Source of the DNA: an uncultured Coriobacteriaceae bacterium
GTDB lineage: Bacteria > Actinomycetota > Coriobacteriia > Coriobacteriales > Atopobiaceae
Reading direction: 5' to 3'
DNA length: 64,000 nt
Assembly (NCBI GenBank): GCA_902788705.1
Contig: CADALE010000013.1
Location: 1-64,000, forward strand
Both the position numbers and the translations under genes were made by a program. Each line of letters opens with the position of its first letter. Positions within the stretch are counted from its first letter, which is position 1. Positions 1-64,000 of the stretch are shown here, in pieces. The notes beneath the pieces are model-generated. The model had not been told where the DNA came from, ran no database searches, and saw nothing but the letters and a program-made list of their open reading frames with translations.

Positions 1-438
1 CTCCCGGACGTACGCGACGACCCGTGCCTCGAGCTCGACGTCTCTCATGCGGACTCCAATCCGGACCAGGATGGTCCAACATTTTGTCCGCACCCCCGAC
101 CCGTCCTCTGGCCCGAGCCTGGGGACGCCGAGCCTGTAGGAAGCCGCATGGCCCCTCGTGGCCTCCCTGTCGTGCTCGAGGATGGGGAACTCGTAGCCAC
201 CCCGGCTCACGTAGCGCCTCCTCAGGAGGCTGGCCAGGCGATGCCTCACGGTGTCCTCGTCGAGGCCGGTGTACTTGCATATGGTTGGCACGCCCATGGA
301 GAGGACGCTGCTGCCCTCCTTCTGCCAGCGCAGGAGCGCCACGAGCACGGCCCACTCCTGTCCGGAGGCGCCAGACTGCACCATGGCGTGCACAACGGGC
401 CCCCATACGCGCGAGTAGGATGCCGACTCCTCCGACAT
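1..438 (-). CDS. Winged-helix/replication-control-like protein, partial at left edge
   Basis: An uninterrupted reading frame starts at ATG 438 and is still open at base 1, so the C terminus lies outside the window. It begins MSEESASYSRVWGPVV. Residues about 50-85 (PTICKYTGLDEDTVRHRLAS, then a basic stretch and RGGYEF) look like a winged helix-turn-helix with recognition helix and wing. The ATG lies 2 bases after the stop codon of the excisionase-like gene, so it belongs to the same leftward operon. Such proteins downstream of relaxase and Xis-like genes usually regulate transcription or replication of the element. The last 40 or so visible residues are less convincing as protein, and a frameshift near base 80 cannot be excluded. 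No specific family is recognised. Confidence 0.6.
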   Translation of the reverse strand, partial: MSEESASYSRVWGPVVHAMVQSGASGQEWAVLVALLRWQKEGSSVLSMGVPTICKYTGLDEDTVRHRLASLLRRRYVSRGGYEFPILEHDREATRGHAASYRLGVPRLGPEDGSGVRTKCWTILVRIGVRMRDVELEARVVAYVRE

Positions 439-440
439 CG

Positions 441-632
441 TTATTCGAGCCCGGCGACCTCGCGCAGGGCGCGCCTGTTGATGCGCCACTGGCAGCCGAT
501 CCTCACAGCCTTGAGCTTGCCGTCCAGGCAGAGCCTGTTGACCGTCCTGGTCGAGACGTTGAGCATCCTCGCCGCCTCGACGATCGAGATGAGCTCCGGC
601 TCCCTCGGTGTCCTCGTCGTCTGTTCTCTCAT
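441..632 (-). CDS. Excisionase-family small DNA-binding protein
   Basis: A 63-residue protein. The stretch SIVEAARMLNVSTRTVNRLC followed by DGKLKAVRIGCQWRINRRAL is a classic MerR-like/HTH_17 excisionase fold: helix-turn-helix, then a wing with the R-I-G-x-x-W-R-I pattern. Proteins of this size on integrative elements act as recombination directionality factors or as regulators of the transfer genes. It lies between an upstream hypothetical gene and the downstream wHTH gene, all on the minus strand, and an 8-bp inverted repeat sits just upstream of its start. The integrase is about 8 kb away rather than adjacent, so a role in excision is inference. Confidence 0.8.
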   Translation of the reverse strand: MREQTTRTPREPELISIVEAARMLNVSTRTVNRLCLDGKLKAVRIGCQWRINRRALREVAGLE

Positions 633-642
633 TTGTTCTCCT

Positions 643-673
643 CCCTGTCAAAGGTGGTCGTTGCCTGACAGGG
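643..673. promoter_or_regulatory. Inverted repeat upstream of the Xis-like gene, candidate operator
   Basis: CCCTGTCA (643-650) and TGACAGGG (666-673) form a perfect 8-bp inverted repeat with a 15-base spacer. The centres are suitable for a dimeric regulator, and the repeat ends 11 bases before the start codon at 632. No T-tract follows, so a terminator is unlikely. Confidence 0.4.
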
Positions 674-716
674 ATGTTTGCGAAAACGGGGACTCGGCGC
701 TCGTGGCGACGGCAGC

Positions 717-741
717 TAAGTGTCCCTAAGCGTCCCTAAGG
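717..741. repeat. Short tandem direct repeat
   Basis: TAAGTGTCCC and TAAGCGTCCC follow each other directly at 717-736, then TAAGG begins a partial third copy. The 10-base period (one helical turn) suggests a protein-binding iteron between two mobile-element genes. Function is not known. Confidence 0.35.
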
Positions 742-765
742 AGCTGAGTCATACAATCTTCACAA

Positions 766-1290
766 CTAGACGGGGAAGGCGCCGTCTTCGGAAAAGCCGT
801 ATCCAGCCACTCTCGAGAGGGTCTCGTAGCTCGAGGGCGTCAGGCCGAGCATTGCGCAGGCTCGTTCGTGGGAGTCCCTGCGCGTGGGAAGGGCCTGCAG
901 CAGCGTGTCATGCAGCCACACCGCCCTGCCTGCCATGCTGATTGAGGGACCTTCGTGCATGAGGTCGGAGATCTCGTCAAAGCGCGCGACGTCGCACAAG
1001 CCATCGCCGACGCGGAGCCACTGGAGGCGGCCGTCGAGCTCGATCGAGCGCACATGGGCGAGCTCCTCCGCGTTGAGGAGGTGGATCCTGCAGCCGGGGA
1101 GCCGTGTTGCGAGCCCATCGGAGCTGGCGGTCGGCACGCGATACCAGCTGACGTCGGCCCATACGCCGTCTCCGACTGTAATGTGGATGTCGGTGAGGGC
1201 GTTGGGGCGCCCGAGCGCACTCTCGGTCGTGAGCGTGCTTGTGTCGAACTCCTCGACGGAACCGTCCTCGTAGCGTACGGTCACCCTCAT
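766..1290 (-). CDS. Hypothetical protein coupled to the relaxase
   Basis: A 174-residue protein starting at ATG 1290 (MRVTVRYEDGSVEEFDTSTL). The frame stays open upstream, but this ATG is chosen because it overlaps the relaxase stop codon as ATGA and has a purine-rich Shine-Dalgarno region (GGGAGAGG) before it. That arrangement implies translational coupling to the relaxase. The first half looks like beta-strands rich in acidic residues; the second half is helical. No catalytic motif, membrane segment or signal peptide is visible. Small accessory proteins after a relaxase sometimes help relaxosome assembly, but nothing in the sequence shows this. Confidence 0.65.
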   Translation of the reverse strand: MRVTVRYEDGSVEEFDTSTLTTESALGRPNALTDIHITVGDGVWADVSWYRVPTASSDGLATRLPGCRIHLLNAEELAHVRSIELDGRLQWLRVGDGLCDVARFDEISDLMHEGPSISMAGRAVWLHDTLLQALPTRRDSHERACAMLGLTPSSYETLSRVAGYGFSEDGAFPV

Positions 1291-2525
1291 CTTTGGCCCC
1301 TCTCCCTGCTGTGGCTCTGCTGAATGCTGTGTGGCCGCATGTCGCCCGAATGTTGCTGCTGGCGGGTCGTCCGCGCGAAATGGCCGGACCGCTGCCAAGA
1401 TGCCCTGCGCGCGACGCCCGGGTTCGTCTCGGGCAGCATGTGGTGGGTGGCGCAGTACTCACGTGCGCGCTCGAGCCGTTGGACGACCGCCTCCTTCCCG
1501 GCGGTCCTGCGGGTACGCTCGATTGCGAAGTCGATGCCCCTTAGGCTCGTGAGCCCACCTCGGGACACGACGTCCACGGCCTCGGAGAGTCGTGTGAGCT
1601 CGCCTAGGTCACGGACCTCGATGGCGTGCGCCGCGACTTCCTGCGCCCCATCTGCCGTGAGGGTGTCAGGCTTTGTCCTCACCGGGCTCCTCAGCCAGGA
1701 GGTCACTTCCTGTCTGGTGTAAGCGGTCCCGAGCCTCGATCCTGTGACCTGCCTGGAAGGGGTCTCGGAAAGCGAGTACACCCAGTCGTCCTTCGTGCCA
1801 GCAGACTCGCGCACGCTCACGCCCATCCTGGCCAGTGCGGCCACGAAGTCTCCCGGGTTTCTAGCGATTCCCTTGGCGATGTCCACGCGGGCCCTTATGT
1901 CGGCGACCCATGAGTACTCGCCTCGATGGACGAGCGAGCGCTCGGAGGCTCGGACGCTCCTTCGCGCGTAAGGCCTCGAGTCGGGCACGATTCCGGTCTC
2001 TGGGTCCGCGGGCTCGTCGACGTAGGAGGAGAGGCCGTGCTCCCTGGCGATCCGCTGCGCCGACCTCTTGAGCGCCCTCGGGTCCGGGTTCTGGAGCCTG
2101 CGGCCCGTCTCGAGGTTGGTGTTGTTCACGATGACGTGGGCGTGCGGTATGTGGTGCTCGTTGTCGTCGTGGTAGACGACGGCGACCTCGTAGTCGCCGA
2201 AGTTCTCGCGCACCCATGACATGGTGACAGACCGGAGCTCTGAAAGCCCGATTCCGTCCCTTGGATCGGGCGAGAAGACATAGTGCTTGTAGGTTCGGGC
2301 CTTTCGGCCCCTGTAGGGGCTGTCGTTGCCCATCGTGGCCCTCGTCGCGTCCATCACCGACGCCCAGTCGTAGGTGCCGTACTCGGGCGAGCCGTCGTCT
2401 GTAAGTCCGATAGTGGGCGGATCGAGGTTGATGAAGTCCCTCGCGAGGGCGCGGCCGTCACGTTCGAGGTAGCGCTGAGCCGCACCGAGCGTAGTGTGTC
2501 CAGAGATTGGCTTTATGTAGGGCAC
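1287..2525 (-). CDS. Relaxase/mobilisation nuclease
   Basis: A 412-residue relaxase that would nick the element at oriT and pilot the strand during conjugative mobilisation. The key feature is HIPHAHVIVNNTN near residues 125-137, matching the HxxHxH metal-binding motif of MOBP/MobA-type relaxases, preceded by VVYHDDNEHH. A tyrosine in AAQRYLERDG near residue 19 is the likely nucleophile. The frame extends to 2624, but GTG 2525 is preferred: GGAGG lies 6 bases upstream, and upstream codons read through GC-rich palindromes. The C-terminal 200 residues are basic and may bind DNA. No coupling protein or T4SS gene is in the window, so the element may be mobilisable rather than self-transmissible, unless those genes lie to the left. 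Confidence 0.85.
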   Translation of the reverse strand: MPYIKPISGHTTLGAAQRYLERDGRALARDFINLDPPTIGLTDDGSPEYGTYDWASVMDATRATMGNDSPYRGRKARTYKHYVFSPDPRDGIGLSELRSVTMSWVRENFGDYEVAVVYHDDNEHHIPHAHVIVNNTNLETGRRLQNPDPRALKRSAQRIAREHGLSSYVDEPADPETGIVPDSRPYARRSVRASERSLVHRGEYSWVADIRARVDIAKGIARNPGDFVAALARMGVSVRESAGTKDDWVYSLSETPSRQVTGSRLGTAYTRQEVTSWLRSPVRTKPDTLTADGAQEVAAHAIEVRDLGELTRLSEAVDVVSRGGLTSLRGIDFAIERTRRTAGKEAVVQRLERAREYCATHHMLPETNPGVARRASWQRSGHFARTTRQQQHSGDMRPHSIQQSHSRERGQR

Positions 2526-2700
2526 CGTCTGCCTCCAAGTGCGATTGGGTCCAAGATTGTCCGTGTTTTGTCGGACTTGCCAGAATCCTAGGGGCGCGGG
2601 GGCTCCCCCGCACGCGACACCCATGACGTGATGTCAGGGGTGGAGAGGTGGCGCCGCGGTGGAGGGACGGTGAGGCACGAGACCGAGGAGCGTAGCGACA
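2526..2700. other. Candidate origin of transfer (oriT) region
   Basis: The non-coding stretch directly upstream of the relaxase is rich in inverted repeats. GTCCG and CGGAC frame a TGTTTTGT loop around 2560-2577. GCGGGGG-CT-CCCCCGC (2596-2611) is a perfect 7-bp stem, followed by GC-rich repeats. oriT sites of gram-positive mobilisable elements commonly sit here, with a relaxase-recognised hairpin next to a nic site. The nic site cannot be named from sequence alone. Confidence 0.4.
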
Positions 2701-2746
2701 AGGATGAGCCTCATCGGACTTCCGCCTCAGGGTGCCGCAGACGAGC

Positions 2747-2773
2747 TATTCCATGGGCCTTGTACATGGAATA
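2747..2773. repeat. Hairpin between the relaxase and the BRCT cassette
   Basis: TATTCCATG (2747-2755) and CATGGAATA (2765-2773) pair perfectly over 9 bases, with a 9-base loop. A further GAGC/GCTC pairing lies outside with a small bulge. No T-run follows, so a terminator is unlikely. It marks the switch from high-GC relaxase DNA to the lower-GC cassette. The rest of 2774-2915 holds no gene I can support; it should contain the cassette promoter, but no convincing -35/-10 pair stands out. Confidence 0.4.
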
Positions 2774-2915
2774 GGCAGCTCGCTAATTGCATCAGAGATG
2801 AAGGGGTAGCCGTACAAATAGAGTTCACCTACGTCTATACGTGGGCGGTTTCGATTCATGATTGTTGTCATAGAGGAAGCGTAGAATACGGACATCACCG
2901 GGAGTAAGGACACTG

Positions 2916-4100
2916 ATGTATCAGAAAACAATGAAGGCGTTTCTTCTGCCGACGTCATACGTAGCTTATGACCTTGAGACTAGCGACTATTTCCCCAAGG
3001 GTGAGATTGTCGAGTTTGGCGCGGTAAAGGTCGAGGATGGGCAGGTAACAGATGAGTTCTCAGAGTTGTGCGCGCTCAATGGCAGGATGAACCCGAAGGC
3101 AAGCGAGACCAATCACATCACGAATACCATGTTGGTGGGAAAGAGGCCTCTGTCAGAGGTGTTTGCTGATTTCTGCGAGTTTGTGGGCACGCTTCCTCTC
3201 GTTGGGTTCAACAACCAGCGCTTCGACGACCTGTTCATTAACAGGGAGGCAGAGCGAGCTGGAACCAAGAGCCCCATAGACAACGGCTCTCATGACGCGA
3301 TGCTCATGCACGGTCGAGCCACGCTTGCAAGTTGTTGCGATGAGTACGGCATCGAGAACGATGAGGCTCATAGGGCGCTATCAGATGCACGCGCCACGCG
3401 ACTTCTCTATGATGCGATTCATCTTCAGTGGTCGATGGAGTCAACAGACGTCCGAGACATAACCGCCGAGGTTATGGGTGACGAGCTGGCAGGTGAGGTC
3501 GTGTGTTTCACTGGCTCGACTGACTTCTTCCCAAAGAGGGCGTGCCAAACGCTTGGCCTCGCGCATGGGGCTGTGCTGAGCAACGGCGTCACCAAGAAGG
3601 TAACGCTGTTAGTGAACCTCGAAGATCGTAGGAGCACTAAGGTCGCCAAGGCCGAGCAATATGGTATTCGAGTGATAGATGGTCGAGACTTCCTTGAGAT
3701 TATCGGCTACCCAACCGACCGACCTGTGCGCTATGACGTGTTGCAGACCGGCGTTTGGTTCTCCGAGCTCGGTGAGGAGGCCATGCTCATGGTGAAACGC
3801 GAGTTGGGGCTTCCACTTTCCAAACCCCTCGTGTACTTCCGTCGTAACGGGTCGAAGGCCGTAATGCGCGAGAACAAGTACGGTGTCACAGTTCCCATGA
3901 AAGAGGACATTATCGACAGCATCCCAGTCATTGATGTGCGCGTGGTCGATACTTGCGATGATTGTGGCATGGTGACTCTTGAGGCTGTCCTTGATGGTGA
4001 AGGCGTTCCGTTCCGCCTGCTAGCTCCCTACCTTGCAGACATGCAGAAAGGTAAGGAGCACTATCTGGCTACTATGAACGGCTCTGAGAGTGAGGAATAG
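2916..4100 (+). CDS. DEDDh 3'-5' exonuclease with BRCT domain
   Basis: A 394-residue protein. Residues 15-170 form a DnaQ-type exonuclease with all DEDDh residues visible: D19 and E21 (YDLET), D104 (GFNNQRFDDLF), H152 and D157 (HRALSDAR). Residues about 190-265 resemble a BRCT domain (EVVCFTGSTDFFPKRACQTL, later KAEQYGIRVIDGRDFLEIIG), as in DinG/DnaQ-BRCT fusions and DNA ligase tails. The final 110 residues match nothing I recognise; two close cysteines (CDDCG) may bind metal. The start has AAGGA 7 bases upstream; Met6 has none. It leads a cassette with two further BRCT-type proteins. GC is visibly lower than in the flanks, implying recent acquisition. Predicted to trim 3' DNA ends under BRCT-mediated assembly. 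Confidence 0.8.
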   Translation: MYQKTMKAFLLPTSYVAYDLETSDYFPKGEIVEFGAVKVEDGQVTDEFSELCALNGRMNPKASETNHITNTMLVGKRPLSEVFADFCEFVGTLPLVGFNNQRFDDLFINREAERAGTKSPIDNGSHDAMLMHGRATLASCCDEYGIENDEAHRALSDARATRLLYDAIHLQWSMESTDVRDITAEVMGDELAGEVVCFTGSTDFFPKRACQTLGLAHGAVLSNGVTKKVTLLVNLEDRRSTKVAKAEQYGIRVIDGRDFLEIIGYPTDRPVRYDVLQTGVWFSELGEEAMLMVKRELGLPLSKPLVYFRRNGSKAVMRENKYGVTVPMKEDIIDSIPVIDVRVVDTCDDCGMVTLEAVLDGEGVPFRLLAPYLADMQKGKEHYLATMNGSESEE

Positions 4101-4102
4101 CC

Positions 4103-5191
4103 ATGTCATGGAAAGACATTGAGAGTAGGTCGTTCTCGTTCGCAACGGGCCTGTTGACACTCGACCCCTTTGAGGGCTATCAGCTTGTGCGTGAGCGGGG
4201 TGGCATTCCCGTTGAGGTCAGGAGCAATGCCGTCAGGCCCGGTACGGACTATTTCGTTGTCACGGATGCGCTCGCTGACGGGTCGAAACAGGCCAAGTAT
4301 GTCGAGAAAGCGAAGGAGGCGGGCGTTACCGTCATCGGTGAGATGGCGTTCTGGAAGATGGTCGGCATCGAGCTTAGTCCTGAAGGCGTTGCCGACCACT
4401 GGGTTGTTGTCGACACCAACATGGAGTCGATGCAGCGCGCTTGGGAGAGTCGGCTGAGAAAGGCATCAGAGGACGGCGACCTTGACAAGAAGGCTAGAGG
4501 CGTCCTGAGCGAAGTTGCAACGTGGGCACGTTCCAACGCGATGACCGAGAACAAACCCTCTTGGGATGGCTCTGTGGCCCCGTACACGCTCTTCATCCAG
4601 CACGGATCGGCAAAGAGCACAAGCCTTGGTGGCTGGAACATCATCGCTTGTGGGTTCCTGTCTGGTGACGAGCAGTTTTCTGACAATGTTGGGTCGATAA
4701 CGCGCCTGCTAGATGACACTATAGTCATGGACACCCTGAACAGGAATGCCGTGCCTTGGGCTGAGTGGCGCAATGACATTGGCAAGGTCATCGTGACTGA
4801 CCGCTATGCTCCCAGTTCATGTGCATATCTCTTCGACGGTCTTCCGAGATGCGCCGAGTACGACCTTCTGGGGCTTGACACATCAAATGCAACCACTATG
4901 CGGGCCATGTTCCGAGGAAGTGCATCAGTTGACTACTTTATGACCACGGACCGCTTCAAGACCGGCAACGTCACCGATATGAGCGAGATGTTCTTTGGCT
5001 GCATAAATGCTCGCGTCATCAATTGCATCAGTTGGGATCTCTCAAAGGTTGAATCGATGTACATGATGTTCGAGAATTCGCCCGCGGCTGTTCTCTTCGA
5101 TGACATGAACGTGCCAATACCCAATGGTATCAACACGGATCGAATGTTCGACACAAAGCCTAAGGAAGGACGCTGGCTTAGGCGCATCTAG
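4103..5191 (+). CDS. BRCT-like/DUF285 (BspA-type repeat) fusion protein
   Basis: A 362-residue protein starting 2 bases after the exonuclease stop, so surely co-transcribed. Residues about 8-90 resemble a BRCT fold (FSFATGLLTLDPFEGYQLVR, GTDYFVVTDAL, AKEAGVTVIGEMAFWKMVG). Residues about 205-350 carry the pattern of DUF285/BspA-like leucine-rich repeats: DTSNATTMRAMFRG, then NVTDMSEMFFG and KVESMYMMFENSP. DUF285 repeats are normally found on surface proteins, yet there is no signal peptide or anchor here, so the protein should be cytoplasmic. The middle (105-200) is unassigned. A likely role is a scaffold or recognition subunit for its nuclease and helicase neighbours. No catalytic motif is seen. 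Identification of both domains is by motif reading only. Confidence 0.65.
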   Translation: MSWKDIESRSFSFATGLLTLDPFEGYQLVRERGGIPVEVRSNAVRPGTDYFVVTDALADGSKQAKYVEKAKEAGVTVIGEMAFWKMVGIELSPEGVADHWVVVDTNMESMQRAWESRLRKASEDGDLDKKARGVLSEVATWARSNAMTENKPSWDGSVAPYTLFIQHGSAKSTSLGGWNIIACGFLSGDEQFSDNVGSITRLLDDTIVMDTLNRNAVPWAEWRNDIGKVIVTDRYAPSSCAYLFDGLPRCAEYDLLGLDTSNATTMRAMFRGSASVDYFMTTDRFKTGNVTDMSEMFFGCINARVINCISWDLSKVESMYMMFENSPAAVLFDDMNVPIPNGINTDRMFDTKPKEGRWLRRI

Positions 5192-5234
5192 GCATCGCGT
5201 TTTATGACGTCTTCTTGAGAGAGATACATAGCTA

Positions 5235-7544
5235 ATGAGATACGAGTGGGGACAGACGAGTGAGAAGACCCAGAAGGTCAAGGCGCTCATAGACGAAGTC
5301 TCGGAGCTAGCCTTGGAGGATGAGTTTGGTGTCCAAGAGGCCAAAGAGTTGCTTGGTGCCATGGCGCGAGACTTCCCAGACGATGAGGAGGTATTCGTAG
5401 CAGCCCTTCGGTCCCTTCTCGAGGAAGCCGTAGACGACGGGCAGATTGACGACCGTGAGCGAAAGCTGATTACTGACCTTGCGCTCGTAATTGAGAACCC
5501 AATCTCTGACGACCCCGTCGAACGCGTGGACGGGACGCGCATCGTCCTCACGGGCGACTTCGCTGTCGAAGGTGGGAAGGCTACCGTCAAGAAGATGATA
5601 CAGGCGGCTGGAGGTAGGGTAACGACAGGGAAACCTTCCAGGCTTACTGACTACGTCGTGGTTGGGTCGGAAGGCAGCTCTGCCTGGGCCTTCGGGAACT
5701 ACGGCAACAAGGTCAAAGACGCCCTCAACCTGCAGCTCACGGGCAAGGGCAAGGTGAAGGTGGTGACCGAGAAGGCCCTGCTCGCATTCTTCGAGGAGAG
5801 CGAGCAGAAGGCCATGGACGTGCTCGAGCTCCAGCGGGGTCGATTCCAAGAGCAGTGGGACTCGGCGAGGGTCGTAGCAAAGGACTTCGAAGGACTGACC
5901 GAGGGCCAGCAGGGGGTGTTCGATCTCGTGAAGGAGGGCAGAAACGTCTACCTAACCGGCCTCGGCGGGACAGGCAAGTCGTACGTGCTCGAACGAATCA
6001 TAGAGTGGGCGGAAGGATCCGGTCGCGAGGTATTGGTATGCGCCCCGACCGGCATAGCGGCGCTCAACGTGGGCGGTTCGACGATACACAGGACGCTGGG
6101 CATCAATCCAAATCGCACTCTTCAAATGGACCCATACCCCTATATTCCAGACGACTCGCCGCTCCTGAAGTGCGACTTGATGATTGTGGACGAGATCTCC
6201 ATGTGCAGGCTCGACCTGTTCGACTACCTCACTTCAGTTCTTCGCAAGGCAGCGCAGTTGCGCGAGGATGAGGGCAAACCTTGCTGCCAGCTCGTCGTGG
6301 TCGGTGATTTTTGCCAGCTGCCGCCAGTCACGACTCCCGAGGAAGCGCCAATACTCAAGGAGAAGTATGGCTTCGACGTGCGCAAGGGATACCCGTTCAT
6401 GGGACGTGAGTGGCGATCTTGGCAATTCGAGAAGGTCGAGCTAACCGAGGCAATCCGTCAGCGCGACGCAGATTTCGTCGCCGCCCTCAACGCCTGCAGA
6501 ATCGGGGACACCAGGGGCGTGAGGTGGATCGAGGAGCACGCGGCAAAGAGCCCGGGAGAGAACGCCATCATACTCTGCGGTACGAACGATCAGGCAGACG
6601 GTGAGAACCACAAGAGGTTGAATGCCCTCCCGAGCAAAGCTCACGTGTACCTGAGCGACATAACAGGCGAGGTCACACAGAAGGACATGCCGACAGCCCA
6701 ACGTCTGACGCTTAAGCAAGGCGCACGCGTCATGGCACTAGTGAATGTGTCCGAATCAACTTATATGAACGGTTCACTCGGCACGGTCGTATCGTGCAAG
6801 AATGACGAGGTCATCGTCAACTTTGACGGGATTGGCGCCTCGGTAGTGACGCGCCATAGGTGGGAAGTTACGGTTCCCAAGCTGGTAGACGGCAAGACCA
6901 AGCAAGAGGTCATTGGCACATTCGAACAAATCCCCCTCAAGCTTGCCTGGGCCATAACCATACACAAGTCACAGGGCCAGACCTTCGAGAGCGCTCTTAT
7001 TTACCCAAAGTGCTGGGAGGAGGGCCAGCTCTACACTGCATTCTCGCGACTCTCAAGCATAGCGGGGTTATGCTTGGCGCATCCATGCAGTGACAGCTTC
7101 CTCGTGACATCCCAAGACGTTATCGACTTCTTAGAGGACGATTACTACCCTCCCAAAGCAAGGGAGCTTCCCAAGAGAGATGTCCAGAAGGTGGCCATAG
7201 AAAAGCCTAGGGCATCGGTCATCGAACCAGCTCCCACAATGCTAATCTCATCAGAGGTTGAGCGTTCTGACGCGTCGGGAGGAACCGAGGAACAGTCCGA
7301 CAGCTTTAAGAGCCTGCAGATGCCTGTCATTTGCGGGCGCAGGATATTTGAGAAGTACGGTGTTACCCGGGTTGAGGATCTCGTTGGTCTTACTCAAGAA
7401 GACCTGGCTCGCATGCGTGGCCTCGGCCCCACAAAGCTCGAGAATCTTAGGTCGTTCCTCAGGGGGAAGGGAATTATGCCTCAGGACAGTGACTTCCCAT
7501 TGTCTATCTCTGACTATGAGTCTTGGATTGACAGCATCAAATAG
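5235..7544 (+). CDS. TerB-like/BRCT/Pif1-type SF1 helicase with HhH tail
   Basis: A 769-residue protein. Residues 15-90 form an acidic helical domain resembling TerB (DDGQIDDRERKLITDLA). Residues 97-190 are a BRCT domain (GTRIVLTGDFAVEGGKATVK, LTDYVVVGSEGS). Residues 220-640 are an SF1B helicase of the Pif1/RecD2 type: Walker A GLGGTGKS (242-249), Walker B VDEIS (318-322), motif III GDFCQLPP (357-364), motif V TIHKSQGQT and motif VI YTAFSRL. Residues about 700-745 hold a helix-hairpin-helix (VEDLVGLTQEDLARMRGLGP). It should unwind DNA 5'-3' using ATP. It follows the BRCT/DUF285 gene by 43 bases on the same strand, so the three genes probably form an operon supplying nuclease, scaffold and motor. 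The domain order is unlike chromosomal Pif1 or RecD2. Confidence 0.85.
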   Translation: MRYEWGQTSEKTQKVKALIDEVSELALEDEFGVQEAKELLGAMARDFPDDEEVFVAALRSLLEEAVDDGQIDDRERKLITDLALVIENPISDDPVERVDGTRIVLTGDFAVEGGKATVKKMIQAAGGRVTTGKPSRLTDYVVVGSEGSSAWAFGNYGNKVKDALNLQLTGKGKVKVVTEKALLAFFEESEQKAMDVLELQRGRFQEQWDSARVVAKDFEGLTEGQQGVFDLVKEGRNVYLTGLGGTGKSYVLERIIEWAEGSGREVLVCAPTGIAALNVGGSTIHRTLGINPNRTLQMDPYPYIPDDSPLLKCDLMIVDEISMCRLDLFDYLTSVLRKAAQLREDEGKPCCQLVVVGDFCQLPPVTTPEEAPILKEKYGFDVRKGYPFMGREWRSWQFEKVELTEAIRQRDADFVAALNACRIGDTRGVRWIEEHAAKSPGENAIILCGTNDQADGENHKRLNALPSKAHVYLSDITGEVTQKDMPTAQRLTLKQGARVMALVNVSESTYMNGSLGTVVSCKNDEVIVNFDGIGASVVTRHRWEVTVPKLVDGKTKQEVIGTFEQIPLKLAWAITIHKSQGQTFESALIYPKCWEEGQLYTAFSRLSSIAGLCLAHPCSDSFLVTSQDVIDFLEDDYYPPKARELPKRDVQKVAIEKPRASVIEPAPTMLISSEVERSDASGGTEEQSDSFKSLQMPVICGRRIFEKYGVTRVEDLVGLTQEDLARMRGLGPTKLENLRSFLRGKGIMPQDSDFPLSISDYESWIDSIK

Positions 7545-7830
7545 GCGGGAGCAAATAGGGCTTGTAATCTCAAATGGGCTGATAATAGGCGCTGTCCAAT
7601 TATCGGCTCATTAGGCGCGGCACACCATACCACTAGTTCGTTCCCCATGAAGAAGGCCCAGCGCCTGTCAGTAGTCTCCGTTCGTACCAAGCCTTCGGAA
7701 ACCCCTCCAGCCAAGCTCGTCGGGCTCTAGTATTGATGTCATCGTCATCACGTTGATTCTCACTCTATCGTATGTTTCGCGAACGTATGGCGTAGGTGGT
7801 AGAAACGAGATCGGTCATTATCGTGCACAT
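7545..7830. other. Non-coding stretch after the helicase
   Basis: No gene is supported here. Short open frames on both strands lack ribosome binding sites and recognisable protein. Base composition is lower in GC than the flanks, and the stretch leads into the inverted repeats at 7831-7943. Confidence 0.4.
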
Positions 7831-7870
7831 AACCATTACGGCAAGTATTCGAATCATTGCCGTTATGGTT
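7831..7870. repeat. Inverted repeat A in the island
   Basis: AACCATTACGGCAA (7831-7844) pairs with TTGCCGTTATGGTT (7857-7870) with one mismatch and a 12-base loop. The outer AACCAT is shared with the next inverted repeat at 7904-7943, suggesting that both are bound by the same protein or arose from each other. Confidence 0.5.
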
Positions 7871-7903
7871 GAACCAACACCAAGGAGCGTACCCGTTAGA
7901 CGA

Positions 7904-7943
7904 ACAACCATGCTACGAAATGACATGCGTGTAGCATGGTTGT
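7904..7943. repeat. Inverted repeat B beside the integrase remnant
   Basis: ACAACCATGCTAC (7904-7916) and GTAGCATGGTTGT (7931-7943) are a perfect 13-bp inverted repeat with a 14-base loop. It ends 4 bases before the stop codon of the truncated integrase copy. It could be the terminator of the lost integrase gene, read leftward, although no T-run follows, or a recombination/arm-type site. Confidence 0.55.
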
Positions 7944-7947
7944 ACTC

Positions 7948-8049
7948 CTACGCATACCGCTCGAGCTCCTTCCCGGTGAGCTTGCGCTCCATGAACGAGT
8001 CGATGGTCTCGGCGGCGGCGCGCGTGGACGAGGGGTCTGCGCTGGCGTA
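7948..8049 (-). pseudogene. 3' remnant of a tyrosine integrase gene
   Basis: Reading leftward, 33 codons plus TAG encode YASADPSSTRAAAETIDSFM then ERKLTGKELERYA. This matches the last 33 residues of the intact integrase at 8887 closely (YASADPSSKRAAVETIDDVM, GRRLTRKELERYA). Similarity begins at the codon of the catalytic tyrosine; nothing upstream resembles integrase. It is therefore a second integrase tail, left by recombination between related elements or by a replacement event, and it forms an imperfect direct repeat of roughly 100 bases with the intact gene's end. The toxin-antitoxin pair lies between the two copies. Confidence 0.85.
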
Positions 8050-8141
8050 AACAAAGCCTCAGCGGGCTAATATCAGATTCTGCCTCAGCTTGCATCAGAT
8101 TGCGAATCATCGAGTGGAGTGCAAAGGAGCACGATGCAGTT

Positions 8142-8465
8142 CTATCTCTTTCGCATGATGGTGGGAGTGTCTCTTAAGCCGTGCGAGAAGGCTACGACAT
8201 AGATGGTCTTCTGCCCTTCATCGATCGTGTAGTAGATTCCGTATCGCTTGACTGGACACCTACGGATCTGCCTGCTGACAGCTTCGCTCACAAAGAGGTC
8301 AACGCCGAATAGCCTGGGATTGTCGGCAATGAGGCGAAGCTTCTCCTCGTACTCGTCGAGCAGGGCAGCGGCAGCGCCAGGGGCCTCGAGCGTCACGGCA
8401 ATATAGCCGACGGCGGCATCGAGATCGGCATTCGCGGGGTCTGAGACAACCACCCTATAGGCCAT
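8142..8465 (-). CDS. RelE/ParE-family toxin
   Basis: A 107-residue toxin. The start MAYRVVVSDPANADLDAAVG, the central helix pair (YIAVTLEAPGAAAALLDEYE, LRLIADNPRLFG) and the C-terminal strand region (RCPVKRYGIYYTIDEGQKTI, then YVVAFSHGLRD) are typical of ParE/RelE proteins, which poison gyrase or cleave mRNA at the ribosome. Sequence alone does not decide between the two; the long helical part leans to ParE. It starts inside the 3' end of the antitoxin gene (11-base overlap), so it is translated after it. It sits between two integrase tails and probably stabilises the island. Confidence 0.85.
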   Translation of the reverse strand: MAYRVVVSDPANADLDAAVGYIAVTLEAPGAAAALLDEYEEKLRLIADNPRLFGVDLFVSEAVSRQIRRCPVKRYGIYYTIDEGQKTIYVVAFSHGLRDTPTIMRKR

Positions 8466-8721
8466 ACTTGCTCCTGATGGACGCCACGGCCTCGAAGGCG
8501 TCGCGGCACTCGCCGCGCTCTACGGCATCGATGCCCTCTTGGACCATCGAGACCACGCGGCCCGTCTGTGCGGCACGTTCGAGCTCCTCGTAGGCCTCAG
8601 CGCTCATGATTACCATGTCGGGATAGCCGTTCTTTGTGACGTGTACCGGCTCGCCGCTCTCGCGGCAGAGCTTCGATATCCTGGCAGCGTCCTTGAGTTC
8701 CTTCACTGGTACGATCTGCAT
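8455..8721 (-). CDS. Phd/YefM-family antitoxin
   Basis: An 88-residue antitoxin beginning MQIVPVKELKDAARISKLCR and continuing GEPVHVTKNGYPDMVIMSAE, the Phd/YefM DNA-binding fold; the tail (AVERGECRDAFEAVASIRSK) would wrap the toxin. The frame is open to 8823, but ATG 8721 is preceded by a GGGGGT ribosome site and directly follows a palindromic operator, so the longer version is rejected. It is first in a two-gene operon with the toxin. Family members repress their own promoter with toxin as co-repressor, which fits the palindrome at 8725-8754. Confidence 0.88.
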   Translation of the reverse strand: MQIVPVKELKDAARISKLCRESGEPVHVTKNGYPDMVIMSAEAYEELERAAQTGRVVSMVQEGIDAVERGECRDAFEAVASIRSKYGL

Positions 8722-8724
8722 TGG

Positions 8725-8754
8725 TTGACCCCCAATCACATGATTATGGGTCAA
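8725..8754. promoter_or_regulatory. Toxin-antitoxin operator palindrome
   Basis: A 30-base imperfect palindrome: left arm TTGACCCCCAATCA (8725-8738), right arm TGATTATGGGTCAA (8741-8754), 12 of 14 positions pairing, centred on CA. It ends 4 bases from the antitoxin start. Autoregulated Phd/YefM operons have such an operator overlapping the promoter and leader. Confidence 0.7.
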
Positions 8755-8886
8755 TAGTACCACAGTTATCACTATCACGTCTCCTATCCCTGAGCACACG
8801 CTTCTATGGATGTGATTCGCCATAAGAATCCGAAATTGCTGGACAAGTGGCCATTAGGTTTGTGTCGGAAACCGTACCCAGGAACT

Positions 8887-10092
8887 CTACGCATACCGTT
8901 CGAGCTCCTTCCGAGTGAGCCTACGTCCCATTACGTCATCGATGGTCTCGACGGCAGCACGCTTGGACGAGGGATCGGCGCTGGCGTAGATGTTGAGCGT
9001 CATGGCGGCGCTCGAGTGGCCGAGGATGGAGCTCACGGTCTTGACGTCGATGCCCTCGGATATCGCGTAGGTAGCGAAGGTGTGGCGCAGGTCGTGGAAG
9101 GTTGGGCGCCTTCCCTGCGTTCCCACGAGGCCCATGGAGTCGGCTATGGACTTCCAGCCCTTCGAGAGCGTGTGAGGGGCCATGTGCGAGCCGTCCACGC
9201 CCCCGAGGACGTAGAGCCCCGCCATGCGCTCCTCGGTGGGTGAGAGCCCTGCCACGACGAGCTCGGCCTCCTGAGCGCCCCTGCGGTCCTTGAGCCAGGC
9301 CACGGCCTTGGCAGAAAGCGGGATGTCGCGGATGCTGCCGCGCGTCTTGGGCTGCTTCACGTAGTAGGTGCCGTTGTCGCGGGCTATGGATCGCCTCACC
9401 CAGAGCGTGTTGGTCCTGAAGCTCACGTCCGACCACCTGAGCCCGCAGATCTCGCCCTCGCGCATGCCCGTGGAGAGCGCCAGCAGGACCCCGAGGTTGA
9501 AGGGCGTGTGCGGCGCGTTGTCCAGGAAGGTGACGAGGAGCCTCCGGGCAGCGTCGTCGAGCGCGTTGGGCAACGGCGTGTCAATCTTGGGCGCCTTGAC
9601 GGGTGCCATGGGGTTCTTGGGCAGCACCTCGGTCTCGACGGCGTACTTGAGGGCGCTCTTGAGCAGCATGTGGGCCTTGCGCACCGTGGTGGCGGAGAGC
9701 CCGTCCGTGAGGAGCTTTGCCTCCCAGGCCTGCACCTGCGCGGCGCTCAGCTGCGTGAGGCGCACCTTGTCCAGGCCGTCGCGGATGTAGCCCAGCATGC
9801 ACAGGTAGCCGTTGACTGTGGAGCGCTCGAGCACCTTGGTCTCGTCGAGGCGGTTGATGTAGCCCTCCACGTACTCGCCCACGGTCATGGTGGTCCTGGC
9901 GACGAATTGTGCCTGCTCGTGCTCCTCCTCGAGCTGAGCGCGCAGCTCCGTGAGCTCCCGGCGCGCGTCGGCGATTCCCTGGGCCTTGAGGGTCCGCACC
10001 GTCTGGTGCCAGTTGCCGTCCTTGTCCTTGTACTTGAAGACCCCTCTGAAGGGTGCCTTCTTGCCTCGTATGAACGCGTTGGTGTAGTGCAT
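8887..10092 (-). CDS. int: Tyrosine site-specific integrase of the island
   Basis: A 401-residue phage/ICE-type integrase. The N-terminal region (FRGVFKYKDKDGNWHQTVRT) is an arm-binding AP2-like domain. Residues about 65-155 form the SAM-like core-binding domain (TMTVGEYVEGYINRLDETKV). The catalytic domain shows Arg in STGMREGEICGLRW, HDLRHTFATYA, LGHSSAAMT and the tyrosine in NIYASADP. ATG 10092 is chosen because GGAG lies 9 bases upstream; the TTG start nine codons earlier has no site. The gene lies about 190 bases from a tRNA 3' fragment, the expected position for a tRNA-targeting integrase. Palindromes upstream may be arm-type or repressor sites. Confidence 0.92.
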   Translation of the reverse strand: MHYTNAFIRGKKAPFRGVFKYKDKDGNWHQTVRTLKAQGIADARRELTELRAQLEEEHEQAQFVARTTMTVGEYVEGYINRLDETKVLERSTVNGYLCMLGYIRDGLDKVRLTQLSAAQVQAWEAKLLTDGLSATTVRKAHMLLKSALKYAVETEVLPKNPMAPVKAPKIDTPLPNALDDAARRLLVTFLDNAPHTPFNLGVLLALSTGMREGEICGLRWSDVSFRTNTLWVRRSIARDNGTYYVKQPKTRGSIRDIPLSAKAVAWLKDRRGAQEAELVVAGLSPTEERMAGLYVLGGVDGSHMAPHTLSKGWKSIADSMGLVGTQGRRPTFHDLRHTFATYAISEGIDVKTVSSILGHSSAAMTLNIYASADPSSKRAAVETIDDVMGRRLTRKELERYA

Positions 10093-10111
10093 ATCGATCG
10101 CTCCTTCGCCT

Positions 10112-10154
10112 TGCACCAAACGTGCACCAAATCGCTTGGTGCACGTGCACCAAA
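10112..10154. repeat. TGCACCAAA repeats and an 18-bp perfect palindrome upstream of int
   Basis: TGCACCAAA occurs three times in direct orientation at 10112-10120, 10123-10131 and 10146-10154. The last copy is half of TTGGTGCACGTGCACCAA (10136-10153), a perfect 18-base palindrome. The cluster sits between the int start and the attachment site. Likely an integrase arm-type/Xis binding array or an operator of int. Confidence 0.6.
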
Positions 10155-10280
10155 CCTGGGTGTCGGGTGCTTTCCTTCATGGCGAAGGTTACACGCGATT
10201 ACGCCGTTTACGTGGCGATATCCGCGAGCGTGTTCCATGCTGTCGAGGATGTTTACCCAGATGGTCAAGTTCACACGGAT

Positions 10281-10314
10281 GGGGTCGCTGGTTCGAATCC
10301 AGCATCGCCCACCA
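10281..10314 (+). other. tRNA 3'-end fragment: island attachment site (att)
   Basis: The T-arm GCTGG-TTCGAAT-CCAGC (10287-10303), acceptor strand ATCGCCC, discriminator A and encoded CCA (to 10314) are intact. Upstream bases cannot form an anticodon stem or a matching 5' acceptor GGGCGAT. It is therefore a 3' tRNA fragment of the kind duplicated when an element integrates into a tRNA gene. The complete tRNA should lie at the other end of the island, left of the window. The isoacceptor cannot be named without the anticodon. Confidence 0.8.
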
Positions 10315-10330
10315 TTGCATCTCAGAGGTC

Positions 10331-10357
10331 AGGCAACATCGGTTGCCTGGCTTTTTT
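10331..10357 (+). terminator. Rho-independent terminator of the split tRNA
   Basis: AGGCAAC (10331-10337), loop ATCG, GTTGCCT (10342-10348), then GGCTTTTTT. It is a good intrinsic terminator 17 bases past the CCA, marking the original chromosomal downstream flank of the tRNA. The rest of 10358-10442 holds no gene. Confidence 0.85.
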
Positions 10358-10442
10358 CGTAGATGACGAATCAGCTCCCAGCACGTTCGCCACATGGCGG
10401 TTATGCTCCCAGCTCGTTCGCCACGAAGCGCCATAGCGCGCA

Positions 10443-10451
10443 TGGTATACT
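10443..10451 (+). promoter_or_regulatory. Extended -10 promoter for the Big_2 protein gene
   Basis: TGGTATACT gives a TG-N-TATACT extended -10 box about 54 bases before the chosen ATG. No clear -35 is seen, which is acceptable for an extended -10. Confidence 0.45.
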
Positions 10452-10504
10452 TCCCTGACGCACATCATTCAAAGGAATGTTTGACATGGAAGCGTGGTAG
10501 TGCC

Positions 10505-13171
10505 ATGGCAAGTAGAGACCATACGGGTTCAGCCATCGCGATCGCGTGCGCCGTTGCGGCAGCGCTCTTTGCGGGAATCTATGTTGGCGTCGTGCGCCCG
10601 TTACTGCTGCAGTCGGAGCTCTCGGGTATCAGTGCGGTCGCGCCTGCTGAAAAGGAGGCCGTCGTCACGAACGTCTCGCTCAACCAGAAGAAGGCAAACC
10701 TCAAGGTTGGCGACACGCTGAAGCTCGAGGCAACGGTGTATCCCACCGACGCAACGAACAAGGACGTCACCTGGGAGTCGAGCGACACGAAGATTGCCGT
10801 CGTGCGCAAGGACGGCACCGTGTCGGCACTCAAGACGGGCAAGGCCACCATCACCGTGAAGACCGTCGAGGGCGACTTCACCGCCACATGCGAGATCACC
10901 ATCAAGAACCCCGTTACCGGCATCTCCATCAACCCGAAGAAGGTCACCGTTGGCGTGGGCAAGACGGTCACTCTTAAGGCGGGCGTGTATCCCTTCGACG
11001 CCGACGAGAAGGAGATCACCTGGGCCAGCAACAACAGCGGCGTGGCCTCGGTGGACCAGAAGGGCGTGGTGACGGGCGTGAAGGCCGGCACCGCCACCAT
11101 CACCGTCTCCACCAAAGACGGGAAGTTCACTGCGAACTGCTCCGTGAAGGTGGCCGTGCCCGTGACGGGCATCTCGCTTGACAAGAGCGAGGCAAAGCTG
11201 GCGGTGGGCGAGACCATCAAGCTTAGGCCCACCATCAAGCCCGAGAACGCAGCCGTGAAGTCCATCAAGTGGGAGACCAGCGACAAGGAGGTCGCCACCA
11301 TCGAGAACGATGGCACGGTGAAGGCGCTGAAGCCCGGAGCCACCACCATCACCATCACCACCAAGGACGGCGGCCACAAGGCCACCTGCAAGGTGACCGT
11401 GATTAACCCTGTGAAGGAGATCAAACTGGACAAGGATTCTGCCGAAGTCCAGGTTGGCAAGACCCTGACGCTCACGGCTACGATCAGTCCCTCCGACGCG
11501 ACGGACAAGACCGTCACATGGTCGAGCAGCGACAAGGCGGTCGCCACGGTTGACAGCAAGGGCGTCGTGACCGCCGTCAAGCCCGGCACCGCCACCATCA
11601 CGGCCTCTGCAAAGGGCAAGGACGGCGACGTGAAGGCCACCTGCACGGTGAAGGTTACGGCTGCCGTGACGGGCGTCTCTCTGGACCGCAGCGATGCATC
11701 CCTCAAGGTGGGGGAGAGCCTTACCCTCACGGCCACCGTCTCGCCCGCCGAGGCCACGAAGCGCGACGTCACGTGGTCGAGCAGCGACACCTCGGTTGCC
11801 ACCGTGAGCGATACGGGTGTGGTGAGCGCCGTGAAGGCTGGCTCCGCCACCATCACCGCCACCACGGCGGAGGGCGGCTTCAAGGCCACCTGCAACGTGA
11901 AGGTGTCGGCCCCCAGCGTGACGGGCGTCTCGCTAGACCGCAGCGAGGCCTCCCTCAAGGTCGGCGAGAGCGTCACCCTGTCGGCCACCGTGTCGCCGTC
12001 CGACGCCTCCAACCGCAACGTGACGTGGAGCAGCAGCGACTCGTCGGTTGCCTCGGTCGACGGCAGCGGCGTGGTGAGCGCTGCCAAGGCGGGCAAGGCC
12101 ACCATCACCGTCACCACCGAGGACGGCGGCTTCAAGGCGTCATGCACCGTCACGGTGGCTGCTCCGGGCGTCTCTGGCGTCTCGCTTGACCAGAATGACG
12201 TGAGCCTCTCGGTGGGCGAGAGCGTCACCCTTTCGGCCACAGTCTCGCCTGACAACGCCTCCGACCGCAGCGTATCGTGGTCCAGCAGCGACAGCTCGGT
12301 CGCCACCGTGAGCGACAAGGGCGCCGTGAAGGCCGTCGGCGGCGGTACCGCCACCATAACCGTCACCACCAACGATGGGGGATATAGCGACTCCTGCACC
12401 GTGCGCGTCTCAAAGCCGGTAATTGAGGTAACTGGAGTAAGCCTCGATGCCGATGACGTCTCGCTGTCTGTGGGGGAGAGCTTCGGGCTCACGGCAACCG
12501 TGAAGCCCTCCGATGCCGCCGACAAGGGCGTCTCCTGGTCCAGCAGCGACTCGTCGGTAGCCTCGGTGAATGGCAGCGGAAGCGTGGTCGCCAAGGGCAA
12601 GGGCACCGCCACCATCATCGTCACCACCGACGACGGCGGATACAGTGCCTCCTGCACCGTGCGCGTGTCGCAGCCAGTGTCTGGCGTGAGCCTTGACGCG
12701 TCTGACGTCACGCTAAATGCGGGCGAGGGATTTGGCCTCGTGGCGTCCGTCTCGCCTTCGAACGCAAACGACAAGGGCGTCTCTTGGGACAGCAGCGACT
12801 CATCCGTCGCCTCGGTGGATGGCAGCGGAAGCGTGGTCGCCAAGGGCAAGGGCTCTGCCACCATCACGGTCACGACCGACGACGGCGGATACAGCGCCTC
12901 CTGCATCGTGCGCGTCTCGCAGCCGGTGACAGGCGTCTCGCTTGATCAGAACGACATGACTATCTCGGTGGGCAAGAGCGCCACCTTAACGGCCACCGTG
13001 ACGCCGGGCGATGCCGATAACAGGGACGTATCGTGGTCGAGCAGCGACTCGTCGGTCGCAACGGTTGACGGTGGTGGCAAGGTGACCGGGAAGAAGAAAG
13101 GCACGGCCACCATCACCGTCACCACCTCCGATGGCGAGTACTCTGACGCGTGCGACGTGACAGTGAAGTAG
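10505..13171 (+). CDS. Membrane-anchored surface protein with ten Big_2 Ig-like domains
   Basis: An 888-residue protein. Residues about 9-31 (AIAIACAVAAALFAGIYVGV) are a hydrophobic signal-anchor. Ten bacterial Ig-like group 2 domains of about 80-85 residues follow, each opening with a VTGVSLD-type strand, a KVGES/SVGES turn and W-SSSDSSVA-V. Repeats 5-10 are nearly identical; repeats 1-4 are more diverged. There is no LPXTG motif or C-terminal hydrophobic tail, so anchoring is N-terminal. Likely an adhesin or cell-wall stalk. ATG 10505 has only a weak ribosome site; an in-frame TTG at 10481 with AAAGGA is an alternative. It is the first gene right of the tRNA att site, so it belongs to the chromosome rather than the island. 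Confidence 0.85.
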   Translation: MASRDHTGSAIAIACAVAAALFAGIYVGVVRPLLLQSELSGISAVAPAEKEAVVTNVSLNQKKANLKVGDTLKLEATVYPTDATNKDVTWESSDTKIAVVRKDGTVSALKTGKATITVKTVEGDFTATCEITIKNPVTGISINPKKVTVGVGKTVTLKAGVYPFDADEKEITWASNNSGVASVDQKGVVTGVKAGTATITVSTKDGKFTANCSVKVAVPVTGISLDKSEAKLAVGETIKLRPTIKPENAAVKSIKWETSDKEVATIENDGTVKALKPGATTITITTKDGGHKATCKVTVINPVKEIKLDKDSAEVQVGKTLTLTATISPSDATDKTVTWSSSDKAVATVDSKGVVTAVKPGTATITASAKGKDGDVKATCTVKVTAAVTGVSLDRSDASLKVGESLTLTATVSPAEATKRDVTWSSSDTSVATVSDTGVVSAVKAGSATITATTAEGGFKATCNVKVSAPSVTGVSLDRSEASLKVGESVTLSATVSPSDASNRNVTWSSSDSSVASVDGSGVVSAAKAGKATITVTTEDGGFKASCTVTVAAPGVSGVSLDQNDVSLSVGESVTLSATVSPDNASDRSVSWSSSDSSVATVSDKGAVKAVGGGTATITVTTNDGGYSDSCTVRVSKPVIEVTGVSLDADDVSLSVGESFGLTATVKPSDAADKGVSWSSSDSSVASVNGSGSVVAKGKGTATIIVTTDDGGYSASCTVRVSQPVSGVSLDASDVTLNAGEGFGLVASVSPSNANDKGVSWDSSDSSVASVDGSGSVVAKGKGSATITVTTDDGGYSASCIVRVSQPVTGVSLDQNDMTISVGKSATLTATVTPGDADNRDVSWSSSDSSVATVDGGGKVTGKKKGTATITVTTSDGEYSDACDVTVK

Positions 13172-13195
13172 GCGTTTGGCGCCGCGAATGTCCCT

Positions 13196-13340
13196 GATGT
13201 CGGAAGTGTTGCCATATGGCGGCGCTTCCGACATTCTGTGCAGCCTCGGTGTCTGAAGTGTCGCACGGTAGCCACGCTTCCGGCATCTCGTGCGGCCCCG
13301 ATGTCGGAAGTGACGCACGGTAGCCACGCTTCCGACACAC
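13196..13340. repeat. Three REP-like palindromic units
   Basis: Three copies of a unit with arms TGTCGGAAGTG and CGCTTCCGACA are spaced about 50-53 bases apart (starting near 13196, 13248 and 13299). Each can fold into a hairpin; copies 2 and 3 also share GCACGGTAGCCACGCTTCC. They lie between the Big_2 gene and a tRNA, with no coding potential. They resemble repetitive extragenic palindromes. Confidence 0.7.
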
Positions 13341-13361
13341 CAACACGCCACAAGAACGAAA

Positions 13362-13384
13362 GAAGCCCCCGCGCAGGGGGCTTC
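13362..13384 (-). terminator. Terminator downstream of the CAT-anticodon tRNA
   Basis: GAAGCCCCC, loop, GGGGGCTTC is a 9-bp perfect stem. Read leftward it is followed by TTTCGTTCTT, so it terminates the minus-strand tRNA; it may also stop rightward transcripts. Confidence 0.75.
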
Positions 13385-13396
13385 GTCATGTTCGGG

Positions 13397-13469
13397 TGGG
13401 CCCAGAGGGATTCGAACCCCCAACCCAGGGATTATGAGTCCCCTGCGCTAACCGTTGCGCCATAGGCCC
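13397..13469 (-). tRNA. tRNA with CAT anticodon (Met or Ile2)
   Basis: A 73-nt cloverleaf on the minus strand. The acceptor GGGCCTA pairs with TGGGCCC allowing one mismatch; the D-arm is GCGCAACGGTTAGCGC; the anticodon loop is CTCATAA (anticodon CAT); the T-arm is GGGGG-TTCGAAT-CCCTC. CCA is not encoded (CCC follows the discriminator A). CAT occurs in elongator Met and in the lysidine-modified Ile2 tRNA; the G-rich acceptor slightly favours Ile2, but this is unresolved. Confidence 0.9.
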
Positions 13470-13655
13470 GGGCAACTGAGACCCTATCTTATCCGATATC
13501 GTGCCATCCGTGTGCGTTCATCACGGAAAGGTCAGGCAATTGAAGGTGGCCCACCACATTGACATGGCGTACGGGCCCTCCAGATAAATTGCCCATATAC
13601 CATCGATTTCCCGTGCCGTATCCTAGTTGTGCGCATCCAGACGAAGGGATCGACT

Positions 13656-14648
13656 ATGGGCATTGACTACCTCCTCCTTCTCCAAGGCGTTCGCGAGGCG
13701 CTCCCGCAGGTGGTGAGCAGCTTCTTCATGCTGGTGTCCGACCTCGCGCACGGGCCAGCGCTCGTGCTGTTGCCGTGTCTTGCATATTGGCTGTTCGACC
13801 AGCGCCGAGGCATCGCGGTGCTCATGGCGTTCACCTTCGGTTCGTTCATGAACCAGGCGGTGAAGATCACCGTGTGCTGCGCTCGACCCTGGATGCGCGA
13901 CCCGCGTGTGGTCCCGTTCGAAAATGCGATTGAATCCGCCACCGGCTACAGCTTCCCCAGCGGGCACACGCAGTCCGCAGCCTCCGTGATCGGGGGCTTT
14001 GGCTGGTACAACCGCCATGTGCGCGCTTGGGTTTTGCCGTCATGCACGGCATTCGTCCTTCTGGTTGGCCTATCTCGCAACTTCCTGGGTGTGCACACGC
14101 CCCAAGATGTCGCTGCGGCGCTTGCCCTGGGCATCGCATCCATCTGGGCCTCCTCATACGCTCTGGCGTGGGCTGATGCCTCCCGGAGAAACCTTGCCTG
14201 CCTGTCAGGCTCTCTGGTCGTCTTCGCGGTCCTCTTTGCGTGCTACGCGCTTCTCAAGCCCTATCCGACTGCGGGAGCTGCAGCGGGCGTCGATCTATTC
14301 GAGGCCATGGACGACAGCATGCAGACGGTTGGCCTCATGGCGGGAGCCGGCATGGGACTCTGGTGCGCCAGGTCATGGGCGGGCTTCGATCGTGCCTCCA
14401 CGGTTCGACAAGGCATCATCCGCGTGGTTGTGGGGGCTGTGGTCGTGCTGGCTGCCCGCTATGGCGTGGCTGGCTTGGCGGGCCTCGTCATTCCTGAGCT
14501 TGCGCACGCATTCGCGAAGGAATGCCTCACCACGGTAGCGGCAATGTATTTCGCGCCGGTTGCGTTCATCTGGGTGGAAGGCATGCTCAACGGCTCGCAT
14601 CCCGAGGGAAGGCGCCCTCACAAGCGCCAGGCACTCGACGAGGCATAG
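13656..14648 (+). CDS. PAP2-family membrane phosphatase
   Basis: A 330-residue integral membrane phosphatase. The PAP2 signature is complete: K-x6-RP (KITVCCARP), PSGH (FPSGHTQSA) and SR-x5-H-x3-D (SRNFLGVHTPQD). Multiple hydrophobic helices flank these motifs. Relatives dephosphorylate lipid phosphates such as undecaprenyl pyrophosphate or phosphatidate at the outer membrane face. ATG 13656 is chosen over the GTG nine codons upstream because AAGGGA lies 6 bases before it. A TATCCT -10-like box lies around 13619. It converges with the acyltransferase gene and is transcribed alone. The substrate is unknown. Confidence 0.88.
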   Translation: MGIDYLLLLQGVREALPQVVSSFFMLVSDLAHGPALVLLPCLAYWLFDQRRGIAVLMAFTFGSFMNQAVKITVCCARPWMRDPRVVPFENAIESATGYSFPSGHTQSAASVIGGFGWYNRHVRAWVLPSCTAFVLLVGLSRNFLGVHTPQDVAAALALGIASIWASSYALAWADASRRNLACLSGSLVVFAVLFACYALLKPYPTAGAAAGVDLFEAMDDSMQTVGLMAGAGMGLWCARSWAGFDRASTVRQGIIRVVVGAVVVLAARYGVAGLAGLVIPELAHAFAKECLTTVAAMYFAPVAFIWVEGMLNGSHPEGRRPHKRQALDEA

Positions 14649-14684
14649 CCCCGCCCTGTGCAGCTTTTGATGACGGTCGCGCGC

Positions 14685-16658
14685 CTAGCCCTCGCAGATG
14701 GCGTCGCGCAGCATCGCCACGTACGCCTCGGCGCCTTCCGGCCTAAGGTGCGTGCCGTCGTCCCAGAAGTACTCGTCATGGCCCGCCGACATCGAGTACC
14801 AGTCGATGACCTCGACGTTGTCGTAGCGCGAGGCGATGTCCCAGAAAAGGGCGTTGTTCATGTCCTGCAGGGGCAGGGGCACGCGCGTGGTCACCAGGAA
14901 GGTTCGCCGCCCGCCGGTGGCGCTGATGAGGTTGAGCACGTCCTCCTCGGTGGCAACACCGTTGTCGCCGCTCGAGAACACGACGATGTCGAGGTCATAA
15001 CCATAGGCACGGTCCTCGAGGTACACGTCGTCGGCGTCGTAGAGCTGGCGCCCCACGACCGCGTCGATGTAGCCGTTGGGGAAGACCGCGTAAAACTGGT
15101 CCACGGCGCCTGCGGGCACCGAGTCGCCCACCAGGATGACCGGGGCATCGGTGGTACCCGTCTCCCAGTCAACGTAGTAGTCCTTGTACATGGTGCGCTG
15201 GTGCAGGCGCTCGGCAGCAGCCGTCACGACTTCACGTGGTGAGCGATGCTGGGAAGCCTCGGCTTCGGTGGCAGAGATGGACTGGGTGGGCTGGTCCTGC
15301 TGCATGTTGTCGCGCGGGGCAGGCCGTTCGGAGGTGTTCTGCATCTGGAGCGCGGCGCCGTCCTCATACCAGAATGGCCCCACCACGAGCAGTGCGGTAG
15401 CCACAAGGCACGGCAACAGGTATGCGGTGGCAAGGGGCAGGCTGAGGTAGCCGCGGCTTTCGCGGCGCCCGTGCCCGCCCTGCGCGGCAGGTGTGGCGCC
15501 AAGACGGAAGAGGTGTCCCGCACGCTGCTCGACCAGCCGATACGACACCTCGGTGGCCACGGCGATGGCGACGGCCTCCAGCAGCCATCCCCACCACGGT
15601 AGCGCGGTGGTGCGCGTGGCCGGGTTCATCACCAGAAGCAGCGGGTAGTGCCAGAGGTAGATGCCAAAGCTTCTCTTGGCGATGCTCACGAGGGGAGGCA
15701 GGCCCAGAAGGCGCCCGATGATGGAGCGCTTGCGCGTGACGGCGGCGGTGGCGACAGCCGTGAGGATGGCCACGCCAAGCAGGCCCCCGCGGTACAGCAT
15801 GGTGGAGTAGCCGTTGAGGACGCGGCACAGCACCCCAAGCCCCACAAGCGCAGCAAGCCCCACGAGGTCGGAGGTGATGATGCCACCCACCGTGTCGATG
15901 CTGTCGCACACCGCCTGCTTGATGCGCGTGGTGCCGTCGGCGGGCCATGCGTAGGCCAGCCAAGCGCCCACCAGGATCTCGGCCAGGCGTGCGTCGGTTC
16001 CGTAGTACACGCGGCTGGGGTCACCCGCGGGGTCGTAGAGGATGACGGCTACGACGGACGAGGCAATGGCGAAACCAGCCACCAGCCGGCGCTGCACCCC
16101 ATGGTTGGGGACCACGCGGGAAAAGGCCAGCATGACGAGGGGCCAGACAAGGTAGAACTGCACGATGACGGAGAGGAACCACATGTGGGTGATGGGCGAG
16201 GGAAGCCCGCTTGCCTCGAAGTAGGACTGCTGGCGGAAGATGTACCACCAGTTCTGCACGAATAGCAGGGCCGGGGCGGCGTCTAGGCGCATCTTTGCCA
16301 ACAGCTGCGGTGCCAGGATCGCACACAGTATGGCGGTTGCGGCCACCACGCACACCATGAGGGGGAAGAGCCTCTTGAGACGTCGGCGATAGAACCCAAG
16401 GACGTCGATGCTGCCTGTGCTGTGCAGCTCGCGCAGAAGCCCGCTCGTGATGAGGTACCCCGACAGCATGAGGAACGAAGTCACGCCCAGAAATCCCCCA
16501 GGGAGCCACTTGACGTTGGCGTGGTATACCACGATGGCAAGCATCGCGAGCACGCGAAGGCCATCAAGCGCGTTGACGCGGGGGCGACGGGCCCCCGTCG
16601 CACGGCGGGATGACCGTTCGGGCGATGTGACGCGAGACGAGCGATCTGTATGAGCCAC
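14685..16658 (-). CDS. OatA-like acyltransferase (AT3 plus SGNH domain)
   Basis: A 657-residue protein that would O-acetylate peptidoglycan or an exported glycan. Residues 25-390 form the membrane acyltransferase-3 domain (NALDGLRVLAMLAIVVYHAN, then MLSGYLITSGLL, HMWFLSVIVQFYLVWP) with about ten helices. Residues about 505-657 are an extracytoplasmic SGNH esterase/transferase domain: block I VILVGDSV with the serine, and DDGTHLRPEG with Asp and His near the end. A Ser/Gln/Glu-rich linker joins them. The start is GTG 16658 with GAGG just upstream. Length and order match OatA. It is a single gene, convergent with the PAP2 gene. Confidence 0.88.
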   Translation of the reverse strand: MAHTDRSSRVTSPERSSRRATGARRPRVNALDGLRVLAMLAIVVYHANVKWLPGGFLGVTSFLMLSGYLITSGLLRELHSTGSIDVLGFYRRRLKRLFPLMVCVVAATAILCAILAPQLLAKMRLDAAPALLFVQNWWYIFRQQSYFEASGLPSPITHMWFLSVIVQFYLVWPLVMLAFSRVVPNHGVQRRLVAGFAIASSVVAVILYDPAGDPSRVYYGTDARLAEILVGAWLAYAWPADGTTRIKQAVCDSIDTVGGIITSDLVGLAALVGLGVLCRVLNGYSTMLYRGGLLGVAILTAVATAAVTRKRSIIGRLLGLPPLVSIAKRSFGIYLWHYPLLLVMNPATRTTALPWWGWLLEAVAIAVATEVSYRLVEQRAGHLFRLGATPAAQGGHGRRESRGYLSLPLATAYLLPCLVATALLVVGPFWYEDGAALQMQNTSERPAPRDNMQQDQPTQSISATEAEASQHRSPREVVTAAAERLHQRTMYKDYYVDWETGTTDAPVILVGDSVPAGAVDQFYAVFPNGYIDAVVGRQLYDADDVYLEDRAYGYDLDIVVFSSGDNGVATEEDVLNLISATGGRRTFLVTTRVPLPLQDMNNALFWDIASRYDNVEVIDWYSMSAGHDEYFWDDGTHLRPEGAEAYVAMLRDAICEG

Positions 16659-16968
16659 GAGACCTCACTCTATGGGATGGCCGGCAACAACGGCCGGCAG
16701 GCGATTCCTCGCTCCATATTAGCGCTCAATACAAAAGCATAGTAGAAGCACTTTTTGCTACGGCGGCAGGAGGGCCCTGACAGTGCATGGCCATGGCACG
16801 GGACGAGGCTTGGGACTCATCCGTCTTGCTGGTGCATGGCGCCCAACGAGCATCCCCCGTCCAAACCCTTCTGCGTTTCCCGTGGTGAATGCCCCAATGG
16901 GTTCGGGTTGTGTCACTATTTATGAGTTATGCAACATTGACGATGACACATTCGAGGAGTTTGAAGGC
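16659..16968. other. Non-coding gap between oatA-like and ABC-F genes
   Basis: This stretch holds a small GCCGGC-N7-GCCGGC inverted repeat near 16680-16698 and presumably the divergent promoters. An open frame extends upstream from the ABC-F gene, but it lacks protein-like composition and a ribosome site, so I treat it as non-coding. Confidence 0.45.
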
Positions 16969-18969
16969 GTGATAGCGCTAGCCGACAAGATCTCCAAGTC
17001 GTTTGGGGGACGCATCCTGTACTCGGGTGCCACGCTGCAGCTCAACGCTGGAGAGCGCTGGGGCCTTGTCGGGCCCAACGGTGCCGGCAAGACCACGCTC
17101 CTGCGAATCATCATGGGCGAGGAGCAGGCCGACGAGGGAACGGTCTCGTTTGCCAAGGACGTGACCATCGGCTACCTCGAGCAGGAGACCCACCTGGCAG
17201 GCGAGAAGAGCGCCCTTGCCGAGGTCATTGACTCCGCCGTCGAGATTCGCCAGCTAGAGGAGCGCATCGAGCAGATGGAGCACGAGATCTCCTCGCATGC
17301 CGACGATGCCAACATCGACGGGCTGCTTGAGCGCTACGGCGCCGCTCAAGACCGCTACGAGCGCCTTGGGGGCTACGAGCTGGATGCCCGCGCTCGCCAG
17401 ATCCTGGGCGGGCTTGGCTTTCCGGTGGCCGACTTCGACAAGCCCGCGAAGGAGTTCTCGGGCGGATGGCAGATGCGCATCGCCCTCTCCAAGCTGCTGT
17501 TACGCCATCCCGACCTACTGCTGCTTGACGAGCCCACCAATCACCTGGACCTCGAGAGCGTGAAGTGGCTCGAGTCGTTTCTGAACGGCTATGACGGTGC
17601 GGTGCTGCTGGTCAGCCACGACCGTGCCTTCATGGACGCCTGCGTAAGCCACGTGGCGGCCCTCGAGAACCGCCGCCTTACCACCTATACCGGCAACTAC
17701 TCCGGCTACCTGCGCCAGCGCGAGGACAACCTCGAGCAGCTGCGTGCGAAGCGCGCCGCGCAGGAGCGCGACATCGCCCACATGGAGACGTTCATCGAGC
17801 GCTTCCGCTACAAGCCCACGAAGGCGCGGCAGGTCCAGGAGCGCGTGAAGCGCCTCGAGAAGGTGCGCGCCGAGCTCGTAGTGCTGCCCGAGCAGGCAAA
17901 GCAGGTGCACTTCCGCTTTCCCGAGCCGCCGCGCACCGGCGACATGGTGGCCTCCCTTGACGACGTGGCCAAGGCCTATGGGTCCAACCTGGTGTACGAG
18001 GGCGTGTCGCTCAAGCTGTACCGCGGCGATCACGTGGTGCTGGTTGGTCCCAACGGCGCGGGCAAGTCCACCCTCATGAAGCTTATCTGTGGCACCAAGC
18101 TGCCCACGCGCGGCAGTGTCGAGCTTGGCCAGAACGTGACGCGGGCATACTACGCCCAGCACCAGCTGGAGTCCCTCAACGCGGGAAACACCGTCCTGGC
18201 CGAGATGGACTCGGTGGCCCCCGGCTGGACCACCTCCGAGGAGCGCCAGCTTCTGGGCGCGTTCCTCTTCCATGGCGACGACGTCGAGAAGCGCGTCTCG
18301 GTGCTGTCTGGCGGCGAGCGTGCCCGCCTTGCCCTTGCCAAGATGCTCGTGGCGCCCGACCCGCTCCTGTGTCTTGACGAGCCCACCAACCACCTAGACA
18401 TCCAGTCGGTGGACGTGCTCGAGCAGGCCTTGGTGAGCTTTGCCGGCACCATCGTGCTGATCAGCCACGACGAGCACCTCGTGAGGGCCGTTGCCAACAA
18501 GGTGATAGACGTGCGCGACCACACCGTCACCCTCTATGATGGCGACTATGACTACTACCTCTGGAAGCGTGCCGAGCTCGAGGGGAGGGCTGCCGAGGAA
18601 GAGGCTGCTGCCGCGCCCGCGCCGGCGCAGGCAGGCTCGCGTGTGGCAACGCCCGCCGACGAGCCCAAGGCCCAGGGCCGCAACGTCAAGACCCGTGAGC
18701 AGCGTCGCGCAGAGGCGGAGGCACGCAACGCGGCCAACGCCCGCCTTAAGAACGAGCGCCGTCGCCTTCGCGAGGTGGAGGCGGCCCTCGAGCCCATGCG
18801 CGCACGCTACGCGCAGCTGATGGAGCTCATGGCATCTGAGGAGCTCTACGCCGATGCCGACAGGTTTGACCAGGCCATGCGCGAGTACAATGCGCTCTCG
18901 GCCAAGATTCCGGCGCTTGAGGAGGAGTGGCTTGAGCTCATGGCCATCATCGAGGAGGAGCTTGCATGA
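16969..18969 (+). CDS. ABC-F family ATPase (ribosome-associated)
   Basis: A 666-residue soluble protein with two ABC domains and no membrane domain. Domain 1: [11 protein letters not shown], signature FSGGWQMR, Walker [13 protein letters not shown]. The linker helices ([39 protein letters not shown]) form the P-site tRNA interaction motif. Domain 2: [33 protein letters not shown] charged C-terminal coiled coil ends the protein ([20 protein letters not shown]). ABC-F proteins bind the ribosomal E site and regulate or rescue translation. GTG 16969 has GGAG 9 bases upstream and precedes the first conserved strand. The stop overlaps the next gene by ATGA. Confidence 0.88.
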
Positions 18970-19493
18970 CGGACGCGAAGCAGCCCACGAAGCGCGACGA
19001 GTCGACGCTCATGACTCCCGAGCAGGTTGCGCTCCTGCCCAAGCAGCAGCGCAATAGGGACCCGTTCGCTGACGTCGTGTCGGAGCGGCGCGTGCGCAAG
19101 CGCGGCAGTCGCGCCGTGTCGTCGCGGCCGTATGCGCAGGGCAGCGTGCCCACCAAGGCCAGGGGCGCACGGCATGCCCGCAAGCCCGAGCGCTCCACGG
19201 GCCGCCTCTTCATCTCGCTTCTGATGCATCTGGTGGCCGTGTTGCTTCGCATCGCCGCCCTTGCGCTTTGTGCCATCGTCGTAGCCGGCGCTTTCCCGTT
19301 TGTCTCCACCCGTCTGCGGCTTACCTATCTCGTCAACTTCGTGAACCCGCTCATCCCCGATTTCATATCGGGCCTGGTGGTGTTCCAGACCCCGTTTGGC
19401 GGTGCCTTCCGAGGCGACTTTGCCTTCGCCGCGCTCGTGCTGTTCATCCTTGATTGGATATGCATGAAGGTCGCCGCCCGCTATAGGGACTAG
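18966..19493 (+). CDS. Small membrane protein of unknown function
   Basis: A 175-residue protein. The first 75 residues are basic, hydrophilic and probably disordered ([20 protein letters not shown]). Two or three hydrophobic helices follow ([20 protein letters not shown]; a second near residues 118-130; [20 protein letters not shown]). It is coupled by a 4-base overlap to the ABC-F gene and precedes the site-2 protease gene by 8 bases. I recognise no family. The sequence suggests a membrane protein with a cytoplasmic N-terminal extension, nothing more. Confidence 0.7.
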
Positions 19494-19501
19494 GGGGTGC
19501 C

Positions 19502-20212
19502 ATGCTGGCGCATCTGGACTTCATGGAAATCGTGCTCAGCGTGGTGTCGGTGCTGCTGGTTACGCTCTCGGCATCGCTTCACGAGTTTGGCCACGCCTAC
19601 ATGGCCCATCGCTGTGGGGACGATACGGCAAAGGAGCAGGGGCGCCTCACGCCCAACCCCCTGGCCCACATCGACCCCTTCGGGTCGGTGCTGCTGCCGC
19701 TCATGCTCTCGCTGTCGGGCCTTGGCTACATCGCCTACGCGAAGCCCGTGCCCTACAATCCCTATCGCCTGCGCAACCGTCGCCGCGACGAGGTGCTCGT
19801 GGCCGTCGCTGGTCCCCTGGCAAACATCATCCAGGCGCTGGTGGGCGCCATCGTCTTGCGCCTGGGCGTGAGCCTCGTGTATGGCGAGCTTGGCCGTAGC
19901 CTCCCTATGGCCTATCTCTACGACGACGGATGGAGGTTCTGGGCATTCCTCGTCCTGCAGCTGTACGTGGAGGTCAACTGCTCGCTGGCGTTCTTCAACC
20001 TGCTGCCCGTGCCGCCGCTTGACGGCTCCAAGCTGCTCTTCTTCGTGCTACCCGAGCGCTACCGGCCCCTGTACTATCGCATCCAGCACTATGCGATGCC
20101 CGTCACCTTGGCGGTCATCTGGCTGCTTCCCGAGCTGACGGGCGTCGACCCAGTTGGCTGGTGGCTTGACGTCACGGCGGGAAGCTTTAGCACGCTGCTC
20201 CTGGGGTGGTAG
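19502..20212 (+). CDS. Site-2 protease-like M50 metalloprotease
   Basis: A 236-residue intramembrane zinc protease. HEFGH at residues 27-31 (SASLHEFGHAYMAHRCGD) is the metal-binding HExxH, and NLLPVPPLDGSKLL near 170 supplies the third ligand Asp of the NPxPxLDG motif. Four to six transmembrane helices surround these. There is no PDZ domain or CBS pair, so it belongs to the compact group of S2P homologues often found next to scpA-scpB in gram-positives and actinobacteria, exactly as here. The substrate is unknown. Confidence 0.88.
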   Translation: MLAHLDFMEIVLSVVSVLLVTLSASLHEFGHAYMAHRCGDDTAKEQGRLTPNPLAHIDPFGSVLLPLMLSLSGLGYIAYAKPVPYNPYRLRNRRRDEVLVAVAGPLANIIQALVGAIVLRLGVSLVYGELGRSLPMAYLYDDGWRFWAFLVLQLYVEVNCSLAFFNLLPVPPLDGSKLLFFVLPERYRPLYYRIQHYAMPVTLAVIWLLPELTGVDPVGWWLDVTAGSFSTLLLGW

Positions 20213-20213
20213 C

Positions 20214-21023
20214 ATGGCGTACGTCGTGCGCACACAGGCCTTCACCGGGCCCTTCGACCTGCTCCTTCACCTGGTAAGCAGGCAGAAGGTGGACATCTCG
20301 CAGGTGGCCATCGCACAGGTTGCCCAGCAGTACCTCGACGAGGTGGACGCCATGACCGACCTCGACCTCGACGTGGCGAGCGACTTTTTGCTGGTGGCCT
20401 CGACGCTCCTCGAGATCAAGGCGGCGTCGCTGCTGCCCGACGAGGTGGTGGCATCCACCGGGCTCGACGAGGACGATGACGACCTGGCGGGCCTTACGCC
20501 CGACGAGGCCCGTGACGTGCTGGTGGCGCGCCTCGTGACGTACAAGCAGTTCCGAAACGCCGCGTCGGCCCTGGCTAGCCGCATGGAGGCCGAGCAGCTG
20601 ATGGAGCCGAGGACCGCTGGCCCCGAGGAGGAGTTCCTGGGCCTGATGCCCGACTACCTGGCGGGCATCACGCTGCGCTCGCTGGCAGTCATCTGCGCCG
20701 ACCTGGACAGCAGGCGCGACACGGTGTTGCTCGAGGCCGAGCATGTGGCACCCAAGCGGCTTCCCATTGCGCTCACCGTGGCATCGGTCGACCGCATCGT
20801 AAGGTCGCGGGGCCTTGTCACCTTCTCGGAGCTGCTCGACGGGCAGAGGACACCCGAGGCAGTGGTGGCCACGTTTCTGGCGGTGCTCGAGCTGTACAAG
20901 CTGGGTGCCATCGAGGTGCGCCAATCGGAGCTGTTTGGCGAGATTGACATCGCGCGTGTGGAGGACGCCCCAGCCTACGAGCTGGACGGCGCCGCCATCA
21001 CGAGCATCGAGGAGGGTACGTGA
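20214..21023 (+). CDS. scpA: Segregation and condensation protein A
   Basis: A 269-residue kleisin that bridges the SMC dimer for chromosome compaction, working with ScpB. It opens with YVVRTQAFTGPFDLLLHLVS and SRQKVDISQVAIAQVAQQYL, then LDVASDFLLVASTLLEIKAA and the acidic PDEV, all typical of ScpA; the C-terminal winged helix (VTFSELLDGQRTPEAVVATF, LAVLELYKLGAIEVRQSELF) contacts the SMC head. ATG 20214 lies one base after the protease stop. The gene overlaps scpB, so the pair is translationally coupled. Confidence 0.93.
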   Translation: MAYVVRTQAFTGPFDLLLHLVSRQKVDISQVAIAQVAQQYLDEVDAMTDLDLDVASDFLLVASTLLEIKAASLLPDEVVASTGLDEDDDDLAGLTPDEARDVLVARLVTYKQFRNAASALASRMEAEQLMEPRTAGPEEEFLGLMPDYLAGITLRSLAVICADLDSRRDTVLLEAEHVAPKRLPIALTVASVDRIVRSRGLVTFSELLDGQRTPEAVVATFLAVLELYKLGAIEVRQSELFGEIDIARVEDAPAYELDGAAITSIEEGT

Positions 21024-21805
21024 TGCGAGAGCTTGACGCGATGGGGGCACATTCGCTGAAGGGCGCCCTCGAGGCATTGCTCCTGGTTTCCAGCGAGGCG
21101 GTGACGGCTGCCGACCTTGCGCGGGCGCTTGGCGTGGGTCCGCTTGAGGTGGCCACGGCGCTTGGCGAGCTAGCCACCGAATATGCCGACACCAACCGCG
21201 GCTTCCAGCTTCGCGAGGTGGCGGGGGGATGGCGCCTCTACACCCACCCTGCCTACCACGACGTGGTTGAGGGCTACGTGCTGTCATGGGACACCCGCCG
21301 GCTTTCCCAAGCCGCCCTCGAGACCCTGGCCGTCATTGCCTACCACCAGCCCGTGTCGCGCGAGGGCGTCAGGGCGGTGCGTGGCGTCAACTCCGACAGC
21401 GCCATCTCGTCGCTCAAGGAGAAGCGGCTCGTGCGCGAGGTTGGACACGTGGGCGACCGCAGCCGCACGATCCTATACGGTACCACGCAGGCCTTCCTCG
21501 AGAAGTTTGGCCTGCGAAGCCTAGACGAGCTGCCGCCGTTGGAGGACTTTGCCCCCGACGAGCAGTCCAGGCAGTTCATCCGCGAGCGCCTGTCGGGGCG
21601 GTCCGTGTCGCCCGTCCTGGAGGATGCCGCGGCCGACATCGACGAGGAGCAGGAGCTGCTGGGCGATGCCTCCGACCTCGAGCTCGCAGGCTACGGCACG
21701 GACGTCGCCGAGGCCGGCGGGCAGGAGCGGTGGGCCGACGACGGCGAGCCCAAGCAGGACTGGGTGGCGGCTGACCTTGCGGAAGACGACGATGACGCCC
21801 TCTGA
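21023..21805 (+). CDS. scpB: Segregation and condensation protein B
   Basis: A 260-residue protein with two winged-helix domains: HSLKGALEALLLVSSEAVTA near the start and ALETLAVIAYHQPVSREGVR, AVRGVNSDSAISSLKEKRLV in the second domain. YGTTQAFLEKFGL is a conserved late motif. The last 70 residues are acidic and poorly conserved. ATG 21023 is preferred over GTG 21020 because GGAGG is 7 bases upstream. It overlaps the scpA stop and itself overlaps rluB by 14 bases. Confidence 0.92.
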   Translation: MRELDAMGAHSLKGALEALLLVSSEAVTAADLARALGVGPLEVATALGELATEYADTNRGFQLREVAGGWRLYTHPAYHDVVEGYVLSWDTRRLSQAALETLAVIAYHQPVSREGVRAVRGVNSDSAISSLKEKRLVREVGHVGDRSRTILYGTTQAFLEKFGLRSLDELPPLEDFAPDEQSRQFIRERLSGRSVSPVLEDAAADIDEEQELLGDASDLELAGYGTDVAEAGGQERWADDGEPKQDWVAADLAEDDDDAL

Positions 21806-22589
21806 GCCCAAAGCGCAGGAATTCGAGCGCATCGTTCCCATGCGCCTGCAGCGCTTCCTTGCGCGCGCAGGCGTTGCCAGCCGTCGAGGCTCCGAGAACC
21901 TCATGACTGCCGGTCGCGTGACCGTGAACGGCGTGGTGGTGAGCGAGCTGGGCAGCAAGGTTGACCCGCTGGTAGACGAGGTGGCGGTTGACGGCCAGGT
22001 GGTGCGCCTCTCGGACGGCCATACCTATCTCATGCTGTACAAGCCGCGCGGCTACCTCACCACGATGAGCGACGACCGGGGACGTGCCTGCGTGGCGTCG
22101 CTTGTGCCGCACGACCGCTACCCCGGGCTGTTTCCGGTGGGGCGCCTTGACGGCGACACGACGGGCCTGCTGCTGTTCACCACCAACGGTGACGCGGCCC
22201 AGCGCATGCTGCACCCGTCCCACCACGTGTGGAAGCACTACGTGGCGTTGGTGCGCGGCGTACCCACGGCTGAGCAGCTTGAGAGGCTGCGCAAGGGCGT
22301 GCGGCTGGATGACGGCATGTCGGAACCCTGCGAGGCGCGTCTGCTTTCCGCGGACGATGCCGCCAGCGTGGCGGTGGTGCCCGAAGGCATGCCCTATGGC
22401 CACGCGGTTGTGGGGCTGTCCATCCATGAGGGCCGGAAGCACCAGGTGAAGCGCATGCTGGCCGCCATCGGCCATGAGGTGGTGCGTCTGCATCGCGATG
22501 AGTTTGGCCCCTTGCGGCTCACGAGTGTGCAGCCCGGCTGCTGGCGCATGCTTACCGACGAGGAGCGCGCGGCCATCGAGGCGCTGTGA
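21792..22589 (+). CDS. rluB: 23S rRNA pseudouridine synthase, RluB/RsuA family
   Basis: A 265-residue enzyme that isomerises uridine in rRNA. An N-terminal S4 RNA-binding domain (MRLQRFLARAGVASRRGSEN) is followed by the catalytic domain with the Asp in FPVGRLDGDTTGLLLFTTNG and the later motif IHEGRKHQVKRMLAAIGHEV. ATG 21792 is used because GGA lies a suitable distance upstream and the gene overlaps scpB, the usual gene order; Met17 has no ribosome site. Naming RluB rather than RluE/RsuA rests on the scpB linkage. Confidence 0.9.
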   Translation: MTPSEPKAQEFERIVPMRLQRFLARAGVASRRGSENLMTAGRVTVNGVVVSELGSKVDPLVDEVAVDGQVVRLSDGHTYLMLYKPRGYLTTMSDDRGRACVASLVPHDRYPGLFPVGRLDGDTTGLLLFTTNGDAAQRMLHPSHHVWKHYVALVRGVPTAEQLERLRKGVRLDDGMSEPCEARLLSADDAASVAVVPEGMPYGHAVVGLSIHEGRKHQVKRMLAAIGHEVVRLHRDEFGPLRLTSVQPGCWRMLTDEERAAIEAL

Positions 22590-22610
22590 GGGCCGGGATG
22601 GGTTTCGTCT

Positions 22611-22638
22611 GTGCAACGGCCCAGGTGGGACGTTGCAC
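22611..22638. terminator. Palindrome between rluB and cmk
   Basis: GTGCAACG (22611-22618) and CGTTGCAC (22631-22638) pair perfectly, and inner CCA/TGG extends the stem. No T-run follows (GCTAAACTAGC), so it could be a weak terminator or an operator over the TAAACT box that may start the cmk operon. Confidence 0.45.
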
Positions 22639-22686
22639 GCTAAACTAGCAGGTAACGGAGTTATCGACAACTGAGGAGCGAAGAGC

Positions 22687-23373
22687 ATGAAGGTAGCCAT
22701 CGACGGGCCCGCAGGGTCCGGAAAGTCAACGGTAGCCCACGCCATCGCAAAGCGTTGCGGCATCACGCTGCTGGACACCGGTGCCATGTACCGGTCCGTA
22801 GCGCTCACCTGCCTTGAGCGCGGGATCGACCCGAATGACGCCACGGCCGCGGCCGAGGTGGCGCGCAGCATAACCATCGAATTCGGCCAAGGGGAGCAGG
22901 GCCAGACCGTGATCGTGGACGGCAGGGACGTCACGACGGCCATCCGTACGCCCGAGGTGGACGTCGCCGTGTCGCCCGTCTCCGCCGTGCCTGCCGTGCG
23001 CGAGGCCATGGTGGCGCAGCAGCGCGCCATCGGTGCCCAGGGCGACGTGGTGGCAGAGGGCCGTGACATCGGCACCGTGGTGTTTCCCGACGCCGAGGTA
23101 AAGGTGTACCTCACCGCCGACCCCGCCGCACGCGCGCTGCGCCGTGCCGTGCAGCGCGACGGCCGTGACGCGGCCACCGACGCCAACGCGACGGCAGATG
23201 CCGAGAGCGTGATGAGCATCCTCGAGGATCTGCTGCGTCGTGACGCCTACGACTCCAACCGCGAGGCGTCGCCCCTGCGCCCGGCCGAGGACGCGGTGCA
23301 CATCGACTCGTCCGACAAGACCGTCGACGAGGTGGTGGACGCGATCATCGCGCTGATGGAACAGGCCTCCTAG
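22687..23373 (+). CDS. cmk: Cytidylate kinase
   Basis: A 228-residue kinase converting (d)CMP to (d)CDP with ATP. The P-loop is DGPAGSGKST (residues 5-14); LLDTGAMYRSVAL is the conserved CMP-binding region, followed by VDGRDVTTAIRTPEVDVAVS and VAEGRDIGTVVFPDAEVKVY, typical of bacterial Cmk. Length matches the family. It leads the cmk-plsC-ispH operon, with junctions of one base each. GAGGAG precedes the start. Confidence 0.95.
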   Translation: MKVAIDGPAGSGKSTVAHAIAKRCGITLLDTGAMYRSVALTCLERGIDPNDATAAAEVARSITIEFGQGEQGQTVIVDGRDVTTAIRTPEVDVAVSPVSAVPAVREAMVAQQRAIGAQGDVVAEGRDIGTVVFPDAEVKVYLTADPAARALRRAVQRDGRDAATDANATADAESVMSILEDLLRRDAYDSNREASPLRPAEDAVHIDSSDKTVDEVVDAIIALMEQAS

Positions 23374-23374
23374 C

Positions 23375-24100
23375 ATGAAGGCCTTCGCGAAGAACTCGTA
23401 CGAGGACTACTACGAGGCCCCGATGTCGGAGTTCCCCTGGACCTCCAAGCTCGTGTATGGACTGGTTGTGTGCATAGTTGGCGCGTTCACCAAGGTGGTG
23501 TGGCCCTGGAAGTTCGAGGACGGCGAGAAGCTCTGGGGCGACAAGCGAGGACGCGTGCTGATCATGAACCACGTCTCGCTGCTCGAGCCTGTGGTCACGC
23601 TGGTCACGCTGTGGGCCCACGGCATCCCCGTTCGGCCCATCTATAAGAGCGAGTGGAACAAGACCCCAGGCGCGGAGTGGCTGTTCTCGCGCGGCGGAGG
23701 CATCCCGGTGGAGCGCGGCACGGCCGACATCAAGTGCCTGCGTCGCGCCGAGCGGGCGCTCAAGCGTGGTGAGTGCGTGCTCATCTATCCTGAGGGCACC
23801 CGCATCAAGACCGAGGACCAGCCCGTCCAGATCCATGGCGGATTTGCCATCATGGCGCGCATGGGCAAGGCTCCCGTGCAGCCGATGGCCGTGGTGGGCG
23901 CCCGTGACATCTCAAATGGCACAACGCGCTTCAAGCGGATCTTCTGGCGCGTGTTCCTGAAGGTGGGGGATTGCATCTCCATGGATGACATGAGGGCCGA
24001 GACCAAGAAGGGCAAGGCCGAGGAGATGGAGCGCGTGGCCATGGAGCGTGTGTATGCCCTGCGCGACGAGCTGCGTGCCGAGCATCCGGGAAAGCACTAG
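23375..24100 (+). CDS. plsC: 1-acyl-sn-glycerol-3-phosphate acyltransferase (PlsC family)
   Basis: A 241-residue membrane-associated acyltransferase of phospholipid synthesis. The catalytic motif reads MNHVSLLEP, so the usual HX4D is HX4E here, a conservative but notable change. GGGIPVERG and YPEGTR are the glycerophosphate-binding motifs. One hydrophobic segment (LVYGLVVCIVGAFTKVVWPW) anchors it. It sits between cmk and ispH with one-base gaps, a common arrangement. The Glu substitution leaves some doubt about activity. Confidence 0.88.
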   Translation: MKAFAKNSYEDYYEAPMSEFPWTSKLVYGLVVCIVGAFTKVVWPWKFEDGEKLWGDKRGRVLIMNHVSLLEPVVTLVTLWAHGIPVRPIYKSEWNKTPGAEWLFSRGGGIPVERGTADIKCLRRAERALKRGECVLIYPEGTRIKTEDQPVQIHGGFAIMARMGKAPVQPMAVVGARDISNGTTRFKRIFWRVFLKVGDCISMDDMRAETKKGKAEEMERVAMERVYALRDELRAEHPGKH

Positions 24101-24101
24101 C

Positions 24102-24959
24102 ATGGTTGGGTGCGACGTCCGCATAGAGGTTGCCAGCGAGGCTGGCGCCTGCTTCGGCGTGGACCGGGCGCTCAAGCTGGCGTTGCGGGCAGCCGAGGAG
24201 GCAAGCGGACCGGTGCACACGCTGGGACCGCTCATCCACAACCCGTCGGTGGTGGCAGACCTCGACCGGCGGGGCGTGAGCGTGGTGGATGGCCCTCAGG
24301 TGGCGGCTGGCGACACGCTGCTGCTGCGCACGCATGGCGTGCCTCCGCAAGTAGAGGAGGCGGCGCACCAGGCGGGTGCCATCGTGGTCGACGCCACCTG
24401 TCCCTTCGTGAAGAAGTGCCATCGCGCAGCGGAGGAGCTGGCTGCCGAGGGCCGCCAGGTGCTGATCGTGGGCGAGGCAGGCCACCCCGAGGTGGAGGGA
24501 ACGCTTGGCCACGTACCCGAGGCCGTGGTGGTGGGTGGAGCAGACGAGCTGGACGCCATCCAGCTTAAGAGGCGCGTGGGGCTGGTGGTTCAGACCACGC
24601 TTGCCCGCGACACGCTGCGCGCGGTGGTGACGTCCCTCGTGGGACGCGTTGAGGACCTGCGCGTGGTGGACACCATCTGCGAGGCCACGACCCGACGCCA
24701 GCAGGCTGCGGCCGAGCTTGCCGCCCGGGCCGACGTCATGGTGGTGGTCGGGGGACTCAACTCGGCCAACACGACCCACCTTGCCCAGATCTGCGGCACG
24801 TACTGCGATCGAACCTTCCACATCGAGGAGGCTTGCGACCTCAGGCGCGAATGGATCGAAGGCGCCTCGCTCATTGGCATCACCGCTGGCGCCTCGACCC
24901 CTCAGACAGAGATAGACATCGTGCGGGACGCCATCGGCGCGTTCGTGCGCGAGCGCTAG
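24102..24959 (+). CDS. ispH: 4-hydroxy-3-methylbut-2-enyl diphosphate reductase
   Basis: A 285-residue iron-sulfur enzyme performing the last MEP-pathway step, giving IPP and DMAPP. The three cluster cysteines are in GACFGVDRA, ATCPFVKK and TICEATTRRQ. HTLGPLIHNPSVVADL, RTHGVPP, GEAGHPEVEGTLGH and SANTTHLAQIC are family hallmarks. ATG 24102, one base after plsC, is chosen; the open frame extends into plsC. The MEP pathway fits an actinobacterial anaerobe. Confidence 0.95.
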   Translation: MVGCDVRIEVASEAGACFGVDRALKLALRAAEEASGPVHTLGPLIHNPSVVADLDRRGVSVVDGPQVAAGDTLLLRTHGVPPQVEEAAHQAGAIVVDATCPFVKKCHRAAEELAAEGRQVLIVGEAGHPEVEGTLGHVPEAVVVGGADELDAIQLKRRVGLVVQTTLARDTLRAVVTSLVGRVEDLRVVDTICEATTRRQQAAAELAARADVMVVVGGLNSANTTHLAQICGTYCDRTFHIEEACDLRREWIEGASLIGITAGASTPQTEIDIVRDAIGAFVRER

Positions 24960-25005
24960 CAAACTGCCAACGCCAACGGCACATCCAGGCGGGAGGTGAG
25001 CGTGC

Positions 25006-26415
25006 ATGCCGACGACGGGCCCCAAGGAGACGCGGCGCGCCGACTATGCGTCGACGCGCGACCAGGCAGACGGTGCCTGGATTGCCCACGTTGCCGACGG
25101 AAGCCCCGCCTGGGAGGCTGGCCTCGAGGAGGGAATGCGCGTCCTCTCCGTGAACGGGGTGGAGCTGCGTGACATCATCGACTGGCGCTGGGAGGCCGAC
25201 GGAGAGCTTGCCGAGCTTGAGGTGTACGTCCCCCAGGAGGACGAGGTGTACGCCTGCGACCTCGAGCGCGAGGCGGGGCAGGACTGGGGCGTCGAGTTCA
25301 CCGACGTGCTGTTCGATGGCATCCGCACCTGCGTGAATGCCTGCCAGTTCTGCTTCATGGCGATGCTGCCCGACGACGCCCGGGCATCGCTCTCGCTGCG
25401 CGACGACGACTACCGGCTCTCGTTCTTGCAGGGCAACTTCGTCACGCTCACCAACGTTACCGACGAGGACGTGCAGCGCATCATCGACTGCCGCCTCGAG
25501 CCTATGAATGTGTCGCTGCACGCCATATCGCCCGAGGTCAGGCGCTCGCTCATCGGTCGCAACGCCCAGAGGGGCATCGACGTGCTCGAGCGGCTGCTGT
25601 GCGCAGGCATCGAGGTGCATGGCCAGATCGTGCTGTGCGCGGGCATCAACGATGGTGACGAGCTGCGCCGCACGCTTGACTGGGTGGAGTCCTGGCCCAC
25701 CTTCACGTCGCTGGCGCTTGTGCCCATGGGCTACACCAAGTACTCGCGTCGCTTCTCGTCGTCATTCTCCGAGGACCGCGAGGCAAGCCAGGCCGTGGTG
25801 CGCCTGCTTAGGCCCTATCAGGAGCGCGCACGCCGCGAGTTGGGCATCACGCGGTTCCAGCTTTCCGATGAGTTCTACCTCGACGCCAACCTTCCGGTGC
25901 CCGCTGCCGACACCTATGACGGCTATCCGCAGTTCTACGACGGCATCGGCATGCTGCGTAGCTTCCTTGACGACACGACGTCTATCTGCGCCGAGCGCAA
26001 GCACGACCTTTCCAAGGCTGCCCGATGGCTTGACGACCAGGGTCGGACGCTCCTCGTTGTGTGTGGCGAGGCGGCGCAGGGCGTGGTGGACGACCTGTGC
26101 GCCTCGTGGGCGTCGGCCCTTGGCCTTGCGAGGTCCTGCGCCGAGGCCTACCCCATACGCAACGACTACTACGGCGGCGACGTCAACGTGACTGGCCTCA
26201 TCGTGAGCTGCGACCTGCTTGCGCAGCTTCCCAAGGACCTGCACCGGCATGTGGTGATGCTGCCCGAGGTCATGTTCAACTTCGACCACGTCACGCTTGA
26301 CGGCGACACGCAGGAGCACATCGTGGAGGAGCTTGCCTCGCGAGGCGCCGAGGTGCTGGTGTGCGTGACCACCCCCGGGCCTCTGCTGGATGCGTTGCTT
26401 GAGGCCATGAGGTAA
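25006..26415 (+). CDS. DUF512 protein with PDZ-like and CX3CX2C iron-sulfur motif
   Basis: A 469-residue protein. Residues 25-65 form a PDZ-like domain (ADGSPAWEAGLEEGMRVLSV). CVNACQFCF near residue 105 gives a CX3CX2C cluster motif like that of radical SAM enzymes, followed by LQGNFVTLTNVTDEDVQRII, the radical-SAM-like barrel. The C-terminal part (FDHVTLDGDTQEHIVEELAS) is the DUF512 domain. GGAGG lies 9 bases before the start. This gene normally sits beside der and plsY in gram-positives, and both lie just downstream, separated only by the SIR2 gene. The reaction is unknown. Confidence 0.88.
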   Translation: MPTTGPKETRRADYASTRDQADGAWIAHVADGSPAWEAGLEEGMRVLSVNGVELRDIIDWRWEADGELAELEVYVPQEDEVYACDLEREAGQDWGVEFTDVLFDGIRTCVNACQFCFMAMLPDDARASLSLRDDDYRLSFLQGNFVTLTNVTDEDVQRIIDCRLEPMNVSLHAISPEVRRSLIGRNAQRGIDVLERLLCAGIEVHGQIVLCAGINDGDELRRTLDWVESWPTFTSLALVPMGYTKYSRRFSSSFSEDREASQAVVRLLRPYQERARRELGITRFQLSDEFYLDANLPVPAADTYDGYPQFYDGIGMLRSFLDDTTSICAERKHDLSKAARWLDDQGRTLLVVCGEAAQGVVDDLCASWASALGLARSCAEAYPIRNDYYGGDVNVTGLIVSCDLLAQLPKDLHRHVVMLPEVMFNFDHVTLDGDTQEHIVEELASRGAEVLVCVTTPGPLLDALLEAMR

Positions 26416-26440
26416 GCGTGCCGCAACGCGTGTCCCCGCG

Positions 26441-28150
26441 CTAGGAGATCCCGCCCTCCACATGGATTCGCAAGAGTCTGCCCACACGCCTCAGCACCGA
26501 TGCACGCGAGCCCTCGCACGTCTCGATGACGGACTCGCGCACGGTGGCGTCGGCCACGAGCCGCCTGCCCAGAGTGAGGCAGAGGTCCTCCAAGACCTCG
26601 GCCGTGCCGGCGGTGCCATCGATGCGCGCCTCGCCGCTGGCCACGGGCACACGCTGCCACTGGAGCGTCTGGATGGCCTCCATCTCCTCGAGGGAGTCGA
26701 CGCACAGCAGGAAGAGCTGCATCTCAAGGGGCTCGGCATGCCGTGCGATGGCGCGCTGCAGCTCGTGGAGGCCCGACGAGAGGTCGATGTCGAAGCGGGC
26801 AACCGGAAGCTCGGGCGGCATGCCGTCGGCGTTGCGCCACAGCGCGGCATGCATCGAGAACGCCTTGCGTATGTAGGCAAGGGCCACCTCGGGATGTATG
26901 CATTGGCCTATGACCTGCGCAAGCGTGGACGCAGACACCCCGGCTGCGCCCATGGCGCGCGCATCGAGGAAGGGTGCCCAGAATGCGAGGCACGCGTCGC
27001 CTACCTCGCAAGCTGCCAGGTGTTCGAGGACAAGCCGCTGGAAGCGACCGTAGAAGGGCCGGTGCGCCTCCTCGGCAAGCAGGATGAGCTCATGATGGTG
27101 CTCGACGGCGAAGGCGTCGGCAGCCCAGCGCCTCAGAACCTCGTCGCGTGGCTCGTCCCCCTTCTCGAAGAGGAGGCCTCCATAGCCAAGGGCGACGAGG
27201 GTCTCGAGGCTCTCGAATCCATGGGCGGCGCGGGCGAACGACTCCGCGTAGGCACGGCGATGACCTGGGTCCGGGTCCTCGAAGGCCTTGCGGAGCGTCT
27301 CCACGTCATAGTCGGTGAGGGGATCCGTCGCGGCCGAGATGCGCTCCACTGCCTGCGAGCGCTCGGAAGGCGTGCGAAGCACCCGGAGGCGCCATTCCCT
27401 AAAGAGCTCGGGCAGCTGGTCATAGCGCTCGAAACGGATGGGCGTGATGCCTCGTGCGCGCCATCGGGTGAACCAGGCCACGTCGGGCTCCAGCACGAAG
27501 ACGCGGTCCTCAAGCTCGGTGGATATCGACCTCGCGAGGTACTGCAGCGGCATGTCGCGCAGGCTGTAGCCCACGAAGAGCACGGTGTAGCGGGCGAACA
27601 TCTTCACCAGGAAGCGCGCCACCCAACCATCCGACACGTAGGCACTGCCAAAGTCGGAGTCCACGAGGATCATCTCGGAGGGCTGGCGGATGTCGCCATG
27701 CAGGTGCACGATGCCGTTGATGTCGTTTCCCAGCGGCAGGGCGGGGGAGGAGAAGGTGCGCAGGTACATGCCCAAATGGTTGGCGGCCTCCTCGAAGCGC
27801 AGATCGTAGTTGGTGGTGACGATGCGCGCAACCCCTCCCTCGAAGAGCCGAACGATGTTGGCGTGCAGCTCGGAGGCGCGTCCCGCTCCCATGATGTGGG
27901 CGCAGTCGCGCTTGAGCTGCGTCGGGTTGCCGATGCGGCCTAGGTACGACTCGTAGCGCTCGCCCTCAAACCGTGGCGTCACCTGGCCGTCGACGCTGGA
28001 CGTCCGCGCTAGGCTGTCGATGAGCTGCGTGAAGTCGGGCAGGGGGTCGGGCGGCTGCATGGACACGCCGGCGCCGGCAAACACCACAAGGCGGTCCTCC
28101 TCGATGGCGGTGGTCAGCACGTCGGGTATGTCGATTCCGTTTATCTGCAC
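26441..28150 (-). CDS. SIR2-domain NADase-like protein, probable defence protein
   Basis: A 569-residue protein from GTG 28150, which has GAGGTG 6 bases upstream; the TTG start six codons earlier is weaker. Residues 15-210 are a SIR2-like Rossmann fold: RLVVFAGAGVSMQPPDPLPD (NAD loop), RIVTTNYDLRFEEAANHLG, IVHLHGDI and VLFVGYSLRDMPLQYLARSI. The long C-terminal region (about 350 residues) is helical, like DUF4020 extensions. Such SIR2_2 proteins in Thoeris, DSR and Avs systems destroy NAD on phage infection. No partner gene is present. It is antisense to the DUF512-der-plsY line, which it appears to interrupt. Assignment to defence is inference from family. Confidence 0.75.
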   Translation of the reverse strand: MQINGIDIPDVLTTAIEEDRLVVFAGAGVSMQPPDPLPDFTQLIDSLARTSSVDGQVTPRFEGERYESYLGRIGNPTQLKRDCAHIMGAGRASELHANIVRLFEGGVARIVTTNYDLRFEEAANHLGMYLRTFSSPALPLGNDINGIVHLHGDIRQPSEMILVDSDFGSAYVSDGWVARFLVKMFARYTVLFVGYSLRDMPLQYLARSISTELEDRVFVLEPDVAWFTRWRARGITPIRFERYDQLPELFREWRLRVLRTPSERSQAVERISAATDPLTDYDVETLRKAFEDPDPGHRRAYAESFARAAHGFESLETLVALGYGGLLFEKGDEPRDEVLRRWAADAFAVEHHHELILLAEEAHRPFYGRFQRLVLEHLAACEVGDACLAFWAPFLDARAMGAAGVSASTLAQVIGQCIHPEVALAYIRKAFSMHAALWRNADGMPPELPVARFDIDLSSGLHELQRAIARHAEPLEMQLFLLCVDSLEEMEAIQTLQWQRVPVASGEARIDGTAGTAEVLEDLCLTLGRRLVADATVRESVIETCEGSRASVLRRVGRLLRIHVEGGIS

Positions 28151-28263
28151 TGCGACACCTCGTTTCAATCGCTTCCCATGCTACCGCATGCCTAAGCCCT
28201 CACTTGCTAAGACGTGGGCTTTCTGGCGGCGGGTCAAAGGCGGAAGGTTGGGTGGCGGCACCA

Positions 28264-28272
28264 TGCTACAAT
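28264..28272 (+). promoter_or_regulatory. Extended -10 promoter for der-plsY
   Basis: TGCTACAAT lies 33 bases before der. The identical nonamer lies upstream of the response-regulator gene (39216-39224, other strand), supporting TGCTACAAT as a promoter box in this genome. Confidence 0.55.
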
Positions 28273-28305
28273 TTATCAGTTACCTGTCTCAACTGGAGGA
28301 ACATC

Positions 28306-29631
28306 ATGCCCAAGCCCATCGTGGCAGTCGTCGGCCGCCCCAACGTCGGCAAGTCCACCCTCGTGAACCGCCTTGCCGTAAGCCGTGACGCCATCGTCCA
28401 TGAGTCGCGCGGCGTCACGCGCGACCGCAGCTACCATACCACCGACTGGAACGGACGCGAGTTCGTGCTCATCGACACCGGCGGCATCGAGTCGGTCAAG
28501 TCCAAGGACGTCTTCGCGCCGCGCATCCGCGAGCAGGCCCTGGCCGCCTGTGACGAGGCTGACGTCATCATCTTCGTGGTGGACGGAACGGTTGGCGTGA
28601 CCGACGAGGACGAGGAGGTTGCCCGCGTCATCCGCAAGACCGACAAGCCGTGCTTTTTGTGCGTCAACAAGATGGACGACCCTGCTTCGGATACTCCCAT
28701 CTGGGACTTCTGGTCGCTAGGCGTGGGCGAGCCCCTGCCCATCTCGGCTGGCCACGGCCACGGCACGGGCGATCTGCTGGACGCTGTGGTGGCCGCGTTC
28801 CCCGAGGAGGTTGACGAGCCCGAGGACGAGGATGACGACGTGCTTGACGTGGCCATCATCGGTCGGCCCAACGTGGGCAAGTCGTCGCTGGCCAACCGCC
28901 TCGCGCGCAAGAACCGCTCCATCGTGAGCGACGTGGCGGGCACCACGCGCGACGCCATCGACACCATGATCGAGTGGAAGGGCCAGCGCTTCCGCCTGGT
29001 GGACACCGCCGGCATGCGCAAGAAGACGCAGGTGCACGAGGACGTGGAGTACTACAGCCTGGTGCGCGGCCTTGAGGCCATGGACCGCGCGGACGTATGC
29101 CTGCTGGTGGTTGACGCCTCGGTGGGCGTGACCGAGCAGGACCAGAAGCTGCTGGGCATGGCGGTGGACCGCGGCTGCGCCATCGTGCTTTTGCTTAACA
29201 AGTGGGACCTGATCACCACCGAGCAGCAGCGCACTGAGGTTGGCGAGTCGCTTGCCCAGCGAATGGTGTTCGCGCCGTGGGCGCCCTCCATCAACATCTC
29301 GGCGCTTACCGGACGCGCCATCGACAAGGTGCTGGAGGCCACGGTGCGCGCCGCGGCCAACCACGCGCAGCAGATTCCCACGCCCAAGCTCAACGCGCTG
29401 CTCACGCAGCTGCGAGAGTCGGGCCACACCGTCAGCGAGAAGGGGCGCCGCCTCAAGATCCAGTACGGCGCCCAGACGGGCTCGAAGCCGCCGGTGTTCA
29501 CGTTCTGGTGCAACGCCCCCGACCTCGTTGACGACAACTTCGAGCGCTACCTGGAGAACCGCCTGCGTGAGGCCTTCGACCTCACCGGTACGCCCATCCG
29601 CATGAAGTTTCGTAGGAAGTCGGAGGATTAG
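28306..29631 (+). CDS. der: Ribosome assembly GTPase Der
   Basis: A 441-residue protein with tandem G domains followed by a KH-like domain, as in all Der/EngA. G1 motifs GRPNVGKST (domain 1, residues 9-17) and GRPNVGKSS (domain 2), G3 DTGG and DTAG, G4 NKMD and NKWD are all present. The end (RMKFRRKSED) is the usual basic KH-like tail. ATG 28306 has GGAGG upstream; the longer frame is non-coding. plsY follows after 2 bases. Confidence 0.97.
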   Translation: MPKPIVAVVGRPNVGKSTLVNRLAVSRDAIVHESRGVTRDRSYHTTDWNGREFVLIDTGGIESVKSKDVFAPRIREQALAACDEADVIIFVVDGTVGVTDEDEEVARVIRKTDKPCFLCVNKMDDPASDTPIWDFWSLGVGEPLPISAGHGHGTGDLLDAVVAAFPEEVDEPEDEDDDVLDVAIIGRPNVGKSSLANRLARKNRSIVSDVAGTTRDAIDTMIEWKGQRFRLVDTAGMRKKTQVHEDVEYYSLVRGLEAMDRADVCLLVVDASVGVTEQDQKLLGMAVDRGCAIVLLLNKWDLITTEQQRTEVGESLAQRMVFAPWAPSINISALTGRAIDKVLEATVRAAANHAQQIPTPKLNALLTQLRESGHTVSEKGRRLKIQYGAQTGSKPPVFTFWCNAPDLVDDNFERYLENRLREAFDLTGTPIRMKFRRKSED

Positions 29632-29633
29632 CG

Positions 29634-30353
29634 ATGGATGCCTTTCTCGTAATGCTTGCGCTGTGCATGGCTGCTTCGATCGCCATCTGTGGCATTCCCT
29701 TCGGGCTCATCGTCTCCCAGCGCATGGCTGGCGTCGACGTGCGCGAGGTGGGTTCGGGCAACATCGGCATGACCAACGTGGCACGCACGGTGGGTGGCTC
29801 GGCTGCTGCCATCACCTTCGCGCTGGACGTGGGAAAGGGCGTGCTGAGCATGGCACTTACCCGCCTGCTGCTTGGTCTGGTGTTGCCCTCCAACATGGCG
29901 CTTGACCACGCCTCCACCGGGTTTGCGGCCCTCACCGTCGTGTATGCCTGCTGTGTTGCGGGGCACGTGTTCAGCCCGTACCTGGGCTTCCATGGTGGCA
30001 AGGGCATCTCGGTGGGGTTTGGGGCGGCGCTGGCGCTCTGGTGGCCCATCGGGCTGTGCCTGCTCGTCGTGTTCATGGCCCTGGCCCTGCCCACGCGCTA
30101 CGTCTCGGCCGGCTCCATAGCCGCCGCCGTGTCGCTGCCCATCCAGTGCCTGCTGCTGTGGCACGTCACCCCGTGGGCCACGGTTCCGCTTGCCGCCGTG
30201 GCCGCCGTGGTGGTGTGGGCGCACCGGTCCAATATCGTGAAGCTCATGCACGGACGGGAGAGCCGCTTCTCCGTGAAGGGTGCCGAGGGCCTGCGCGACC
30301 GCCTGAAGGAGAAGATGGCGGCCTCCCGTGCCGACGAGCACACCAAGGAGTAG
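29634..30353 (+). CDS. plsY: Glycerol-3-phosphate acyltransferase PlsY
   Basis: A 239-residue integral membrane enzyme transferring acyl from acyl phosphate to glycerol-3-phosphate. EVGSGNIGMTNVARTVG is the conserved first loop, GHVFSPYLGFHGGKGISVGF the central motif, and VWAHRSNIVKLMHGRESRF the third. Five or more helices are evident. The C-terminal 25 residues form a charged extension. It is coupled to der. Confidence 0.93.
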   Translation: MDAFLVMLALCMAASIAICGIPFGLIVSQRMAGVDVREVGSGNIGMTNVARTVGGSAAAITFALDVGKGVLSMALTRLLLGLVLPSNMALDHASTGFAALTVVYACCVAGHVFSPYLGFHGGKGISVGFGAALALWWPIGLCLLVVFMALALPTRYVSAGSIAAAVSLPIQCLLLWHVTPWATVPLAAVAAVVVWAHRSNIVKLMHGRESRFSVKGAEGLRDRLKEKMAASRADEHTKE

Positions 30354-30481
30354 CCTGCCCACCCTTGTCGCAACAACCGGGCGCACTTGTGGTTACGCAT
30401 GCACAAGCCGCGCGACCTGGCCAAGTTGCGCTATCCTGTTTTGAGCGATGTGGCACGACAAACGAATAGGGAGAGATGCCC

Positions 30482-31159
30482 ATGCCAGAGGACGTGAAGA
30501 TAGCCCCGTCCATCTTAGCCGCCAACTTTCTGCAGCTTGGAGACGAGCTGGACAGCATAGCCAATGCGGACTACGTGCACTACGACGTCATGGATGGCCA
30601 TTTCGTCCCGAACCTGTCGTTCGGGCTTGACATGCTGCGCCAGATAGCCGCAGCGGCCCCGATACCCGTTGATGCGCACCTCATGATCTCAAACCCGGAC
30701 GACTACGCCGTGCGCTATGCGCAGGCTGGCGCCGACATGGTCACCTTCCATATCGAGGCTACGCCGCACGCTCACCGCGTGCTCTCGGGCATCAAGGACT
30801 GTGGTTCGCAGGCTGGTGTGGTGCTGTGCCCGTCCACGCCCATCTCGTCGCTTGACGCCATCATCGAGGACGTGGACATGGTCCTTCTGATGTCGGTCAA
30901 CCCCGGCTACGGCGGCCAGAGCTTCATCGACGGCACCTACCGCAAGCTACGCCAGCTTGCTGACCTATGCGACGAACGTGGCGTGCAGCCGCTTATCGAG
31001 GTTGACGGCGGCGTCGCCGCCCACAACGTCGAGGAGGTGTGCGCCGCTGGCGCCAACGTGATCGTGGCCGGCAGCTCGGTGTTTGGCGCCCCCAACCATG
31101 GTGCTGCCGTCGAGCAGCTTCGCGAGCTGGGCCGTCGTGGCCTTGCCAGGAGGTCATGA
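30482..31159 (+). CDS. rpe: Ribulose-phosphate 3-epimerase
   Basis: A 225-residue TIM barrel enzyme interconverting Ru5P and Xu5P. APSILAANFLQLGDEL, HYDVMDGHFVPNLSFG (catalytic Asp and His), DAHLMISNPDDY, SVNPGYGGQSFI and EVDGGV are all signature motifs. ATG 30482 is chosen over 30476 because GGGAGA is then 7 bases upstream rather than abutting. The next gene, cysteine desulfurase, starts 1 base after the stop. Confidence 0.95.
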   Translation: MPEDVKIAPSILAANFLQLGDELDSIANADYVHYDVMDGHFVPNLSFGLDMLRQIAAAAPIPVDAHLMISNPDDYAVRYAQAGADMVTFHIEATPHAHRVLSGIKDCGSQAGVVLCPSTPISSLDAIIEDVDMVLLMSVNPGYGGQSFIDGTYRKLRQLADLCDERGVQPLIEVDGGVAAHNVEEVCAAGANVIVAGSSVFGAPNHGAAVEQLRELGRRGLARRS

Positions 31160-31160
31160 G

Positions 31161-32318
31161 ATGGCGCGCGACCGCGTGTACCTTGACCATGCAGCGTCCT
31201 CACCCATGAGCGAGGCGGCGCTCGAGGCCGAGCGCACCTACGAGGCGCAGCCATATGCCGGTGCCAACCCCAACTCGCTGCACACCATGGGCCGTCAGGC
31301 CGCGCGTGCCCTTGACGGGGCGCGTGCCACGTTGGCACGCTGCCTGGGCTGCGGATTTCGTCCGTCTGACGTGACCTTTACCTCGGGTGGCACCGAGAGC
31401 AACAACCTTGCCCTGTGGGGGCTTGCCGAGGGTGCGCGTGCACGCGACCGCAAGCGCGTGCGCGTCATCATGTCGTCCATCGAACACGACTCTGTGCTTG
31501 ACGTGGCGCCCAGCCTGCGCAATCGCGGCTTCGAGGTGTCGTTTGCCCCCGTGGGCCGCGATGGGAGGGTCTCTCTGGACGCCCTGGGCAGCATGCTGGG
31601 CCCCGATGTGGCCCTCGTCTCGGTGATGGCGGCAAACAACGAGACGGGCATCGTGCAGCCCCTTGCCGACGTCGCCAAGATGGCACACGCAGCTGGTGCT
31701 CTCGTACATACCGACGCCGTCCAGGCCTTCGGTCGGATACGGCTTGAGATTGCAGACGTCGATGCCGTGAGCATCGCGGCGCACAAGATTGGTGGCCCCG
31801 TGGGCATAGGCGCCCTCGTCCTGCGCAGCCGCGTGCCGCTGCGGCCCCAGAGCTTTGGTGGGGGACAGGAGCAGGGCAGGCGTGCGGGCACACAGGACGT
31901 GCGTGGCGCACGTGCCTTTGCCGCGGCGGCCAAGGACTGCCTTGACCATCTTGACGAGCGCGCGACCCTCGTGTCGCATCGCGCGCAGGAGCTCTGCCAG
32001 ACGCTGTGCGCAGAGGGCTCGGGCATTCGCGAGACGGTGGACGTCGCCTATGGGGTGGGGCGCCTGCCGGGGCTTGTGTCGCTGCTGGTAGACAACGTTG
32101 ACTCCGAGACCCTCGTGCTAAGGCTTGACGAGGCGGGCTTCGAGGTATCGGCTGGCAGCGCGTGCTCAAGCGGCAGCCTTGACCCCAGCCACGTGCTCAC
32201 CGCCATGGGCATACCGCGCACCGAGGCGTTCAACAGCCTGCGCGTGAGCTTCGACGAGCGCGTGGGAGACGACGACCTGGCGCGCTTCGCACAGGCGCTG
32301 CGCTCCATCGCACGATGA
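31161..32318 (+). CDS. Cysteine desulfurase (NifS/IscS type)
   Basis: A 385-residue PLP enzyme that mobilises sulfur from cysteine for Fe-S clusters or tRNA thiolation. YLDHAASSPMSEAALEAE opens the fold; GGTESNNLALWG and NNETGIVQP bind PLP; the PLP lysine is in AAHKIGGPVG; the active cysteine lies in AGSACSSGSLDPSHVL, group I style. It follows rpe by one base. No iscU or sufU is adjacent, so the acceptor is unknown; in this lineage such genes often pair with a tRNA thiolation enzyme elsewhere. Confidence 0.92.
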   Translation: MARDRVYLDHAASSPMSEAALEAERTYEAQPYAGANPNSLHTMGRQAARALDGARATLARCLGCGFRPSDVTFTSGGTESNNLALWGLAEGARARDRKRVRVIMSSIEHDSVLDVAPSLRNRGFEVSFAPVGRDGRVSLDALGSMLGPDVALVSVMAANNETGIVQPLADVAKMAHAAGALVHTDAVQAFGRIRLEIADVDAVSIAAHKIGGPVGIGALVLRSRVPLRPQSFGGGQEQGRRAGTQDVRGARAFAAAAKDCLDHLDERATLVSHRAQELCQTLCAEGSGIRETVDVAYGVGRLPGLVSLLVDNVDSETLVLRLDEAGFEVSAGSACSSGSLDPSHVLTAMGIPRTEAFNSLRVSFDERVGDDDLARFAQALRSIAR

Positions 32319-32361
32319 TCACCACGACCAAACGATACGACTTCGAAGGAATCGAGGAGAC

Positions 32362-33084
32362 ATGACGGAATCGAGTTCGCTGCTGAGGCTGCAGGAGGTA
32401 GACCTCCAGCTCATGAGGCTGCGCAAGACCCTCTCGGCCATGCCGCAGCAGGAGAAGCTGCGCGCCATCACCCTCGCGAAGCGCAAACTTGCCGCGCAGC
32501 TCAAGCAGATCGTCGGCCAACGCAAGGACATCGAGACCGAGCTGGCCGACAATCAGGCCGACCACGCGAAGATTCTTGCCATCACTGCCGAGGTGCGTGA
32601 GCGCGTGTCCGAGCGCGTGCAGAGCTACCGGCAGATCCAGGACCTTGAGTCGCAGCTCACGTCGCTGGCCAAGCGGCAGGAGAAGCTCGAGTTCACGCAG
32701 ACCGACATCCTGCAGCGACTGGGCCAGGCGCAGAAGGCCGAGGCCAACGCACGTGCGCTTGCCCAGAGGCTCCTTGACGAGGAGGCCGCCCAGACCGAGT
32801 CCTACGAGCACGACTCAGCCGACCTGCGCGCGCAGGTGCGCGTGCTCGAGCAGGAGCGTGAGGGTCTGGTTGCCCAGCTCTCGGGCGACACGCTTGACAC
32901 CTATGACGCGGCCTGCAAGCGCTTTGGCGGGCTTGCGGTGGAGTCTCTGGCCAGCAACGTGCCCAGCACGTGCCGCGTCAAGCTGCAGCCGGCCATCTAC
33001 CAGAGGCTGGTGCGTGGTCCCCAGATCACGGAGTGCCCGTATTGCCACCGTATGCTGGTGGTTGAGCAGCGCGACTTCGAGTAG
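32362..33084 (+). CDS. Coiled-coil protein with C-terminal zinc-ribbon-like end
   Basis: A 240-residue protein: residues 5-175 are a long antiparallel coiled coil (QEVDLQLMRLRKTLSAMPQQ, then many charged heptads), and the end resembles the zf-RING_7/C4 zinc ribbon family (PSTCRVKLQPAIYQRLVRGP, TECPYCHRMLVV). The second CxxC knuckle is intact, but the first has a single cysteine, so zinc binding is probably altered or lost. Family members are widespread in actinobacteria near nucleotide or cofactor genes and have no established function. coaBC follows 24 bases later. Confidence 0.8.
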   Translation: MTESSSLLRLQEVDLQLMRLRKTLSAMPQQEKLRAITLAKRKLAAQLKQIVGQRKDIETELADNQADHAKILAITAEVRERVSERVQSYRQIQDLESQLTSLAKRQEKLEFTQTDILQRLGQAQKAEANARALAQRLLDEEAAQTESYEHDSADLRAQVRVLEQEREGLVAQLSGDTLDTYDAACKRFGGLAVESLASNVPSTCRVKLQPAIYQRLVRGPQITECPYCHRMLVVEQRDFE

Positions 33085-33108
33085 GTCCTGAAGGAACGGA
33101 GGGCTTCC

Positions 33109-34449
33109 ATGGGTAGCCAGGCAAAGACGCACGTGCTGCTGGTGGTGTCGGGCGGCATCGCGGCCTACAAGGCCTGCGAGGTGCTGCGCGGCCTGCAGAA
33201 GGCCGGCTGCGAGGTGCGCGTGGCGATGACGCAGGATGCCACGAGGTTCGTGGGTGAGGTCACCTTCGAGGCGCTCTCGGGGCACGCGGTGTATACAAGC
33301 ATGTATGACAACGTGGGCGACCCGATCCCGCACATCTCCTCGTCCGAGTGGGCCGACGTGGCGCTTGTGTGCCCCGCCACGGCCAACATCATGGCCAAGA
33401 TGGCGCATGGGGTGGCGGACGACCTCGCAAGCTCCACGCTGCTGGCGTGTGGCTGTCCTGTGCTGGTGGCACCGGCCATGAACGTTCGCATGTGGCAGAA
33501 CCCGGCCACGCAGGCCAACCTGCGCGTGCTGCAGGACCGCGGGGTGGGCTTCGTCATGCCCACGGAGGGTCGTCTGGCCTGTGGCGACGTAGGCACAGGC
33601 AAGCTTGCCGACGTGGCGGACATCGTTTCGGCCACGCTTGCGGTGCTGGGCGAGGCGGCAACCCCTGAGCCGGCTTCGGTGTCGGGCAATCCGGAAGTCC
33701 AACCGACGGGCCAAGACGGCCTGCTCGAGCTCATCCGTGCTGCTGCCGCCTCCTCGGGAGGGGCCATCACCATCGAGGAGCCCGTCCGAGACCTCGTGGG
33801 ATGGTCCTTCCTCATCACCGCGGGACCCACGCACGAGGCCATCGACCCCGTGAGGTTCATCGCCAACGCCTCGACCGGCAAGATGGGCTACACCATCGCC
33901 CGTCGTGCGGCAGAGCGCGGCGCGAAGGTGACCATCGTCTCGGGCCCAGTGTCCCTCGAGGCACCCGAAGGCGTCGAGGTGGTGCGCGTGACTTCGGCGG
34001 CGCAAATGTACGAAGCTGCCACCAGCCGATTCACGTCGTCGGTCGACTGCGCCATCTGCACGGCTGCCGTGGCCGACTACACGCCCGCGCACCCTGCGGA
34101 CCACAAGCTCAAGAAGGGCATCGAGCGCATTGACGTCATCGAGCTCGTCGAGACGCGCGACATCCTTGCCGCGCTTGCCAGCATGAAGGACTCGGGCCAG
34201 GTAGTGGTTGGGTTTGCTGCCGAGACTAACGACCTCATTGCCTATGCGCAGGCCAAGCTTGCCAAGAAGGGCTGCGACCTCATCGTGGCAAACGACGTCT
34301 CGCGCGCTGACTCCACCTTCGGTGCCGACACAAGCCGCATCTCGCTGGTGTCGTCCGAAGGCGTCGACGAGCGCGAGACGATGCCGCTGCCGCAGGTTGC
34401 CGACGCCATCCTCGACCGCGTGTGCGAGATCATGGAGGGCCGCGCGTGA
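33109..34449 (+). CDS. coaBC: Phosphopantothenoylcysteine decarboxylase/synthetase
   Basis: A 446-residue bifunctional enzyme of coenzyme A synthesis. The N-terminal flavoprotein (CoaC) shows VVSGGIAAYKACEVLRGL, the substrate-binding HISSSEWAD, PAMNVRMW and GRLACGDVGTGKLADV with the active cysteine. The C-terminal CoaB part begins near residue 230: FLITAGPTHEAIDPVRFIAN, STGKMGYTIARRAA, and VADYTPAHPADHKLKKG. The linker is somewhat longer than usual. The stop overlaps the GTG start of nfo. Confidence 0.95.
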   Translation: MGSQAKTHVLLVVSGGIAAYKACEVLRGLQKAGCEVRVAMTQDATRFVGEVTFEALSGHAVYTSMYDNVGDPIPHISSSEWADVALVCPATANIMAKMAHGVADDLASSTLLACGCPVLVAPAMNVRMWQNPATQANLRVLQDRGVGFVMPTEGRLACGDVGTGKLADVADIVSATLAVLGEAATPEPASVSGNPEVQPTGQDGLLELIRAAAASSGGAITIEEPVRDLVGWSFLITAGPTHEAIDPVRFIANASTGKMGYTIARRAAERGAKVTIVSGPVSLEAPEGVEVVRVTSAAQMYEAATSRFTSSVDCAICTAAVADYTPAHPADHKLKKGIERIDVIELVETRDILAALASMKDSGQVVVGFAAETNDLIAYAQAKLAKKGCDLIVANDVSRADSTFGADTSRISLVSSEGVDERETMPLPQVADAILDRVCEIMEGRA

Positions 34450-35318
34450 CGCGCCTGTGTGTGGGCTGCCACCTCTCGACGGCGCAAGGCTATGCCGCGA
34501 TGGGCCAGCAGGCGGTGGACCTTGACGCCACCACCTTCGCCTTCTTCACGCGAAACCCGCGCGGAGGCAACGCGAGGCCGCTTGATCCGGACGACGTGCG
34601 TGCACTGGGGGAGACCTTGGCCACACATGGGTTTGGCACGCTGGTGGCCCATGCGCCGTACACCATGAACCTCTGCTCGGCCAAGGAAGACACGGTGGCC
34701 TTCGCGCGCAGGACCATGGCCTCAGACCTCGAGCGCCTGGAGAGCCTGCCGGGGACCTACTACAACTTCCATCCGGGCAGCCACGTGGGCCAGGGGGCCG
34801 AGACGGGCATACGGCTGATCTGCGAGGGGCTGAACGAGGCGCTGGTGCCTGGCCAGTCCACCACGGTGCTGCTCGAGACCATGGCCGGCAAGGGAAGCGA
34901 GGTCGGGCGCACCTTCGAGGAGCTGGCCGCCATCATCGACGGCGTGCAGCACGACGAGCTGCTGGGCGTGTGCCTTGACACCTGTCACGTGTGGGACGGC
35001 GGATATGACGTCTCGGGCCGGCTGGACGAGGTGCTTGCCGAGTTTGACCGCGTCATCGGCCTTGGGCGCCTCAAGGCGCTGCACCTCAATGACTCGATGA
35101 ACCCGCTGGGGTCGCACAAGGACCGCCATGCCCAGCTGGGGGAGGGCCATATCGGCCTTGATGCCTTCGCGGCGATCGTGCGTCATCCCCTTCTGCGCAC
35201 CCTGCCCATGGTGTTGGAGACCCCGGGAGGCCTCGAGGGATACCGGCGCGAGATCGCGCTTCTGAGGGGGTTTGCCGGCGAGGCGACGGCACAGGACAAG
35301 GAAGGCGGGAGCCAATAG
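34446..35318 (+). CDS. nfo: Deoxyribonuclease IV (AP endonuclease)
   Basis: A 290-residue zinc TIM-barrel AP endonuclease acting in base excision repair. GCHLSTAQG, AHAPYTMNLCSAKEDTVAFA, YNFHPGSHVGQGAE, LLETMAGKGSEVGRTFEELA, GVCLDTCHVWDGGYD, LHLNDSMNPLGSHKDRHAQL and ETPGG supply the conserved metal ligands. GTG 34446 overlaps the coaBC stop (GTGA) and has GGAGG upstream. The next gene starts on the last base of its stop codon. Confidence 0.95.
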   Translation: MTRLCVGCHLSTAQGYAAMGQQAVDLDATTFAFFTRNPRGGNARPLDPDDVRALGETLATHGFGTLVAHAPYTMNLCSAKEDTVAFARRTMASDLERLESLPGTYYNFHPGSHVGQGAETGIRLICEGLNEALVPGQSTTVLLETMAGKGSEVGRTFEELAAIIDGVQHDELLGVCLDTCHVWDGGYDVSGRLDEVLAEFDRVIGLGRLKALHLNDSMNPLGSHKDRHAQLGEGHIGLDAFAAIVRHPLLRTLPMVLETPGGLEGYRREIALLRGFAGEATAQDKEGGSQ

Positions 35319-37114
35319 TGGGCATACTCATCGGATGCGAGCGGCTAAGCCACGAGTGGCCGGGCAAGCCGGTGCTCAAGGAGCAGTCGTTCGGGGTGAA
35401 CGAGGGCGACCGCATAGGCGTGGTGGGCCGCAACGGCGACGGCAAGTCGTCGCTGCTGCGTATCCTCTCCGGCCAGCTTGAGGCAGACTCGGGCACGATC
35501 ACCTATCGCGGCGGCATCGCCGTGGGCCTGCTGGCCCAGGACGACGCGTTTGCAGACGACGAGACCGTCGCGCATGCGGTGGTGGGCGACGTCCCTGAGT
35601 ATGTGTGGGCGTCGGACGCTACCACAAGGGGCATAATCGCCCGTCTGGTGGGCGACGTGCCCTGGGACGCCTTGGTGGGTGAGCTCTCTGGCGGCCAGCG
35701 CCGTCGCTGCGATCTTGCGCGGGTGCTCATTGGCTCATGGGACGTGCTGCTGATGGACGAGCCCACCAACCACCTTGACCTCTCCACCATCACCTGGCTA
35801 GCTGCACACCTCAAGCAGCGCTTCGCCGCTGGCGAGGGGGCGCTCCTGCTGGTGACGCACGACCGCTGGTTCCTTGACGAGGTGTGCGAGGAGATGTGGG
35901 AGGTGCACGACGGCGTCATCGACCCCTTCGAAGGTGGCTACTCGGCATACATCCAGCAGCGCGTCGAGCGCGAGCGCCAGGCGGCTGTCATCGAGGAGCG
36001 CCGGCAGAACACCCTGCGCAAGGAGCTCAACTGGCTGGCGCATGGCGCACAGGCGCGCACCAGCAAGCCGCGCTTCCGCATAGAGGCAGCCCGCGCGCTC
36101 CTTGCCAACGATCCGCCGCTGCGCAACCCCATCGAGCTCAAGCGCATGGCGGTGAGCCGCCTGGGCAAGCAGGTCATCGAGATGAAGGACGTCTTTGTGC
36201 GCTACGGGAGCAACGAGGTCCTGCACGACATATCGTGGCTCATCGGGCCCGGCGACCGCTACGGCATCCTAGGCGAGAACGGCGTGGGCAAGTCCACGCT
36301 GCTGCAGGTAATGACCGGCAGGATGCAACCATCTTCGGGAAGCGTGAAGATAGGCAAGTCGGTCAAGTTCGGATTCATGTCACAGCAGCTGGACGCCCTG
36401 TCTGAGCGCGACGACTGGCGCGTCTCCGAGCTGCTGGGCACCTTCAAGCGACGCTACGTGGTGGACGGCAAGGAGCAGAGCCCCGAGCAGCTGCTCGAGC
36501 GCATGGGGTTCGAACGGCGCGACTTCCCGACCTTCGTGAAGTCGCTCTCGGGCGGGCAGCGACGTCGCCTGGCGCTCATGTGCGTGCTGATGAGCGAGCC
36601 AAACGTGCTGGTGCTTGACGAGCCCGGCAACGACCTTGACACCGACATGCTTGCCGTGATGGAGGACCTGCTGGACACCTGGCCGGGAACCCTGCTGCTG
36701 GTAAGCCATGACCGCTACCTGATGGAGCGCGTCACCGACGACCAGTTTGCGCTGATCGGCGGGCAGCTGCGGCACGTACCTGGAGGGGTGGACGAGTATC
36801 TGCGGCTTCTCGCGGCCTCGAATGCCGAGGCGGCGCCACCTGCTCAGGCACCGGCTGCCGAGCCCGCGATGCAGCCAGCAAGCGGCCTGAGCAACGCCGA
36901 GCGACGTGATGCCAAGCGCCGCTTCGATGCCGTGGGACGCAGGCTGGACAAGCTCTCGGACGAGCCAGACCGCCTGCGCGCCGAGCTTGCCGCAACCGAC
37001 GCCACCGACTACCGGGCACTGCTTGACAAGCAGGCCGAGATCGATGCCATGCTGGACGAGATTGCCGCCCTCGAGGAGGAGTGGCTCGAGCTTTCCGAGC
37101 ACCTGGGCGAGTGA
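35318..37114 (+). CDS. ABC-F ATPase, Uup-like
   Basis: A 598-residue soluble twin-ABC protein. Domain 1: [32 protein letters not shown]. Domain 2: GENGVGKSTLL, LSGGQRRRLAL, VLVLDEPGNDLD. The linker (RQNTLRKELNWLAHGAQART) and the C-terminal coiled coil (SNAERRDAKRRFDAVGRRLD) resemble Uup, which acts in ribosome biogenesis and tolerance of DNA structures. The start is GTG 35318, overlapping the nfo stop. It is a different subfamily from the ABC-F protein at 16969. It ends convergent with the histidine kinase. Confidence 0.88.
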   Translation: MGILIGCERLSHEWPGKPVLKEQSFGVNEGDRIGVVGRNGDGKSSLLRILSGQLEADSGTITYRGGIAVGLLAQDDAFADDETVAHAVVGDVPEYVWASDATTRGIIARLVGDVPWDALVGELSGGQRRRCDLARVLIGSWDVLLMDEPTNHLDLSTITWLAAHLKQRFAAGEGALLLVTHDRWFLDEVCEEMWEVHDGVIDPFEGGYSAYIQQRVERERQAAVIEERRQNTLRKELNWLAHGAQARTSKPRFRIEAARALLANDPPLRNPIELKRMAVSRLGKQVIEMKDVFVRYGSNEVLHDISWLIGPGDRYGILGENGVGKSTLLQVMTGRMQPSSGSVKIGKSVKFGFMSQQLDALSERDDWRVSELLGTFKRRYVVDGKEQSPEQLLERMGFERRDFPTFVKSLSGGQRRRLALMCVLMSEPNVLVLDEPGNDLDTDMLAVMEDLLDTWPGTLLLVSHDRYLMERVTDDQFALIGGQLRHVPGGVDEYLRLLAASNAEAAPPAQAPAAEPAMQPASGLSNAERRDAKRRFDAVGRRLDKLSDEPDRLRAELAATDATDYRALLDKQAEIDAMLDEIAALEEEWLELSEHLGE

Positions 37115-37129
37115 CCCTCCCGACCGACG

Positions 37130-38476
37130 CTAGCGCGGGATGTGCACGGTGAAGCGCGTGCCCACGCCTTCGCGCGACAGCACCTCGATGGAGCCGCCAT
37201 GGGCGTCCACGATCCACTTGGCGATGGACAGGCCCAGGCCCGAGCCGCTCGTGCCTTCGGAGCGTGCCCCGTCGGCACGATAGAAGCGCTCGAAGACGTG
37301 CGCCGCGTCGGCCTCCGACATACCGATGCCCTCGTCCTGCACCGTGCACAGCACCTCGCCATCGCCCTCGGCCACGCCGAGCGTGATGGTTGTGCCATCG
37401 GATGAGTACTTCTCGGCGTTCTGCACGATGATGCGCACCACCTGCTTGAGCATCGCAAGGTCGCCGGTCACCACGTAGCGCTCGTCCACCACCTGCTCGT
37501 CGTCGATGGAGCAGGCGTAGAGGTGGCCCTCGTCGATCATGACCGACTCGTCATACACGTCGCGCACCACATCGGCAAGGTTGACGGGCTGGTGCTGCAG
37601 GGTGTTTCGGCCCGAGTCTCCCCGCGCCAGGAACAACAGCTGCTCCACGAGCTCCTGCATGTGCTCGGACTCAGCCTTCAGCGCCTCGATCGACTCGTGC
37701 AGCACCTCCTGGTCGGTGGCGCCCCACCGGTCAAGCATGTTCACGTATCCCTGGATCACCGCGATGGGGGTGCGCAGCTCATGGCTCGCGTCAGACACGA
37801 AGCGCATCTGCTGCAGCTTCGCCTCCTGCATCTGGCGCAGAAGCCCGTTGAGCGCCACCTCGATGGAGCGCAGGTCCTGGTCGCCGGTGGAGACCGTAGG
37901 GGAGTCCACCGACGCCCGCGCAATGGCCTGCTCGAGCGTCGCCATCTTGGAGGTGCCTCCCTGCGCCGCCATAGGGTCGCTCACGCCTGCCTGGCCGATG
38001 CTGTCTGCCATCACGGCAAGGTCGTTGAGGGGCTGCAGCTTGCGGCGCACGCGGCGCGTGTCCGAGAAGAAGTCGAAGAGGTCAAGGAACTGGCAGAAGA
38101 GCGCAAACAGGAGGTAGGGGAATAGCGTCTGGAGATAGCCAAGCACGGGAAAGCGGTAGGTCACGCCGTCTCCACCGTAGATGAGGTACGCCCACGTCGT
38201 TGTGTTGGCTCCCTCGCCCACGAAGGCCCAGCTGCCTGGCGTGAGCACGCGGAACCAGCCGGTACCCGCCTCGATGCCGTCGAGGGCGGCTACGGGCAGC
38301 GTGCTTGCGCAGTGCCACGTGAAGAGAGCCGCCAGAACCACGAGGGCAAAGAGGTCCGCACACAGCACCCCAAGCACCTTGCGCCACCAGAAGCCCCAGC
38401 TGATGGAGCGCGCAATCGAGGCCGTGGGACGCAGCCTGCGGTCCCTGGCTGTGTCGCTATCCCTCACGTATGACAT
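37130..38476 (-). CDS. Sensor histidine kinase
   Basis: A 448-residue membrane kinase. One helix near residues 35-57 (VLGVLCADLFALVVLAALFT) and one near 125-145 (LFPYLLFALFCQFLDLFDFF) bracket an extracytoplasmic loop of about 65 residues. The H-box is FVSDASHELRTPIAVIQGYV, with the phospho-acceptor His; N-box QNAEKYSS, G1 DEGIGM and G2 GLGLSIAKWI complete the HATPase. It overlaps the response-regulator gene by 20 bases. The sensed signal is unknown. Confidence 0.92.
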   Translation of the reverse strand: MSYVRDSDTARDRRLRPTASIARSISWGFWWRKVLGVLCADLFALVVLAALFTWHCASTLPVAALDGIEAGTGWFRVLTPGSWAFVGEGANTTTWAYLIYGGDGVTYRFPVLGYLQTLFPYLLFALFCQFLDLFDFFSDTRRVRRKLQPLNDLAVMADSIGQAGVSDPMAAQGGTSKMATLEQAIARASVDSPTVSTGDQDLRSIEVALNGLLRQMQEAKLQQMRFVSDASHELRTPIAVIQGYVNMLDRWGATDQEVLHESIEALKAESEHMQELVEQLLFLARGDSGRNTLQHQPVNLADVVRDVYDESVMIDEGHLYACSIDDEQVVDERYVVTGDLAMLKQVVRIIVQNAEKYSSDGTTITLGVAEGDGEVLCTVQDEGIGMSEADAAHVFERFYRADGARSEGTSGSGLGLSIAKWIVDAHGGSIEVLSREGVGTRFTVHIPR

Positions 38477-39176
38477 AGCCCACTCCCCGTACCGTGGTGA
38501 TCAGCTTGATGCCAAAGCGGTCGTCGATCTTCGAGCGCAGATGGCGGATGTATACGTCGATGATGTTGGTCTCGCCCACGAAGTCGTAGCCAAGGGCAAG
38601 GCTTGCCAGCCGGTCGCGCGTCATCACGATGTTGAGGTTCTCCATGAGGGCGTGCAGCACCTCGAACTCGCGGTTGGTCAGCTCAACGGGCTCGCCCGAC
38701 ACCGTCACCTCGTAGCGGTCGACGTCAAGGGCCACGTCGCCCGCGCGCAGCACGCGCGTGCTAGGCGCAGGTGCAGGCTCGGTCGCAGCCTGCGCCGTGG
38801 GCTCGGCAGCCATCGACTCGCGACGCTTGAGGGCCACGCGGATGCGCGCCAGCAGCTCCTCGATGGCGAAGGGCTTGGTCACGTAGTCATCCGCGCCGGC
38901 GTCGAGGCCGGCCACCTTGTCCATCACGGCGTCGCGCGCGGTAAGGAGAATCACCGGCACGTCCTTCTCGCGACGGATACGGCGCAGCACCTCCATGCCG
39001 TTGAGCTGTGGAAGCAGCACGTCAAGCAGCACGAGGTCGTAGTCCTGCGACAGGGCGGCATCCACGGCGTCACGGCCGTTGTCCACCTTGTCCACCTCGT
39101 AGCCCTCATGCGTGAGCTCAAGCTCCACGAAGCGGGCGATCTTCGCCTCGTCCTCGACAACCAAGATCTTGGTCAT
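38457..39176 (-). CDS. OmpR/PhoB-family response regulator
   Basis: A 239-residue regulator. The receiver domain (KILVVEDEAKIARFVELELT, phospho-Asp in LVLLDVLLP, TARD, KPFAIEELLARI) is joined by a Pro/Ala-rich linker to a winged helix (LTNREFEVLHALMENLNIVM, TNIIDVYIRHLRSKIDDRFG, TVRGVGYVIREG). ATG 39176 has GGAGG upstream; the TTG four codons earlier is rejected. It is upstream of and overlaps the kinase gene. A TGCTACAAT extended -10 box precedes it. Confidence 0.94.
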   Translation of the reverse strand: MTKILVVEDEAKIARFVELELTHEGYEVDKVDNGRDAVDAALSQDYDLVLLDVLLPQLNGMEVLRRIRREKDVPVILLTARDAVMDKVAGLDAGADDYVTKPFAIEELLARIRVALKRRESMAAEPTAQAATEPAPAPSTRVLRAGDVALDVDRYEVTVSGEPVELTNREFEVLHALMENLNIVMTRDRLASLALGYDFVGETNIIDVYIRHLRSKIDDRFGIKLITTVRGVGYVIREG

Positions 39177-39215
39177 GACACCCTCCAAGGCACGGCCGGC
39201 ATGCTTTCATCAGCG

Positions 39216-39224
39216 ATTGTAGCA
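39216..39224 (-). promoter_or_regulatory. Extended -10 promoter of the two-component operon
   Basis: Read leftward, TGCTACAAT occurs 40 bases before the response-regulator ATG. It is identical to the box before der. Confidence 0.5.
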
Positions 39225-39231
39225 ACAGGAA

Positions 39232-39263
39232 GGCGGGGCGGCGCGTCGTGCGCACGCCCCGCC
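39232..39263 (-). terminator. GC-rich terminator after the DUF4342 gene
   Basis: GGCGGGGCG (39232-39240) and CGCCCCGCC (39255-39263) form a 9-bp stem with a partly self-pairing loop. Read leftward it is followed by TTCCTGTT, and it separates the DUF4342 gene from the two-component promoter. Confidence 0.6.
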
Positions 39264-39284
39264 AAATAGCTGCCGGCCAAACGG

Positions 39285-39827
39285 CTAGTCTTCGTCGCGG
39301 AAGTCGTCGCGGATGCTGGTGGCGACGTCGGCGGCCTTGTCCATCGCGTCGTTCACGTCAATCGTGAACGCGCTGGCGCCCTCGATGCGATAGCGGAACC
39401 CAAAGAACAGGCCGATGATGAGCAGCCAGAGGGTGGCACCCCAGGCCAGAAGGCCGATCACAAGGAACAGCACGGGGATGGAGATCGAGCGCTGGCCGTG
39501 GCGCTCGGCCACGAAGGTCATGTCGATGCCTGCCCGAAGCACGTGCTTTACCTGCTCGCAGAAGCGGCCCCACCACTCGCCGAACCTGGTCTTGCGCGTC
39601 TGCTCGGCGTACTCGCTCTGTGCCTGCTCCATCTCGGGCGAGACGCGCGTGGGCTGCTCGGACGACGTGGTGAAGGTGGTGGTCTGCGTGCGGGCCTTGC
39701 CCTCGCGCTCGAGGCGCACGATGGCGTCCAGCACGTCGTAGCCGCATGCCTCAAGGGCGTCACGCGCCTCCTCGTAGCTCACGCCGCACTTCTCACGAAC
39801 CAGCTCGACCTTCTCAAGCTTTTCCAT
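39285..39827 (-). CDS. DUF4342 protein with UBA-like domain and membrane segment
   Basis: A 180-residue protein. Residues 1-45 (KVELVREKCGVSYEEARDAL, then CGYDVLDAIVRLE) have the UBA-like fold of DUF4342. A charged linker follows, then a hydrophobic hairpin near 118-145 (ISIPVLFLVIGLLAWGATLW, LIIGLFFGF). The C-terminal tail is acidic. The topology suggests a membrane-bound protein presenting a UBA-like domain to the cytosol. It is a monocistronic gene with its own terminator. Function is unknown. Confidence 0.8.
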   Translation of the reverse strand: MEKLEKVELVREKCGVSYEEARDALEACGYDVLDAIVRLEREGKARTQTTTFTTSSEQPTRVSPEMEQAQSEYAEQTRKTRFGEWWGRFCEQVKHVLRAGIDMTFVAERHGQRSISIPVLFLVIGLLAWGATLWLLIIGLFFGFRYRIEGASAFTIDVNDAMDKAADVATSIRDDFRDED

Positions 39828-40035
39828 GGCCGCATCCTTTCGCTAGCGTGCTTGTACAAGATGCATGATGGCGTCCCAAGATTAATGCATCGGGTAGCAA
39901 AGATGAATTCCGGATGAGTTTGCCATGCGCGATGGTGGTTTTGCCAAGAGCGCATCCGCCGCTTCGGGGCTAGGCATATCACTCATAATGCGTCATCATG
40001 TACGGCGTTTGGTGACGATGTATTTGGGAGCAGCC

Positions 40036-41136
40036 ATGCCATTTCTCCTGCCTACGTACCGAGAGCCCGACTTCTCGTCCGAACTTTTGCGCAGTGCCCC
40101 CGACGCGACGTTTGTCGCGGTCGATGTGGCTGGCGTGGCTCCCTGCGGATTCCACAGCACCTCGATGCACCCCGAGTACTTCAAGGTGGGTGGCCGCTGG
40201 GTGCTGGCGCGCCACATGATGATGGACGACGTGGTGCGGCTCTGCGCCGATGGCCAGGTGGAGGTGCTGCCCGCGCGCGACCTGTGCGAGGGCGACCTCG
40301 TGGCCGTTGGGCGCGCCGAGGATGGCTCGGAGGGCATCTTGGTATGGTCTGAAGGATTTGTTCCCGCAGGCCAGGACCGCCCGCAGGACCAGTTTGCCTT
40401 CCGGCAGGGGAGGAGTCGGGAGACGTCGTACGCCCGCGACTACGACCAGCTGGTCGAGCTGCTGCGGCACGAGCGCGACCACGGCTTCGTGCTGTGGGTT
40501 GCCGGCCCCGCCTTCACCTTCGACGCTGCTGCGCGAAGCGCCATGTCAGCCATCATCGACGCGGGCTATGCTGATGGCCTCATGGGGGGCAACGCGCTGG
40601 CCACGCACGACCTCGAGGGTGCCCTGCTTCACACGGCCCTGGGGCAGGACATCTACACGCAGGAGTCGCAGCCAGGCGGCCACTACAACCACATGGACGT
40701 CATCAACGAGGTGCGGCGCTCGGGGTCCATCGCGCAGTTCATCGCCGACCACGAACTTGACGACGGCATCATGTGCGCCCTGGAGCGTCGAGGCGTGCCT
40801 TACGTGCTGGCAGGCTCGATCCGCGACGACGGGCCGCTTCCCGAGGTCATAGGCAACGCCTACGACGCGCAGGATGCCATGTGCGGGCTCATCTCCCAGG
40901 CCACCACCATCATCTGCATGGCCACCATGCTGCACTCCATTGCCACCGGCAACATGGCGCCGTCCTACCACGTGCAGGATGACGGAACGGTGCGGCCGGT
41001 CATGTTCTATGCGGTGGATGCCACCGAGTTTGCCGTAAACAAGCTGCGCGACCGCGGTTCGCTCTCGGCCACCACCATCGTGTCGAACGCCCATGACTTC
41101 ATCACGCGCCTGGCGCACGGCCTCGGCCTTGCTTGA
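40036..41136 (+). CDS. TIGR00300-type ornithine cyclodeaminase-like protein
   Basis: A 366-residue protein. GGNALATHDLEGALLHTALG, SQPGGHYNHMDVINEVRRSG, VLAGSIRDDGPLPEVIGNAY, CMATMLHSIATGNMAP and YAVDATEFAVNKLRDRGS match the LOR/SDH-like TIGR00300 domain, found as the C-terminal ornithine cyclodeaminase half of cyanobacterial ArgZ/AgrE and as archaeal-type OCD. It would convert ornithine to proline and ammonia with NAD+. The arginine dihydrolase half is missing. ATG 40036 has GGGAG upstream. It stands alone, upstream of the hexulose-phosphate synthase-like gene. The activity is inferred from family only. Confidence 0.75.
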   Translation: MPFLLPTYREPDFSSELLRSAPDATFVAVDVAGVAPCGFHSTSMHPEYFKVGGRWVLARHMMMDDVVRLCADGQVEVLPARDLCEGDLVAVGRAEDGSEGILVWSEGFVPAGQDRPQDQFAFRQGRSRETSYARDYDQLVELLRHERDHGFVLWVAGPAFTFDAAARSAMSAIIDAGYADGLMGGNALATHDLEGALLHTALGQDIYTQESQPGGHYNHMDVINEVRRSGSIAQFIADHELDDGIMCALERRGVPYVLAGSIRDDGPLPEVIGNAYDAQDAMCGLISQATTIICMATMLHSIATGNMAPSYHVQDDGTVRPVMFYAVDATEFAVNKLRDRGSLSATTIVSNAHDFITRLAHGLGLA

Positions 41137-41235
41137 TAGCTAACGCGTCTAGGGACGTGGCCGCAATGTCGGCTCACCGACCCACGCCAGTGCGCTAGAC
41201 TTGGGCCATCAGTCATCCTGAGGTTGGGAGGGCAC

Positions 41236-41862
41236 ATGAGGCTGCAGCTTGCCATGGACGTTTCCGAGCTTTCCACCGTATATGAGGTTGCGGACCTCGT
41301 GCATGGGGTCGTTGACATCTTCGAGGTGGGCACCCCCGTCATCATGAAGTATGGCAATGCCCCGGTGCGCACCCTCAAGGAGCGCTATCCCGACTGGACG
41401 ATTCTTGCCGACTCGAAGATCATGGACGGCGGCTCGGTGGAGTGCCTCGACCTCGTGCGCGCGGGTGCCGACATCGTCACGGTGATGGCTGTCTCGGACA
41501 ACGCCACCATCAGCGAGGTCATCGAGGTGGCCCATGCCTATGGCCGCGAGGTGATGGCCGACCTCATGTGCGTTGACGACATCGCCGCCCGCTCACGCGA
41601 GCTGGTGGAGCTGGGAGTGGACTACGTGGCGGTGCATACGGCCTTCGACGTGCAGAAGTTTGGCCGCACGCCCCTGAAGGACCTGCAGGAGCTGGTACGG
41701 GCCATCGAGCCTGCAAAGGCGGCGGTGGCAGGTGGCGTGAAGCAGGCAACCATCGCTGACTACGTGGCCGAGGGACCGGGCATCGTGATTGCCGGGGCTG
41801 CGCTGTACGGCGCGTCTGACGTGGAGCAGGCGGCCATCGACATGAAGGCGGCCCTGCGGTAG
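41236..41862 (+). CDS. 3-hexulose-6-phosphate synthase-like enzyme
   Basis: A 208-residue TIM barrel of the orotidine-phosphate decarboxylase superfamily. QLAMDVSELSTVYEVADLVH, ADSKIMDGG (Asp-x-Lys metal/phosphate site), AGADIVTVMAVSDNATISEV, MADLMCVDD and HTAFDVQKFG fit hexulose-6-phosphate synthase better than 3-keto-L-gulonate-6-phosphate decarboxylase. HPS condenses formaldehyde with Ru5P; no isomerase (PHI) gene is adjacent. GGGAGGG precedes ATG 41236. The two activities cannot be told apart with certainty here. Confidence 0.8.
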   Translation: MRLQLAMDVSELSTVYEVADLVHGVVDIFEVGTPVIMKYGNAPVRTLKERYPDWTILADSKIMDGGSVECLDLVRAGADIVTVMAVSDNATISEVIEVAHAYGREVMADLMCVDDIAARSRELVELGVDYVAVHTAFDVQKFGRTPLKDLQELVRAIEPAKAAVAGGVKQATIADYVAEGPGIVIAGAALYGASDVEQAAIDMKAALR

Positions 41863-41926
41863 TCATCGATGCGCGCGGGGCCATGCGTGCCCCTCGCGGC
41901 ATATCCTCAAGACGCTCGTTACGGCT

Positions 41927-41942
41927 TTGTGTATACGAACAA
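41927..41942. promoter_or_regulatory. TTGTG-N6-AACAA site upstream of the flavin reductase
   Basis: TTGTGTATACGAACAA differs by one arm base from the TTGTG-N6-CACAA palindrome present at 44791 and 51023. It lies 127 bases before the flavin reductase start. A possible PucR-type binding site. Confidence 0.4.
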
Positions 41943-42024
41943 TGAATTGCTAGCTCATCCGCTCCGTTTTGGTGGGCTAGGATGATGAACATGCACGGAA
42001 TCGTTCATAAACTCGAAACAATAG

Positions 42025-42045
42025 GCCGCATCGGGGAGATGCGGC
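42025..42045 (+). promoter_or_regulatory. Leader hairpin before the flavin reductase gene
   Basis: GCCGCATC-GGGGA-GATGCGGC is a perfect 8-bp stem whose base lies 23 bases before the ATG. It has no T-run, so it may act as an mRNA stabiliser or attenuator rather than a terminator. Confidence 0.4.
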
Positions 42046-42068
42046 ATACGCATCGAGAGGAGCGATTC

Positions 42069-43037
42069 ATGAAGGTCATGGCCATTTGCGCAGGTCGCAA
42101 GAACGGCAACGGCGAGATCCTTGCCAAGGAGGCCCTGCTTGGCGCACAGGAGATGGGCGCCGAGGTCGAGATGATCAACCTGTTTGACTACAACATCCTG
42201 CCCTGCACCGGCTGCGAGAGCTGCACCATGCAGATGGGCGAGGTGGCCATGGACCCCACCAAGCAGTACCGTGGCTGCGTGCTCAAGAACAAGGACGACG
42301 TGGACGCCCTCGTCGCCGAGCTGCACACCTGCAACGGCATCATCTTCTCCGTGCCTACCTACGACCTTACGCCCAGCTCGCTGTACACCCGCTTTGCGCA
42401 GCGCTTCCTGGCCTACGAGCTCTCGTTCCTGCTCGAGATCGGCGTCGTCAAGGAGAACCCCAACACCGTTGCCGGCCTCATCGCCGTGGGCGGCTCCATG
42501 CACGACTGGCAGTCGCTGGCGCTCGAGAGCCTGCAGGCCACCATGTTCACCATGTCGCTCACCGTGGTTGACCGCTTCATGAGCCAGCGCGTCGGCCGTC
42601 CCGGCAACGTGCTGCTGCACCAGGAGCAGCTTGACCGTGCCCACCAGATGGGCGTCAACATCGCCAAGGCCATCCAGACCCCCGTCGAGGAGCGCACCTG
42701 GATGGGCGACCCCAACGACGGCGTGTGCCCCAACTGCCACTCCAGCCTGGTGTACCCCGGCGATGCCCACTGGGACGGCATCGAGTTCCCGTACGAGTGC
42801 GCCGTGTGCGGCTGCGGCGGCGAGCTGGGCACCAACCCCGAGACCGGCCGTCCGATGCTCGTGATTGACCCCGAGAACGGCCATGTGCGCGACCGCTGCA
42901 TCGACAAGGCGCGCGCCGAGCACCTCAACGAGATCATCCAGACCCGCATCGGCTTCTTCCAGCAGCAGGACGTGGTGCAGCCGCTGGCCAAGAAGTACCG
43001 CGAGATCAAGTTCCCCACCTTCACCATTGAGCGCTAA
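42069..43037 (+). CDS. NAD(P)H:FMN oxidoreductase with C-terminal zinc ribbon
   Basis: A 322-residue protein. Residues 1-185 are a flavodoxin-like NADPH-dependent FMN reductase (MKVMAICAGRKNGNGEILAK, SVPTYDLTPSSLYTRFAQRF, AVGGSMHDW), with a CTGCESC motif replacing the usual single cysteine. The C-terminal third adds a four-cysteine zinc ribbon (CPNCH and CAVCGC about 27 residues apart), not standard in the family. ATG 42069 is preceded by GAGGAG. It is followed by a strong terminator, so it is monocistronic, and is the first gene of the acyl-metabolism block. It may deliver reduced flavin or reduce a small organic substrate. Confidence 0.85.
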   Translation: MKVMAICAGRKNGNGEILAKEALLGAQEMGAEVEMINLFDYNILPCTGCESCTMQMGEVAMDPTKQYRGCVLKNKDDVDALVAELHTCNGIIFSVPTYDLTPSSLYTRFAQRFLAYELSFLLEIGVVKENPNTVAGLIAVGGSMHDWQSLALESLQATMFTMSLTVVDRFMSQRVGRPGNVLLHQEQLDRAHQMGVNIAKAIQTPVEERTWMGDPNDGVCPNCHSSLVYPGDAHWDGIEFPYECAVCGCGGELGTNPETGRPMLVIDPENGHVRDRCIDKARAEHLNEIIQTRIGFFQQQDVVQPLAKKYREIKFPTFTIER

Positions 43038-43060
43038 CGCATAGACGCGCCGCGGCGTAG

Positions 43061-43117
43061 GCGGCCCGGGCAACGAGGACGGCATGTCCAACTCGTTGCC
43101 CGGGCCGCTTCTTTCTT
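43061..43117 (+). terminator. Strong terminator after the flavin reductase
   Basis: A 17-bp perfect stem, GCGGCCCGGGCAACGAG (43061-43077) with its complement at 43092-43108, is followed by TTCTTTCTT. It also separates this gene from the convergent PucR gene. Confidence 0.9.
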
Positions 43118-43147
43118 AGTGGCAGTGTCGTCTCATGAGGCCGGGTG

Positions 43148-44761
43148 TCAGCCCTCCGAGAGGGCGTCCCTCGAGATGTTCAGGCGAGGCTGGAAGAGGC
43201 CCAGGTATATGAGCGCCCTGAAGCTTACCTGCAGCAGGAATACGTCCTCGCCGTTGGTGAGGTCAAGCCCCAGCACCTCGCGGATGCGGCCCATGCGGTA
43301 CAGCATCGTGTTCTTGTGCAGGTTGAGGAGCTTTGCCGACCTCGCAGTCGAGCCAGAGGTCTGCAGGTAGCAGAAGAGGGTCTCCATCAGCTCGCCTCCG
43401 TGTGCCTCGTCATAGTCCATAAGGGAAAGCAGGGAGGGATGGCACAGGTTGATCAGGCCCATTCGGCGCCCCGTGAGGTCGAGCATCTGCATATAGGCGT
43501 AGTTGCGATAGAAGAAGGGCTGGCTGTCCGCCAGGGAGCGCGACGTCATGCTGCCGTAGCGAATGGCAGCGCGCGCCTGGTCGTACGCCACGCGCGTCTC
43601 GATGATGGAGCGAAACGCGTTGGAGATTCCAACCGACAGGTTATTGAGGATGGCTACCTCGCTGATCTTGCGCACCGAGCGCTCTGAAAGGCCCTCGTCC
43701 TCGTCACGCGAGATGAGCGCGACGAGCTGTTGGTGATAGCGGGTGTACAGCGAGTGGTGCAGCACGGGGCGCAGCTGCCCTGCAACATGCTCGGCCTGCG
43801 CCTGCGAGAGCCCTTCGCCCGGAGTATGGAAGCACACCACATAGAGCAGCGGCTTCGGGTGGAAGTTCAGGGCCTTCAGCCTCCTGCGCGTGACGGCAGC
43901 GCTTGGCGAACGGTCACCCAGCAGGTTCTCTAGAAAGTACGACCCCCTCTCACCACTGGTGGGGCCCCAGATCTCAGACTTCTGGAGCTCCTGCCCCACG
44001 AAGTTGGCCAAGTGCACAAAGGCTTCGCCGTCCAAGGTACGGAAGGCGTGACGATACTCCACCATCATCACATGCGCCACGCACACGCCATGCAGCATCA
44101 CGGCAAGGGTCATGGTGTTGAGGTCAAGTATCTTGTTGTGCTGCACCAAGGGACCCTTGCTCTTGGCGATCTCGGAGTCGATGCGGCTGTCGCGGATGTA
44201 GGAGACCGCCTCCTCGAGTATCGTCTCGGTGGTCATCTCCTGGCGCATCACGCGCCCGAACGTCGAGTCCTCCTCAAGGTTGCCAAGGCGGTAGGCAATG
44301 TAGTGGTAGGTGGTATCAATCACCACGATGGGGTTGTCCAGGACATCGGCAGCCTCATCGATGAGGTACTGCAGCCCCTGGTTGGAGAAGTGTGCCGATA
44401 GCAGGCGCTGCACGATGTTCGTGAGCTCCTGGTCCTCGAGGAAGGCCGACTGAATGGCGTTGTAGCACGCAAAGAGGTTGGCTCCGGGGGCTAGCCACAC
44501 GAGGTTGACGTTGGGATGCGAGGATAGCTTGTCCGGCGCTGGACCGCCATCCACGACGATGCAGTTGAAGAGCCTGGCGTCGCACACGTGCAGGGGCAAA
44601 AGCTCGCTGTCACAGAAGTACAGCACGTCCTCTCGAAGCTGGTTGTCGTCACCAGTCGTGAGAAACGACACGTTATGCACCTCGCAGTGTGGGTCTGCAA
44701 GCGACACGCTGCTTATGTCGGCATCCGGTATTCGATTCAGCAGACCATCGAACCTCATGCT
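43148..44761 (-). CDS. PucR/CdaR-family transcriptional regulator
   Basis: A 537-residue regulator. The end carries the PucR C-terminal HTH_30: LMETLFCYLQTSGSTARSAK, LLNLHKNTMLYRMGRIREVL, GLDLTNGEDVFLLQVSFRAL. The centre resembles the GGDEF-like fold of CdaR-type regulators (FHPKPLLYVVCFHTP, RSIIETRVAYDQARAAIRYG). The N-terminal 170 residues are a family-specific sensor region. ATG 44761 has GGGAG upstream; a GTG 22 codons earlier is less likely. It is divergent from the thiolase gene across a 160-base region holding palindromes, suggesting control of that operon and of itself by a substrate-derived ligand. Confidence 0.88.
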   Translation of the reverse strand, partial: SMRFDGLLNRIPDADISSVSLADPHCEVHNVSFLTTGDDNQLREDVLYFCDSELLPLHVCDARLFNCIVVDGGPAPDKLSSHPNVNLVWLAPGANLFACYNAIQSAFLEDQELTNIVQRLLSAHFSNQGLQYLIDEAADVLDNPIVVIDTTYHYIAYRLGNLEEDSTFGRVMRQEMTTETILEEAVSYIRDSRIDSEIAKSKGPLVQHNKILDLNTMTLAVMLHGVCVAHVMMVEYRHAFRTLDGEAFVHLANFVGQELQKSEIWGPTSGERGSYFLENLLGDRSPSAAVTRRRLKALNFHPKPLLYVVCFHTPGEGLSQAQAEHVAGQLRPVLHHSLYTRYHQQLVALISRDEDEGLSERSVRKISEVAILNNLSVGISNAFRSIIETRVAYDQARAAIRYGSMTSRSLADSQPFFYRNYAYMQMLDLTGRRMGLINLCHPSLLSLMDYDEAHGGELMETLFCYLQTSGSTARSAKLLNLHKNTMLYRMGRIREVLGLDLTNGEDVFLLQVSFRALIYLGLFQPRLNISRDALSEG

Positions 44762-44790
44762 TACTCCCGTTTCTCTGTCAACTCTTGATG

Positions 44791-44806
44791 TTGTGTGAAC
44801 ACACAA
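44791..44806. promoter_or_regulatory. TTGTG-N6-CACAA palindrome between pucR-like and thiolase genes
   Basis: TTGTGTGAACACACAA is an inverted repeat with 7-bp arms and an AA centre, 30 bases upstream of the PucR start. It has the same outer arms and spacing as 51023-51038. Likely operator of the divergent promoters. Confidence 0.55.
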
Positions 44807-44837
44807 GAGGATACGACTTTCTGACACAAAACGTTAG

Positions 44838-44867
44838 GTGGCAAACCGTCGTTTTGCATGTGGCAAA
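44838..44867 (+). promoter_or_regulatory. Two GTGGCAAA direct repeats before the thiolase gene
   Basis: GTGGCAAA occurs at 44838-44845 and 44860-44867, 22 bases apart (two helical turns). The second copy also pairs with TTTTGC just before it. The position, about 55 bases before the thiolase ATG, suits an activator site. Confidence 0.35.
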
Positions 44868-44921
44868 TAGAGAAGATGACCATACGGCACGTTCTGTCCT
44901 TTGACGAAAGGAGCAGCAAGC

Positions 44922-46205
44922 ATGAAGGTAGGCAAGTACGCACGCAGCGTGTCCATCGTGGGCGTCGGCTGCACCCCGTTCACCAACTTCGAGGACCATC
45001 CCGAGACCAAGGGCATGTCCGAGGGCGAGGCCTTTGGCTACGCGGCCCTCGAGGCCATCGCTGACGCAGGACTCGAGCCTCGCGACATCCAGTATTTCTA
45101 CCATGGCTCCGCCAACCCGTTCATGATTGGCGACTCGCTTACCCCCAACATGCAGGTGGCCGATTGGTTTGGCGTCCGTGGCATCGGCTCGGTGCATCAC
45201 TCCGAGGCCTGCTGCACCGGCTACGTCGCCATGCAGGAGGCGGCCATGGCCATCGCCTCCGGCGAGTTTGACATCGTGCTCTCTGGCGCCGTCGACCTCG
45301 CGGCAAGCCTGCCCGTCGTCAACGCCCCTGGCTGCTTCCGTCGCGACTTCCCGCTCGAGGAGATGCTGCCCTCCATTCCCATGGTGTACGACCGTGCCTA
45401 TGGCCGTCCCCTGGACTCCGCCTTCGGCATCTCGTTCGATAACTGGATCAACGAGTACCGCTGGACCTACGGCCTGTCCGACACCGACATCGACAATGCC
45501 CTGAACGGCGTCGCCAAGAGCCTGCGCCGCGCCTCCGTGCTCAACCCGCTGGGCTTCTACGACGTGGACTTCGACCAGGTTGCCGCTGCCCAAGGCCTCG
45601 AGAACGCCGACGCGTTCCTCACCTCCATGTTCAACCCCAAGGTCACCCAGTACCTGCGCGTCACGGGCTTCGAGACCAAGTGCGACGGCGCTGCCGCCAT
45701 CGTCATGATGCCCACCGAGATGGCGGTGGCCCGTGGCCTCGACCACAAGGTCATCGACCTTCTGGGCACCGGCTCCGCTGCCTACGAGGGCGCCACGCTC
45801 GCCAACGAGAAGACCGGCACCATCCGCGGCACCGAGCAGGTCTACGAGCTCACCGGCGTCAAGCCCGACGAGATTGACCTCCTCTTCATCAACGACTTCT
45901 TCATGGCGGGCGACATCTGCGTGCCCGAGGAGGTTGGCTACGTGCCCCGCGGCGAGGCCTGGAAGTACGCCATCGACGGCCGCTTCGCCTTCGACGGCGA
46001 CAAGCCCATCAACACCCACGGCGGCCGCTGCAACTTCGGCCATGCCCACGGTGCCTCCGGCATCGCCGACATCGTCGAGGCCGTCAAGCAGATGCGTGGC
46101 GAGGCTGGTGCAACCCAGATGAAGAAGCTCCCGCGCACCACGCTGTTCCGTGGCTTCGGCGGCGGGCAGAACATCCGCGTCCAGATCATCCGCACCCACG
46201 AGTAA
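44922..46205 (+). CDS. SCP2-type thiolase / acetyl-CoA acetyltransferase-like
   Basis: A 427-residue thiolase-fold enzyme of the SCP-x subgroup. The nucleophile is in HSEACCTGYVAMQEAAMAIA (Cys97) and the C-terminal catalytic His in THGGRCNFGHAHGASG. ATG 44922 has AAGGAG upstream. SCP2-type thiolases usually need a DUF35 OB-fold partner, which is the next gene, and an ACP gene follows, so the three probably act as a complex that makes or cleaves a beta-keto thioester. In PhlC/PhlB the same pair acylates phloroglucinols. The substrate here is unknown. The operon is divergent from the PucR gene. Confidence 0.88.
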   Translation: MKVGKYARSVSIVGVGCTPFTNFEDHPETKGMSEGEAFGYAALEAIADAGLEPRDIQYFYHGSANPFMIGDSLTPNMQVADWFGVRGIGSVHHSEACCTGYVAMQEAAMAIASGEFDIVLSGAVDLAASLPVVNAPGCFRRDFPLEEMLPSIPMVYDRAYGRPLDSAFGISFDNWINEYRWTYGLSDTDIDNALNGVAKSLRRASVLNPLGFYDVDFDQVAAAQGLENADAFLTSMFNPKVTQYLRVTGFETKCDGAAAIVMMPTEMAVARGLDHKVIDLLGTGSAAYEGATLANEKTGTIRGTEQVYELTGVKPDEIDLLFINDFFMAGDICVPEEVGYVPRGEAWKYAIDGRFAFDGDKPINTHGGRCNFGHAHGASGIADIVEAVKQMRGEAGATQMKKLPRTTLFRGFGGGQNIRVQIIRTHE

Positions 46206-46233
46206 GCGCGCCAGCGCAGAACAGGAGTAAGCC

Positions 46234-46701
46234 ATGCCTCTTCTCAAGGATATGGAGCCCATCGTCAAGCGCTTCTATGACGGCGTTGCCGAGGGCAAGT
46301 ACTGGGGCCGTCGGTGCAAGGAGTGCGGAGCCATCGAGTTCCCGCCGCACCTGGGCTGCAACACCTGCGGCTATCACGAGACCGAGTGGGTGGAGCTGTC
46401 TGGTCACGGCACCCTGAAGAGTTTCGTCGTGCCCGGCATCCAGAACGACAAGCCCTACCTCAAGGCAATTGGTGCCTACGGCTATGGCGCCGTGCAGCTT
46501 GACGAGGGCCCCATCTACACCTTCGTCGTCTTCGGCGGCAAGAAGAAGGTCGTCAAAGGCCTGCAGCAGCGCCTGGCCGACGGCGAGGTCATTGGCGTGC
46601 ACGCCAAGCCCATCGCCCGTGAGGTGCCCATCAAGCCCGGTTCGGACGAGATGGTTCCCTGGAGCGAGCTTTGCTTCGAGCTCGACGAGGTAACTGCGTA
46701 G
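46234..46701 (+). CDS. DUF35 OB-fold/zinc-ribbon thiolase partner
   Basis: A 155-residue protein. A rubredoxin-like zinc ribbon (CKECGAIEFPPHLGCNTCG, four cysteines) is followed by an OB fold (GTLKSFVVPGI, KPYLKAIGAYGYGAVQLDEG). This is the DUF35/ChsH2/PhlB architecture. Such proteins bind SCP2 thiolases and are needed for acyl-CoA handling. AGGAG lies before the start. It sits 28 bases after the thiolase and 51 before the ACP gene. Confidence 0.9.
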   Translation: MPLLKDMEPIVKRFYDGVAEGKYWGRRCKECGAIEFPPHLGCNTCGYHETEWVELSGHGTLKSFVVPGIQNDKPYLKAIGAYGYGAVQLDEGPIYTFVVFGGKKKVVKGLQQRLADGEVIGVHAKPIAREVPIKPGSDEMVPWSELCFELDEVTA

Positions 46702-46752
46702 CAATCAGTCGAGGTGCGCACGAGACGCCCTCATCAAGGAAAGGAAACAACC

Positions 46753-46989
46753 ATGGACCAGGAACTCTTTGAGCAGCTTGCCGGCTTCGCCCGCACCGCC
46801 TACGGCTTCGAGGGCGAGATTACCCCTGACACCACCTTTGACGAGCTGGGCAAGGGCTCGATGAAGATGATCGCCCTTACCTCCACCATCGAGAATGAGC
46901 TTGACGCCGAGGTCACGATTCACGAAGTCATGACCATGAAGACCTTCGGCGAGCTTGTCGAGCGTGTCGCTGAGGAGATCGAGGAGTAG
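46753..46989 (+). CDS. Acyl carrier protein (stand-alone)
   Basis: A 78-residue four-helix acidic carrier: DQELFEQLAGFARTAYGFEG, then the phosphopantetheine site LGKGSMKMIALTSTIENELD with Ser36. The usual DSL motif is KGSM, so it is not the housekeeping AcpP. AAGGAAA precedes the ATG. As last gene of the thiolase-DUF35-ACP operon it may hold the acyl group acted on by the thiolase. A strong terminator follows. Confidence 0.88.
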   Translation: MDQELFEQLAGFARTAYGFEGEITPDTTFDELGKGSMKMIALTSTIENELDAEVTIHEVMTMKTFGELVERVAEEIEE

Positions 46990-47023
46990 GGGAGAGACCC
47001 CCTCACGCTCACATGTTATTGGA

Positions 47024-47064
47024 AGGGCGCCACGTCTTGGGAGAGGACGTGGCGCCTTCTGTTT
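47024..47064 (+). terminator. Terminator of the thiolase-DUF35-ACP operon
   Basis: GGCGCCACGTC (47026-47036) and GACGTGGCGCC (47046-47056) form an 11-bp stem, with flanking AGG/CTT, followed by TTCTGTTT. Confidence 0.85.
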
Positions 47065-47080
47065 GAGTGACCATATATGC

Positions 47081-47116
47081 GAGGGGCGATCCTGCCTGGT
47101 TGCGGGACCGCCCCTC
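47081..47116 (-). terminator. Terminator of the Nif11-like gene
   Basis: GAGGGGCG...CGCCCCTC with further inner pairing (GCGGGA/TCCTGC) forms a GC-rich hairpin 28 bases past the Nif11-like stop, read leftward. Confidence 0.55.
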
Positions 47117-47144
47117 CTGATATAGCTCTATGCCTTTGTCTTCG

Positions 47145-47384
47145 CTACTGCAGCTCGTCAAGCTCCTGCTCCATGATGACGCCCTTCCGTGCGGCGCGCA
47201 CCTGCATGAGTCCAGCCTCAAACTCCTCGGCAGTGAACTCATATCCAAGCTCCGCTGCATGGCGTGCGTAATAGGCGCTCTCAGGCTCGTCGTCCTCGGC
47301 TGGGCCAAGGTCACCGACCCTCGCGATGAGGGTCTCGTCGGTCTCGAGGTCGTTGATGAACCTACGTGCATCTCGTGTGGACAT
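47145..47384 (-). CDS. Nif11-domain small protein
   Basis: A 79-residue protein: STRDARRFINDLETDETLIA, then AELGYEFTAEEFEAGLMQVR resembles the Nif11-like leader domain (F-x-x-x-L-x-x-D-x-x-L, then GYxFTxEE). Nif11-like leaders often direct RiPP maturation, but there is no GG/GA cleavage site or core peptide at the end (MEQELDELQ) and no modification enzyme nearby. It may be a free-standing Nif11 protein. It lies leftward of the IIB-like gene with a 39-base gap. Confidence 0.65.
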   Translation of the reverse strand: MSTRDARRFINDLETDETLIARVGDLGPAEDDEPESAYYARHAAELGYEFTAEEFEAGLMQVRAARKGVIMEQELDELQ

Positions 47385-47423
47385 GGCTACCCCCGTCTCT
47401 CGTGGTGTCTATCGGTCTGTGCC

Positions 47424-47876
47424 CTATTTGCCCTGCTTGGCAAGCCAGCGGCGGTGCGAGACGTTGCGCGTTGCCGTCATGGAGCGAGGCTCGTCGGGAA
47501 ACACGATGGGGTTGGGCGTGCCGTTGCGCCACAGCTCAAGCACGTCCTCTGCCTCCTCGATCACGCCTTCGATGTCAATCTGCCCATAGAGGCGCATGGG
47601 GAGGATGAACACCGGGATGCGCAGCTTGCCCTGCTTCGCGGCACTCTTTGCGGGAAACTCGAGGTGCGGGCAGCACAGCGCCACGTCAACCTCGTCCTGG
47701 CGTTGCTCGACATGGCCGGAGTTGAAGGCTGCGCTCTCGCCCCAAAGCGCGGAGAACGGAATGAACTCCAGGAATACCTCGTCCTGAAGGCCCTTCTCCT
47801 CAAGCTGGCGGTTGAGGTGTGCCGCCATGGTGCTCGACGAGAAGCCGCCGCCACAGCAGATTGCGATTCGAAGCAT
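47424..47876 (-). CDS. Orphan PTS IIB-like protein
   Basis: A 150-residue protein starting MLRIAICCGGGFSSSTMAAH, a CxxGxS-type loop of the lactose/cellobiose IIB fold with a possible phospho-cysteine at position 7 or 8. The core DEVDVALCCPHLEFPAKSAA and IPVFILPMRLYGQIDIEGVI fits a Rossmann-like IIB. No IIA or IIC gene is present. ATG 47876 has GGGGGG upstream. It is downstream of the hydrogenase-like sensor/phosphatase pair, so it might be a phosphorylation-dependent regulator rather than a transporter part. Confidence 0.75.
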   Translation of the reverse strand: MLRIAICCGGGFSSSTMAAHLNRQLEEKGLQDEVFLEFIPFSALWGESAAFNSGHVEQRQDEVDVALCCPHLEFPAKSAAKQGKLRIPVFILPMRLYGQIDIEGVIEEAEDVLELWRNGTPNPIVFPDEPRSMTATRNVSHRRWLAKQGK

Positions 47877-48023
47877 TGGTGCCCCCCTGTCAGTGTTCGT
47901 TACAGGAATACCTCCTGTCAAAGATTCTGCCATATCGTTCATCTGTGCCATCAATCAGCAATCGTGCAGAGCGGTAGACGGGCTGATATGCCGGCGGCAC
48001 GATCCAGCACAACCAAGGCACCT

Positions 48024-49199
48024 TTAGAAGTAGCTCACCCTGATGTGCTTGCCCATCTTCTCAAGGCAGGCGGCAAGCTCCTTCACGATGTTCATCTTGA
48101 TATTGAAGCTGATGGGCAGGTCAGGGTTCTGGTGGGCCGGGTTCATCGCACGTCCCACGAAGAAGTTGATATCGGTTGCCTCCTCAAAGAGCAGCTGGCA
48201 GATGCGCGAGGCTCCGTCGTGGCCGTAGTTCCACTGCTCGTAGCTCTCGTTGTCCTCCAGGTAGTTCTGCGCGTACTCCAGCACCTTGCTCATGGTGACG
48301 ACGCCCTCGGTCACGAGGTCGACGCCCTCAAGCTCGCTCATGGGCGGCACGCCTGCCACCATGACCTGGCTAGACATGGGCCTGAGCGGCTTGCGCAGGT
48401 ACTTCGCTGCGATGGTGGCCGTGGTGCCGCCGCAGATGATGTGCTTGCCCTCCTTCGAGAAGAAGAGGCTCATCATCCTATCGTTGTCATCGCGGTCTGC
48501 CGGCGGCCCGAAGAGGAGGTTCATGGGCACGCGCTGACGCACCTTGACCACACAGGCGGTGACGTCGTCCAACGGATGGTGCGCATACAGCTTGTCGCAC
48601 TCGTCGACCAGCATGGTGCAGAGCACCTTGGCGGTGTAGCCCACTAGCGACATGTCCGCCATGAACTGACCGATGTCCTCGCGCTTCCAGTCGTTGTTGT
48701 ACGTGTTGTCGGCGCTCGCATGCGGGCATCCGTCGCTCATCGCCACGAAGACGTCGCCCTCCTGCAGGCGTATCGTCGAGCGATAGATGGTCTTGCCCTC
48801 TATGTGCAGCTCCGTCATCGGGTAGTCGGTCATGTCACCGTCTCGAATCAGGATGACCTCGGGATTGTCATACTGGATAAGCTCGGCGGTATGGTTGCGC
48901 ACCAGGTTGATGATGGTGAAGGTGGAGTACGCCACGCCGTGGACCGAGTGTAGCGGGAGCGTGGCGGCTATGGTTGACACGCACTCCTCTATTGACATGC
49001 CCTCGGCCATCATGGTTGAGATGATCTTCGAAGTCAGCGTCGAGAGGATGGACGCCTGCACGCCACTGCCCAGGCCATCGGCAAGGACGACCACGGTGGA
49101 GCCGTCCTCGGTGTTCACCACGTCGACGTGGTCGCCGCACAGTTCCTCGCCTGCATGGTTGATGCTCCGGTAGCCGATGTCAACGCTCAGGTCATTCAT
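48024..49199 (-). CDS. SpoIIE-like PP2C phosphatase
   Basis: A 391-residue protein. Residues 1-210 form a SpoIIE-type PP2C phosphatase: DIGYRSINHAGEELCGDHVD, STVVVLADGLGSGVQASILS, YDNPEVILIRDG, VFVAMSDGCPHA, DVTACVVKV. Metal-binding Asp residues are evident. The C-terminal 170 residues are uncharacterised. ATG 49199 is chosen with AGGAG upstream; it overlaps the end of the sensor gene by 8 bases, so the two are coupled. Such phosphatases next to hydrogenase-like PAS sensors are thought to relay a redox or H2 signal. The target is unknown. Confidence 0.85.
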   Translation of the reverse strand: MNDLSVDIGYRSINHAGEELCGDHVDVVNTEDGSTVVVLADGLGSGVQASILSTLTSKIISTMMAEGMSIEECVSTIAATLPLHSVHGVAYSTFTIINLVRNHTAELIQYDNPEVILIRDGDMTDYPMTELHIEGKTIYRSTIRLQEGDVFVAMSDGCPHASADNTYNNDWKREDIGQFMADMSLVGYTAKVLCTMLVDECDKLYAHHPLDDVTACVVKVRQRVPMNLLFGPPADRDDNDRMMSLFFSKEGKHIICGGTTATIAAKYLRKPLRPMSSQVMVAGVPPMSELEGVDLVTEGVVTMSKVLEYAQNYLEDNESYEQWNYGHDGASRICQLLFEEATDINFFVGRAMNPAHQNPDLPISFNIKMNIVKELAACLEKMGKHIRVSYF

Positions 49200-50868
49200 C
49201 GCCAATCGACTCCTTCAGCCTGGTAAGGGCAATCTTGGTCTCGGCCGTGGTCTCGCCCAGAAGCGAGGCGATCTCCTGCACGATGCGCATCTGCTTTGCC
49301 ACCACGTTGTCGGCAACCTCGACGGTCTTGGCCTTGAGCTCCTCGCGGCGTTGGTGCTCTTCCTCCTCGGCAGTCACGTCGTGCATGATGCAGATGATCA
49401 TGCGCCCGTCCTCGGCAGGCACGATGGTCTCCTCAACATAGCGCTGGTACTCTGCAAGGAAGGCCCTTTGGTTGTAGACGCCACGTCTGGTGCGCTTCAC
49501 CTCCATGAAGGCGCGGGGGTCAAGGATGCGCACGACCTGGTCTCCCAGCACGTCGGACGCAAACCGTATGTTGAGCAGGCGCATCGCTGCATCGTTGAGC
49601 TGCTGGACCTCAAGCGCATCGTTCACCACGACGATGGCGTTGGGGCTGTTGTTGACGATGGCGTCAGAAAAGCTCTCCGCCTTCTCCTTGAGGAACGGCA
49701 GGCACATGGAGATGTCGGCCTTGCCCTGGTAGATGGCTACGGCCTTCTCGCGGCACGTGTCGTAGCCGCACGAGCCGCAATTGAGCTCGTCAGAGGGTTT
49801 GAACTTGCCCATCTTCCGGAGGATCTCGATGACGTCGTACTCGGACGGCACGCGCTCTTGGTGGTCAAGCGCCGTGAAGAGGTGCTTCATCTGGGTGACG
49901 TCGGGCTGCTCCACCGGGAAGTCCCTCGTTCCGGCATAGGTCGCCACCGCGAGGTAGTCCTTCACCGGGCTGCGGCGGTGCTTCTCCATGACTGGGCCGG
50001 CCACGCAGCTTCCCTCGCAGGCGGACATCTCGATGAAGCATCGGTGTATCTTTCCTTGCGCGATCTCCTCAAGGGCTGCGACGCAGTTCTCGACGCCGTC
50101 GAGTGCCATGTAGCTGAAGTCCAGCCGTTCGCACTCCATGGTCTTCAGGATGCCGCCCGTGGTGGGAAAGAAGCGCGCCAGGCTCTCGTCGTTCAGCATG
50201 AGCTCCTTCTTGGGCTCGATGCCCTCGCTCTCGAGCCACCGCGTGAGCTCCTCGAAGGTGAGCACGGCGTCCACATCGTCTTGGTACTGCGCGCCTTCGT
50301 CCTTCTTTGCCACGCACGGCCCCACGAATACGGTCCTGGCACCAGGTATGCGGCGCTTGATGTCTCGGCAGTGGGCAACCATGGGCGAGACCACGTCGGC
50401 GAGGTAGGGGAGCTGCTCGGGGAAGTACTTACGAATCAGCAGGTTGATGGAGTGGCAGCATGAGGAGATGATGATGTCCTTGCCCTCCTCCTCCAGCATG
50501 CGGTCGTACTCGCGCTTGACCATCGTCGCGCCGATGGCCGTTTCCTCCACGTCGGCAAAGCCAAGCCTCCTTACCGCCTCGCGCATGGCCTCGATGCCTA
50601 CGCCCTCGTAGTTGGCAATGAACGATGGCGCGAGGCTCATCACCACCGGAGCCCCGCTGCCGATCAGCACCTTGGCCTTCTCGGTCTCGTCCACGATCTG
50701 CTTGGCGTCCTGCGGGCAGACCACGAAGCAGGTGCCGCACAGGATGCACTCGTCGTCGATGATGTGCGCCTGGTCTGCCGAGAAGCGGATGGACTTGACC
50801 GGACAGTGGCGGATGCACTTGTAGCAGTTCTTGCAGTTGGACTTTTTCAGGCGCAGACAGCTCGACAT
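49192..50868 (-). CDS. [FeFe]-hydrogenase-like PAS sensor protein (HydS type)
   Basis: A 558-residue protein. Two ferredoxin clusters (NCYKCIRHCPVKSIRF, ECILCGTCFVVCPQDAKQ) precede an H-cluster-like domain with SSCCHS, GPCVAKKDEG and SACEGSCVAGP, so every H-cluster cysteine position is kept. A further 4Fe-4S motif (CGSCGYDTC) and a PAS domain (NSPNAIVVVNDALEVQQLND) follow, then a coiled coil. This is the layout of sensory group C/D hydrogenases rather than catalytic enzymes. ATG 50868 has GGGGGAAG upstream. It is coupled to the SpoIIE-like phosphatase and probably controls it. No maturation genes (hydEFG) are in the window. Confidence 0.85.
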   Translation of the reverse strand: MSSCLRLKKSNCKNCYKCIRHCPVKSIRFSADQAHIIDDECILCGTCFVVCPQDAKQIVDETEKAKVLIGSGAPVVMSLAPSFIANYEGVGIEAMREAVRRLGFADVEETAIGATMVKREYDRMLEEEGKDIIISSCCHSINLLIRKYFPEQLPYLADVVSPMVAHCRDIKRRIPGARTVFVGPCVAKKDEGAQYQDDVDAVLTFEELTRWLESEGIEPKKELMLNDESLARFFPTTGGILKTMECERLDFSYMALDGVENCVAALEEIAQGKIHRCFIEMSACEGSCVAGPVMEKHRRSPVKDYLAVATYAGTRDFPVEQPDVTQMKHLFTALDHQERVPSEYDVIEILRKMGKFKPSDELNCGSCGYDTCREKAVAIYQGKADISMCLPFLKEKAESFSDAIVNNSPNAIVVVNDALEVQQLNDAAMRLLNIRFASDVLGDQVVRILDPRAFMEVKRTRRGVYNQRAFLAEYQRYVEETIVPAEDGRMIICIMHDVTAEEEEHQRREELKAKTVEVADNVVAKQMRIVQEIASLLGETTAETKIALTRLKESIGDE

Positions 50869-51020
50869 CGCTTCCCCCTTGCTTTTCTCGAGACAGTTTG
50901 GCTCTTGATATGAATGCATGTATCTGCATTTTATGGCATTTGTTGCACTGGTGCACGTACGGACAGGCGAGGCATGTGACGCGTCTTGGCATCGCTTGGT
51001 ACGGGCCTACAAACAAATGC

Positions 51021-51040
51021 GCTTGTGCACCCGCACAAGC
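51021..51040. promoter_or_regulatory. Palindrome between hydS-like and ptb genes
   Basis: GCTTGTGC-ACCC-GCACAAGC is a perfect 8-bp inverted repeat. It contains TTGTG-N6-CACAA, the same palindrome as at 44791, in another divergent promoter region. The remainder of 50869-51156 has no gene. Confidence 0.55.
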
Positions 51041-51156
51041 AAGCCCATGACGTATTCGACAATGATTGGCGCAGCACCCATGTTCAGTACAGCGCCCTGT
51101 GGTGAAAATTGATATCAGTTGGTACTGTGCCTTTTCACAACCGAGAGGAGCATTTC

Positions 51157-52161
51157 ATGGATCTGATGGAGCAGCTGCGTGCCAAGGCGGCTTCCAATGT
51201 GCAGAAGGTGGCCTTCTTCGAGGCTGATGACCCCAAGATGATGGAGGTCGTGGGCGAGCTTGTCAAGGCTGGCCTTGCCGACTGCCACATCGTGGGCGAC
51301 GGCGAGACGCTGCGCGGCGTAGCCGAGCAGGTTGGCGTCGACCTCGCGAACATCCACGTGATCGACCTTTCCGACGAGGAGGCCACCGAGGCCTTTGCGG
51401 TGCGCTTCGAGGCCATGCCCGACTGCCAGTTCAAGAGCAAGGCCATCCGTCGCCGCGCCAAGAAGCCGATGGACCGCTGCCTCATGATGCAGAGCCTGGG
51501 CGACGTCGACATCACCTTCGGCGGCCTGTGCTGCTCCACTGGCGACGTCATCCTTGGCGGCATGACCTACATCGGCCTCGCCGAGGGCGTCGACACCATC
51601 TCCAGCCTCGGCATCTTCAACATCCCCGGCTGGGACGGCAGCGAGGGCCCGCTGCTGGGCTTCGGCGACGCCGCCGTGTGCGTGAGCCCCGACCCCGAGC
51701 AGCTTGCCTCCATCGCCATCACCTCCGCCGAGACGGTGCACGCCCTCATGGGCTGGGAGCCGCGCGTGGCCATGCTGTCCTACTCCACCGACGGCTCCGC
51801 CGAGGGCGAGCTGGTGGACAAGGTGCGCGAGGCCGTGCGTATCGCGCAGGAGCGTCGCCCCGACCTCGCGGTTGATGGCGAGTTCCAGCTTGACTCCGCC
51901 ATCCGCCCCGAAATCGCCGCCAAGAAGGTGCGCCGCGAGAGCGCTGTCGCCGGCAAGGCCAACGTGCTCATCTGCCCTGACATCAACGTGGGCAACATCG
52001 GCGTCAAGCTTGTGCAGAACTTCGCCCACGCCGATGCCTACGGCCCCATGCTGCAGGGCTTCAAGAAGATCGTGTGCGACTGCAGCCGTTCCGCACCGGT
52101 GTCCGAGCTGGTGGGCAACGTCGTCATGAGCTGCGTGCGCAGCCAGGCCCTGAAGGCGTAA
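51157..52161 (+). CDS. ptb: Phosphate acyltransferase (Ptb/Pta family)
   Basis: A 334-residue enzyme that swaps CoA for phosphate on a short acyl group. KVAFFEADDPKMMEVVGELV, CCSTGDVILGGMTYIGLAEG, VSPDPEQLASIAITSAETVH, AMLSYSTDGS, DGEFQLDSAIRPEIAAKKVR and LICPDINVGNIGVKLVQNFA are Pta/Ptb family motifs. The butyrate kinase immediately downstream argues for a C4 or branched substrate. GAGGAG precedes ATG 51157. The butyryl specificity is inferred from context. Confidence 0.88.
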   Translation: MDLMEQLRAKAASNVQKVAFFEADDPKMMEVVGELVKAGLADCHIVGDGETLRGVAEQVGVDLANIHVIDLSDEEATEAFAVRFEAMPDCQFKSKAIRRRAKKPMDRCLMMQSLGDVDITFGGLCCSTGDVILGGMTYIGLAEGVDTISSLGIFNIPGWDGSEGPLLGFGDAAVCVSPDPEQLASIAITSAETVHALMGWEPRVAMLSYSTDGSAEGELVDKVREAVRIAQERRPDLAVDGEFQLDSAIRPEIAAKKVRRESAVAGKANVLICPDINVGNIGVKLVQNFAHADAYGPMLQGFKKIVCDCSRSAPVSELVGNVVMSCVRSQALKA

Positions 52162-52229
52162 GACAACGATTCCGAGGCGCGGCAACGATGACGAGCGTTG
52201 CCGCGCCAACTTGAGAGGGGAGACCCCGC

Positions 52230-53339
52230 ATGGCAGACAAGACCTACCGCATCCTGGTCATCAACCCTGGCTCCACCTCCACGAAGGTGGGCGTGTTTGA
52301 CGGCGAGACCGAGGTGTTTACCAAGAACGTGGCGCACGAGGCCGAGAAGCTGGCCACGTTCGCATCCGTCTCCGACCAGATGCCCTATCGCCGCGACCTC
52401 ATCCTCGAGGCCCTTGCCGAGAACGGCGTGGACCTCTCCACCATCGACGCGTTCGTCGGCCGTGGCGGCGGCCTGCTGGCCCTCGAGGGCGGCACCTACG
52501 CCGTGAACGACGTCATGCTCGACCACGCCTACCGCGGCGCCAACGGCGTGCAGCACCCCGCACAGCTGGGCAGCCAGCTGGCTAACGCGTTCGCCACGCA
52601 GGTGGGCAAGCCCGCCTTCGTGGTCAACCCGCCCGACACCGACGAGCTCTGCGACCTCGCTCGCATGACCGGCATCAAGGGCGTCTACCGCAACGTGCAC
52701 CTGCACGCGCTCAACCTCAAGGAGACCGCCATCCGCCACGCCCACGGCATGGGCAAGCGCTACGACGAGTGCAACTTCATCGTGTGCCACATCGGCGGTG
52801 GCATCTCCATCAGCGCCCACAAGCAGGGCAAGATGATCGATGGATACGACATCGTGGGCGGCGAGGGCATGATGGCCCCCACCCGCTGCGGCGCCGTGCC
52901 CGTGGCCGAGGTGCTCAACTACCTCGAGGCCGGGCACTCCATCAAGGAGGTCCGCGGTATGTGCATGAAGACCGGCGGCTTCGTCGACCTGCTGGGAACC
53001 TCTGACGCCATCGAGGTCTGCAACCGCGCAGCAGCCGGCGACAAGGCTGCCGCCCGCGCGTGGGACGCCATGCTCTACCAGATCAACAAGTACATCGGAT
53101 CCATGGCCACCGTGCTCGGCGGCAAGGTTGACGGCATCCTGCTGGGTGGCGGCATGGTACACAACAAGGACCTCGTCAAGAGCATCGAGGACAACTGCGG
53201 CTGGATCGCGCCCGTCTCCGCCTACCCTGGCGAGTTCGAGCTCGAGGCCATGGCTGCCGGCGCCATCCGCGTCCTCACGGGCGAGGAGGAGCCCAAGACC
53301 TACACCGGCATTCCCGTGTTCACGGGCTTCGACGACTAG
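52230..53339 (+). CDS. buk: Butyrate kinase, copy 1
   Basis: A 369-residue ASKHA-family kinase making ATP from an acyl phosphate. ILVINPGSTSTKVGVFDGET opens the first domain; GRGGGLLALEGGTYAVND, HPAQLGSQLANAF, NFIVCHIGGGISISAHKQGK and VDGILLGGGMVHNKDLVKSI are butyrate kinase hallmarks. It forms an operon with ptb (68-base gap) ending in a terminator. A second, diverged copy is at 61955. Confidence 0.93.
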   Translation: MADKTYRILVINPGSTSTKVGVFDGETEVFTKNVAHEAEKLATFASVSDQMPYRRDLILEALAENGVDLSTIDAFVGRGGGLLALEGGTYAVNDVMLDHAYRGANGVQHPAQLGSQLANAFATQVGKPAFVVNPPDTDELCDLARMTGIKGVYRNVHLHALNLKETAIRHAHGMGKRYDECNFIVCHIGGGISISAHKQGKMIDGYDIVGGEGMMAPTRCGAVPVAEVLNYLEAGHSIKEVRGMCMKTGGFVDLLGTSDAIEVCNRAAAGDKAAARAWDAMLYQINKYIGSMATVLGGKVDGILLGGGMVHNKDLVKSIEDNCGWIAPVSAYPGEFELEAMAAGAIRVLTGEEEPKTYTGIPVFTGFDD

Positions 53340-53350
53340 TTTGACATCGT

Positions 53351-53387
53351 GGGCCGCGCCAGCCTTCTGTGGGCTGACGCGGCCTTT
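53351..53387 (+). terminator. Terminator after buk
   Basis: GGGCCGCGCCAGCC pairs with GGGCTGACGCGGCC (one internal bulge), followed by TTTTCG. It ends the ptb-buk operon 11 bases past the stop. Confidence 0.8.
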
Positions 53388-53407
53388 TCGTGTGAAGGAG
53401 GAACTCC

Positions 53408-53899
53408 ATGATCAAAGACCCACGCCTGGCGCTCGCCATCTCCATCGGCCTGCTGCCTCCCATCTGGGCGGTCGTGTCGGGCCACTGTGGCATCACCTGC
53501 GGTGCGGTGGCGCTCATCTGCGCAGGCATCTTCGTCACGGCAGGCAACAAGGTGGAGCTGGGCCTGCCCATGTCGCTGGGCTTCCTGCTGTCCGACCTCA
53601 TGGCCGTGTGCGCCATCTGGCTCATGGAGAACCTTCCGTTCCCCGGTGACGGCAACACCTTCATCACCCTCGCGGTGCTGGGATTCTGCGCCGTGCTGCT
53701 CTGCACGCGCCTCGAGAAGGTGTTCTTCCTGCCGGCCGTGCTCTCTGGCTGGGCAGTTGGCCTTACGGTGATGGGTCCGCTGGGATTTGCCAACCTTGGC
53801 ACCATGCCCATCCAGGTGGGCGTGGCCATGCTGGCCGGCGTCTGGTACGCCGGCTGGGCCGTGGACGTGTTCAGCCGTCTCATTGGTCCCAAGGAGTAG
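53408..53899 (+). CDS. Small integral membrane protein (DUF1097-like)
   Basis: A 163-residue protein with five or six hydrophobic helices (LALAISIGLLPPIWAVVSGH, ITCGAVALICAGIFVTAGNK, LPMSLGFLLSDLMAVCAIWL, VQVGVAMLAGVWYAG-type end). Size and layout resemble DUF1097 proteins, but that is a tentative match. AAGGAGG lies 7 bases upstream. It lies just after the ptb-buk terminator and before another small membrane protein. A transport or sensing role is possible; none is shown. Confidence 0.65.
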   Translation: MIKDPRLALAISIGLLPPIWAVVSGHCGITCGAVALICAGIFVTAGNKVELGLPMSLGFLLSDLMAVCAIWLMENLPFPGDGNTFITLAVLGFCAVLLCTRLEKVFFLPAVLSGWAVGLTVMGPLGFANLGTMPIQVGVAMLAGVWYAGWAVDVFSRLIGPKE

Positions 53900-53962
53900 G
53901 CTCGCGTCCGCTTTGACTGCGTCGCCAGCCGTGTCTATCGTACGGTCGTACAAAGATTAGAA

Positions 53963-53999
53963 CGAAATGGCTGCAAACCTTATGGGGGCGGCCATTTCG
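53963..53999. repeat. Inverted repeat between two membrane protein genes
   Basis: CGAAATGGC (53963-53971) and GCCATTTCG (53991-53999) pair perfectly with a 19-base loop. It may be an operator or weak terminator. Confidence 0.4.
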
Positions 54000-54060
54000 C
54001 CAGTGAGGCCACAAGCCTACGATGTGTTCGCTTTACTGCAACTCAACCAAAGGAGTTATC

Positions 54061-54564
54061 ATGCCCATGAAGACGTCCACGCGCTTCGTCAAGGCGGCCA
54101 TCCTCAACACCTGCGTCGCCCTCGTGCTCTGCACGCTCTGCGAGTTCCTCGCCCTCTACGTGTTCAAGACGGCCGACGCGTCCAATGGCTGGATCTGGCC
54201 CATGTTCTTCATCAACTTCGTGTTCTCTTGGTGCATCGCCACCATCATCGGCATGATTCCGTCCATCCCCGAGAAGGGCTTCCAGTGGGCCATGAAGCGC
54301 TCCAACCCCTCCGAGGGCCTTAAGTTTGGCCTGCTGGTCAACACCTACATCAACACCATCTACTCCGTCATTCTGTGCTATCTCGTGGGTGCCCTTGACG
54401 CCTGCGTGCTGGGCGGCGCACCGTTCATCGCCTCTATCTTCGGCTTCTTCCAGAACATCATTCCCGTGTGGATCGCCTGCTTCATCGTCACCTTCCTGCT
54501 CAACGGCCCGGTGGAGAACCTGGCCCGCAAGCTCTGCAACGACCCCGCGCCCGAGATGCACTAA
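54061..54564 (+). CDS. Small membrane protein of unknown function
   Basis: A 167-residue protein with four predicted helices (FVKAAILNTCVALVLCTLCE, WIWPMFFINFVFSWCIATII, FGLLVNTYINTIYSVILCYL, IIPVWIACFIVTFLLNGPVE). AAAGGAG is upstream of ATG 54061. No family is confidently recognised; a DUF2798-like repeat is possible because the first and second halves look related in helix pattern. It lies between the other small membrane protein and the hydrolase. Confidence 0.65.
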   Translation: MPMKTSTRFVKAAILNTCVALVLCTLCEFLALYVFKTADASNGWIWPMFFINFVFSWCIATIIGMIPSIPEKGFQWAMKRSNPSEGLKFGLLVNTYINTIYSVILCYLVGALDACVLGGAPFIASIFGFFQNIIPVWIACFIVTFLLNGPVENLARKLCNDPAPEMH

Positions 54565-54587
54565 GCTACCTCACAAGCGCCCAACCG

Positions 54588-54617
54588 ACGACCGCCGGAC
54601 CTTGGCCCGGCGGTCGT
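54588..54617 (+). terminator. Hairpin after the membrane protein gene
   Basis: ACGACCGCCGG (54588-54598) pairs with CCGGCGGTCGT (54607-54617), 11 bp with an 8-base loop. It is followed by TCCATAAGG, so it is a weak terminator or leader hairpin just ahead of the MBL-fold gene's ribosome site. Confidence 0.5.
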
Positions 54618-54633
54618 TCCATAAGGAGAGAAG

Positions 54634-55494
54634 ATGCACCTCTTTGACGTGACAACCATCGCCCATGGCCTGCACCGCATCGTGGACGTGCTGGGCAACC
54701 ATTGCTACTTGGTGGAGGGAAGCGATCGCGCGCTGCTCGTGGACACCTGTGGTGGCATCGGCAACCTGCGTGCATGCGTCGAGGCCATCACGAACCTATC
54801 GGTTACCGTGGCGCTTACGCACGGCCATGACGACCACCTGTCGGGTGCCTACTGGTATGACGAGGCATACCTCTCCCCGCTTGACGGGGGAGTGCGCTGC
54901 TGGGAAAAGGTGGAGGACCACTCTGGGCGCATCAGAAGTCAGGTCGTGGAGGAGGGGGTAGTTTCTGCCGACACGCCCTTCGCGCTTCGCGACGGCAAGC
55001 GGCCCCAAGAGCTGCCCCTTGTGGATGGCCAGACGTTTGACCTTGGTGGTCGCACGATACGCGCCATCTCTCTGCCTGGGCACACGGCAGGATCTGTGGC
55101 CTTCCTTATCGAGGACCTGCGCATCCTGCTTTCGGGAGACGCGGTGACCCCCATCATGTGCCTGTTCTTTGACGAGTCGCTTGACATCGAGGGATGGCGC
55201 GAGCACACCCTGCGTCGCATGCAGGAGCTGGAGTTTGACGTGTTTTACACGGGTCACCACGACCACGCCTTCCCCAAGGAGACGCTCGCAAGCTTTGATG
55301 CGGCTGCCGTCTATGCCGAGACTGACCGTGGCATGGAGTGGCAGCACAGTCGCCTGACCGAGTTCAGGGGCATCATCCACCTGTGCCCAAGCGAGACCTT
55401 CGATGCCGACAGCGTCGACTTCCGCGCCGTCATCGATCACTGGCACGAGCTGCCTCCGCGCCGTCGCCGCAAGCGTACGGCGCAGCAAAGCTGA
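54634..55494 (+). CDS. Metallo-beta-lactamase-fold hydrolase
   Basis: A 286-residue protein. THGHDDHLSG (His63, His65, Asp67, His68) is the HxHxDH zinc motif, LPGHTAGSVAFL the next ligand, LLSGDAVTP the bridging Asp, and TGHHDHAF the last His. AAGGAGAG precedes the ATG. Family members hydrolyse thioesters, lactones or phosphoesters. Its place beside acyl-CoA genes suggests a thioesterase or lactonase, but the specificity is open. It ends convergent with the MFS gene. Confidence 0.85.
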   Translation: MHLFDVTTIAHGLHRIVDVLGNHCYLVEGSDRALLVDTCGGIGNLRACVEAITNLSVTVALTHGHDDHLSGAYWYDEAYLSPLDGGVRCWEKVEDHSGRIRSQVVEEGVVSADTPFALRDGKRPQELPLVDGQTFDLGGRTIRAISLPGHTAGSVAFLIEDLRILLSGDAVTPIMCLFFDESLDIEGWREHTLRRMQELEFDVFYTGHHDHAFPKETLASFDAAAVYAETDRGMEWQHSRLTEFRGIIHLCPSETFDADSVDFRAVIDHWHELPPRRRRKRTAQQS

Positions 55495-55516
55495 TCGGTT
55501 GGCTACTGGTTACCGG

Positions 55517-56773
55517 CTACTCAACCTTTTGGCCCAGCGCAAAGAGGCTGGTGGCCAGGCAGATGCCCATGCACACGAGGCCTCCGATGAACATGAGCGG
55601 GAAGCCGCCGGGCGAATCGATCACGAAGCTCCAGAACACGGCCGCCACAGCGCTCATGAGCGAGCCCACCATGGAGATGCGCGAGTAGATGTTGGTGTAA
55701 TCGGCACTGCCAAAGACGGAGCGAACCAAAAGCGGCGTCTGCACCGTTGTCATGGCGTAGACCACGCCAAAGAGGAACGCGCCCACAAGCAGAATGGCCA
55801 GCGGCGAGGGCATGAGCCACATGAGCACGACGCCAAGCGCACCGCATCCCAGGCCAAAGAAGATGCCCAGCTTGACGGACTTGTCGTTGATGATGCCCAG
55901 GACCACCTTGCCGATGGCCTGACCAGCCATGGCGGCACTTGCCACCACGCCGGAGGCGGCTGCGATGGCGGGGAGCGTGTCGGCAAACGAGGTGGCGTAG
56001 CTGGCTAGGAACTGGTAGATGGTCTGGTTGAGCGTGATGATGCCGCAGAAGATGGCCAGCGCGTAGAAGGCGGGGGTCTTCATCGCCACAGAGGCGGGTA
56101 CTCCCGTCGCCGCCTCGGTAGGGGACGCGGCTGCCTGCTCCTGCTCCTCGCCGGCGCCGTAGGGCAGAAGGCCCTTGTCCTCGGGCTTGGAGCGCACCAC
56201 AAAAAGCGTGAAGGGCAGCGTGCCCACCAGCACGATGATGCCAAACACCAAGTAGGCCGTGCGCCAGCCCTCGGGGCCACTCTGGATGAGGGCCGTGCCG
56301 ATGGGGTTGAAGATGACGCCTCCAATGCCGGTGAACGCCATGCAGAGGCCTACGAAGAAGCCCACGCGCTTGACGCACCATGCATTGATGAGCGTGGGGA
56401 CGGACAGGTAGATGAGCGGGGCCATGCCCACGCCCATGATGGCTCCGCATACGTAGAACCAGGGCATGGAGTTGCCGCGGCTCATGCCGATGAGGCCAAG
56501 CCCTGCGAGGATGGTGGCCCCAGACAGCACCTTGCGCGAGTCCAGCTTGCTCAGGTGGTTGCCTGCCATGGGTAGCGTGAGCATCATCATGATGTTGAGG
56601 ATCGAGAAGTACAGGGTGAAGGACGCCCGCGGAACCCCAAAGAACTCTGCCACCGGCGTGAAGAAGATGCCTGCGCAGCTTAGCACGAGCGCACAGGGCA
56701 GGCAGGTGATGGCGATGCAGCTTGCGACGATTGCGTAGGCGTAGTGGAATCCACCCTTGCGTTCAGCGGTCAT
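55517..56773 (-). CDS. MFS transporter, oxalate/formate antiporter-like
   Basis: A 418-residue permease with 12 predicted helices and a central charged loop (VRSKPEDKGLLPYG, typical of the OFA/monocarboxylate subgroup). AYAIVASCIAITCLPCALVL opens helix 1, and MMLTLPMAGNHLSKLDSRKV is the helix 2-3 loop. ATG 56773 has GGAAGG upstream; a longer frame is rejected. It is divergent from the ACP-CocE operon and probably imports the substrate or exports the acid product. Confidence 0.85.
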   Translation of the reverse strand: MTAERKGGFHYAYAIVASCIAITCLPCALVLSCAGIFFTPVAEFFGVPRASFTLYFSILNIMMMLTLPMAGNHLSKLDSRKVLSGATILAGLGLIGMSRGNSMPWFYVCGAIMGVGMAPLIYLSVPTLINAWCVKRVGFFVGLCMAFTGIGGVIFNPIGTALIQSGPEGWRTAYLVFGIIVLVGTLPFTLFVVRSKPEDKGLLPYGAGEEQEQAAASPTEAATGVPASVAMKTPAFYALAIFCGIITLNQTIYQFLASYATSFADTLPAIAAASGVVASAAMAGQAIGKVVLGIINDKSVKLGIFFGLGCGALGVVLMWLMPSPLAILLVGAFLFGVVYAMTTVQTPLLVRSVFGSADYTNIYSRISMVGSLMSAVAAVFWSFVIDSPGGFPLMFIGGLVCMGICLATSLFALGQKVE

Positions 56774-56855
56774 GGTCGTCCTTCCCCGAGATTTGCGACA
56801 ACAAACACGGTAATGGTTCCACCTGCGCAAAGCCATGTGCGTAAGCCTAGGTTGT

Positions 56856-57010
56856 CCGTCTCGATGGCGCCGGCCGTTGGGCGCACGCATCATGGTAGTG
56901 ACCCTCGGTGGCCTAGACGATTGCACAACAAGGGCTGGACCGCGCTTCCCTCATTTGAGTCGGCATCCATTGTGGGTGCCCGTCTCGATGGTCAAACTTT
57001 TCATCATGGT
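56856..57010. repeat. Paired direct repeats in the MFS/ACP divergent region
   Basis: CCGTCTCGATGG occurs at 56856-56867 and 56980-56991, each followed by CATCATGGT (56888-56896 and 57002-57010). The spacing within each pair differs (32 and 22). They lie between divergent promoters, so a regulatory role is possible. No gene is supported in 56774-57053. Confidence 0.4.
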
Positions 57011-57053
57011 CACTGTTGTCGGGGATATGCCCCGCCACGGAAAGGAGAAGGCA

Positions 57054-57302
57054 ATGGATGAGGATCGTCAGGAAGTCTTTGATGCGCTGTGCACGCGCGC
57101 AAGCCAGCTCTTCGGCAAGGACCCCTCCGAGTTCACGCTGGACACCAGGTGGGAGGACCTCGGCATCAAGTCGGTGCAGGTCTCCCAGATAACCACCTAT
57201 CTCGAGGATGAGCTTGATATCGAGGTGCCCTACATGAAGTTCCGTCGTTGCGCCACCTTTGGCGAGGCGGTCGACTTCGTGGCCGACCTGCTGGACGAGT
57301 AG
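57054..57302 (+). CDS. Second stand-alone acyl carrier protein
   Basis: An 82-residue acidic protein: QEVFDALCTRASQLFGKDPS, then WEDLGIKSVQVSQITTYLED with the phosphopantetheine Ser40. The DSL motif reads IKSV, again unlike AcpP and different from the first ACP. AAAGGAG is upstream of ATG 57054. It is followed after 12 bases by the CocE-like hydrolase, which may release or act on its acyl group. Pairing of an ACP with this hydrolase type is unusual. Confidence 0.86.
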   Translation: MDEDRQEVFDALCTRASQLFGKDPSEFTLDTRWEDLGIKSVQVSQITTYLEDELDIEVPYMKFRRCATFGEAVDFVADLLDE

Positions 57303-57314
57303 GGGAGGAACACC

Positions 57315-59237
57315 ATGGCATTCCTAGAGCCCCGCATCCCCGAGGATTGGGTTCCCGTAACCGACAAGAAGCTCTCGGATCTCGTGCAGATGACCGGCGA
57401 GCTTGCCACCTTCAACGAGGACGAGATTCCCATCTATTGGGATCCTGACACCGAAGGCTACATCTTCCTGCACCGCGAGGAGTTTGGTGGCGTCGAGCTG
57501 ATGGCCGCGTACCGCGTTGCCCGCCAGCCCAACGACAACCAGGCCGACGTCGACCTCTCGCAGTCCGATGACCCGATGGCCCGCATGGGCCAGGGCTTCT
57601 GCCCGCCCTTCAACCCCCACACCTACGAGGTCGAACCGGGCATCGTGTGCATGCAGGACCAGGAAGTGGTCATGCGTGACGGCACCAAGATCTATGCCGA
57701 CATCTATCGCCCCGCAGGCGACGACGTGAAGTGCCCCACCATCGTGAGCTGGTCGTGGTTTGGCAAGCGCCCGGGCGACGGCATGAGCGAGTGGCAGATC
57801 ATGGGCGTTCCACCACAAACCGTCTCCAAGTGCGCCAAGTTCGAGTCGCCTGACCCGCTGTACTGGTGCTACTACGGCTATGCCGTGGCAAACGTCGACG
57901 TCCGTGGCGCCGGACACTCCGAGGGCTCGGTGCACATGTTCACGCACCAGGATCGCGAGGACGGCTACGACTTCGTCGAGTGGGTTGCCCAGCAGCCTTG
58001 GTCCAACGGCAAGGTGGGCATGGCTGGCAACTCGGGCGTGGCCATGCACCAGTGGGGCATCGCTTCCACGCAGCCGCCGCACCTGGCCTGCATCGCCCCG
58101 TGGGAGAGCACGACCGACCTCTATCGCGAGAGCTTCTTCGAGGGCGGCGTGCCGGCCCTGTCGTTCAACAAGTTCATCGCGGCCCAGGTCACCGGCCCCA
58201 ACGGCGTCGACGACCAGGTTGCTATGGCCAAGATGTATCCCGACATGAACCCGTACTGGGCAGACAAGCGTCCCGACTTCAAGAAGGTCAAGCTGCCTGT
58301 GTACCAGACCGCCGGCTGGTCGCACTTCCACCTGCCCGGCTCCATCAACGCGTACAACCGCTGCCGCTCGCACTTCAAGTGGCTGCGCGCCCACCGCGAC
58401 TTTGAGTGGCCCGACACCTACAACCCCTATAACCTCGAGGAGCTCCGTCGCTTCTACGACCGCTACCTCAAGGGCATCCACAACGGCTGGGAGATGATGC
58501 CCAAGGTGCGCATCGATGTCATGGACGCCTACGACGTCGACTACCAGGAGCAGCGCGCTGAGACCTCGTGGCCCATCAAGCGCACCGAGTACAAGAAGCT
58601 CTACCTTGACGCTTCCCAGACGCTCGAGTCCGTCGAGACCGACCACGTGCAGACCTTCGTCGCCAGCACCGAGCCCGTCGAGACCGAGGCCGTCGCGAAG
58701 TACAACCCCGTCGATGAGGAAGTTCGCTTCGAGTGGGTTTGCCCCGAAGACGTCGAGGTTACCGGCCACATGACGCTGCATCTCTGGCTCTCCTGCGAGG
58801 GATGGGACGACATGGACCTCTTCATCAACATCCAGAAGGCAACTGCCGACGGCGAGTGGATCCCCTGGATGACCCTCGACGAGCCGCACCCCGGCGCGTG
58901 GGGCAAGTGCCGTGCTTCTCGTCGTGAGCTTGACCCGAAGCTTTCGCGCGCCCATCGCCCGGTGCTCAAGAACACCAGCAGCCAGAAGCTTGCCGAGGGC
59001 GAGGTCGTGCCCGTTGACATCGCCATCGTTCCCACCTCGCGCGTGTACCACAAGGGTGAGCGCTTCCGCATCCAGATCGCGGGTCGCTACATCCGCGAGG
59101 GCTGGTTCGAGCCGCTGGCTTGGGACGAGGAGGCCAAGGGTACGCACGTCATCCACACCGGTGGCCAGTACGACTCCTGGATTGAGCTCCCCGTCATTCC
59201 GCCGCGCTACCAGGCTGGCGAGTACATCCATCGCTAA
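57315..59237 (+). CDS. CocE/NonD-family (peptidase S15-like) hydrolase
   Basis: A 640-residue protein. An alpha/beta hydrolase domain (DGTKIYADIYRPAGDDVKCP, NVDVRGAGHSEGS, DFVEWVAQQPWSNGKVGMAG with nucleophile Ser240 in GNSG) is followed by the jelly-roll C-terminal domain (FEWVCPEDVEVTGHMTLHLW, IPWMTLDEPHPG). The nucleophile elbow reads GNSG rather than the usual GxSYxG. About 110 extra residues precede the catalytic domain. No signal peptide, so cytoplasmic. Likely an esterase or amidase that releases a carboxylic acid; peptides are less likely given the context. It is co-transcribed with the ACP. Confidence 0.85.
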   Translation: MAFLEPRIPEDWVPVTDKKLSDLVQMTGELATFNEDEIPIYWDPDTEGYIFLHREEFGGVELMAAYRVARQPNDNQADVDLSQSDDPMARMGQGFCPPFNPHTYEVEPGIVCMQDQEVVMRDGTKIYADIYRPAGDDVKCPTIVSWSWFGKRPGDGMSEWQIMGVPPQTVSKCAKFESPDPLYWCYYGYAVANVDVRGAGHSEGSVHMFTHQDREDGYDFVEWVAQQPWSNGKVGMAGNSGVAMHQWGIASTQPPHLACIAPWESTTDLYRESFFEGGVPALSFNKFIAAQVTGPNGVDDQVAMAKMYPDMNPYWADKRPDFKKVKLPVYQTAGWSHFHLPGSINAYNRCRSHFKWLRAHRDFEWPDTYNPYNLEELRRFYDRYLKGIHNGWEMMPKVRIDVMDAYDVDYQEQRAETSWPIKRTEYKKLYLDASQTLESVETDHVQTFVASTEPVETEAVAKYNPVDEEVRFEWVCPEDVEVTGHMTLHLWLSCEGWDDMDLFINIQKATADGEWIPWMTLDEPHPGAWGKCRASRRELDPKLSRAHRPVLKNTSSQKLAEGEVVPVDIAIVPTSRVYHKGERFRIQIAGRYIREGWFEPLAWDEEAKGTHVIHTGGQYDSWIELPVIPPRYQAGEYIHR

Positions 59238-59261
59238 TGCCATAGCATAGGCACTTAAGTA

Positions 59262-59297
59262 GAGGCTCCCTTCCCAATCAGGAAGGGAGCCTCTCGT
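59262..59297 (+). terminator. Terminator of the ACP-hydrolase operon
   Basis: A 13-bp perfect stem, GAGGCTCCCTTCC and its complement, with loop CAATCA, is followed by TCTCGTTGT. It is 25 bases past the stop. Confidence 0.85.
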
Positions 59298-59349
59298 TGT
59301 GGCGGGTGTACTGTGGGCAAAGCCGTCACGTGGCTGAAGTACCCAGGCA

Positions 59350-59437
59350 GGTTTGACTGTCTTCGTACAGTCAAACCTCCAGTTACGGGCTTGGATTGCT
59401 CTAATAGCCTGGCTTTGACTGTCTTTGTACAGTCAAA
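59350..59437. repeat. Duplicated hairpin, TTTGACTGT...ACAGTCAAA
   Basis: Two hairpins: GGTTTGACTGT-CTTCGT-ACAGTCAAACC (59350-59377), and TTTGACTGT-CTTTGT-ACAGTCAAA (59414-59437). They are near-identical copies 64 bases apart in the gap between convergent genes. They resemble mobile or REP-type palindromes and may also stop transcription from lysA. Confidence 0.65.
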
Positions 59438-59461
59438 CCGCCGCTGTAAGGCCAAACGGCG

Positions 59462-60757
59462 CTAGAGCTCGAGCGCCAGCAGGTCGTCGATGCTCTGCCT
59501 GCGCACGGCCAGGCGGGCCTCGCCGTCATGCAGCATCACAAGCGCGGGACGCATGACACGGTTGTAGTTGCTTGACATGGAATAGTTGTAGGCGCCGGTG
59601 GTAAGCACGGCAAGCACGTCTCCGCGCTCGGGCCGGGCAATGCAGATGTCCTCGGCAATGCGGTCGCCGCTCTCGCAGCAGCGTCCGGCGATGGTGCACG
59701 CGAAGTCGGCGGGCTCATTCATGCGGCTTGCGTTAAGCACCGTGTAGGCACTCTTGTACAGCGCGTAGCGCGGGTTGTCGGTCATGCCTCCGTCAACCAT
59801 CACGTAGCTTCGATATCCCTCAATGGTCTTGATGCGGCCGGCGGTGTACAACGTGGTGCCAGCATCGGCAACGATTGACCGGCCAGGCTCCATGAGGATG
59901 CGCGGCATGGGATATCCGTGCTGTGCGCAACCATTAGCCAGGTGCTGAGCAATAGCCTGAATGTTTGCCGCAATGTCGACGTTGGGGTCGCCATCCACGT
60001 AGGGCACGGCAAAGCCTCCGCCAAGGTTGAAGACGTTCGCCACGAATCCCAGGTCGTCACGTACCGCCACGGCAAAGTCAAGCAGCCGGTCAACCTGGTC
60101 GCAGAACGACGTGGCCTCGAAGATCTGGCTTCCTATGTGGCTATGGAAGCCCATTACCTCGACGCCGGGAGTGGACAGCGCCTGACGCACGAAGCGCAGC
60201 GCCTGGCCCGTCTCGATGGGCACGCCAAACTGCGAGTCTACCTTGCCGGTGTTGATGGCGGCCAGCGTGTGCGGGTCTAGGCCCACGGTCACGCGCAGCA
60301 GCACGCGCTGCACCACGTTTCGCGCCTGCGCCTCGCGCGACAGGGACCGCAGCTCGTCAAGGTTGTCCACCACGAAGCAGCCAACGCCACTGGCGATGCC
60401 GTAGGCAATCTCGTCGTCCGTCTTGTTGCTGCCGTGGAAGCAGATCCGCTCTGCTGGGAATCCTGCCGAAAGGGCCGTGGCGATCTCGCCTGCCGACACC
60501 ACGTCGGCCCCCATGCCCTCCTCTTCGATCACGGGATAGATGCCGCGGAAGCAGAGCGCCTTGCTGGCAAACAGGGGCATGGATCCCTCAGGGAGGCATG
60601 CGCGCATGGCCTGCACGTACGTGCGGCACTTGGACCGCACGAGATCCTCGTCAAGCACATAGAGGGGAGTGCCGTAGGTTGCCGCAAGCTCACAGGCATC
60701 CATGCCCGCTATCGCAAGGTGGCCATGATCGTTAACGCTCAGGTTGTGGTACAGCAT
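59462..60757 (-). CDS. lysA: Diaminopimelate decarboxylase
   Basis: A 431-residue PLP enzyme making L-lysine from meso-DAP. TPLYVLDEDLVRSKCRTYVQ, the PLP lysine in LFASKALCFRGIY, FHGSNKTDDEIAYGI, GFHSHIGSQIFEA, NLGGGFAVPYV, EPGRSIVADAGTTLY, GRCCESGDRIAEDICIARPE and GAYNYSMSSNYN are all classic. ATG 60757 has AAGGAA upstream; the longer frame is rejected. It lies 47 bases after ddh in the same direction, so the two form an operon for DAP and lysine. Confidence 0.95.
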   Translation of the reverse strand: MLYHNLSVNDHGHLAIAGMDACELAATYGTPLYVLDEDLVRSKCRTYVQAMRACLPEGSMPLFASKALCFRGIYPVIEEEGMGADVVSAGEIATALSAGFPAERICFHGSNKTDDEIAYGIASGVGCFVVDNLDELRSLSREAQARNVVQRVLLRVTVGLDPHTLAAINTGKVDSQFGVPIETGQALRFVRQALSTPGVEVMGFHSHIGSQIFEATSFCDQVDRLLDFAVAVRDDLGFVANVFNLGGGFAVPYVDGDPNVDIAANIQAIAQHLANGCAQHGYPMPRILMEPGRSIVADAGTTLYTAGRIKTIEGYRSYVMVDGGMTDNPRYALYKSAYTVLNASRMNEPADFACTIAGRCCESGDRIAEDICIARPERGDVLAVLTTGAYNYSMSSNYNRVMRPALVMLHDGEARLAVRRQSIDDLLALEL

Positions 60758-60804
60758 GAGGGTTCCTTCTGTCAGATAGACCCACCGGATGGCATAATCC
60801 CAAG

Positions 60805-61782
60805 CTACATGAGGTGGGCGCGCAGCTCCTCCGCCGAAAGCGGCGAAAGCATCGCGGGCGGGATGTCCAACATCGTGCACGCACCAACCTTGCCCTGCTC
60901 GTGAAGGCGGTATGCCGCACGGGCAACGCAGGCAAGCACGCTTCCGGTGAAGTAGGGGTTAGAGTCAAGCTGGAGCGAGAACTCGATGGTGTCGGCAAAC
61001 TCGTCCGCGAGGCCCGTGCGACCGCTGCGAATTACCGTTCCACCGTGGGGGAGGCCCGCATGGTTGGCGTCAAGCTCCTCCTTCGAGATGAACGTGACGG
61101 TGGTGTCGTAGTCCGAGAAGTAGTTGGGCATGGTGACGATGGCCTGCCTGATGACCTCGAGGTCGGCGCCCTCCTCGGCAACCACGAAGCACTCGCGGGT
61201 GTGCTTCTCGCGGGTGGTGAGGGTCGGGTTGCTGCCCGAGCGTGCGGCCTCGACGGCCTCTGGCACCGGCACGGTGTACTGGCGGGCATCCACCACGCCT
61301 GGGATGCGGCGAATGGCGTCCGAGTGACCCTGGCTTACGCCGCGGCCCCAGAACGTGTAGTCCGCGCCGTTGGGCAGGACCGCGCTTGCGTAGAGGCGAG
61401 CCAGCGAGAAGAGGCCGGGGTCCCACCCGCACGAGATGACGCCAAGGGTTCCCGCCTCGCGCGACGCAGCATCCACGTTGGCAAAGTGGGCTGGGATGTT
61501 GGCGTGCGTGTCGAAGCTATCCACCACGCAGAAGAGCTTGGCCAGCTCGGGGGTCTGCACGGGCAGGTCGGTCGCGCTGCCGCCGCACAGCACCACCACG
61601 TCAACCTTGCCCACGTACGAGGGTAGGTCTTCCCATGCAAGCACAGGGGTGTCGGTTGCAACGGACACGCTTGCGGGGTCGCGGCGCGTGAAGATGCCCA
61701 CAAGCTCCATGTCGGGCGCGTTCGTGACTGCAGCCTCGACGCCTCGACCCAGGTTGCCATAGCCGGCAATGGCGATTCTCAT
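60805..61782 (-). CDS. ddh: meso-Diaminopimelate dehydrogenase
   Basis: A 325-residue NADPH enzyme that makes meso-DAP from tetrahydrodipicolinate in one step. MRIAIAGYGNLGRGVEAAVT is the dinucleotide fold; VVLCGGSATDLPVQTPELAK, VDSFDTHANIPAHFANVDAA, SCGWDPGLFSLARLYASAVL, FWGRGVSQGHSDAIRRIPGV and ECFVVAEEGADLE match Ddh of Corynebacterium and clostridia. The second ATG (61782) has the better ribosome spacing. Ddh bypasses the acylated DAP branch and is patchy across bacteria. It is followed by lysA. Confidence 0.93.
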   Translation of the reverse strand: MRIAIAGYGNLGRGVEAAVTNAPDMELVGIFTRRDPASVSVATDTPVLAWEDLPSYVGKVDVVVLCGGSATDLPVQTPELAKLFCVVDSFDTHANIPAHFANVDAASREAGTLGVISCGWDPGLFSLARLYASAVLPNGADYTFWGRGVSQGHSDAIRRIPGVVDARQYTVPVPEAVEAARSGSNPTLTTREKHTRECFVVAEEGADLEVIRQAIVTMPNYFSDYDTTVTFISKEELDANHAGLPHGGTVIRSGRTGLADEFADTIEFSLQLDSNPYFTGSVLACVARAAYRLHEQGKVGACTMLDIPPAMLSPLSAEELRAHLM

Positions 61783-61881
61783 CATCGTCTCCTTGTCATT
61801 CGTTTGACGCGTGAGTGAAGGATATCGTCAAATGTCCCGAGGTCGCGCGATTGTAACAAGGCGTATTCGAGATTGCAGCAA

Positions 61882-61908
61882 AAGGGCCGCCCGCGAAGGG
61901 CGGCCCTT
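61882..61908 (-). terminator. Terminator after butyrate kinase copy 2
   Basis: AAGGGCCGCCC (61882-61892) and GGGCGGCCCTT (61898-61908) form an 11-bp stem; read leftward, TTTTGC follows. Confidence 0.88.
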
Positions 61909-61954
61909 AGTGGAGCTGCTGCAAAGGTTGGAAGCCTGCTTACGCCCGAGTTTG

Positions 61955-63079
61955 CTATGCCTCCACGTCGACGAAGGCGCCGGGAGCGTCGAAGCCCTTC
62001 CAGGAGGGCTCGCCGGTGTAGGTCATGACCTCCTCGACGCCGTCAAGCGCACGGACGGCACCGGACGCGGAGCCCTCCATCTCGAAGTCGCCGCCGTAGG
62101 CGATGACCGGGGCGATCCAGCCCACGCGCTCCACGATGTAGGCCACGAAGCCCTTGTCGTTGGAGACGCCGCCGGTGAGGATGATGCCGTCGACTTGGCC
62201 CTTGAGCGCGGCGGCGAAGGCGCCGATGGCCTTGGCGGTCTGGTAGGCCATGGCCTCGTACACCACCTTGGCCCACTCGTCGCCCTCGTCGATGCGCTTA
62301 TTGATTTCGATGGCGTCGTCGGTGCCAAGCAGGCCCTTCAGGCCGCCGGTCTTGCCGATGACGCCCATGATCTCCTTCTTGTCGTGCTTGCCCGAGAAGG
62401 CCAGCGCCACGACGGGCTTCAGGGGCACGTCGCCGGAGCGGTTGGGCGCGAAGGGGCCGGATCCCTCGAGCACGTCGTTGGTGTCGATCATGCGGCCATG
62501 GCGGTGCGCAGCCACCGAGAGGCCGCCGCCCACGTGCGCGACGATGACGTTGATCTCGTCATAGTGCTTGCCCAGTGTGGCGGCGTAGCGGATGGCGCAC
62601 TCCTTCTGGTTGAGGCAGTGCACGTGGCTCTTGCGGTATACGCCAGGGTAGCCGGTGATGCGGGCAACATCGTCAAGCTCGTCGGTGTCCGGCTGATTGA
62701 CGGCGAAGGCGGGCTTGCCGGTCTTCTGGGCAAAGGAGTACAGGATGGGGGCGCCCAGGATGGCAGGGTGGTTCATGCCGCAGTTGAGCACGTGGTTGCA
62801 GACGGTCTGGTCGATGGCGAAGATGCCGCCCACGGTGGGGCCCATGCCGCCGCAGTAGCCGGAAAACGCGTCGATGGAGTCCAGCGTGACGCCTGCGGCA
62901 TCAAGCTCGCGCTCGATGGTGGCAACGCGGTAGTCAAGCTGGTCGGCGGCCTGGTCGAACTGCGCAAGCTCGGCGGGGTCGTGGCGCACGTTGGCCTTGA
63001 AGACGGGCTCGGTACCCTCGAACACGGCAACCTTGGTGGAGGTGGAGCCGGGGGAGAGCGTGAGGATGCGGTAAGCCAT
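61955..63079 (-). CDS. buk: Butyrate kinase, copy 2
   Basis: A 374-residue acyl kinase, homologous to copy 1 but well diverged. ILTLSPGSTSTKVAVFEGTE, YCGGMGPTVGGIFAID, MNHPAILGAPILYSFAQKTG, INVIVAHVGGGLSVAAHRHG, and VDGIILTGGVSNDKGFVAYI keep the fold and active site. GAGGA precedes the ATG. It has no adjacent phosphotransacylase, unlike copy 1, and is divergent from the second PucR gene. It may act on a different acid or work in reverse to activate it. Confidence 0.93.
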   Translation of the reverse strand: MAYRILTLSPGSTSTKVAVFEGTEPVFKANVRHDPAELAQFDQAADQLDYRVATIERELDAAGVTLDSIDAFSGYCGGMGPTVGGIFAIDQTVCNHVLNCGMNHPAILGAPILYSFAQKTGKPAFAVNQPDTDELDDVARITGYPGVYRKSHVHCLNQKECAIRYAATLGKHYDEINVIVAHVGGGLSVAAHRHGRMIDTNDVLEGSGPFAPNRSGDVPLKPVVALAFSGKHDKKEIMGVIGKTGGLKGLLGTDDAIEINKRIDEGDEWAKVVYEAMAYQTAKAIGAFAAALKGQVDGIILTGGVSNDKGFVAYIVERVGWIAPVIAYGGDFEMEGSASGAVRALDGVEEVMTYTGEPSWKGFDAPGAFVDVEA

Positions 63080-63185
63080 GACGGTTCCTCTCTTTGTGGG
63101 CGGGGCTTTGGACTAACGATAGGCGTGCGCCGCCTCGATTCACATGGTTCCCGTCCCCAAATTGCGCCTGTACTCAACATCAAGT

Positions 63186-63201
63186 TTGTTCAATAGCACA
63201 A
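63186..63201. promoter_or_regulatory. TTGTT-N6-CACAA site between buk2 and pucR2
   Basis: TTGTTCAATAGCACAA differs by one arm base from TTGTG-N6-CACAA. It is in the divergent region of buk2 and the second PucR regulator. Another short palindrome, ACAATT-N9-AATTGT, lies just right of it, near 63225-63245. Confidence 0.4.
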
Positions 63202-63272
63202 GGCTATTTGTCGCAACGCTGACCACAATTTCTTTGGGCAATTGTATATGTGATACTGATGGAGCTATATAG

Positions 63273-64000
63273 ATGAAGCTGAGAACTGTTCTGAGCCAAC
63301 TGAAGGCCACGGCGCACGTCGAGGGTCCGCTGGTGAGCATGGATGACGAGGTGATCGTGTTCCCGGGCGACGAGGCGATCGACCCCATACCCGAGCTCCT
63401 CACCCTTTCCCTTGACCCCAAGGGCGCCTCCGTGAGCAGCGACTATGGCATGAAGCTCGTCTATATGGGCACTTCGCTTCCCGAGGGGCAGCTTCGGCCT
63501 GCCGAGCGTGTGTCCTGCTTCGCATCGCCACTCTCCAAAGAGGAGGTTGAGCAGGCATTTGTGTTGTTGCCCAAGGTTCACGTGTACCTTGAGCTTCAGC
63601 AGAAGCGCATCTTCCGGGCCTTCCAGGTGTCCTACGACGTCCAGCGCTTTGCCGACGAGCTGTACGCCATCCTGGGGAACCCCCTCATGATAGTCAACTC
63701 CGACCGGCGGCTACTGGCAAGCGCGGGTGACTTCCCCGACGAGCGCGCCGACGTCATCGAGGAGATCGAGCAGGGCTACATCTCCGAGGAGGTTGACGCC
63801 GAGATGGAGGCTGCCGGCATCCTTGACGACGTGCGCCACGCAGGGCACTCCATCATCTCGGAAAACGCGCGATTTGGCCAGCGATGGGTAACTTCGGTCA
63901 TCAGCTACCACCATATGGAGATGGGACGGCTTGACCTGCTTGAGCAGGACCGCGTCATCAACGACGCCGACCTCGAGCTGGTGGACTTCGCAACCCTTTT
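63273..64000 (+). CDS. Second PucR-family regulator, N-terminal part (runs off right edge)
   Basis: An open frame from ATG 63273 continues to the window end with 242 codons visible. It begins MKLRTVLSQLKATAHVEGPL and includes AFQVSYDVQRFADELYAILG, NPLMIVNSDRRLLASAGDFP and ENARFGQRWVTSVISYHHME. This pattern (an N-terminal domain, then a GAF/PAS-like sensor with a NPLMIVNSD strand) parallels the regulator at 43148 (DVLDNPIVVIDTTYHYIAYR), so the missing C terminus should be a PucR HTH_30. The ribosome site is weak (GGAG about 11 bases upstream). It is divergent from butyrate kinase 2, which it may control. Confidence 0.75.
   Translation, partial: MKLRTVLSQLKATAHVEGPLVSMDDEVIVFPGDEAIDPIPELLTLSLDPKGASVSSDYGMKLVYMGTSLPEGQLRPAERVSCFASPLSKEEVEQAFVLLPKVHVYLELQQKRIFRAFQVSYDVQRFADELYAILGNPLMIVNSDRRLLASAGDFPDERADVIEEIEQGYISEEVDAEMEAAGILDDVRHAGHSIISENARFGQRWVTSVISYHHMEMGRLDLLEQDRVINDADLELVDFATL

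Follow-up and report, generated by a model that had tools for sequence, protein, structure and literature searches.

The SIR2 gene at positions 26441–28150 (minus strand) of the window, the whole 64,000-nucleotide stretch analysed here, is probably a defence gene, and with fair confidence we consider its predicted product to be a single-gene, short DSR1-like SIR2 NADase of defence type. The gene is accessory rather than housekeeping and moves within its genus, as indicated by its patchy presence, its occurrence at two other places and a der tree in which the grouping that the SIR2 sequences prefer is rejected.

The SIR2 gene, its product and its neighbours

The coding sequence comprises 569 codons and a stop, running from a GTG at 28150 to a stop at 26443–26441. 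Each of the six orthologues has its ATG at the position of this GTG, which follows a ribosome-site-like GAGGTG at 28156–28161 (minus strand). The GAGGTG lies in the 155 bp spacer (28151–28305) that separates the start of the SIR2 gene from that of der, the two genes being divergent; an alternative TTG 18 bp upstream would give a product of 575 residues. The frame is real rather than a chance frame, given its SIR2_2 match, orthologues in six other genomes (60–68% identity) and pN well below pS. SIR2_2 is the sole Pfam family in the protein (1e-21), with hits up to E 10 considered.

The N-terminal SIR2_2 NADase domain, of DSR1 type, covers residues 1–255 (27386–28150, minus strand), with the best Pfam stretch at residues 109–223. 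It is followed by an all-helical domain at residues 256–496 (26663–27385, minus strand), the presumed sensor or assembly part, which is collinear with residues ~256–496 of long actinobacterial DSR1-like proteins and is conserved up to residue ~470 in all seven proteins. The remaining residues, 497–569 (26444–26662, minus strand), form a variable C-terminal tail that is missing from two orthologues ending near residue 470.

The initial annotation described a 569-residue SIR2 protein with intact NAD motifs, and alignment bears this out. The catalytic Asn (N114, codon 27809–27811, minus strand, TTNYD motif) and His (H151, codon 27698–27700, minus strand, HLHGD motif) are invariant in 7/7 members, and we regard them as the NADase pair because PDB 9v0g has Asn and His at the aligned sites whereas Ala occupies the two sites in the mutant chain 9v12, from an entry titled as a KomBC mutant complex. 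The matching residues are N133 and H171 in DSR2, and N112 and H152 in ThsA (PMC11263360).

On the left, a PDZ/radical-SAM/DUF512 gene (25006–26415, plus strand) converges on the SIR2 gene, the two stops lying 25 bp apart; on the right, der, encoding the EngA GTPase (28306–29631, plus strand), is divergent from it. Gene order is M50 peptidase, scpA, scpB, pseudouridine synthase, cmk, acyltransferase, lytB/ispH, DUF512, SIR2, der and plsY, where names going beyond the Pfam families are those we take these genes to carry. The ten neighbours scanned belong to housekeeping families only, in agreement with the description of the gene as solitary; no defence gene was found among them, including any TIR family, HerA or short Argonaute gene. 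The genome amounts to 2.64 Mb in 48 contigs, the window lying on contig 13. Composition is host-like, as originally proposed, with a GC content of 66.6% against 63.4% for the window and a third-position GC of 85% against 87–90% in the flanking genes. The old age that had been suggested as possible from this composition does not follow, because the transfers we detect run between members of the same genus.

Relationship to DSR1 and other SIR2 systems

The closest known relative is DSR1. The NCBIfam Dsr1 model (NF041818) matches residues 4–245 at 5.8e-35, and Dsr1 ranks best of 12 families in PADLOC (2.1e-30); the match to NF041818 reaches 120.4 bits over model positions 6–280 of 1,263, far below the equivalog cut-off of 1,400 bits. 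The window protein and DSR1 share an N-terminal SIR2_2 domain of one type, a DFGxAYxSDGW..RF stretch, the catalytic Asn and His and a single-gene organization. They differ in length, DSR1 having ~1,250 residues, and the distal part is missing here.

This difference bears on the proposal that the gene acts in abortive defence by NAD depletion. Of that reading, the SIR2 NADase type, the accessory insertion and the defence-like behaviour are supported, whereas its appeal to SIR2 proteins of this size gives no reason to expect defence, because the closest known relative is ~1,250 residues long. Members of this SIR2 subfamily are known to act in defence by NAD+ hydrolysis (PMC11263360, PMC10973363). 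Since DSR1 is reported to block phage while the cell survives (PMC10952713, which cites Garb et al. 2022), we do not describe the action of the gene as abortive.

All 13 long relatives compared have 1,172–1,282 residues. Among plasmids, 189 records match, none covering more than 80% of the query, and the six relatives examined encode proteins of 1,182–1,272 residues. In class and phylum searches that covered part of each group, the best matches outside the genus among 396 phylum genomes were long proteins of 1,172 and 1,179 residues (G376 and G362), from the same phylum and from outside the window's class sample. These two, together with the plasmid-borne Rhodococcus ruber protein WP_342661670.1, are collinear with the window protein from residue 1 to ~496, with a similar helix order in G376; at 1,172–1,182 residues, all three carry ~680 extra residues at the C-terminus. 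Other SIR2 proteins of ~530–580 residues, from the class and the family, share just the SIR2 core with the window protein and were treated as belonging to different families.

Other characterized systems resemble the window protein in part. KomC and ThsA, the best PDB sequence matches, have the SIR2 NADase domain in common with it. KomC chains are 264–278 residues long and therefore lack such a helical domain, and KomC acts together with partner genes. DSR2 of Bacillus subtilis likewise has a SIR2 NADase followed by helical repeats and provides the best Foldseek matches, but it has ~1,005 residues, its distal HEAT and C-terminal domains are without counterpart in the window protein, and the phmmer match is confined to residues 105–207 rather than extending over the whole length. 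Sensing in DSR2 falls to the distal two thirds of the chain. The distal HEAT and C-terminal domains of DSR2 bind the phage tail tube protein, in distal helical cavities (PMC11263360). ThsA has a SLOG domain (PMC10973363), which Pfam does not detect in the window protein; neither Thoeris feature, a C-terminal SLOG in ThsA or an adjacent TIR gene, is present in the window protein or its ten neighbours, and the adjacent HerA or short Argonaute gene of SIR2-HerA and SPARSA is absent from the window locus. PADLOC PDC-S25 and LmuA, families without a curated cut-off, match only residues 99–214 or 98–212, within the SIR2 domain. In the accessible portions of the open-licence literature on DSR1, DSR2, ThsA, Avs5, SPARSA and SIR2-HerA we found no short DSR1-like protein, and a structure or sensing mechanism of DSR1 was likewise not found in open-licence literature.

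Helical domain and origin of the short form

Profile–profile comparison aligned residues 1–493 of the seven short proteins with residues 1–496 of the three actinobacterial long forms over 475 columns (E 5.8e-48), an alignment that could in part have been drawn out from the strong match in the SIR2 domain. When the helical part alone was compared with the three long forms (hhalign), the diagonal solution was best, pairing residues 303–491 with ~301–496 (P 0.0014, probability only 18%). Its score of 35.1 exceeded the maximum of 28.7 in 225 clean shuffles (150 column and 75 reversed block shuffles); 75 forward block shuffles, which retained real 60-column blocks and so are not clean controls, reached 34.7. 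HMMER gave a best E of 0.017 for the helical part. Against five annotated Dsr1 proteins, the match of the seven short proteins stops at the SIR2 domain, with no on-diagonal match in the helical part, and six plasmid proteins yielded no match to residues 250–470 (P 0.55).

Helix order was compared between two separate AlphaFold runs; the long form gave a poor model (mean pLDDT 46), of which only helix order was used. Over residues 256–496, the best of 932 ungapped offsets was −2 and the top eight fell within 5 of zero, scoring 0.50 where the best offset elsewhere scored 0.35. When residues 256–431 were taken alone, the in-step offset was not the best. Profile scores and modelled helix order thus support, but do not secure, homology between the helical domain and DSR1. 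On the same profile and helix-order evidence, the short protein is likely, though not proven, to be a truncated long DSR1-like protein that would have descended by loss of ~680 distal residues.

The AlphaFold model of the short protein, built from seven sequences, has a mean pLDDT of 73.7, with lower values in the SIR2 part than in the helical domain, which reaches ~90 (~81–96 in ten-residue blocks over residues 261–430). Foldseek searches with this model retrieved DSR2 entries as the best PDB matches. VIA rows listed KomC, ThsA, DSR2, SPARSA, Avs5 and FAM118B for the SIR2 part and mixed helical repeat proteins for the helical part (Z 7–8.7; among them importin alpha and a mitoribosome protein). 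Because such Foldseek and VIA scores are common for any helical repeat, we describe the domain only as all-helical and HEAT/ARM-like. Searches with this domain returned no Pfam family above cut-off in 7/7 members, no sequence match better than E 1.4 in the PDB, no relative in 396 phylum genomes other than the window's own gene and one weak match among plasmids. A search of BFVD gave no match at E 0.001.

Distribution, movement and selection

Among 140 family genomes, 13 contain a match to the window protein. Seven of these, counting the window's own, extend over all or nearly all of the protein and belong without exception to this one genus, where the gene is carried by 7 of 18 genomes; in this search the six besides the window's own showed 61–69% identity. 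The remaining six family matches align only over a ~100-residue stretch of the SIR2 core. Many genomes are fragmented, which makes absence uncertain in the incomplete ones. The der site is readable in 15 of the 18 genus genomes, with DUF512–der empty in 11 and occupied by the SIR2 gene in four (G000, G128, G124 and G129); it is unreadable in G131, which lacks a full DUF512 or der gene, and in G127 and G138, where it is split over contigs. The comparison of der loci that had been suggested as a check therefore places the gene at 4/15 readable genus sites, and it is not conserved there across the family, the pattern that would have suggested a housekeeping role.

In three genomes the der site is empty and the gene is located elsewhere. 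In G136 and G125 it lies near an aminotransferase and an IMP-cyclohydrolase region, the G136 aminotransferase having been deduced from a shadow frame, and in G130 it lies between an adenosine-deaminase-like gene and a helicase gene. Four copies are accordingly located at der, two beside the aminotransferase and one in the adenosine-deaminase-like/helicase interval. Partial scans revealed no defence genes beside the G125 or G130 copies.

Additional genes were observed around two of these copies. In G136, a RhuM-Fic protein (L065 7095–8321) that matches PDC-S23, a PADLOC candidate defence gene, at 1e-119 is encoded ~0.5 kb away from the SIR2 gene, and a 132-residue methyltransferase-like ORF separates the two. 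Across the aminotransferase from the SIR2 copy, in both genomes (L065 2204–3220 and L066 4832–5899), lies a gene for a protein of 338–355 residues with terminal GLEQGLEQ-type repeats, which has no Pfam family and in PADLOC matches a putative invertase model weakly.

Gene histories differ between SIR2 and der. G136 and G128 are 95.2% identical in der and 60.3% in SIR2, while G136 and G130 show 79.7% and 80.1%, respectively. The der tree (15 rows) rejects a clade of G136, G125 and G130 (p-AU 2e-6), and the SIR2 tree rejects a clade of G136, G125 and G128 (p-AU 1e-39); the G136–G125–G130 grouping is not rejected by the SIR2 tree (p-AU 0.22), yet that clade is unresolved. The four der-site copies form one clade (support 99/100). 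These sequence relationships fit a single insertion at der, with later absence there in the G136/G125 line, and a second SIR2 lineage transferred among G136, G125 and G130, the order of gain and loss being one that we infer.

A viral origin was rejected, as no relative occurs in viral contigs, where 27 pattern matches gave 0 confirmed, or in phage records. A Roseomonas MAG locus matches in the SIR2 core only (29%).

Across the six der-clade genomes, SIR2 identity is 60–84%, against 78–89% for DUF512 and 87–97% for der. Estimates of omega (Nei–Gojobori, six pairs) were 0.05–0.23 for the SIR2 domain, 0.09–0.32 for the helical part at residues 256–470 (one pair saturated) and 0.22–0.93 for the tail (two pairs not computable), all of them rough values because dS is mostly ~1 or more, near saturation. 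The two shortest copies, of 473 and 475 residues, are constrained over their whole length (omega 0.15–0.19), and no convincing remnants of the missing tail were found in them. On these codon comparisons, the SIR2 gene is under purifying selection.

Proposed function and alternative explanations

In the mechanism we propose, the helical domain would hold the NADase silent until a product of phage infection, binding either to this domain or to the SIR2 assembly, switched the enzyme on; NAD+ would then be hydrolysed and phage growth would stop. Because the distal domains by which DSR2 binds the tail tube have no counterpart here, the short form must sense through the proximal helical part or otherwise. 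We put forward tentatively that it is a minimised DSR1 in which the distal region, presumed to do the sensing, was lost, and in which the NADase and a helical domain of ~220–310 residues may sense another phage or cell signal directly or may work with a separately encoded partner; within the same reading, it is conceivable, to a like degree, that the two relatives of ~475 residues represent a further step down.

If functional, a DSR1-type protein of 475–569 residues would lend itself far more readily to structural studies and to work on the trigger, and the natural size series (~1,180, 536–569 and 473–475 residues) would tell which parts activation needs. The prediction, if true, adds a single-gene defence protein missed by whole-length models, and the minimised form would imply that DSR-type defence can shed its known kind of sensor and yet be retained and passed on.

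Several other explanations account for part of these data. The short protein might be only the effector of a two-part system acting in trans, with its sensor encoded elsewhere and the gene merely looking solitary; the absence of the region matching the phage-binding part of DSR2 (DSR2 layout in PMC11263360) and the presence of only ~220 residues after the SIR2 domain in two orthologues would suit such an arrangement, which we nevertheless hold to be unlikely, as no partner gene recurs among the genes neighbouring the seven copies. We assign a similarly low probability to a non-defence NAD-consuming enzyme, toxin-like or involved in stress or growth control, that shares SIR2_2 by chance. Patchy presence at three locations, transfer between lineages, nearest relatives that are defence proteins and a SIR2 sequence that changes faster than its neighbours DUF512 and der all argue against such an enzyme, despite the lack of defence genes at the window locus and the membership of vertebrate FAM118 proteins in the SIR2_2 subfamily (PMC12700824).

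That the gene is a decaying, non-functional remnant of a long DSR1-like gene seems highly improbable. The deficit of ~680 residues relative to the long form, the relaxed tail and two orthologues that are shorter still could be taken as decay, but open frames and unchanged catalytic residues are kept in 7/7 copies, and omega remains at 0.05–0.32 over residues 1–470 and equally low between the two shortest copies. Least probable is a classical sirtuin-type NAD-dependent protein deacetylase: Pfam matches SIR2_2 and no classical SIR2 family, and, although the fold is that of SIR2 and depositors labelled some PDB homologues as deacetylases, some chains so labelled are also named KomC, an NADase. 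A short DSR1-like defence NADase remains our preferred explanation.

The DUF512–der interval as an insertion site

The initial annotation placed the SIR2 gene antisense between usually adjacent genes, interrupting a DUF512–der–plsY neighbourhood. The insertion splits only the DUF512/der junction, der–plsY being unbroken, and adjacency of DUF512 and der is indeed usual: in addition to the 11 of 15 genus sites, the gap is less than 600 bp in 50 of 63 same-strand, one-contig pairs from the family's other genera. The remaining 13 pairs are separated by 0.9–4.6 kb, and in four further pairs from other genera DUF512 and der lie on opposite strands. Cargo found there includes an EAL protein, a GH3 protein with ChW repeats and secreted proteins that we label S-layer-like. 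The interval (L128–L144 across the family) is thus a permissive, recurrent insertion spot with varied single-gene cargo, and not a defence island.

We rejected insertion by a recognisable element: the window's one tRNA lies 13 kb from the SIR2 gene, and the repeats surrounding that gene are short and of a kind expected by chance. Target-site duplications are unreadable because the intergenic DNA on either side has diverged too far between genomes. A '1 TAG' flag on the der genes of genus g9 is an end-of-alignment effect caused by the natural stop.

Two genomes of another genus, G096 and G097, carry similar tandem gene pairs between DUF512 and der (L140 271–4737 and L139 256–4722), encoding proteins of 745 and 739 residues, the second of which has WD40-like repeats after a TIR_2 domain; this looks like a second conflict system at the same spot. 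A recurrent protein of ~377 residues, with no known family assigned, is encoded beside an inverted DUF512 gene in G090, G092 and G106.
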